IMG/VR virus record: IMGVR_UViG_3300031758_000515
Span: 1-25,563 of that record
DNA from: a virus
Length of the DNA stretch: 25,563 nucleotides
Direction: 5' to 3' (one strand)
Part shown: positions 1-25,563 of the stretch, piece by piece
How positions within the stretch are numbered: position 1 is the first letter of the stretch
Layout: every line of letters starts with the position of its first letter
Notes under the pieces: model-generated
Database searches by the model: none
Seen by the model: only the letters and a program-made list of their open reading frames with translations
Told to the model about the DNA's origin: nothing
Translations under genes and position numbers: made by a program

Positions 1-1
1 A

Positions 2-1075
2 AATTCTTCTGGTACTTATAGACAAATCTTAGCTTATGCAGATGACACTTATTTAGATGCTCGTGATGGTGGAATTATATTTAGAACAGGAACAGGGGGT
101 TCAGCCACCGAACGTATGCGCATAACAAGTGGGGGGAACGTAGGTATAGGTACTACAAATCCTGCTTATAAGTTACATATAAATGGTGGAAATGGAACTC
201 AATTGTTATTAGATACAACTTCGCAATATTGCGGTGTAGATATAGCAAATGCAACTTCCGTAAAAGGCGGTCTTTCTTGGGATAATACAAATGCGATTTT
301 TGGTTTATATACGAATGGCAGTATTCCAATGACATTCCAAACTAACAACACCGAGCGTATGCGCATAACAAGTGGCGGTAACGTAGGTATAGGTACTGCA
401 TCGCCAAGCACTACTTTAGATATTTCTGTTGCTGAAGCATCGTTAAGATTAACATCTACTACAGGAACTAATTTTACAAACCAAAGAATTGTAAATACAG
501 GCGGCACTTTATGGAGTGGAATAGAAAGGTCTACAGGTGGAGTATTAGGAATTACAGGTGCTTATGAAGCCTTTTTACTTTATGGCGCAGACAACCCAAT
601 GTATATTGGAACAGGTAATTCTTATTTAAGATTCGGTACGAACGCTACCGAAAGAATGAGAATAACAAGCGGTGGCAATGTGGGGATTGGAACTACAAGT
701 CCTTCGGCATTATTACATTTAGGTGTTGCAAATGCAGCAGTAGACGGAACAAAAGGCGTAAAAATAACAAATCCTGCTGGTACAACAGTTATGCTTGAGT
801 GCGGAGTTAGTAACGACTCTTTTGTAGGCACAACAAGTGTAAGTGATTTTCATATAAGAACAGGGAACACCGAACGTATGCGCATAACAAGTGGGGGAAA
901 TGTTGAAATAGCAACAGGCTCAATAAAGACAGGAGAACCAGACACGGGATATGGCAGAGCAGCATTCAAAATAGGAACAAGACAATCTGGAACGGCAACC
1001 GACTCAGGTGGTTATATCCCTATCAGTATAGACGGAACAGTTTATTTTATTAATTTATACACTTCAACACCTTAA
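2..1075 (+). CDS. Tail fibre / receptor-binding-like structural protein, 3' part
   Basis: The reading frame is open to the left edge, so the first visible codon (AAT at 2) is internal and the N terminus is missing; 357 residues are visible. It carries four copies of a TERMRITSGGNVGIGT-type motif, a repeat common in phage tail fibres and appendage proteins of Bacteroidota and other phages, separated by 70-90 residue low-charge, G/T/N/S-rich segments that look beta-structured. The C terminus (about the last 25 residues, GGYIPISIDGTVYFINLY) resembles the conserved end of many phage fibre proteins. Role inferred: distal tail appendage that contacts the host. The next gene starts 2 nt after the stop. 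Structural assignment is solid; receptor binding is inference. Confidence 0.75.
   Translation, partial: NSSGTYRQILAYADDTYLDARDGGIIFRTGTGGSATERMRITSGGNVGIGTTNPAYKLHINGGNGTQLLLDTTSQYCGVDIANATSVKGGLSWDNTNAIFGLYTNGSIPMTFQTNNTERMRITSGGNVGIGTASPSTTLDISVAEASLRLTSTTGTNFTNQRIVNTGGTLWSGIERSTGGVLGITGAYEAFLLYGADNPMYIGTGNSYLRFGTNATERMRITSGGNVGIGTTSPSALLHLGVANAAVDGTKGVKITNPAGTTVMLECGVSNDSFVGTTSVSDFHIRTGNTERMRITSGGNVEIATGSIKTGEPDTGYGRAAFKIGTRQSGTATDSGGYIPISIDGTVYFINLYTSTP
107..919 (+). repeat. Four coding copies of a ~51-bp fibre repeat
   Basis: Copies lie at about 107-157, 350-400, 647-697 and 869-919. All begin ACCGA and encode TERMRITSGGNV. Copies 1, 2 and 4 share nearly identical DNA (CGTATGCGCATAACAAGTGG), while copy 3 has synonymous changes (AGAATGAGAATAACAAGCGG). 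Copy 4 diverges after the GGNV and ends the series. The spacing is irregular (243, 297 and 222 bp), so these are domain repeats, not a simple tandem array. Confidence 0.85.
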
Positions 1076-1077
1076 TT

Positions 1078-1467
1078 ATGGCATTAGAAACAAAATGGGT
1101 AATAGCCCAATTAGACACCGCACCAAGCGAAGATGGTTTAACCGATGTAGTTAAGACAGTACACTATCGTTATCAAGGACAAGACGAGCAATACTTTGCA
1201 GAAGTTTACGGAACAATGGCTTGTGCTACACCTTCGGCAACCGACTTTACTGCTTATGAGGATTTAACTTATTCTAAAGTAGTTGAGTGGTTAGCAAATG
1301 GCTTAGATGACCACGCTTTAGATAGTAACCTTGAGGCGCAAATCGAGAACCTTAAAAACCCACCGATTGTAAATTTGCCACTACCATTCCAAAATCCTGA
1401 ATTATCTTTACAAATAAAAACAAACAATGAAGTACAAACAACTACAACAATTAGTGCAGAGCATTAA
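1078..1467 (+). CDS. Small conserved phage protein (DUF7936-like)
   Basis: 129 residues. The N-terminal 100 residues (MALETKWVIAQLD, then a TDVVKTVHYRYQG segment and YEDLTYSKVVEWL) match my recollection of the DUF7936 phage family, which often sits next to tail fibre genes; its function is unknown. The C terminus after about residue 105 is polar and threonine-rich, and its DNA overlaps the next gene by 41 nt. The start ATG lies 2 nt after the fibre stop, suggesting translational coupling. The family assignment is from memory and a profile search is needed to confirm it. Role inferred from position: tail or virion accessory. Confidence 0.6.
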   Translation: MALETKWVIAQLDTAPSEDGLTDVVKTVHYRYQGQDEQYFAEVYGTMACATPSATDFTAYEDLTYSKVVEWLANGLDDHALDSNLEAQIENLKNPPIVNLPLPFQNPELSLQIKTNNEVQTTTTISAEH

Positions 1468-1813
1468 TTCAGTAATCGGAAATCAAGAAACAAAAGTAGC
1501 CAAGAAATTGGTAAAAGTTTATGAGAAGGTAAAAAAGTATCACGAAGAATACAACGCACAAGTTGAGGAACTTCGTTTAGATAACGCTTCAGTAGACGAA
1601 AAAGGTATTTTAATCTTAAACGAAAAGGGAGATTATAAATTCTCAAAGGAAGGCATCAAGAAGCTTACCAAAGATATTGATGCGCTAAATGATAAAGAAT
1701 TTGATTTTCAAATAATTAACGTAGTCAATCCTGAAGGATTACAAGATTTTACATTCTTAGAAGATTGGACAACAGGCATAGAATTTAACAAACAAGAAGA
1801 AGAAGAATTATAA
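1427..1813 (+). CDS. Hypothetical protein, charged, helical
   Basis: 128 residues beginning MKYKQLQQLVQSINSVIG. It is rich in K and E, with long predicted helices in residues 1-55 and an acidic tail ending in EEEEEL. No signal peptide or membrane segment. It starts 41 nt inside the preceding gene and its stop overlaps the next start (TAATG at 1811-1815), so it is part of one translationally coupled string. I do not recognise the family. Similar small helical proteins sit between fibre and lysis genes in other Bacteroidota phages, so a tail accessory role is possible but unproven. Confidence 0.65.
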   Translation: MKYKQLQQLVQSINSVIGNQETKVAKKLVKVYEKVKKYHEEYNAQVEELRLDNASVDEKGILILNEKGDYKFSKEGIKKLTKDIDALNDKEFDFQIINVVNPEGLQDFTFLEDWTTGIEFNKQEEEEL

Positions 1814-1983
1814 TGGCAAATAACCACCAAGCAGACCAATCAACAATCGTTAGCGTAGTAAGTGCTATTCTTAGCCTTACTTCTATTCAACCACTATTCA
1901 CATTGTTGGCGAGTTTGGTGGCTATTATTTCTGGTGTAATGGCTATCCGTTACTATTACAAAATGACCAAAAAACTTAAATGA
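1813..1983 (+). CDS. Small membrane protein, possible holin-like
   Basis: 56 residues. A polar N terminus (MANNHQADQS) is followed by hydrophobic residues from about 12 to 46, broken by a proline near 27, giving either two short or one long membrane segment, then a basic tail YYYKMTKKLK. The ATG overlaps the previous stop (TAATG) and its TGA overlaps the next start (ATGA), which is strong support for a real gene. Its location directly before the spanin-like lipoprotein makes a holin or antiholin role plausible, but the second two-TM protein at 3794 is an equally good holin candidate. Confidence 0.7.
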   Translation: MANNHQADQSTIVSVVSAILSLTSIQPLFTLLASLVAIISGVMAIRYYYKMTKKLK

Positions 1984-2411
1984 GATTAATACTTTTAGCT
2001 TTATTACTTACGTCTTGCGCTTCTGTAAAGAAGGCGACCGAGAAATTAGATAGCACAGTCGTTAAAACATTTGACTCAGTTAGGGTAGTGGTTTACGATA
2101 GCGTTACTAAAGTAGTAGAAAAAGAGGAGTATTTCACAAAGACAATTACTTACTACGATACTTTATGGGTTACTAAGGATAGTATGATTACTATTCCTAA
2201 GTACACGGAGACGTACACAAGGGGTACAAAAGAGAAACAAACGGATAGTAAGCAGTCGAGAACTGACTCAATGGCTCTCAATCGCACAGAAAGTACTCAA
2301 ATTTCGAAGATAATTAAAACTAAGGATAAGTCCTTTGGCGAATTTTATAAGGCTCTAATTGCGCTTATATTGATAATTACGCTAATCTTATTCTTTTGGA
2401 AAAGAAAATAA
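1980..2411 (+). CDS. Lipoprotein with C-terminal membrane anchor, unimolecular spanin-like
   Basis: 143 residues. The N terminus MRLILLALLLTSC is a classic lipoprotein signal with lipobox LLTSC and the lipidated cysteine at 13. Residues about 20-75 alternate polar and beta-branched residues (DSVRVVVYDSVTKVV), suggesting beta structure, and 85-120 are highly polar. A strong hydrophobic helix covers about 123-140 and ends in the basic tail WKRK. A lipid-anchored N terminus plus a C-terminal inner-membrane helix is the known layout of unimolecular spanins such as T1 gp11, which fuse inner and outer membranes at the last step of lysis in Gram-negative hosts. Its place in a lysis region agrees. 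The topology is seen; the function is inferred. Confidence 0.7.
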   Translation: MRLILLALLLTSCASVKKATEKLDSTVVKTFDSVRVVVYDSVTKVVEKEEYFTKTITYYDTLWVTKDSMITIPKYTETYTRGTKEKQTDSKQSRTDSMALNRTESTQISKIIKTKDKSFGEFYKALIALILIITLILFFWKRK

Positions 2412-2412
2412 T

Positions 2413-2685
2413 ATGGCAAAAGCAGCAAAAAGCGTAAACGTATCGGCTAACCCGTTACCTATTACATTCAAAGAATTTAGTAAAAACCCTGTTGTCGGAA
2501 TGTTGTTTTTGTGCATCTGCGGTATTAGTTACTTGTATATCGACAACGCAAAGCGTAACGAAAAGCAAGACGAAAAGATAGGCAGCCTTTACGAAATGGT
2601 GCGCAAAAGTGATAGCAGCAACGCAGCAAGTACGGCTCGTTTAGAAATGGCGGTGGACTTGAAAGCTCTTAAAAAGTTCAAGTAA
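2413..2685 (+). CDS. Single-TM protein with short coiled coil, lysis region
   Basis: 90 residues. A polar N terminus of about 25 residues precedes one membrane helix (about 27-44, VVGMLFLCICGISYLYI), then a charged stretch (NAKRNEKQDEKIGSLYEMV) and a helical C terminus rich in A, S, K. There is no signal cleavage site. It resembles inner-membrane spanin subunits in layout (TM then helix) and also some phage small membrane proteins of unknown role. Its stop overlaps the start of the following lipoprotein gene (TAATG at 2683-2687), so the two are likely made together and may form a two-component pair. Not recognised by family. Confidence 0.6.
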   Translation: MAKAAKSVNVSANPLPITFKEFSKNPVVGMLFLCICGISYLYIDNAKRNEKQDEKIGSLYEMVRKSDSSNAASTARLEMAVDLKALKKFK

Positions 2686-2975
2686 TGCGTTATTTGATAT
2701 TGGTTACATTAATTGGTTGCGGAGTTAAAGAAGACACGCAATTAGAAACGCTTAAACAAAAAGTAGAACAAAGCCAAGTGCAGAGTGTAGAGGTGCAAGG
2801 TGTGGCAGCTCAAGACAATAAGAAGGTGATAACTAAAACTGTGAAAACGATAGTTACCTTAAAAGAAGAAGTTAAAGAATTAAAAACAGAACTAAATGAA
2901 GTTAAGGCTAAATTGGACTCTGCTAATTCTGTCGATACTAATAGCACCAAGTTTAAGCTTCGCCCAATACGTTAA
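2685..2975 (+). CDS. Small lipoprotein with coiled coil, outer-membrane spanin candidate
   Basis: 96 residues. MRYLILVTLIGC is a short lipoprotein signal with the lipobox cysteine at residue 12. From about 18 to 85 the chain is Q/E/K/V-rich with heptad-like spacing (LKEEVKELKTELNEVKAKL), predicted coiled coil. There is no second membrane segment, unlike the lipoprotein at 1980. An outer-membrane lipoprotein with a coiled coil after a TM/helix gene fits an o-spanin, with 2413-2685 or the overlapping gene at 2896 as inner-membrane partner. The last 80 nt are shared with the next gene in another frame, an overlap that recalls Rz/Rz1-type arrangements. Confidence 0.6.
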   Translation: MRYLILVTLIGCGVKEDTQLETLKQKVEQSQVQSVEVQGVAAQDNKKVITKTVKTIVTLKEEVKELKTELNEVKAKLDSANSVDTNSTKFKLRPIR

Positions 2976-3336
2976 GAAGATAGGTGGCGAGGATAAGATT
3001 TTAATTAGTAGAGCAGAAGGCGAGAAAATTAACAACTCTTTTGATAGCCTGACTAATTTAGTTAGTTACCAAAACACAAGAATAGATAGCTTAATCAAAG
3101 CTAATATCAAGACAAGGGATAGCTTACGCATTGACTTACTTACCCTTAAAGACACCCTTACCATACGCAATAAAGTTGCGATAGATACGTTAAATGACTA
3201 TCGTAATAGGTATTATAAAAACATAGCAATTTACGAGCAGTACGAAAAGGATATGAATTATGAATTAAAACTTCATAGGCTTAACTCAGTTCTATTTGCT
3301 ATGCTAACATTATTTTTATACTCACAAATAAAATAA
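2896..3336 (+). CDS. Exported coiled-coil protein with C-terminal TM, lysis region
   Basis: 146 residues. The N terminus has a basic n-region (MKLRLNW), a hydrophobic core (TLLILSILIAPSL) and a likely cleavage site SFA/Q after residue 23. Residues 40-125 are polar and helical (repeated D-S-L and R-x-x-L patterns). Residues about 127-143 form a hydrophobic segment, so the mature protein could be periplasmic and anchored at its C terminus. The start lies 80 nt inside the preceding lipoprotein gene, in a different frame. The two products may interact in the periplasm; this is inference from topology and overlap. No known family recognised. Confidence 0.6.
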   Translation: MKLRLNWTLLILSILIAPSLSFAQYVKKIGGEDKILISRAEGEKINNSFDSLTNLVSYQNTRIDSLIKANIKTRDSLRIDLLTLKDTLTIRNKVAIDTLNDYRNRYYKNIAIYEQYEKDMNYELKLHRLNSVLFAMLTLFLYSQIK

Positions 3337-3337
3337 A

Positions 3338-3784
3338 ATGCAATTAAACGACAAAGGTAAAGACCTAATTAAATTCTACGAAGGCTGCAAATTAGTAGCT
3401 TACAAATGCAGCGCAGCTAAAGATACAATCGGCTACGGCAATACGTTCTACGAAGATGGCAGACCTGTAAAGCCAGGAGATAAGATTAGCCAAGAACGAG
3501 CAAATGAATTGTTTGAAATTATAGCTAAGGACTTTGCTGATAAAGTAAAGCCTTTAATCAAAAGTGCAGTTACCCCTAATCAGTTCGCAGCCCTTACAAG
3601 CTTTGCCTACAACGCAGGTATCGGTAACCTAAGAAGTTCTACTTTGTTAAGAAAAGTAAACGCTAACCCTAACGACCCGACTATCGATTTAGAATTTGCT
3701 AAGTGGAACAAAGCAGGTGGTAAAGTACTTGCAGGACTTACTAAGCGCAGGGCATCGGAGTCAAAACTTTATTTCACACCTTAA
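3338..3784 (+). CDS. Phage lysozyme (endolysin), GH24 family
   Basis: 148 residues, the usual length of single-domain GH24 endolysins. It hydrolyses the beta-1,4 link between MurNAc and GlcNAc in peptidoglycan. The N-terminal active-site region reads IKFYEGCKLVAY...DTIGYGNT: Glu15 is the catalytic acid and Thr30 is conserved. The position of the T4 Asp20 is Cys24, with exact E-9-C-6-T spacing; this E/C/T variant occurs naturally in the family. The motif PNQFAALTSFAYNAGIGNLR near residues 80-100 is typical. No signal peptide is present, so release depends on a holin. The start follows the previous stop by 1 nt. Confidence 0.93.
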   Translation: MQLNDKGKDLIKFYEGCKLVAYKCSAAKDTIGYGNTFYEDGRPVKPGDKISQERANELFEIIAKDFADKVKPLIKSAVTPNQFAALTSFAYNAGIGNLRSSTLLRKVNANPNDPTIDLEFAKWNKAGGKVLAGLTKRRASESKLYFTP

Positions 3785-3793
3785 ATATAAACT

Positions 3794-4018
3794 ATGAAAT
3801 GGTTAGCCAATTTGTTATCAGACGAAAGAGGTAGCGTATCTACAAAGCGAGTTATTGCCTTGCTTACGGCTTTATTTATTTGCATCACGTTACTTGCTAA
3901 TAGCTTCACACACCAAGAGATTGCACCTTCTGACAAGTTAGTCGATGCGGTTATGGTTATCTGTGTGGCTGCGATGGGTACTACTACAATAGATAAATTC
4001 AGCCAAAAAAACGACTAA
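3794..4018 (+). CDS. Two-TM membrane protein, holin candidate
   Basis: 74 residues. The N terminus MKWLANLLSDERGSVSTKR precedes a first membrane helix (about 19-38), a short polar loop (THQEIAPSD) and a second helix (about 49-65), with both termini likely on the same side. Two-TM proteins of this size with a GSVSTKR-type lead directly after the endolysin are common in Bacteroidota phages and are usually called holins. The TAATG overlap with the following exonuclease gene shows it is read in the same operon. Function by size, topology and position only. Confidence 0.65.
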   Translation: MKWLANLLSDERGSVSTKRVIALLTALFICITLLANSFTHQEIAPSDKLVDAVMVICVAAMGTTTIDKFSQKND

Positions 4019-4752
4019 TGCTAAAAACAAAACGAAAACGACTATTTTTTGACATCGAAGTTTCGGCAAATATTGGCTTCTTTTGGAGTTCCGGTTATAA
4101 GCTTAACATCGGTCCAGAAAGTATAATAAAAGAACGAGCAGTAATTTGTATTTGTTACAAGTGGGAAGATGAGAAACAAGTTTACGCTTTGGAATGGGAT
4201 AGTAAACAATGCGACAAGAAAATGTTGCAAAAGTTTATTGAAGTAGCAAACACGGCTTCGGAAATTATAGGACACAATGGCGACAAGTTCGATATGGCTT
4301 GGATAAGAACACGCTGCTTGTTTCATAAGATAGAAATGTTCCCTTCTTACGTTACTATAGATACGTTAAAGGTAGCAAGACAAAAGTTTCGTTTTAATAG
4401 CAACAAGCTTAATTACATAGCTGACTATTTAGGTATTGGCACTAAGATTAAGACCGAGTATAGTTTATGGAAAGACATCGTTCTGCATAAGGACAAGGTG
4501 GCTATGGCTAAAATGATTAAGTACTGCCAGAAAGATGTAGTGTTATTAGAGCAAGTATTTAACGCACTTAAAAACCACATCGAACCTAAGACGCATTACG
4601 GGGTTATATTCGGAGCTGATAGGGGTAGCTGCCCTGAATGTGGAAGCGACGAGTTAGTTATTGCTAACAGACGCACAAGTGCAACGGGAGTAAAGAAGGT
4701 ACAACTACAATGCAAAACGTGCAATAAGATGCACACCAAAACAGACAGATAA
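4018..4752 (+). CDS. DEDDy 3'-5' exonuclease (RNase H-like fold) with C-terminal zinc ribbon
   Basis: 244 residues. Exo I is FFDIEVS (Asp12, Glu14), exo II is GHNGDKFDMAWI (Asp92), exo III is YCQKDVVLLEQVF (Tyr169, Asp173), which together give a complete DEDDy set for two-metal 3'-5' nuclease activity. Residues 204-237 carry CPECG (Cys205, Cys208) and CKTC (Cys232, Cys235), a zinc-ribbon likely to bind nucleic acid or a partner. It resembles the stand-alone 'predicted 3'-5' exonuclease' family rather than a DNA polymerase, as no polymerase domain follows. Possible roles are recombination end-processing with the ERF protein, proofreading in trans, or host nucleic-acid degradation. Starts with TAATG overlap. 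Confidence 0.85.
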   Translation: MLKTKRKRLFFDIEVSANIGFFWSSGYKLNIGPESIIKERAVICICYKWEDEKQVYALEWDSKQCDKKMLQKFIEVANTASEIIGHNGDKFDMAWIRTRCLFHKIEMFPSYVTIDTLKVARQKFRFNSNKLNYIADYLGIGTKIKTEYSLWKDIVLHKDKVAMAKMIKYCQKDVVLLEQVFNALKNHIEPKTHYGVIFGADRGSCPECGSDELVIANRRTSATGVKKVQLQCKTCNKMHTKTDR

Positions 4753-4955
4753 TGAGTGACAGTAAAATATTAGCAGCCGTTATAGAAGATATGCGTAGAC
4801 GTGAAGCAAAAGGCAAAGAGGAATACAAGACAACATTAGATAGGACTGATTTAAAAAAAGATGACTGGCTTTTATACGCTTACGAAGAAGCCTTAGATTT
4901 AAGTTTATACCTAAAAAAAATTATGCTAATCAATGCGCCTCAAAAAGATATTTAG
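4752..4955 (+). CDS. Small conserved phage protein, MazG/DUF5664-like fragment
   Basis: 67 residues. The segment KEEYKTTLDRTDLKKDDW followed by AYEEALDLSLYLKK matches a short motif found in many phage proteins, sometimes annotated as MazG-like or as the N terminus of dATP/dGTP pyrophosphohydrolases (DUF5664). The EE..D pattern could bind metal, but the protein is too short for a full pyrophosphohydrolase unless it oligomerises. It starts at TAATGA with the exonuclease stop and overlaps the next gene by 23 nt. Role in nucleotide metabolism is a weak inference. Confidence 0.65.
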   Translation: MSDSKILAAVIEDMRRREAKGKEEYKTTLDRTDLKKDDWLLYAYEEALDLSLYLKKIMLINAPQKDI

Positions 4956-5361
4956 CTTCGGCAACATATTAGACAAAGAAACTTACGAGCAATTAAAAGA
5001 ATTAGATTACACGAACCCAAACTTTAAGGGTTGCGGTGACGAGTTCCAGTACAATCGTGAGTGGTGGGTTATGTTAGATGAAGGCGAAATAGTTGCTTAT
5101 TGCGGTTCAATTTATAGCAAAGGCATCTGCATTTTTAATCGTGCGTGGGTTAAGAAATCACATCGAGGGCAAGGCATACAAAGGCGAATGATTAAGACAA
5201 GAACTAAAGCTGCTTCTACTTTTTGTCATATAGCTATTACTTACACAACCTTAGATAACTTTCCAAGCGCAAATAATCTTATAGCTTGTGGCTTTAGGCT
5301 TTACCTTCCTGAGTATTCTTACGGGGGTAGCGACAAACTTTACTTTCAAAAGTTGCTATAA
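4933..5361 (+). CDS. GNAT-family N-acetyltransferase
   Basis: 142 residues. Motif A of GNAT enzymes is visible as HRGQGIQRRMI (Arg78, Gly79, Gly81), the loop that binds the acetyl-CoA pyrophosphate. It is preceded by beta strands ending VAYCGSIYSKGICIFNRAWV and followed by a helix, then SANNLIACGFRLY, which matches the usual 'N..L...GF' motif B. Such phage enzymes can acetylate host or phage proteins or small molecules; the substrate here cannot be read. It is the last gene before a terminator-like hairpin that overlaps its stop codon, so it ends the first operon. Confidence 0.85.
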   Translation: MRLKKIFSFGNILDKETYEQLKELDYTNPNFKGCGDEFQYNREWWVMLDEGEIVAYCGSIYSKGICIFNRAWVKKSHRGQGIQRRMIKTRTKAASTFCHIAITYTTLDNFPSANNLIACGFRLYLPEYSYGGSDKLYFQKLL

Positions 5362-5384
5362 AAGGTAGTAATACTACTACTTTT
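5360..5384 (+). terminator. Hairpin with T tail after the GNAT gene
   Basis: AAAAG (5360-5364) pairs with CTTTT (5380-5384), G5365 bulges, and TAGTA (5366-5370) pairs with TACTA (5375-5379), with loop ATAC. The 10-bp stem ends in TTTTG. It overlaps the GNAT stop codon and separates the lysis/exonuclease operon from the promoter at 5458. The stem is AT-rich, so it may be weak; the A and T flanks would allow function in both directions. Confidence 0.5.
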
Positions 5385-5430
5385 GTACGTTTCTGCGTAC
5401 AATCCTGCGTACAAATGCAACAATGTTGCA
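5384..5430. promoter_or_regulatory. Cluster of palindromes, possible operators
   Basis: TGTACG (5384-5389) and CGTACA (5396-5401) form an inverted repeat with a 6-nt gap. CTGCGTACAA recurs at 5393-5402 and 5405-5414, exactly 12 bp apart. TGCAACAATGTTGCA (5416-5430) is a perfect 15-bp palindrome with a central A. A further palindrome TAAAATATTTTA lies at 5441-5452, next to the promoter. Such symmetric sites 30-70 bp upstream of a promoter suggest binding of dimeric regulators, but no binding protein is identified. Confidence 0.5.
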
Positions 5431-5457
5431 AAAATAATTATAAAATATTTTAATAGT

Positions 5458-5491
5458 TTTGCACTTTGTATTGTGCATTGTTGTATATTTG
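5458..5491 (+). promoter_or_regulatory. Bacteroidota-type promoter for the early genes
   Basis: TTTG (5458-5461) is followed after 22 nt by TATATTTG (5484-5491), a full match to the TAnnTTTG -7 element of the Bacteroidota primary sigma factor. Transcription would start near 5497, about 12 nt before the ATG at 5509. The same TTTG-N22-TATATTTG layout recurs at 16443-16476. Confidence 0.7.
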
Positions 5492-5508
5492 TGTAAACAA
5501 AACACAAA

Positions 5509-5715
5509 ATGACACACTTAACCACCTACCAAATGTTTCAGTATAAGGTATACGGCAACATTTTACTGCACGACGGGAGCAGTACACAAAACCCGTACGA
5601 CCCTCGCCTATTGCCTAAAAACTACGATTACGAAGATGACGATTACACCTTCACTCGTTGGATAGAAAACAATGCAGAACTTGAACTATTAAAAACCGAA
5701 ATATATGAAGATTGA
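5509..5715 (+). CDS. Hypothetical protein
   Basis: 68 residues, acidic and aromatic (NYDYEDDDYTFTRW near residues 38-51), with no signal or membrane segment. It is the first gene after the promoter at 5458-5491 and has a short A/C-rich leader without Shine-Dalgarno. Its end overlaps the next gene by 11 nt. First genes after an early promoter often encode host-takeover factors, and the acidic character would suit a DNA-mimic or inhibitor, but this is speculation. Family not recognised. Confidence 0.65.
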   Translation: MTHLTTYQMFQYKVYGNILLHDGSSTQNPYDPRLLPKNYDYEDDDYTFTRWIENNAELELLKTEIYED

Positions 5716-5902
5716 ATTTGTAAAAGAAACTAAGCCAGACGGCACAATATTCTACTACACTTTAGTAGATAACAAATATGATGGCGCAAGTATGTACCTG
5801 GACTACTCACAAGCATACGAGTATTTTCTTAGCCTAAAGAAAAGGCAAGAGCCAATCATTGAAATTTTAGAACACTATTCTATTGATACCGAAACCAAAT
5901 AA
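5705..5902 (+). CDS. Hypothetical protein
   Basis: 65 residues, MKIEFVKETKPDG start, soluble, mixed alpha/beta by eye (two strands IEFVKET and FYYTLVD, then a helix around YSQAYEYFLSLKKRQE). It overlaps the preceding gene and ends 1 nt before the ATG of the ERF gene. Small proteins of this look are frequent in flavobacterial phages; no function is known to me. Confidence 0.65.
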   Translation: MKIEFVKETKPDGTIFYYTLVDNKYDGASMYLDYSQAYEYFLSLKKRQEPIIEILEHYSIDTETK

Positions 5903-5903
5903 T

Positions 5904-6437
5904 ATGAGCCTAATTAAAATTCAACAGGAACTAAAAGCACCTAAAAATCAGTTCAACGCTTTTGCTAAATACAAGTATCGAAGTGCAGAAGATATAATCG
6001 AAGCAGCAAAACCTATCTGCCATAAGTATGGCTACGCTTTAATGTTAAGCGACGAGGTTGTAGAAGTAGGCGGTCGAGTATATGTAAAGGCTACCGCTTG
6101 TTTATCAAACGGAGAAGATAATATTACTTGCACAGGTCTTGCTCGTGAAGAAGAAAATAAAAAGGGAATGGACGCAGCGCAGCTAACGGGAGCGTGTAGC
6201 AGCTATGCTCGTAAATATGCCCTTAATGGTTTGTTTGCAATCGATGACACTAAAGATGCAGACGCTACTAATGAACATAAAGACGAAGTAAGCGAAGGGC
6301 AAAAGGCATTCCTTATAGAACAATTAGATAAGACAAAATTTACCGAAGACCAAAAGATAAAGGCTGCGCTCAAAATCAATGCCATCAAGAGTTTAGACGA
6401 ATTTAACAAGATTAAAGAAACAATAAAGAAAAGCTAA
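5904..6437 (+). CDS. ERF-family single-strand annealing protein
   Basis: 177 residues from ATG 5904; an in-frame TTG at 5883 is less likely because it overlaps the previous gene and precedes the family's usual start. ERF proteins anneal complementary ssDNA during phage recombination and genome circularisation. Seen are the N-terminal IKIQQELKAPKNQFNAFAKY, the central RVYVKATACL, and the conserved GMDAAQLTGACSSYARKYAL with LFAIDD (residues about 89-115). Residues 116-177 form a polar linker and a helical C-terminal domain (SEGQKAFLIEQLD). The exonuclease at 4018 is a possible functional partner although it is in the operon before. Confidence 0.87.
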   Translation: MSLIKIQQELKAPKNQFNAFAKYKYRSAEDIIEAAKPICHKYGYALMLSDEVVEVGGRVYVKATACLSNGEDNITCTGLAREEENKKGMDAAQLTGACSSYARKYALNGLFAIDDTKDADATNEHKDEVSEGQKAFLIEQLDKTKFTEDQKIKAALKINAIKSLDEFNKIKETIKKS

Positions 6438-6438
6438 T

Positions 6439-6645
6439 ATGAAAACCGCAATGCAAGAATTAATTGAATGGGTTAACGTAAATGATTTATCAATAAAAAC
6501 TAGCTTATATAATAATGAACTTATTAATAAACTTAAACAATTACAAGAAAAAGAAAAAGAGCAGATAATGAAAGCTTTTGAAAGTGGTTGGAATTGGAAT
6601 TATGATTCAGAAAAATATTATAAAGAAACCTATAACCAAAAATAA
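6439..6645 (+). CDS. Small conserved phage protein of unknown function
   Basis: 68 residues. The pattern 'LLxEKEKEQIMxAFExG...YYKETYNQ' (here QEKEKEQIMKAFESGWNW and KYYKETYNQK) recurs in many Bacteroidota phages, to my recollection always without a known function. Helical N terminus and an aromatic C terminus. It starts 1 nt after the ERF stop. AT-richer codon use than the ERF gene. Confidence 0.7.
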   Translation: MKTAMQELIEWVNVNDLSIKTSLYNNELINKLKQLQEKEKEQIMKAFESGWNWNYDSEKYYKETYNQK

Positions 6646-6650
6646 AGTTA

Positions 6651-6890
6651 ATGAAAGAATTGCTACCATTTGAAAGGCAAATATTGTTAGCTGAAGTATA
6701 CCACTACGCTTGGTATAACGAAGAGGCTTACGCAGACCTTTTAGCGTTTATAGATAAGTACCAAACAATTTTAGATAAACCAGTATTTTTAACCCAAATC
6801 AATAACAATGACACAGAAACAACAAATCTTGAATCACTTGCTTACGGGCAAGACCTTGACACCAATCCAAGCATTAACGAAGTACAATAG
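6651..6890 (+). CDS. Hypothetical protein
   Basis: 79 residues. The first 50 are helical and aromatic (ERQILLAEVYHYAWYNEEAYADLLAFIDKY); the tail is polar and N/T-rich, and its DNA is shared with the following HTH gene over 83 nt. The N terminus has the conserved feel of a real protein, while the tail is probably constrained by the overlapping gene. Not recognised. Confidence 0.6.
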   Translation: MKELLPFERQILLAEVYHYAWYNEEAYADLLAFIDKYQTILDKPVFLTQINNNDTETTNLESLAYGQDLDTNPSINEVQ

Positions 6891-7014
6891 CTTGAGATTA
6901 GCAGCAGTAGTATTTGAACTTAAACGCAAAGGCTACAAAGTACAAACGGAATTAATTAACGTAGGTACGAAAAAACAAAGTAAATTAGTAGCTCAATATT
7001 CAATTAAAAAATAA
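6808..7014 (+). CDS. Helix-turn-helix protein (HTH_39 type)
   Basis: 68 residues and essentially one domain. 'ILNHLLTGKTLTPIQALTKY' followed by 'LRLAAVVFELKRKGYKVQTE' is the signature of the HTH_39 family: an initial helix, the T-P-x-x-A-L turn, a recognition helix starting S-L-R, and a GY-x-I/V-x-T beta wing. Such proteins are common in Bacteroidota phages next to recombination genes and are thought to bind DNA as small regulators. It could act on the palindromes upstream at 5384-5430, which is untested. It starts 83 nt within the preceding gene. Confidence 0.8.
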   Translation: MTQKQQILNHLLTGKTLTPIQALTKYNSLRLAAVVFELKRKGYKVQTELINVGTKKQSKLVAQYSIKK

Positions 7015-7018
7015 ACAA

Positions 7019-7213
7019 ATGACAGAGAAAAAATGGAGTGCAGGTGCTTGGAAAAAGACCACCGCTAAAGGAGAAGTAATTAATTTTACTATTAATGATG
7101 TACGTTACTCGATGTGGGTTAATGCCTACAAGACAGAGGACAAGCAACCAGATTACAAGATTTATGTAAATGATTTTAAACCTAAAGAAGATACGGAAGG
7201 ATTGCCGTTTTAA
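7019..7213 (+). CDS. Small DUF736-like protein with acidic GLPF tail
   Basis: 64 residues. A short beta-rich core (EVINFTINDVRYSMWVNAY, then KQPDYKIYVNDF) resembles the small DUF736-type phage proteins. The C terminus EDTEGLPF is acidic and ends in a hydrophobic P-F pair, like the tail of single-stranded DNA-binding proteins (DDIPF) that recruits replication partners. Placed between recombination and replication genes, it may bind ssDNA or recruit proteins, but the OB fold cannot be proven by eye. It starts 4 nt after the HTH gene. Confidence 0.6.
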   Translation: MTEKKWSAGAWKKTTAKGEVINFTINDVRYSMWVNAYKTEDKQPDYKIYVNDFKPKEDTEGLPF

Positions 7214-7215
7214 TT

Positions 7216-7644
7216 ATGCTAACTAGAAATAAAGATGTTTCAATAAGACAACTAAAGGAGTTATACTATGCTCAACGTAACACCCACGTTAAATTGCACG
7301 AAATGATGCACCAGTTGGGGTTATTAGGGATAGAAGATAACGAGCCTTTAGGTGCGGATATAGGTGCGAGAAGCATCGTTAAATTAGTAGAGGAAGTATT
7401 TGAGTGCGATATATCAAGAAGGGATAGGTCTTTAAGAACTACCTTTGGTCGCAAGGCTGCTGCGTATTTACTTAGGAGATATACCAAATTAAACCTAAAA
7501 GAGATAAGCGCATACACAGGCACTAAAGACCATACTACCGCAATTCATAACATTAAACAAGCAAATAACCTAATAGACACGGAAGATTGGTTTAAAGACA
7601 AAATGAAAAGAATTTGTCAAAAAATTGAAATTATCGAAAATTAG
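7216..7644 (+). CDS. Free-standing DnaA domain IV (Bac_DnaA_C) protein
   Basis: 142 residues with no AAA+ domain. Residues about 72-120 match the DnaA C-terminal DNA-binding domain: GRKAAAYLLRRYTKLNLKEI, then TGTKDHTTAIHNIKQ, which contains the DHTT signature (Asp105-Thr108) that contacts the DnaA box. In DnaA this domain binds 9-bp boxes at oriC. Alone it could mark a phage origin, compete with host DnaA, or regulate transcription. It sits just upstream of an RNA gene and the phage initiator gene at 8120, fitting a replication role. The first 70 residues are helical and of unknown fold. The gene ends within the next promoter. Confidence 0.85.
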   Translation: MLTRNKDVSIRQLKELYYAQRNTHVKLHEMMHQLGLLGIEDNEPLGADIGARSIVKLVEEVFECDISRRDRSLRTTFGRKAAAYLLRRYTKLNLKEISAYTGTKDHTTAIHNIKQANNLIDTEDWFKDKMKRICQKIEIIEN

Positions 7645-7654
7645 TGTATATTTG
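7625..7654 (+). promoter_or_regulatory. Bacteroidota-type promoter for the structured RNA and replication genes
   Basis: TTG (7625-7627), 19 nt, then TATATTTG (7647-7654), a perfect TAnnTTTG -7 element. It overlaps the end of the DnaA-domain gene. Predicted start is near 7661, at the 5' foot of the first hairpin of the RNA. Confidence 0.7.
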
Positions 7655-7660
7655 TAAAAT

Positions 7661-7753
7661 AAATATAAAACACATTAACGAAAGTCGAGCCGATAATGTG
7701 TTTAGTGGTTAAATAATAGCCCCTGGTAGCTCGACTCTATTGGGGGCTTTTTT
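7661..7753 (+). ncRNA. Two-hairpin RNA with complementary loops (predicted kissing loop)
   Basis: Hairpin 1: AAACACATTA (7668-7677) pairs perfectly with TAATGTGTTT (7694-7703) around a 16-nt loop. Hairpin 2: AGCCCCTGG (7718-7726) pairs with TTGGGGGCT (7740-7748) around a 13-nt loop, followed by T6. Loop 1 holds AGTCGAGC (7683-7690) and loop 2 holds GCTCGACT (7729-7736), which are perfect 8-nt reverse complements. This predicts an intramolecular kissing loop or pseudoknot. With its own promoter at 7625-7654 it looks either like a free small RNA of about 93 nt or a leader controlling read-through into the HNH and replication genes. It matches no RNA family that I recognise. Structure is read by eye and not folded by software. 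Confidence 0.7.
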
Positions 7754-7758
7754 ATTTT
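7718..7758 (+). terminator. Intrinsic terminator closing the RNA
   Basis: GC-rich stem AGCCCC(TGG)/(TTG)GGGGCT with three G-T wobbles at its loop end, loop of 13 nt, then TTTTTTATTTT. The T tract runs straight into the ATG of the HNH gene at 7759, so genes downstream depend on read-through or on a promoter not seen. The loop is the 3' partner of the predicted kissing interaction. Confidence 0.75.
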
Positions 7759-8127
7759 ATGACATACGCAGAAAAACTAAAAAGTCCTGAATGGCAAAAG
7801 AAACGTCTTGAAATTTTACAACGAGACAAGTTCACCTGTACAAATTGTGGTTCAAAAGAAAAGCAATTACACGTACATCACAAAGTTTATATTTTTAACA
7901 ATGAACCTTGGGATTATGAAAATGAATTTTACACTACATTGTGTTATGATTGCCACGAAACAGAAGAGCAATACAAGTTTTTTGTAAACCAAAATATTAG
8001 ATATAATATTTATAAAGGTTTAACTTACAAACAATTACACGAGGAATTATCAGTTATATTTAGAAAATATGCAGAAGATAATAATTTAGATATTATTGAA
8101 AACTTAAACTTTTATAATTATGCCTAA
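7759..8127 (+). CDS. HNH endonuclease
   Basis: 122 residues. A common phage HNH form: SPEWQKKRLEILQRDKFTC, zinc-binding CTNC (Cys27, Cys30), catalytic HVHH (His40-His41), WDYENEF, then CYDCH (Cys62, Cys65, His66). The C-terminal 50 residues are helical. Such small HNH proteins nick or cut DNA; some are mobile, others serve replication or packaging. There is no RuvC domain, so it is not an IscB-type RNA-guided nuclease despite the RNA gene directly upstream. Its ATG follows the terminator T tract with no room for a conventional ribosome-binding site, and its end overlaps the initiator gene by 8 nt. Confidence 0.88.
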   Translation: MTYAEKLKSPEWQKKRLEILQRDKFTCTNCGSKEKQLHVHHKVYIFNNEPWDYENEFYTTLCYDCHETEEQYKFFVNQNIRYNIYKGLTYKQLHEELSVIFRKYAEDNNLDIIENLNFYNYA

Positions 8128-8929
8128 AGATACTTTTTATTTCTCACACGACTACAATAGCCGTAATGACGAGAAGATTAAATTCCTTATCAGGAAACAC
8201 GGAATGCTTGGATACGGGGTATTCTGGGCAATTATTGAAGACCTTTACAATAATGCAAACGCATTGCGAACGGATTGCGATGGCATAGCTTATGACCTGC
8301 GAGTGCATAGCGAAGTTGTGCATAGCGTATTACACGAATTTGGTTTATTTGTATTTGAAGGCGAAAACTTTGGTAGTATGTCAGTACAAAAACGCATAGA
8401 CGAAAGGGATAGCAAGAGCAAGAAGGCAAGTCAAAACGCCCGTAAACGTTGGGTTTCTAATGTAAATGATGCGACCGCAATGCCACCGCATAGCGACCGC
8501 AATGCTATAAAGGAAAGGAAAGGAAAAGAAATAAAGGAAATAAAAGAAATAATAGAACTTCCTTTTGTTTCTAAGGAATTTGAAAAATTATGGTTTAGTT
8601 GGAAGGATTATAAGAAAAAACAATTTAAGTTTACATACAGGACAACTCAAAGTGAACTTGCAACATTAAAAGAATTACTAATTTTATCAAAAGGACACGA
8701 AGACATTGCCATAAAAATAATTAATCAGTCGATGGCAAATGGTTGGAAAGGTCTATTTAACTTAAAAGAAGATGCAAAAAGAACTACAAATAATCAACGA
8801 AAACTTAATAAGCACGAACTCGATAACCTTGCCAACTACAACTATATCCACTCTACTTCCTATGGAGCAGGAGATTATGACCGCATTTTCGGGGGAGAGA
8901 ATACGCAGCCTGAATACTACAATATTTAA
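8120..8929 (+). CDS. Replication initiator / organiser, Lin1244-Lin1753 (DUF4373) N-terminal type
   Basis: 269 residues. The N terminus (FYFSHDYNSRNDEKIKFLIR, HGMLGYGVFWAIIEDLYNNA) is the DUF4373 winged-helix domain found in phage replisome-organiser proteins (about residues 5-95). Residues about 100-150 form a basic, low-complexity linker, and 150-225 a second helical domain with SMANGWKGLF, typical of DnaD-like C termini. These proteins bind the phage origin and load the helicase. The DNA of the linker carries three 11-bp tandem repeats and a purine tract that may be the origin itself. The start overlaps the HNH gene by 8 nt. Confidence 0.8.
   Translation: MPKDTFYFSHDYNSRNDEKIKFLIRKHGMLGYGVFWAIIEDLYNNANALRTDCDGIAYDLRVHSEVVHSVLHEFGLFVFEGENFGSMSVQKRIDERDSKSKKASQNARKRWVSNVNDATAMPPHSDRNAIKERKGKEIKEIKEIIELPFVSKEFEKLWFSWKDYKKKQFKFTYRTTQSELATLKELLILSKGHEDIAIKIINQSMANGWKGLFNLKEDAKRTTNNQRKLNKHELDNLANYNYIHSTSYGAGDYDRIFGGENTQPEYYNI
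8473..8557. repeat. Three 11-bp iteron-like repeats plus purine tract (candidate origin)
   Basis: GACCGCAATGC (8473-8483), CACCGCATAGC (8484-8494) and GACCGCAATGC (8495-8505) lie head to tail with one-helical-turn period; units 1 and 3 are identical (also sharing the two preceding GC bases) and unit 2 has 3 changes. Then (AAAGG)x3 at 8509-8523 begins an almost pure A/G tract to about 8557. Repeats followed by an A-rich tract inside the initiator gene is the layout of the lambda origin in gene O. Confidence 0.5.
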
Positions 8930-9530
8930 ACAGAACCTTGTTTATTTAATGCAGCTTGTAGGGATTAACAATCCTGGAGATGTTAAACTTGCTATATTAG
9001 AAGATTGGGTAAGAACTCAATATGGCAACTTCACAATAAACGAAGTGAAAGTAGCGTTTAAGCAAATGGTAGCTAATGACTTTATAGACCATTACCAAAA
9101 CTTTAGCCCTGCATATTTTAGTCAGGTTATGGATAGATACAAGAAAAAAGCAAACGAAGTACGCAAGATGATACCACAAGAACGAGTTGAAGCAATACCG
9201 CACTTAACCGACTTAGAGATAATCGATTATAGTTACCAAGAATACAAATTGTTGGAAAATAGAACATTTGATAAGTTGTTTAACCCGTTATCCGTATTTA
9301 CAAAGCTAAATGCAACAGGCATAAAAAAGTGGACAAAAGAAGACGGAGCATTAGCTAAAAAGAAACTAATGGAGATTATAACCTACAAAGCTAATAAAAT
9401 GGATATAATAACCGCAAAGCAGTACCGAGACGAATGGACTGAACAATGGTTAAAGAACCAAGCAAGAGCAGTAGCGGTAGCTTTATTTTTTGAAGAACAA
9501 ATAAAAATTGGTAAAGTTTCATTTTCTTAA
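8862..9530 (+). CDS. Putative helicase loader / replication protein
   Basis: 222 residues from ATG 8862; ATG 8877 is nearly as good, and an in-frame start at 8772 would overlap the initiator by 158 nt and is less likely. It contains VYLMQLVGINNPGDVKLAIL, then NFTINEVKVAFKQMV and HYQNFSPAYFSQVMDRYKKK, a helical layout reminiscent of lambda P / DnaC-accessory proteins, which follow the initiator gene in many phages. There is no Walker motif, so it would not be an ATPase loader. The C terminus is basic and helical. Assignment rests on position and general resemblance. Confidence 0.6.
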   Translation: MEQEIMTAFSGERIRSLNTTIFKQNLVYLMQLVGINNPGDVKLAILEDWVRTQYGNFTINEVKVAFKQMVANDFIDHYQNFSPAYFSQVMDRYKKKANEVRKMIPQERVEAIPHLTDLEIIDYSYQEYKLLENRTFDKLFNPLSVFTKLNATGIKKWTKEDGALAKKKLMEIITYKANKMDIITAKQYRDEWTEQWLKNQARAVAVALFFEEQIKIGKVSFS

Positions 9531-9540
9531 TATAGTTTTG
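9508..9540 (+). promoter_or_regulatory. Possible weak Bacteroidota-type promoter
   Basis: TTG (9508-9510), 22 nt, TAGTTTTG (9533-9540), a match to TAnnTTTG. The start would fall about at the ATG of the VRR-NUC gene (9545), giving a leaderless mRNA. The short gap of 14 nt between genes here is longer than most neighbours. Low certainty because the -33 element lies within coding DNA. Confidence 0.3.
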
Positions 9541-9544
9541 TAAT

Positions 9545-9847
9545 ATGACGGCAAACGAATTAACCAAAGAAGCAATTAAGACCTTAAATAAAAACGGGGC
9601 TTTTGTATGGCGAAACAATAACCTTGCCGTAAGAGGTCGAACCTTTATCGGTCTTAAAGGAGTTCCCGATGTTGTAGGGTTTACCAATCAAGGAATAGCG
9701 GTCTACTGCGAAACTAAAGCGATAGGCGACAAGTTAAGTACTTATCAAATAGCATTTTTAAATTTAGCAAAGGCATCGAAATGTTTATGCTACATAGCAA
9801 CTGAGGACAATGGCAAACTTTCATTAACCGAATATGAACCGCAATAG
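9545..9847 (+). CDS. VRR-NUC domain nuclease
   Basis: 100 residues, the usual size of stand-alone phage VRR-NUC proteins. The PD-(D/E)xK core is visible: GVPDVVGF (Asp42), then CETKAIGDKLS (Glu56, Lys58) and TYQIAFLNLAKAS (Gln68), in the order of the family. Such enzymes cut branched or flap DNA in replication and recombination; they often sit beside replication genes in phages. It overlaps the following gene by 14 nt. No extra domains. Confidence 0.87.
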   Translation: MTANELTKEAIKTLNKNGAFVWRNNNLAVRGRTFIGLKGVPDVVGFTNQGIAVYCETKAIGDKLSTYQIAFLNLAKASKCLCYIATEDNGKLSLTEYEPQ

Positions 9848-10310
9848 CATAATAATTCAGTTGTGGGATAGCACCGAGTTAAAAGATGCTATTAGCAAAA
9901 TGCAGCCTGAAGAGTTGCAAGACGACCTACGAAGCGAACTATTTAAGGTGCTATGTGAAATGGATGAAGACAAGCTAATTGATATGTATAAGCGCAACGT
10001 ATTAAAGTTCTACTTAGTTAGAACAATGATTAATATGATGCAAAGTAATACAAGCCAGTTTTATAGAACTTATAGGAAGCCTTTACACCCAGAAGTACAA
10101 TTACACGATAGGGATGAAGATTTACTTAACCGAGTAGAAGACGAACTTAGTAAACTACATTGGTTTAGCAGCGACCTACTTAGGCTTTATGCTATTAACC
10201 ATAACTGCAACGCAAAGGAATTAAGCAGGGTAACAGGCATACCTTATATGACAATACATAGGGTATTGAAATTAACCAAGCGTGAACTTAAAAAACAGAT
10301 AAGAAAATGA
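9834..10310 (+). CDS. Sigma-factor-like helix-turn-helix protein
   Basis: 158 residues. The N-terminal half (IIIQLWDSTELKDAISKMQ, LQDDLRSELFKVLCEMDE, LKFYLVRTMINMMQS) resembles sigma region 2-like domains of Bacteroidota phage sigma-70 relatives. The C-terminal half has a region-4-like HTH: LRLYAINHNCNAKELSRVTGI then PYMTIHRVLKLTKRELKK. It may redirect host RNA polymerase to phage promoters, although the phage promoters seen look like those of the host sigma. A protein at 16879 repeats the C-terminal motif (LSRLTKISYMNIWRRL). It overlaps the VRR-NUC gene and the next gene by 4 nt (ATGA). Confidence 0.6.
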   Translation: MNRNSIIIQLWDSTELKDAISKMQPEELQDDLRSELFKVLCEMDEDKLIDMYKRNVLKFYLVRTMINMMQSNTSQFYRTYRKPLHPEVQLHDRDEDLLNRVEDELSKLHWFSSDLLRLYAINHNCNAKELSRVTGIPYMTIHRVLKLTKRELKKQIRK

Positions 10311-10549
10311 AAGGAATAGAAATAAATATTTTATATCATAACTCTGAAACAAGAAATAATAGAGATATGGGTATAGATTTTGATTGGAGAGAACTTGAAG
10401 TTAGACCATTGTATCTTGTTAATTTTGATGCAGCACACCCGACTTATAATAATGATAATGAATATACAGAAATTTATTTAGGTGGTGTAACAGTTATTAC
10501 TTTATTAGAATACAAAGATTTTATTAAATTAATAAATAATAATTTATGA
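10307..10549 (+). CDS. Hypothetical protein
   Basis: 80 residues, acidic, rich in N, D and Y, likely beta-rich (IEINILYH, EVRPLYLVNF, TEIYLGGVTVITLLEY). No signal or TM. Codon third positions are strongly A/T compared with its neighbours (runs of AATAATAAT near the end), so it may be a recent addition to the operon. The ATGA overlaps on both sides support translation. Not recognised. Confidence 0.65.
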   Translation: MKGIEINILYHNSETRNNRDMGIDFDWRELEVRPLYLVNFDAAHPTYNNDNEYTEIYLGGVTVITLLEYKDFIKLINNNL

Positions 10550-10785
10550 TACTAACAATATTAGCAGCAATATGCTTTGCAATTTTCTTTGTAGAGATAC
10601 ACCAATTTCATAGGAAGTGGGAATTAGATTTTAAGCCTTTCAGTTGCACGAGTTGTTTAGCAGCTTGGACAGGGTTAGCTTTATATTTACTTCCTACAAT
10701 ATGTACCGACATAATTGCGTTTGTATTTATACCAGGAGTGTTAGCACCTTTACTTTCAAAACTAATGTGGAACTTATGGAAATAG
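10546..10785 (+). CDS. Small membrane protein with CxxC motif
   Basis: 79 residues. First hydrophobic segment at the N terminus (ILTILAAICFAIFFVEI), a loop with FKPFSCTSCLAAW (Cys33, Cys36 by count), second hydrophobic segment (WTGLALYLLPTIC), and a third (IIAFVFIPGVLAPLLSKLM). The 'KPFxCxxCLAxWxG' motif recurs in membrane proteins of Bacteroidota phages and resembles DUF1360-type proteins; function unknown. Possibly alters the host envelope. It overlaps both neighbours by a few nt. Confidence 0.72.
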   Translation: MILTILAAICFAIFFVEIHQFHRKWELDFKPFSCTSCLAAWTGLALYLLPTICTDIIAFVFIPGVLAPLLSKLMWNLWK

Positions 10786-11159
10786 AACATCGCCAATATT
10801 TAGACCTGCATAGACCTAACTACGAAATGGTGCAGAACGGATATGTAAGGAATATAGATTTAGACATACTAAAAATGTACGAGCATATCTACCGAAAGTA
10901 TATGAGTCCTGATTTTATATTAACAGTATGGTGCAGCCATTGTATCTTTGATATGATTAAACGACTTTACGAATGGTACGACATACAACCCAAAAGTTTA
11001 CCAACAGAAAACAATTTTTATAAAAATGTTGACGTTTCTAAATTAAAAGATATTTCAGACAGGGTTGAAATTAAAGAAACACCTGAAGGAATTGAAGTTA
11101 CTTTAAAACCTGAACCAAAGAAACGTGGACGTAAACCAAAAAATAAAAAGAATGGCTAA
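10776..11159 (+). CDS. Hypothetical protein with CxxC and AT-hook-like tail
   Basis: 127 residues from ATG 10776 (MEIEHRQYLDLHRPNYEMVQ); an open frame runs upstream but there it lies inside the membrane protein gene, so this start with a 10-nt overlap is preferred. The core (DLDILKMYEHIYRKYMSPDF, WCSHCIFDMIKRLYEWY) recurs in flavobacterial phages. A variable linker leads to a basic end, PKKRGRKPKNKKNG, with RGRKPK matching the AT-hook core that binds the minor groove of A/T DNA. Cys-x-x-Cys may bind metal. A DNA-binding role is inferred from the tail only. Confidence 0.7.
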   Translation: MEIEHRQYLDLHRPNYEMVQNGYVRNIDLDILKMYEHIYRKYMSPDFILTVWCSHCIFDMIKRLYEWYDIQPKSLPTENNFYKNVDVSKLKDISDRVEIKETPEGIEVTLKPEPKKRGRKPKNKKNG

Positions 11160-11631
11160 CTTTATTCACCCCACCGCAATCATTGGCGACAACGTAAATA
11201 TCGGAGATGGCAACTACATCGGTCCTTATTGTGTAATAGGCGACAAAGCAGAGCATAAAAAGTTTTGGCAAAAAGAAAAAGGCAAAGTTTACATAGGCGA
11301 TAACAATATTATAACAGGACTTGTAACTATCGATGCAGGTACAGAAGACGTAACCTATATACAGAATAATTGTTTTATAATGAAACACGCACACATAGGA
11401 CACGACTGCTCAATATTTGACAATGTTACAATAAGCTGCGGTGCTAAAATAGGCGGTCACTCAATTATAGAAGAAGGTAGCAATATAGGACTTAACGCAG
11501 TACTACATCAATTTACGCACGTCGGAGAAAATTGTATGGTAGGCGCAAGTGCTTTTCTTAAAGGAGAGGCAAAAGCAAATACTAAATACGCAGGAGTACC
11601 TGCAAGAGAAATAGGTTCAAACATAAGATAA
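11152..11631 (+). CDS. LpxA-like hexapeptide acyltransferase
   Basis: 159 residues from ATG 11152 (MANFIHPTAIIGDNVNIGD), 8 nt inside the previous gene. Hexapeptide repeats [LIV]-G-x-x-x-x build a left-handed beta-helix over most of its length. KHAHIGHDC (His81, His84) aligns with the catalytic AHIAHDC motif of LpxA (His122, His125), which suggests acyl or acetyl transfer to a nucleotide sugar. It lacks the C-terminal helical domain of cellular LpxA (about 262 residues), so it is more like short NeuD/LpxA-type sugar acyltransferases. It leads a three-gene sugar cassette with two glycosyltransferases. Confidence 0.83.
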   Translation: MANFIHPTAIIGDNVNIGDGNYIGPYCVIGDKAEHKKFWQKEKGKVYIGDNNIITGLVTIDAGTEDVTYIQNNCFIMKHAHIGHDCSIFDNVTISCGAKIGGHSIIEEGSNIGLNAVLHQFTHVGENCMVGASAFLKGEAKANTKYAGVPAREIGSNIR

Positions 11632-12314
11632 TGAAAGTAGCAATCTTATTACTCGCACAAAATAGACACGACTTAACGCAGCGTGTAATTAATCATAACT
11701 TCTATAACTCAGGTTATAACGCAGATTGTTTTCTAATAGACAACGGGAGCGACACTCACGAAAACTTTAACTATCCGTTTACGGGTTATGACTTATCAAA
11801 AGAAAAGCGAGGCATAGCAGCAGGAGTTAATGCAGGTTTAAGAATGACAGAGAACTACGATGCCGTTTGTTTGTTAGCTAATGACATTTTGCTACCTGAG
11901 AATTGGTTGTCAAAATGGGTTATGTTTTCTCAACGTGTGTCAAAAACGGGCATTATTGGTATACATTGTGTAGAGGAACTGCCACCAATAGTAGACGGGG
12001 TACATAAGACACATACACCTTTTGGCGATAACTTTATTACTCGAGAACTTATAGACAAGGTTGGCGGTTACAATGAAGCGTATGACCCTTACGGAATGCA
12101 AGATAGAGATTACGGAGAACGAGCAACAATTACAGGCTTTACTAATTACTACCTGCCAGATATGAGGTCAGAACATATAGGACACGATGTTGGCAATGGC
12201 ACGGAATATAGAAGAATGAAAGACCAGAGTTTAGCTCGAGCGCAAAGCGTTTGGGAAAAATATCAAGACATATATCACAACCAAAACAAAATAAGATGCG
12301 AATACTCTGCATAA
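11631..12314 (+). CDS. Glycosyltransferase, GT2-like (GT-A fold)
   Basis: 227 residues. The N terminus MKVAILLLAQNRHDLTQRVI, the FLIDNGSD nucleotide-binding segment (residues 34-41), KEKRGIAAGVNAGL, and LLANDILLPENW (metal-binding DxD-like A-N-D, residues 83-85) are typical of GT2 enzymes. PYGMQDRDYGERA near residue 150 fits the catalytic base region. It transfers a sugar from a nucleotide-sugar to an acceptor that cannot be read from sequence. The ATG overlaps the acyltransferase stop (TAATG); it overlaps the next gene by 19 nt. Confidence 0.82.
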   Translation: MKVAILLLAQNRHDLTQRVINHNFYNSGYNADCFLIDNGSDTHENFNYPFTGYDLSKEKRGIAAGVNAGLRMTENYDAVCLLANDILLPENWLSKWVMFSQRVSKTGIIGIHCVEELPPIVDGVHKTHTPFGDNFITRELIDKVGGYNEAYDPYGMQDRDYGERATITGFTNYYLPDMRSEHIGHDVGNGTEYRRMKDQSLARAQSVWEKYQDIYHNQNKIRCEYSA

Positions 12315-13291
12315 CTTCAGCTAATAGCGGAGTTGGACTGCACCGAATAATGATGCCTATTGTACACTTAGAAAAAGAGTATGCACTTATTACCGATGTG
12401 CTTAATGACGAACTACTTGAGCAAGGGTGGGATATTGTTTTAATGAATAGAATGCTTAACGAAATAAGCGCAGCGCAAATGGACACTTGGAGAACTAAGT
12501 ACGGGTTTAAGTTAGTTGTAGATAATGACGACTATTGGAACTTAGAGCCAAGCCATTTGTTATATCAGCGTTATATTTTAAACAACATACCTGAGCAAAT
12601 TATAAGCTATATGCAAATAGCTGACCTTTGCACTTGCACACACGAAAGGTTAGCAGCAGAAATAAGCAAGTATAATAAGAACGTTCACATATTACCTAAC
12701 GCACTTCCTTACGGACAAGAGCAGTTTATGGATAACAAGACCGAAGATAATAAGGTAAGATTGTTTTGGTCAGGTAGCGGAACGCACGAAAGGGATATTG
12801 AATTATTGAAGCAACCCTTTAAGCGACTGCAAGGAATGAATATAAGAACTGTGATAGCAGGTTACAATGACGGGGAGAAACATATTTGGGATAAAATGAT
12901 TGCAGCTTTCACTTGTGGACTTAAGCTTAACCCTACTATCTACAACTATGCTCGAGTTACAGAATATATGGGTGCTTATACGGACTCCGATATTTCAGTT
13001 ATTCCTTTAGTAGATAACAAGTTTAACGCTATGAAGTCAAACTTAAAGGTATTAGAAACGGCAGCCAAAAAGAACCCTGCGATTGTTAGCTATGTCAATC
13101 CTTATTTAGACCTACCCGTTCACTATGTTAAAAGCCAAAAGGATTGGTACAAACACATCAAAGATTTAGTAAGCGATGCGGATATGCGAAAGGAGAGCGG
13201 AGAAAAGCTTTTTGAGTTTTGCAAAAAGAATTATAACTTTGAGGGTATAAATTTAGACAGAAAGTATATTTATAGTAAACTATGCCAGTAA
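12296..13291 (+). CDS. Glycosyltransferase, GT-B fold (GT4-like)
   Basis: 331 residues from ATG 12296 (MRILCITSANSGVGLHRIMM), which fits the N-terminal Rossmann strand and Gly-rich loop; an upstream in-frame ATG at 12251 would add 15 residues of the overlapping gene. The N-terminal half includes VVDNDDYWNLEPSH and CTHERLAAEISKYNKNVHILPNAL, the second half RLFWSGSGTHERDIELLK and the nucleotide-sugar site FNAMKSNLKVLETAAKKNP. DNDDYW is seen in phage glycosyltransferases of this group. Likely makes or extends a glycan with the GT2 enzyme. The gene is followed by the largest gap of the cassette. Confidence 0.82.
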   Translation: MRILCITSANSGVGLHRIMMPIVHLEKEYALITDVLNDELLEQGWDIVLMNRMLNEISAAQMDTWRTKYGFKLVVDNDDYWNLEPSHLLYQRYILNNIPEQIISYMQIADLCTCTHERLAAEISKYNKNVHILPNALPYGQEQFMDNKTEDNKVRLFWSGSGTHERDIELLKQPFKRLQGMNIRTVIAGYNDGEKHIWDKMIAAFTCGLKLNPTIYNYARVTEYMGAYTDSDISVIPLVDNKFNAMKSNLKVLETAAKKNPAIVSYVNPYLDLPVHYVKSQKDWYKHIKDLVSDADMRKESGEKLFEFCKKNYNFEGINLDRKYIYSKLCQ

Positions 13292-13342
13292 AACGGCATT
13301 AAAAATAATTTGCATAGTTAAATTTTTTAATTAATTAATTAA
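13282..13342 (+). other. Gap after the sugar cassette: weak hairpin and TTAA repeat
   Basis: ATGCC (13282-13286) and GGCAT (13295-13299) form a short inverted repeat spanning the stop codon of the glycosyltransferase gene, followed by TAAAAATAATTT; this could be a weak terminator. (TTAA)x4 lies at 13327-13342 in an AT-only tract. No clear TAnnTTTG promoter is seen before the HNH gene at 13371. Confidence 0.3.
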
Positions 13343-13370
13343 TAATCACGAAGAAATTTAATGGGAAGCT

Positions 13371-13652
13371 ATGCAGAAACACACGCAAATCTACTTACAA
13401 GGAATGGGCTATGACGCTACATCGTTTGTTCCTTGTGAGGTTTGTGGTGGTGTAGGAGTTGACATAGCGCATATAGTTGCGAGGTCAAAGTTTGGTAGCA
13501 AGAGAAAAGATGAGCAAGACCATATAACCAATTTATGCGCAATGTGTCGTCAATGCCATTACGATTATGATTTTAAAAATAGATGGACTAAAGAGGAAAT
13601 ATTTGAAATACATTTAAAGAATATACCAAATGGAAATCTGGAAAGATATTAA
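13371..13652 (+). CDS. HNH nuclease-like protein near the terminase
   Basis: 93 residues. PCEVCGG (Cys22, Cys25), DIAHIVARS (His34), then NLCAMCRQCHYDYD (Asn54, Cys59, Cys62, His63) give a complete zinc/HNH pattern. Short HNH proteins next to terminase genes are known to take part in DNA packaging cleavage in phages such as HK97 (gp74), so that role is possible here; four small genes separate it from the terminase. It overlaps the homing endonuclease gene by 23 nt, and the change in base use suggests that gene was inserted against its 3' end. Confidence 0.8.
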   Translation: MQKHTQIYLQGMGYDATSFVPCEVCGGVGVDIAHIVARSKFGSKRKDEQDHITNLCAMCRQCHYDYDFKNRWTKEEIFEIHLKNIPNGNLERY

Positions 13653-14124
13653 AGGCTATGAAGGAGTTTACCAAGTAAGTAATTTAGGTAATGTTAAATC
13701 ATTACCAAGAGAAGTTAAAATTGGTAAAAACAAAAGATATATACGAGAAAAGGTATTAACCCCAATTAAAACGAGAAATGGATACTATTGTGTAAATTTT
13801 ACTCATAATGAAAGAAAACAATATTTAGTTCACAGATTAGTAGCTGAATCATTTTATGGTATAAATATCGACTTGGTTGTAAATCATAAGGATTTTAATA
13901 AACAAAACAATAGATTAAATAATTTAGAGTTTTGTACTCAAAAAGAAAATATATATCATTCTTGTATAGGTGGTAGAAATGGTAGGCTGATATTAAATAC
14001 TGAAACTCATATTTATTATTACACTATTAAAGAAGCGGCTGAAACAATTAATAAGAACGAAGGCTATTTACATAAAAGATTAACAAACGAAGTAATAAAT
14101 AATACAAATTTTATATACGCATAA
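13630..14124 (+). CDS. Homing endonuclease, NUMOD4-HNH
   Basis: 164 residues. EIWKDIKGYEGVYQVSNLG (residues 2-20) is a NUMOD4 DNA-binding motif, continuing VKSL. The HNH_3 core reads YLVHRLVAESF (His68), LVVNHKDFNKQNNRLNNLEF (His86). Residues about 125-150 (IYYYTIKEAAETI) resemble a NUMOD1-like helix. Such enzymes make site-specific breaks and spread their own gene. It is freestanding, with no intron visible. Its codons are richer in A/T than the flanking genes, a sign of separate origin. Its stop overlaps the ATG of the next small gene. Confidence 0.9.
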   Translation: MEIWKDIKGYEGVYQVSNLGNVKSLPREVKIGKNKRYIREKVLTPIKTRNGYYCVNFTHNERKQYLVHRLVAESFYGINIDLVVNHKDFNKQNNRLNNLEFCTQKENIYHSCIGGRNGRLILNTETHIYYYTIKEAAETINKNEGYLHKRLTNEVINNTNFIYA

Positions 14125-14246
14125 TGGCAAAGATTAAAGAGAACAATTCAAAAACATCATTTGGTAAACGCAAAAGAGGCTCTGCAAAGAAGTCCTTTAA
14201 CAAGCACACGCCCAGAGAAAAAGCATATAGAGGTCAAGGCAGATGA
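14124..14246 (+). CDS. Tiny basic conserved protein
   Basis: 40 residues, about a third of them Lys or Arg (FGKRKRGSAKKSFNKHTP, ending YRGQGR). Very basic 40-60 residue proteins ending in 'YRGQG[RK]' are frequent near terminase genes of Bacteroidota phages, to my recollection, with unknown role; binding to DNA or RNA is likely. It is too short for usual gene-length cut-offs. Stop and start overlaps on both sides (ATAATG at 14122-14126 and ATGA at 14243-14246) support it. Confidence 0.75.
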   Translation: MAKIKENNSKTSFGKRKRGSAKKSFNKHTPREKAYRGQGR

Positions 14247-14464
14247 GAAAGTTAAACGCACTCTGGTTATTGCTTACACACAAAGCTTACTTCGTAGCAG
14301 TATGTAAAACAGGTATGCAAGGAGACGATATGACAACAATCGGACACTATACTTATGCTATGGCAGAAACTTTAATCAATAAGCATATTAAAGACGTAGA
14401 CACTTACTTAGACCAAGAAGACGCTTTAGACGAAGCAAACGACATTTTAAACGGGATATTATGA
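14243..14464 (+). CDS. Conserved hypothetical phage protein
   Basis: 73 residues. A somewhat hydrophobic N terminus (LNALWLLLTHKAYFVAV) is followed by a polar helical region and an acidic C terminus (YLDQEDALDEANDILNGIL). The N terminus is too short and interrupted to call a TM segment with confidence. Similar proteins precede terminase genes in related phages. It overlaps its neighbours by 4 nt at each side. Confidence 0.65.
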   Translation: MRKLNALWLLLTHKAYFVAVCKTGMQGDDMTTIGHYTYAMAETLINKHIKDVDTYLDQEDALDEANDILNGIL

Positions 14465-14814
14465 TACTATTATCAAGCCAAGTAGAGAGCATAGCTTCAC
14501 GCAAAGACAAGACAATAAAGCTAACTTTAGCAACGCAAGAACTAAGTCCTAAAGACGCAGCTAACTTGTTTCAGCTTAACCAACAATTTTGCTACATAGC
14601 AATTAAAGAAGAACCTTTTAGCAAAGAAGAACAAGACGTAATAGAAAACCTAAAGGCTGACCCTGATACATTGAAGACACCAAGCCAAAGGCTACGAGGC
14701 ATCTTATACAAAACATACGAACAAGACAACGAAGGATATAAAGATTTTAACACATACTACTTATCCGTTATGGATAGGATATGTCAGCACTATAAAACAA
14801 AAATAGATGGGTAG
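14461..14814 (+). CDS. Conserved hypothetical phage protein before terminase
   Basis: 117 residues. An N-terminal strand pair with IKLTLATQELSPKDAANLFQ and FCYIAIKEEPFSKEE, then a helical part LKTPSQRLRGILYKTYEQ and FNTYYLSVMDRICQHYK. The 'K-T-P-S-Q-R-L-R' motif with a following 'F..YY...M..I' recurs in Bacteroidota phages and prophages. It could be a packaging or DNA-binding accessory, based only on its place ahead of the terminase small subunit, whose start it overlaps by 8 nt. Confidence 0.65.
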   Translation: MILLSSQVESIASRKDKTIKLTLATQELSPKDAANLFQLNQQFCYIAIKEEPFSKEEQDVIENLKADPDTLKTPSQRLRGILYKTYEQDNEGYKDFNTYYLSVMDRICQHYKTKIDG

Positions 14815-15217
14815 GCATAAAGCAATAGAAACACCTGAAATAATGCTTCAGCTATTTACAGAATACTGTGAGTACGCTAAAAGCAATCCTATTAAAGTAC
14901 ACGACTTCGTAGGTAAAGATGGTGACGAAGTTTACAGATTAAGAGAACGACCTTTAACAATAGAAGGCTTTGAGAACTATTGTTATAATCAAGGGGTTAT
15001 AAGCGATTTAGGTAGATACTTTGCAAATTTAGATAATGCTTACGAAGATTTTCGTACCATCTGTTCGCGTATTAAGAAAACAATTAGACAAGACCAAATC
15101 GAAGGCGGTATGGCAGGGGTCTACAATCCAAGCATAACTCAGCGATTAAATAGCTTAGTAGAGAAGTCAGAAAACAAGCACGAAGTAAGTGAGATTAAAA
15201 TAACTTACGATAGATAA
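14807..15217 (+). CDS. terS: Terminase small subunit (gp3-type)
   Basis: 136 residues. The region RPLTIEGFENYCYNQGVISD, then LGRYFANLDNAYEDF and IRQDQIEGGMAGVYNPSITQ, matches the DNA-packaging protein gp3 family of small terminases. It recognises phage DNA and recruits the large subunit. The N-terminal part (MGRHKAIETPEIMLQLFTEY) is the usual DNA-binding helical region. The C terminus is charged. It is directly followed by the large subunit (TAATG overlap at 15215-15219). Confidence 0.87.
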   Translation: MGRHKAIETPEIMLQLFTEYCEYAKSNPIKVHDFVGKDGDEVYRLRERPLTIEGFENYCYNQGVISDLGRYFANLDNAYEDFRTICSRIKKTIRQDQIEGGMAGVYNPSITQRLNSLVEKSENKHEVSEIKITYDR

Positions 15218-16383
15218 TGCAGACAATAGGCTTGAAGTTACATAACCCACACCCTGCGCAAAAGCAAGTAATTGAATGCGATAGTAGGTTTATTGTAATG
15301 ATGGCAGGGAGAAGATTTGGCAAGTCCTTGATTAGCCAAACGATAAGCATAGACACGGCAGTTAATAAAAAGCGAGTAGCTTACATAACACCTACTTACC
15401 AATTAGGCAAGATATTTTTTAAGGAAATAGTAGACCTTTTGCCATTGGAGATATATTCTAAAAACGAAAGCGACCTGGTTATTACTTTCATAACGGGTGG
15501 CAGCATACGTTTTTTTACGGGCGAAAGGTTAGACAATCTTCGTGGTTTAAAGTTCCACTTAGCCGTAATAGACGAGGCTTCCTTTATACCTAACCTTGAA
15601 GATGGGTGGCTAAACTCAATAAGACCTACCTTAACTGACTACAAGGGTAAGGCAATATTCTTATCTACCCCACGAGGCAAGAATTACTTTTATAGCCTAT
15701 ATAGTAAAGCAGAACCCGATTGGCAAAGCTTTAAGTTTACTACATACGATAACCCTTACATTGACCCACAAGAAATAGACGATGCAAGAAGGCAATTGCC
15801 AGAGGTTGTATTTGAGCAAGAGTATATGGCAAACCCTGCCGAGAACGCAGCCAATCCTTTCGGTACTCAGTTTATTAGAAATTGCATACACCCTGTTAGT
15901 ACGATGCCTGTCGTAGCTTTTGGTATTGACTTAGCCAAGTCAGTCGATTGGACAGTTATAGTAGGTTTAGACGAAAACGGAAATGTGGCTTATTTTGACC
16001 GCTTTCAAATGGATTGGCACAATACCAAGCAGAACATCATTAGGCTGCCGAAATGCCCTATCCTTGTCGATTCTACGGGGGTTGGCGACCCTATCCTTGA
16101 GGACTTACAAAGAGAAGGGGTAATGATACAAGGCTTAAAGTTTACAAGTTCAAGTAAGCAGCAGCTAATGGAAGGCTTACAAGCTGCTATACATCAAGGT
16201 AAGATTGGCTATCCTGACGGGATAATCAGCCAGGAGCTTGAAATCTTTGAATACCAATACACCGCAACGGGGGTAAAGTATTCCGCACCTTCAGGCTATC
16301 ACGACGATGCCGTGGTAGCTTTATCATTGGCTTGGCAGAATTTCAGCCTTAAACGTGGCACGGGTAGGTATGCCTTCCTATAA
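15217..16383 (+). CDS. terL: Terminase large subunit
   Basis: 388 residues, on the short side for TerL but with all motifs. ATPase: Walker A-like MAGRRFGKS (29-37), Walker B LAVIDE (Asp119, Glu120), coupling motif LSTPRG (149-154). RNase H-like nuclease: FGIDLAKSVDWTVIVG (Asp238), LVDSTGVGDP (Asp285), YHDDAVVALSLAW (Asp363/Asp364). It pumps DNA into the prohead and cuts it. The next genes are not portal or capsid, which is unusual; the module continues with small genes after a repeat and promoter. Confidence 0.95.
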   Translation: MQTIGLKLHNPHPAQKQVIECDSRFIVMMAGRRFGKSLISQTISIDTAVNKKRVAYITPTYQLGKIFFKEIVDLLPLEIYSKNESDLVITFITGGSIRFFTGERLDNLRGLKFHLAVIDEASFIPNLEDGWLNSIRPTLTDYKGKAIFLSTPRGKNYFYSLYSKAEPDWQSFKFTTYDNPYIDPQEIDDARRQLPEVVFEQEYMANPAENAANPFGTQFIRNCIHPVSTMPVVAFGIDLAKSVDWTVIVGLDENGNVAYFDRFQMDWHNTKQNIIRLPKCPILVDSTGVGDPILEDLQREGVMIQGLKFTSSSKQQLMEGLQAAIHQGKIGYPDGIISQELEIFEYQYTATGVKYSAPSGYHDDAVVALSLAWQNFSLKRGTGRYAFL

Positions 16384-16416
16384 TTTACCGCTTATCCTTA
16401 ATATTTACCGCTCATC
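16383..16416. repeat. 14-bp direct repeat, 20-bp period, after terL
   Basis: ATTTACCGCTTATC (16383-16396) and ATTTACCGCTCATC (16403-16416) differ at one base and are spaced two helical turns apart. They lie between the terL stop and the promoter at 16443, so they could be binding sites for a regulator or a packaging-related site. No other copy was noticed in the window. Confidence 0.55.
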
Positions 16417-16442
16417 ACAATTTTATAAAAAAAGTTTGCTCA

Positions 16443-16476
16443 TTTGATTGTTGAATGTGTAAAGGTTGTATATTTG
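16443..16476 (+). promoter_or_regulatory. Bacteroidota-type promoter for the tail operon
   Basis: TTTG (16443-16446), 22 nt, TATATTTG (16469-16476), the same layout as at 5458-5491; TTG at 16448-16450 is an alternative -33 element with 18 nt. The leader from about 16483 to the ATG at 16508 is A/C-rich (ending CACAAACACAAAACACA), like the leader before 5509. Confidence 0.7.
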
Positions 16477-16507
16477 ATATATCAATTAACCACAAACACA
16501 AAACACA

Positions 16508-16594
16508 ATGAAAAAAGAAACCGCACAATTATTAGCCGTATTTTTAGTAGCTTGTTACCTTATTGGGCAACTTCAAGACGTTTACTCAAAATGA
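16508..16594 (+). CDS. 28-residue membrane peptide
   Basis: MKKETAQLLAVFLVACYLIG is a basic start followed by one hydrophobic helix, then a short polar tail QLQDVYSK. It is the first frame after the promoter at 16443-16476 and its TGA overlaps the ATG of the next gene (ATGA), which strongly suggests translation. Too short for usual gene finding. Function unknown. Confidence 0.6.
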   Translation: MKKETAQLLAVFLVACYLIGQLQDVYSK

Positions 16595-16716
16595 TTTACG
16601 CTATATGCCTTCTGCTAATTGCAACAGGCTTTGTAATGGCAGCCTTAACTGACTACACAATTAAACACTATGACCAAACTAAGCAAAGAATACATAGACA
16701 AATATTACGCAAGTGA
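16591..16716 (+). CDS. 41-residue membrane protein
   Basis: Start at ATG 16591 (MIYAICLLLIATGFVMAALT), overlapping the TGA of the previous peptide; the frame stays open further upstream but that part overlaps the promoter and the other gene and has no protein character. One membrane helix over residues 2-20, then a basic tail (TKQRIHRQILRK). Two consecutive tiny membrane proteins may work as a pair. The last 47 nt overlap the next gene. Confidence 0.55.
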   Translation: MIYAICLLLIATGFVMAALTDYTIKHYDQTKQRIHRQILRK

Positions 16717-16882
16717 GCCTATCAGCATTATGATGAATAACATTGATGCTACCTACTTAGAGATACTAACGTACTGCAAAGAGAAAGGCTACGAACCTGC
16801 CAAGCGCAGATTAAGACGTGAGCCGAGCAGCTTTAAGATAGGCTACTTTGATATTGATAACTACAAACCTGAAACAATATGA
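16670..16882 (+). CDS. Hypothetical protein
   Basis: 70 residues, MTKLSKEYIDKYYASEPISI, polar and basic in the middle (YEPAKRRLRREPSSFKIGYF), no TM. The first 47 nt overlap the small membrane protein gene and the last 4 the next gene. Not recognised. Together with its neighbours it belongs to the operon of small proteins that leads into the tail genes. Confidence 0.55.
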   Translation: MTKLSKEYIDKYYASEPISIMMNNIDATYLEILTYCKEKGYEPAKRRLRREPSSFKIGYFDIDNYKPETI

Positions 16883-17226
16883 GTGCAACAAAGAAGCACA
16901 TTATTGACAATAAATCTACTCAAAAGTATTGTAATCCTTGTATATGGAATGGACGACCTGTTATTATTAAATATAAAATTATGGAGTTAGAAGAAAAAGA
17001 CGAATTGTATAAGCAACCAACAAACACAATGATAGAGTTAATTTCAGATATGAATTGGTATGACAGAACACTTTTGCAAGAATATTACAAGTGCAATAAG
17101 AATGCAAAGCGATTAAGCAGATTAACTAAAATATCATATATGAATATTTGGAGAAGATTAAATAAGTTAAAACAAAATGGCAAATTTGAACTCTTTAATT
17201 ATCCAGAATTTTTTAAAATAAAATAA
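16879..17226 (+). CDS. HTH protein, paralogue-like to the sigma-like protein at 9834
   Basis: 115 residues. The C-terminal half NMNWYDRTLLQEYYKCNKNAKR-type region carries LSRLTKISYMNIWRRLNKLK, which aligns with LSRVTGIPYMTIHRVLKLTK of the protein at 9834, including the spacing from the 'W(F/Y)...LL..Y' element. The N-terminal 45 residues are different and contain CNPC, a possible metal site; the ATG at 16981 (MELEEKDELYK) is an alternative start. It may be a shorter regulator that binds related sites or competes with the longer protein. It is AT-richer than its neighbours. Confidence 0.6.
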   Translation: MSATKKHIIDNKSTQKYCNPCIWNGRPVIIKYKIMELEEKDELYKQPTNTMIELISDMNWYDRTLLQEYYKCNKNAKRLSRLTKISYMNIWRRLNKLKQNGKFELFNYPEFFKIK

Positions 17227-17231
17227 ACTTA

Positions 17232-17696
17232 ATGGAACTACAACAAATCTTCGAAACAACAAAAGAGCAACGAGTAGAGTTTACCCACCAATTAATTGAA
17301 CGCTTAAACGCAGGTGAACTTGACCCGTTAAAAACGCACCTTCAGGTTAAAGCCTTAGAAGATATGCTTGAAACATTAAAAGCAAGTAAGGACTATAAAG
17401 ATGCAGTATTAAACGCAGCCGTACAGAATGGCAAAGAGTTTGACTATATGAGTGCTAAATTCAACATTAGAGAGGTCGGAGTTAAATACGACTATACCAA
17501 ATGCGAAAGCCCTGCGTATGACGATATAATGACCGAATACAATAGCGCAGCTAAAGCCAAAAAGGATATGGAAGAGTTCCTTAAAAAAGTACCGCATCAA
17601 GGACTTGACATTATTAACGGAGTTACTGGCGAGGTTACAAGAGTTTACCCACCTGCTAAGAGTAGCACAACAAGTGTAGCCGTATCATTAAAATAA
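17232..17696 (+). CDS. Conserved phage protein (DUF7173-like)
   Basis: 154 residues. A helical N-terminal half (LIERLNAGELDPLKTHLQVK, DMLETLKASKDYKDAVLNAA), then FNIREVGVKYDYTKC and a helix AKAKKDMEEFLKKV, ending in PPAKSSTTSVAVSLK. The 'VKYDY..C' core and the 'PP.K.STTSV.V.L' end recur in phages of many hosts near replication or structural genes, with no established function. I recall DUF7173 for this group; this needs a profile search. Starts 5 nt after the HTH gene. Confidence 0.65.
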   Translation: MELQQIFETTKEQRVEFTHQLIERLNAGELDPLKTHLQVKALEDMLETLKASKDYKDAVLNAAVQNGKEFDYMSAKFNIREVGVKYDYTKCESPAYDDIMTEYNSAAKAKKDMEEFLKKVPHQGLDIINGVTGEVTRVYPPAKSSTTSVAVSLK

Positions 17697-17704
17697 TAAA
17701 AATA

Positions 17705-17797
17705 TTGTACTTCTTTGTAATTTGCTTACCTTTGGCAGCGTTATGCTACATAGGTGGGCATCTTGCTTATGAGCTAATGTTAAAACTAAGAAAATGA
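17705..17797 (+). CDS. Possible 30-residue membrane peptide with TTG start
   Basis: From TTG 17705 the frame reads LYFFVICLPLAALCYIGGHL then AYELMLKLRK and stops at TGA 17795-17797, overlapping the next ATG (ATGA), as neighbouring genes do. One hydrophobic helix and a basic end resemble the small membrane proteins at 16508 and 16591. No ATG or GTG is available in frame before the upstream stop at 17663. It fills an otherwise empty 97-nt gap. Moderate to low certainty because of the start codon. Confidence 0.4.
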   Translation: MYFFVICLPLAALCYIGGHLAYELMLKLRK

Positions 17798-17994
17798 CAC
17801 CCAAAGAAAAGGCAATAGAATTGTATCATAAATATTTTAGTATGATAGAAATTGAAAGTCCAATAGATAGAGTATCATCTATTCCGTATGTTAAAAAATG
17901 CGCCTTAATAGTAGTAGATGAGATATTAAAAACTAATCCGTATAAAGCTAGAAATTACTGGCAAGAAGTTAAAACTGAAATAGAAAAATTATGA
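17794..17994 (+). CDS. Small conserved phage protein
   Basis: 66 residues. The frame 'MTPKEKAIELYHKYF', a variable middle, 'KKCALIVVDEIL', then 'NYWQEVKTEIEKL' is one of the most frequent small phage proteins of Bacteroidota, to my recollection. It is all-helical. Function unknown. Its stop overlaps the start of the tail chaperone gene (ATGA). Confidence 0.75.
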   Translation: MTPKEKAIELYHKYFSMIEIESPIDRVSSIPYVKKCALIVVDEILKTNPYKARNYWQEVKTEIEKL

Positions 17995-18665
17995 CTTGGA
18001 ACGAATTAACAGTTTGGCAGTACCAACAAATATACCCAATAGTTACTAAGCCTGAAAAGGATTGGACTAACTTAGACGTAGAAAGTAAACTTGTAGGTAT
18101 AATCTACAACCTTACAGATACTCAGGTGGATAGCTTAACTATTCAGCAGTTCAATAACCTGAGGGGTACACTAACCTTTTTAGACGATAAGATAGAAGGT
18201 AAGCCTGTTAAGTACACGGAAGTAAACGGCAAACGCTACCGATTCGTTTATGATGTGCAACAAATCAAAGCAGCTCGTTACATTGAGAGCAAAGTATTTA
18301 GCACCGATTTAGTTAGTAATCTACATAAGTTAGCAGCTTCAATGGTAGTACCTCAAAAGAAAACTTGGTACGGCAGATGGGTAGACGAGGAATACAACGC
18401 AGCAAAGCATAGTCAATATGCAGATGACTTACAAGCATCTAATTTTATACACATATACAATTCGGTTGTTTTTTTTTATCAAGTATACAGAAATTGGATA
18501 GAAGTTTCTCGGGGTTATTTGGTAAAGGAGATGATGGCGAAGGGTCTGACACCGAAGTTAGCGCAAGGGGTGGTTCAAACTTTATGCGAGACTTTGGATG
18601 GCAGTATTGCGCCAAATCTGTTGCCGAGTACGAAAATATCAGCGTTAATCAAAGCTATGAATTAA
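17991..18665 (+). CDS. Tail assembly chaperone, unshifted form (G-like)
   Basis: 224 residues starting MTWNELTVWQYQQIYPIVTK. The N-terminal domain (1-160) with ESKLVGIIYNLTDTQVDSLT and KYTEVNGKRYRFVYDVQQIK resembles tail chaperone-type proteins placed upstream of the tape measure in Bacteroidota phages. In frame 0 it continues past a T9 run through SRGYLVKEMMAKGLTPKLAQ to ALIKAMN. A second conserved reading frame begins at the same T run (see the frameshifted form). Tail chaperones coat the tape measure during tail tube assembly. Confidence 0.7.
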   Translation: MTWNELTVWQYQQIYPIVTKPEKDWTNLDVESKLVGIIYNLTDTQVDSLTIQQFNNLRGTLTFLDDKIEGKPVKYTEVNGKRYRFVYDVQQIKAARYIESKVFSTDLVSNLHKLAASMVVPQKKTWYGRWVDEEYNAAKHSQYADDLQASNFIHIYNSVVFFYQVYRNWIEVSRGYLVKEMMAKGLTPKLAQGVVQTLCETLDGSIAPNLLPSTKISALIKAMN

Positions 18666-18748
18666 CAACCTTACACTTCTTAAATACGCTATCTTATCTA
18701 AAGGCGAAAGCTGATTACGATAAGGAGCAACATAGGAAACTTAAATAG
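17991..18748 (+). CDS. Tail assembly chaperone, -1 frameshifted form (GT-like)
   Basis: After about 162 residues in the first frame, a -1 shift in the T9 run (18469-18477) moves to the frame open from 18443 to the TAG at 18746-18748, giving a product of about 252 residues. The added part includes MRDFGWQYCAKSVAEYENIS, LTTLHFLNTLSYLKAKADYD and KEQHRKLK, a helical tail like those of GT extensions. This frame has no ATG before 18584, so it is best explained by frameshifting or transcriptional slippage, as in lambda G/GT. Predicted, not proven. Confidence 0.6.
18469..18477 (+). promoter_or_regulatory. T9 slippery site
   Basis: GTT TTT TTT TAT in the 0 frame gives a run of nine T (18469-18477), which allows tandem slippage by one base at ribosome or RNA polymerase level. 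The only frame that stays open downstream besides frame 0 is -1. It is the longest T run noticed in the window. Confidence 0.65.
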
Positions 18749-18762
18749 CCCCCATATACAAG

Positions 18763-18795
18763 CCCTGCCAATTTTGGTGGGGTTAGTTATTTTTA
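18763..18795 (+). terminator. Hairpin after the chaperone gene
   Basis: CCCTGCCA (18763-18770) pairs with TGGTGGGG (18775-18782) through an ATTT loop, with two G-T wobbles, followed by TTAGTTATTTTTA. It could be a partial terminator or a processing site inside the tail operon; the T tract is imperfect. It lies in the 69-nt gap between the frameshifted chaperone and the gene starting with GTG at 18818. Confidence 0.4.
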
Positions 18796-18817
18796 GCCGT
18801 TAGGTATATTTATTTGC

Positions 18818-19498
18818 GTGAGTATAGCAAAAGCACAAATAAAGGAACTTCAGTCAAGCTTTTTACAAAGCTTAGGCGATACAGAGTTTGGGAAGGTCAA
18901 TCCTAATGACTTGCCTATATTGGAAAGAGTACTTGCAATCTATGGACAAGCCTTTAATACAAGGATTACCCAAATATTAGATGACGAAAAGATTACAAGT
19001 TCTGGTAAATTAGCAGAACCCGCAGAACCTATACTAACTAAATTTGGTAATGCTTACATTTTGAGTGTAGGTTACGAGCAAGGTAGCGAAGCCTCAAAGT
19101 ATTATGACTATGTCAATAAAGGGGTATTAGGTACAACAAATGAAAAGGCAGACGCTAAAACACCTTATAAATTTGATAAGGCAAATAAAGCAGTAAATAT
19201 TAGTGCTGTTAGAAAATGGTTAAGTTATAATAAACTTAAAACAGTAGCAGTTAAGAAGTACAGTAAGCTTGGAGTAGAAAGCAAAGCCATTGAAAGCAAA
19301 AAGTCTTTAGCCTTTGTTATAGCCAGGAGTATTCACAAAAAAGGTATTAAGTCCACGCACTACTTTGATAGGGCAATAGCACAAATATTTAATAAAGATT
19401 TTATAGCAGACATAGCACTTGCAATAGGTGGCGATGTCCAAATACAAATAAAGCAAACAATTAACGAGAGTAAGAATGGCAATAACAGTAACAAGTAG
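18818..19498 (+). CDS. Phage tail-region structural or assembly protein
   Basis: 226 residues with a GTG start at 18818; it is the only start that keeps the conserved N terminus SIAKAQIKELQSSFLQSLGD, and GTG is rare in this window. The middle (KFGNAYILSVGYEQGSEASK, YYDYVNKGV) and the C-terminal AFVIARSIHKKGIKSTHYFD recall small tail completion or neck proteins that often end with a 'KGI..T.YF..A' pattern. The function is inferred from position between the tail chaperone and the large tail genes. It overlaps the next gene by 23 nt. Confidence 0.6.
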   Translation: MSIAKAQIKELQSSFLQSLGDTEFGKVNPNDLPILERVLAIYGQAFNTRITQILDDEKITSSGKLAEPAEPILTKFGNAYILSVGYEQGSEASKYYDYVNKGVLGTTNEKADAKTPYKFDKANKAVNISAVRKWLSYNKLKTVAVKKYSKLGVESKAIESKKSLAFVIARSIHKKGIKSTHYFDRAIAQIFNKDFIADIALAIGGDVQIQIKQTINESKNGNNSNK

Positions 19499-20690
19499 CC
19501 CTGCACCATATTCGTCAATGCACGATAACCTGTGGTTCGTTTCAAGTTCTACTAATAGTGGAACTACAAACTTTAAGTTTGTGTACGATGTTTATATTAA
19601 CGGAAGCCAAGTAATTAGGTCTAAGGTATTCCCTGCGCCAAGTGCAGAAGGTAGCTACGGGGTGTTTAACGCATCTCCAATGGTTAGAAGTTTCGTAACT
19701 AATTACTTTGAACCTTCAGGTAATTCAATACTTGTAGCTTCAAACGATAAAATTAAAGTAGATTATGATATTAGAGTAGGAGAAGAAGTTAGTGGAACGA
19801 CTACTGCCAACTTAGCATCGGGTAGCTTTTCAGCTTACAACTTCGTACCGCCATTGTTTGCAGACGTATTCTTAACAAAGAACAAGACCCCGTTAGTGTT
19901 ATCGGACTATTACGATAACTTACTACTTGAGAACTTTACAGATGACTTTTTAACAGAGCGTGATACAGACGACATTACGCTTGAATACGGAGATAACTTT
20001 TACATTACGTTCTTACGCATAGCAACAGGTGGGTATTCTGCTTGGGTTGAAGTATTAGGAGAAGGCGATGTAGTTACGAATACAGTATCAGGTAACATAA
20101 CATTAAGCGGTCAGTTTAACTTGTTTAATTTACAAGCAGCGCACATAAACGATTGGGCTTCTGGAACTATTATAGACGAAGATACTTATGGCTATAACTT
20201 CTATTTGAAAAGAGGTGTAGCACAAACAAGGGTTATTAAGATAAGACATAAGTGCTATCCTAAGTACCAACAATTCAACCTTGAGTTCTTAAATAGGCTT
20301 GGCGGTTGGGACACTAAGAAGTTTGCTCTTGTTAATAGAAGGTCAAGCGAATATGAAAGAGCATCATACAGGCGCAGCGATTGGCAGCTTGTAGGTGGGC
20401 AAATGACAAACATTGATGGATATAACAGATATAACGAGACGACTTTCAACTATGCTATTCAGCATAAAGATAACTATAAGCTTACTTCTGATTGGGTTAG
20501 CGAACAAGATTATTCTTGGTTGGCTCAACTTGTATCGAGTCCTATTGTATATATGGAGGTTCTTGGTGCTTATTTCCCTGTTACAATAAAGACAACAAAT
20601 TATGAGTATAAGTTAGAAAGTGCAGATAAACTATTTAACTTTGAAATCGAAGTAGAAGTAGGTAAGTATTTAACAAGCCAATTTAGATAA
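19476..20690 (+). CDS. Tail / virion structural protein
   Basis: 404 residues, beta-rich, few cysteines. N terminus MAITVTSSPAPYSSMHDNLW then FKFVYDVYINGSQV and a proline-poor beta core; C-terminal half FLNRLGGWDTKKFALVNRRS, YNRYNETTFNYAIQHKDNYK and PVTIKTTNYEYKLESADKL. Proteins with this 'LNRLGGWD' region precede the DFS..NTSFSKTI protein in Bacteroidota phages and are virion components, probably of the tail tip or baseplate. No enzyme motif seen. TAATG overlap with the next gene. Confidence 0.7.
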   Translation: MAITVTSSPAPYSSMHDNLWFVSSSTNSGTTNFKFVYDVYINGSQVIRSKVFPAPSAEGSYGVFNASPMVRSFVTNYFEPSGNSILVASNDKIKVDYDIRVGEEVSGTTTANLASGSFSAYNFVPPLFADVFLTKNKTPLVLSDYYDNLLLENFTDDFLTERDTDDITLEYGDNFYITFLRIATGGYSAWVEVLGEGDVVTNTVSGNITLSGQFNLFNLQAAHINDWASGTIIDEDTYGYNFYLKRGVAQTRVIKIRHKCYPKYQQFNLEFLNRLGGWDTKKFALVNRRSSEYERASYRRSDWQLVGGQMTNIDGYNRYNETTFNYAIQHKDNYKLTSDWVSEQDYSWLAQLVSSPIVYMEVLGAYFPVTIKTTNYEYKLESADKLFNFEIEVEVGKYLTSQFR

Positions 20691-22741
20691 TGATTAGCAC
20701 AGAAATATACATCGAGGAACAGAAGATAGATTTATTACAAAATTTATCTACCGAGTTTACTTATGCTATTGATGACGTAAGCGACTTTGCAAGTCGTAAT
20801 ACTTCTTTTAGCAAGACGATAAACATACCAGGAACGGCAAACAACAACCTGATATTTGGTTACATCTTCGAACTTAACAACGCTAACAATACAGATAATG
20901 CCTTGCCAAACGTAGGGTATAACTACAACGTAACTAAACAAGCTAACTGCAAAATCTTTATTGATAAGGTGCAGATATTCAAAGGCACTTTACGAATTTT
21001 GGAAATACTTATAGACAAAGAAACTATCGAGTACCAATGTAGTGTAGTAGGAGAGCTTGGCGGGTTTATCAATCAGTTAGGGAATAAGCGTTTAGAAAAT
21101 TTAGATTTTAGCGCATACAACCATACTTATAGTGTAGCAAATATTAGTGGCAGTTGGGATAATCCTGGTGGCTCTGGATATTACTATCCGCTTATTGATT
21201 ACGGGAACGTTAGTACAGGTCAATTCGGAGTAGCTAAAAAGGACTTTCAGTACACAACTTTTAGACCTGCATTGTACGTTAAAGAGTATATAGAGAAAAT
21301 ATTTGAAGGTACAGATTACACATTTGACTGCCCGTTTTTTGATACTCCTTTATTTAAAAGGCTTATCATTCCGCACAACCAAACAAATATTACTGCACTA
21401 AATAATACGAGTTTAAGCGCAACCGCAGACGAGCGGAGAATGAATTTAACAAGCGATTCTTCTGTAAAATATACATTAGTAACTGCAGGTATCTTTACAC
21501 TTGATACCAATAAGGAAGTATTTACTTATGGTGGGGCAAGTATAACAACGAATATTCGACTAACATTAACTGGAACAGTTGTACTTTTTAATACTAACCA
21601 AGCTGACTATTCTGTAATATTAAGAAAAAACGGGGTACAAATAGGAACGCAAAGTTTCAATGCAAATGTTAGACCTTTTATGAGTTGTAATTTCACAGTT
21701 GAAGGTGTTACCTTTAATAACGGAGATACAATGGCAGTAGAGATATTAGGTACTTTTATGGTTATCGATATTGTTTACGGAGAGCTAAGTGTAACAACAA
21801 GCACACCAACGCAGGTTCAAATTAACTTAGGTGAGCAAATTAAAGTTAGTGAAACGATTCCTAAAGGTATATTCCAAAGAGATTTCTTTTTGAGTGTTGT
21901 TAAAATGTTTAATCTTTATGTTTATGAAAATAAGTTTAATGATAAGGAACTTGTTATTAGCCCGTATGTCGATTTCTATCCTACTACATCGGCTACCGCT
22001 TTAGATTGGACTAACAAGGTAGATAGAGCTAAGCCTATTAGTATTAAGCCAATGAGTGAAGTTAATGCTCGTTATTACGATTATAAGTTTAAACCAGACA
22101 ATGACTTTTATGGCGAAAACTATCGCAAGAAGTACACCGAAGGTTATGGCGATTTTATATACGATACAGAGTTTGACTATGTAAAAGAAACAGACAAGTT
22201 AGAAGTTATATTTGCTGCATCTGTATTGTATCAAGCAACAGGTCAAGACAAAGTATTCCCTGCTATTTATAAGAAGTCAAATAGCAATAGCGCAGAAGAT
22301 AGAATGGATAGTATTATACGCATAATGCAAACCAAGAAAATTACAAGCGTTAATAGTTGGAACATTATGAATACTACAACTGTGTTAGGTAGTTATACAA
22401 GCTATGGTTATGCAGGACACTTAGATAGTCCTATTAATTCAACAGTAGATATTAATTTCGGTGCGCCTAAAGAAGTACAATTTGCACCTGCTAATTTTAC
22501 TGAAAACAATTTATTTAGAGATTATCATAGTTCTTATATTTTAGAAATCACAAATAAAGATAGTAAGCTATTATCTTGCTTTGGACTTTTAGATATAGTA
22601 GACATATTTAATTTAGATTTTAGCAAGTATGTATATATAGACGGGGTATTGTTTAGGCTTAACAAAGTAGAGAACTTCAACCCGATGGAATACAATACAA
22701 CTAAACTTTCATTTCTTAAAGTAATAGAAACAAGATACTAA
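20690..22741 (+). CDS. Large tail structural protein, baseplate-like
   Basis: 683 residues. The N terminus YAIDDVSDFASRNTSFSKTI followed by PGTANNN is a hallmark of large tail proteins in Bacteroidota phages. It is beta-rich and has a hub-like N-terminal region (about 1-140), a central G/N/T-rich segment with YTLVTAGIFTLDTNKE, and a C-terminal half (EQIKVSETIPKGIFQRDFFL, MFNLYVYENKF) like baseplate hub domains. The order structural protein, large tail protein, tape measure is reversed with respect to siphophages such as lambda. Not an enzyme as far as seen. Confidence 0.72.
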   Translation: MISTEIYIEEQKIDLLQNLSTEFTYAIDDVSDFASRNTSFSKTINIPGTANNNLIFGYIFELNNANNTDNALPNVGYNYNVTKQANCKIFIDKVQIFKGTLRILEILIDKETIEYQCSVVGELGGFINQLGNKRLENLDFSAYNHTYSVANISGSWDNPGGSGYYYPLIDYGNVSTGQFGVAKKDFQYTTFRPALYVKEYIEKIFEGTDYTFDCPFFDTPLFKRLIIPHNQTNITALNNTSLSATADERRMNLTSDSSVKYTLVTAGIFTLDTNKEVFTYGGASITTNIRLTLTGTVVLFNTNQADYSVILRKNGVQIGTQSFNANVRPFMSCNFTVEGVTFNNGDTMAVEILGTFMVIDIVYGELSVTTSTPTQVQINLGEQIKVSETIPKGIFQRDFFLSVVKMFNLYVYENKFNDKELVISPYVDFYPTTSATALDWTNKVDRAKPISIKPMSEVNARYYDYKFKPDNDFYGENYRKKYTEGYGDFIYDTEFDYVKETDKLEVIFAASVLYQATGQDKVFPAIYKKSNSNSAEDRMDSIIRIMQTKKITSVNSWNIMNTTTVLGSYTSYGYAGHLDSPINSTVDINFGAPKEVQFAPANFTENNLFRDYHSSYILEITNKDSKLLSCFGLLDIVDIFNLDFSKYVYIDGVLFRLNKVENFNPMEYNTTKLSFLKVIETRY

Positions 22742-24657
22742 TGGCACAAGAGAACGTAGGTATAAATATAACAGTAGGCGGTAATCAAGACCAAGCCTTA
22801 GGCTCGTTAAAAGCGCAGTTAAGAGAAGCAACGGCAGAAGTAACAAAGCTATCTGAACAATTTGGTGCGAGTAGCAAGGAAGCCGTAGGGGCAGCAAAGA
22901 GGGCAGCAGAACTTAAAGATGCAATAGGAGATGCTAAAAGTTTAATTGATGCCTTCAATCCAGATGCTAAGTTTAAGGCTTTAACTGCTTCTCTTAGTGG
23001 TGTAGCAGGTGGCTTTAGTGCTTTGCAAGGTGCAGTAGGTTTATTCGGTAAAGAGAATGAGGACTTACAAAAAACCTTATTAAAAGTACAATCTGCTATG
23101 GCTTTATCTCAAGGCTTACAAGCAGTAGGGGAAAGTATCGATAGCTTTAAACAATTAGGTACAGTTATTAAAACGCAGGTTGTAGGTGCATTCTCTACTT
23201 TGCGTGGAGCGATTATTGCAACAGGTATCGGAGCACTTGCAGTTGTTTTAGGTTTAGTAGTAGCAAACTTTGACAAGGTTAAAAAGGCGGTGCTTGATAT
23301 GTTTCCTGGTCTTGGAAAGTTAGCATCTTTTATAGGAAATACTATTAATGCCTTTACTGATTTGATTGGTGTAACAAATGAAGCAACAAGGGCAGAAGCA
23401 GCAAGACAAGCAACATATACTAAAGCAGCAGCAGGAACGAAAATAGTTAATGAAGGTATTGATAGACAGATAAAACTATTACAAGCACAAGGTGCAGAGC
23501 AAAGTAAAATAGACGAACTTAGAAAGCAATCAGTACAAAATGAATTAAACGACCTTAAAAAAGCAGCAGACCAAAAAGGTATTTTATATGGCGACCAAGC
23601 TAAAAAGTATAAAGACCTTCAAAATGAATTAAAGATTATTGATGCTACTGCGCAAAAAACAAGACAAGAAGAACAGAAAAAAAGTGCAACTTCTGGTAAT
23701 AAATATGCAGAAGATAGGAAACAAAAAGAAAAGGCAGATGCTAAAGAAAGAGCTGATGCAGAAAAAGAAGCCTTACAAAAACTATCTGATTTAAGAAATG
23801 AATTATTCTTATCTACTTTTAAAGACGAAAACGAAAAGAAAAAAGCAGAGCTTAACCTTGCATTCATTAAAGAAAAAGACGAACTTTTAGCTAATACTAA
23901 GATTACCGAAGATACAAGAAATCAATTAATACTTGCAGCAAGGCTTAAATTAAATGCTGATTTAGATGCAATAGCAGCAGCAGAAAAAGAAAAGAAAGCA
24001 AAAGCAGATATTATAATGCTTGAAGAAGCAGAGGAGCAAATAGAAATAAATAATGAAAATGAATATGCTGTATTACAAGCTGACATAGCTAAAAAAAATA
24101 AGCTAAATGAAGATGCAAGAAACGCTGAATTACAAGCTGACATATCTTTACAAAATGCTAAATTTGAAGCAGCATCTGCAGGTCTGAACTTACTATCAAC
24201 TCTTGCAGGAGAAAATGAAAAGATTGCAAATGCAATATTTGTAATCGATAAGGCTATGGCTATTGCTAAAATTGTTGTAGATACTCAAAGAGAAATAGCG
24301 GGTTATTATGCAGCCAATGCAATATTTGGTGCAGCAGGTGTGGCAATAGCAACTAAACAAGCATTGGTTGCTAAGATAAGAGCAGGTATCGGTATTGCTT
24401 CGATTGCAGGTACAACTATTGCAAAGTTCAAAGGGGGTGGCGCAGCAGGTGGTCCACAAGCAGGTGGAGCAGCACCAAGCGTTTCAGCAGGAGCACCATT
24501 AGCACCACCACAACCACAAGCACAAACAACAACTTTAGATAGCCAATCTATTAACGCTATTGGTGCGCAAGTTCCTAAGGCTTATGTTGTAGAGAGCGAA
24601 TTAACTCGTACACAAAAGCGTATTGCTGAATTTAGAGAAAGGGCAAGATTCGGTTAA
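22741..24657 (+). CDS. Tape measure protein
   Basis: 638 residues. Long helical coiled-coil stretches (LGSLKAQLREATAEVTKLSE, KQSVQNELNDLKKAADQKG and the K/E/A-rich 310-480 region), a hydrophobic segment of 157-175 (AIIATGIGALAVVLGLVVA), and a G/A/P/Q-rich low-complexity region near 560-605 before a helical tail. This is the usual tape measure layout, which sets tail length and can help DNA entry. The size points to a moderately short tail compared with tape measures over 1000 residues. Starts on the TAATG of the previous stop. Confidence 0.88.
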   Translation: MAQENVGINITVGGNQDQALGSLKAQLREATAEVTKLSEQFGASSKEAVGAAKRAAELKDAIGDAKSLIDAFNPDAKFKALTASLSGVAGGFSALQGAVGLFGKENEDLQKTLLKVQSAMALSQGLQAVGESIDSFKQLGTVIKTQVVGAFSTLRGAIIATGIGALAVVLGLVVANFDKVKKAVLDMFPGLGKLASFIGNTINAFTDLIGVTNEATRAEAARQATYTKAAAGTKIVNEGIDRQIKLLQAQGAEQSKIDELRKQSVQNELNDLKKAADQKGILYGDQAKKYKDLQNELKIIDATAQKTRQEEQKKSATSGNKYAEDRKQKEKADAKERADAEKEALQKLSDLRNELFLSTFKDENEKKKAELNLAFIKEKDELLANTKITEDTRNQLILAARLKLNADLDAIAAAEKEKKAKADIIMLEEAEEQIEINNENEYAVLQADIAKKNKLNEDARNAELQADISLQNAKFEAASAGLNLLSTLAGENEKIANAIFVIDKAMAIAKIVVDTQREIAGYYAANAIFGAAGVAIATKQALVAKIRAGIGIASIAGTTIAKFKGGGAAGGPQAGGAAPSVSAGAPLAPPQPQAQTTTLDSQSINAIGAQVPKAYVVESELTRTQKRIAEFRERARFG

Positions 24658-24692
24658 ATGATAACAATTTAAAAAAATTAATATTTACGAGT

Positions 24693-25277
24693 ATGGACTT
24701 ACCTGTTTATTTATTAGACATTAGCGAGGATATGAATGACGATGCCGAAGTGGATTACGTGGCATTGGTAGACAAACCTGCTATTCAAAAGAATTGGAAT
24801 GCCTTTAAAAACCAACAACGCTTTGAAGTCGTTAGCGAAGATAAGCGCATTATTTCTGGACCTCTTATGCTTGCTGACGTACCTATCTTTCGCAGCGATG
24901 CTACTTACGGCGATTACTATGTGGTGTTCTCTAAGGATACTATTTTTAAGATTGCTCAAAAGTTCTTCAAAAGAGGCTACCAGTCAAATGTAAACTTGAT
25001 GCACTCACCTAATGCACAAGTAGAAGGTGTTACAATGTTTGAGAGCTTTATTACAGACGAGAGCAGAGGTATCTTACCAATGAAAGGGTTTGAAGATGCA
25101 CCCGACGGGTCTTGGTTCGGTAGCTTTAAAGTAGATAACGACGACGTTTGGAGGGATGTTAAAGAGGGTAAATTTAAAGGCTTTAGTGTAGAAGGCTTGT
25201 TTACTTACAAGACAAAACCTACCAAAGAACAAGAACTTATGAATGCAATAAAGGAAATATTGCAGAGGGTTAAATGA
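24693..25277 (+). CDS. Prohead protease, XkdF type (Peptidase_S78_2)
   Basis: 194 residues. DKRIISGPLMLADVPIFR, YYVVFSKDTIFKIAQKFF, VNLMHSP (His104) and FKGFSVEGLF (Ser165) are the family's landmarks, with His and Ser as likely catalytic residues. These enzymes process the scaffold and capsid in head maturation. It sits 35 nt after the tape measure gene and precedes a scaffold-like gene, so the head module begins here and runs off the right edge. N-terminal 30 residues are acidic and variable. Confidence 0.85.
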   Translation: MDLPVYLLDISEDMNDDAEVDYVALVDKPAIQKNWNAFKNQQRFEVVSEDKRIISGPLMLADVPIFRSDATYGDYYVVFSKDTIFKIAQKFFKRGYQSNVNLMHSPNAQVEGVTMFESFITDESRGILPMKGFEDAPDGSWFGSFKVDNDDVWRDVKEGKFKGFSVEGLFTYKTKPTKEQELMNAIKEILQRVK

Positions 25278-25313
25278 TAAACAAAATCTTTTATTAATAT
25301 TTAAACAAAAAGA

Positions 25314-25563
25314 ATGATGAACGCAAAAGATGCAATTATGCAAATTAGGGCTTTGTTCGAGGATATGCCACAAGTAGAAGCACCTGCTCCTGCTGAAGCA
25401 CCTATCGAAGAAGTACCTGTTACATTCGCAGAATATAGCCTTATGGATGGTACTAAGGTTATGATTAGCGAACTTGCTATCGGTGGCGAAGTTACATTGG
25501 CAGACGGAACTCCTGCTCCAATGGGCGAACACCAATTAGCAGACGGAACTCAAATTGAGTTAG
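25314..25563 (+). CDS. Scaffold-like head protein, 5' part
   Basis: The frame is open to the right edge; 83 codons are visible. MMNAKDAIMQIRALFEDMPQ is a helical start (a second ATG at 25317 is equally good), then an A/P/E-rich linker (APAPAEAPIEEVPV) and a beta repeat with MDGTKVMISELAIGGEVTL and APMGEHQLADGTQIEL. The 'GEH.LADGT.I' pattern is found downstream of XkdF-type proteases in Bacteroidota phages, probably a scaffold processed by the protease. Function by position; truncated. Confidence 0.7.
   Translation, partial: MMNAKDAIMQIRALFEDMPQVEAPAPAEAPIEEVPVTFAEYSLMDGTKVMISELAIGGEVTLADGTPAPMGEHQLADGTQIEL

Follow-up and report, generated by a model that had tools for sequence, protein, structure and literature searches.

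Frameshifting in tail chaperone genes is textbook ribosomal recoding. A downstream stimulatory RNA structure is frequent, not obligatory, in programmed −1 ribosomal frameshifting, and the slip site of phage P2 E/E′ is T_TTT_TTG. Programmed transcriptional slippage is marked by transcripts that vary in run length. In lambda G/GT and the HK97-type systems, a gene upstream of the tape measure gene yields a short product and a −1 fusion carrying a C-terminal domain. Ribosomal shifting is the mechanism described for tail chaperone frameshifts (PMC5009743), with 6–7% frameshifting measured in HK97-type tail chaperones (PMC3711429). In vivo, RNA polymerase slippage is reported to be efficient on runs of nine A or T, a length that fits the 9–10 bp RNA:DNA hybrid (PMC5009743). 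Selection against such runs also sets in at nine in a large share of bacterial genomes (PMC1088944), and insertions climb exponentially with run length in E. coli and Buchnera (PMC5574713). Runs of at least nine A or T open a second frame in bacterial Thermus dnaX, IS elements, and Shigella type III genes, which are not phage tail genes and for which slippage has been measured. The G/GT principle is already known; below we describe a viral locus that resembles it in architecture.

The analysis concerns a viral record, hereafter the window, that is 25,563 bases long. A sequence-only reading of it had proposed that a second open frame, lacking an early ATG, joins the first at nine T's, and both elements were borne out. 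The −1 frame is open from stop to stop with its first in-frame ATG at 18584, and it meets the zero frame at the only run of nine or more T or A in the window, read GTT TTT TTT TAT in frame 0 (Table 1). Shifting once by −1, or inserting one U into the mRNA, links A residues 1–162 to a 90-residue extension, B, that ends in FGWQYCAKSVAEYENI...LNTLSYLKAKADYDKEQHRKLK.

Table 1. Features of the two-frame locus and of the flanking module genes in the window
Feature	Position	Strand	Basis
Terminase large subunit (TerL), upstream module anchor	15217..16383	+	Pfam PF03237 and PF17289 above cut-off
ORF A, frame-0 product, G-like, 224 aa	17991..18665	+	ATG 17991, stop 18665
−1 frame, open stop to stop	18443..18748	+	Open-frame reading
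T9 slip run	18469..18477	+	Sequence; frame-0 reading
U_UUU_UUU heptamer inside T9	18470-18476	+	X_XXY_YYZ slip heptamer, zero frame
B, −1 extension of ~90 residues, T-like domain, C-terminal	18478..18748	+	−1-frame variation; predicted structure
Dual-coding overlap, A and B frames	18478..18665	+	Substitutions constrained in both frames
Tape measure protein (probable), downstream, same module	22741..24657	+	phrog_1538, E=2.1e-5

Searches of IMG/VR returned 224 stretches with the A query and 105 with the B query. The close-relative set comprises 91 distinct full-length versions drawn from 370 loci, many of which come from contigs present in overlapping copies. In all 91, T9 is invariant, both frames are open, and the A start keeps a fixed spacing to both the T run and the B stop; the frame-0 stop varies among five positions. 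Upstream of the run, third-position variation in frame 0 is 0.335 vs. 0.06–0.10; past the A stop, third-position variation in the −1 frame is 0.338 vs. 0.03–0.04; and within the overlap, variation has no dominant codon position. Substitutions in the overlap that are silent in both frames occur at 3.4 times expectation, those silent in A only at 1.13, those silent in B only at 1.33, and those silent in neither at 0.77. Where only B is read, substitutions that the A reading alone would leave silent drop to 0.18. Together, the sorting of silent and nonsilent substitutions and the third-position variation indicate protein-coding constraint on both frames, with the frame-0 constraint persisting downstream of the run.

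The open state of the −1 frame is improbable by chance: When frame-0 codons were resampled synonymously, the mean probability of an open −1 frame across the overlap was 0.006 per genome, and the frame is open there in 74/74 diverse representatives. The third frame meets a stop ~10–21 codons past the run in the close relatives, so slips in the other direction would yield short tails only. The sequence-only reading was exposed to refutation by relatives with a broken −1 frame or without the run; none of either kind occurred among the relatives sampled, and the claim withstood this check. Because both frames and the run are conserved, programmed −1 access at T9 is strongly supported from sequence, and production of a fusion protein is its probable consequence. 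Ordinary expression would give A, 224 aa, and part of the expression would switch to the −1 frame within the T run, giving A residues 1–162 plus B, ~252 aa.

Conservation of the run extends to codon choice. In 125 distinct contexts, the pair TTT TTT is preceded by GTT, CTT, ATT, or TTT and followed by a codon with T in first place, for Tyr, Trp, Phe, or Leu (TTG only). A synonymous codon interrupting the run is used in 0 of these 125 contexts; outside the run, the same genes use TTT for 75% of Phe, GTT for 37% of Val, ATT for 38% of Ile, and CTT for 16% of Leu. Elsewhere in 376 kb of the relatives' loci, T runs of nine or more number 14. An IMG/VR-wide search with a pattern combining a slip site with final C and a common downstream sequence returned 111 stretches, and ten T's precede the C in all 50 distinct chaperone-type contexts (two of the 50 recognized by inspection). 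Among these chaperone-type contexts, a U_UUU_UUC slip site (Z=C) with fewer than nine T's before the C was not found with the searched pattern in IMG/VR. The total is 150/150 distinct short contexts with at least nine T's, which share descent and are therefore not 150 independent events. Variants with T10 and T12 preserve the −1 relation through codon changes.

Remote relatives tie the family to cultured phages. Queried directly with A and B from the window, cultured phages gave no match, and two bacterial genome scans yielded no relatives. A divergent homologue used as query led to the cultured Nonlabens (Persicivirga) phages P12024S and P12024L at 24.7% identity and E=0.09, a weak match if taken alone. 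PHROG 32199, which holds the A-like gene of these phages, matches divergent members of the window's family (E=5e-5). The A-like gene adjoins TerL, directly after it, and carries TTTTTTTTTATCA, with T9-ATCA, at the same codons; its −1 frame is open through the next annotated ORF. The arrangement is that of the IMG/VR relatives—an N-terminal ORF, nine or more consecutive T's, and a C-terminal domain in the −1 frame—and the two ORFs (genes 38–39 in P12024S numbering), which are remote homologues, most likely form a single two-product gene whose frames meet at T9. They differ from the window's family in being annotated as two ORFs and in their short frame-0 tail of 28 codons; the family's tail usually runs ~57–71 codons past the slip site, and the datasets of PMC10885494 average 26–36 nt. 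The two halves (JQ823122.1 23136-23830; L381:5980-6674) are annotated as separate hypothetical proteins and assigned to PHROGs 32199 and 38404, two families that carry no functional annotation.

A scan from the P12024S/L gene recovered 63 loci at 25–99% identity, all with the run and, unless truncated, with a −1 extension bearing a motif such as WGWYSSIYALAKGD. Because FFYHLGND fell within one of the six probes, we repeated the scan with the extension domain alone, outside the run. Among the best 80 of at least 580 relatives, the junction carries T9 in 47, T10 in 31, and T12 in 1; the remaining locus begins inside the run at a contig end, and none of the 80 has fewer than nine T's. The C-terminal domain lies in the −1 frame in every locus sampled. 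One sub-lineage (L526–L636) has an extra Phe, always NTT TTT TTT TTC, with exactly ten T's before the C. The two-product gene belongs to phages related to Flavobacteriia phages. Separately, the gene after TerL in Elizabethkingia phage TCUEAP1 (L380:2164-2706, 180 aa) has a single-frame end that resembles the B domain by eye, at 29% identity to another alignment row, and is possibly a version without the frame change; this likeness carries no weight in the argument.

How the −1 frame is entered is a matter of weighing; every slippage model requires a T run. Transcriptional slippage at a pure T run, suggested by the sequence-only reading, is favored by a run that never falls below nine but is unproven, with U_UUU_UUU lying within the run. 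Programmed −1 ribosomal frameshifting on that heptamer, the process used by lambda G/GT and further tail chaperones, would yield the same fusion and is a possible, though less probable, route. It would account for a canonical X_XXY_YYZ heptamer conserved in the right frame, invariant wobble positions in the slip site, and a frame relation that is strictly −1 across all loci, and it has the tail chaperone precedents cited above. Seven T's suffice for such a heptamer, yet 7 or 8 occur in no locus, and U_UUU_UUC never substitutes, though C would be synonymous in both frames before Tyr. A downstream RNA hairpin or folding signal was likewise not found (mean z ~−0.2 across 74 diverse sequences, not surpassing control windows, with pseudoknot-free folding), and U_UUU_UUU is reported to shift much less readily in E. 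coli than A_AAA_AAG does (PMC5009743). Because of the strict minimum of nine T's, the missing Z=C version, and the absent folding signal, we favor polymerase slippage. The outer two T's may be held by the protein sequence, with hydrophobic residues before the heptamer and Tyr, Trp, Leu, or Phe after it, so this is a preference and not proof. The frame change would then be mainly RNA polymerase slippage that adds one extra U to the mRNA, followed by normal translation. We consider it moderately probable that this is a two-product gene for a G/GT-type chaperone operating mainly by RNA polymerase rather than ribosomal slippage. With slightly less confidence, we extend this to a large tailed-phage group including Flavobacteriia phages, which would set the short/long chaperone ratio across remote lineages by letting RNA polymerase slip on an obligatory stretch of nine or more T's.

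Two readings would dispense with programmed slippage. B might be a separate gene with its own start, as P12024S/L are annotated, and the window offers a TTG at 18494 besides the ATG noted above. In the interval from the run to the conserved domain motif, however, ATG is absent in 59/74 diverse representatives and ATG, GTG, and TTG are all absent in 45/74; the window-family TTG reads CTG in some relatives, and the ATG is replaced by Ile in another. With start codons missing in most diverse representatives and the T run left unexplained, we reject an independent start of B as very improbable. Homopolymers are also error-prone and mutable, which would suit either a run that is an artifact of sequencing or assembly or a phase-variable tract acting as the switch of one long gene. 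Against this, the register is identical in many independent assemblies and one cultured phage, the T10/T12 variants retain their −1 relation, the frames are joined in no sampled locus, and frame 0 is constrained past the run too. The same register across assemblies and the constraint on both frames lead us to reject error and phase variation alike, as the least credible of the explanations considered. Programmed slippage at the run remains the preferred explanation.

The assignment to tail assembly is contextual. Two overlapping frames, the second entered near the 3′ part of the first, and a tail-module position upstream of the tape measure gene are features of G/GT-type genes, and the locus has both. 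Gene order in the window runs TerL, A/B, three ORFs, and tape measure, the last 4 kb downstream; the tape measure gene likewise follows A/B in the contig of a relative (L399). Searches of Pfam, PHROG, and NCBIfam returned no family naming A or B. The predicted structure of A is poor (pLDDT 55), and B is predicted to form a helical pair (pLDDT 82–86 there), for which the strong matches in a fold search were all to unnamed phage proteins; named tail chaperones reached only E ~2. The "tail chaperone" label given from sequence alone therefore stands on its G/GT-like architecture and its place between TerL and tape measure, and lacks a curated family match. Since the two-product architecture and gene order fit and no curated family confirms them, we infer a G/GT-type tail assembly chaperone role; the fusion would act between the tape measure and tail tube proteins. 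Chaperones of this type bind both of those proteins and do not form part of the virion.

The proposed likeness to lambda G/GT holds for the conserved frames and the architecture and does not extend to sequence: Compared with lambda G/GT and HK97-type genes, the family has no detectable sequence relation and has a pure T run of at least nine. P2 E/E′ shares a T-rich slip site and a long overlap in a tail gene, but its heptamer ends in G and its run is shorter than nine, unlike in this family. As far as the searched literature shows, with few subscription papers covered, a deep lineage in which a pure run of nine or more T's is obligatory and accompanies a long dual-coding overlap is new. If the proposal is true, a lineage that keeps nine or more T's unbroken would offer a natural case of RNA polymerase setting the same product ratio, a transcriptional counterpart of the lambda G/GT switch. 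For annotation, ORFs listed as two separate unknowns and split over two PHROG families are most likely one two-product gene.

Other parts of the window were also noted. A head-maturation-type protease (Peptidase_S78_2/XkdF-like; 24693-25277) follows the tape measure gene, and head genes thus appear to lie downstream of tail genes. A tail-fibre-like ORF with repeated ERMRITSGGNVGIGT units occupies 116-1075, and the interval 11125-13291 holds, by eye, a hexapeptide-repeat acyltransferase-like ORF and two glycosyltransferase-like ORFs.
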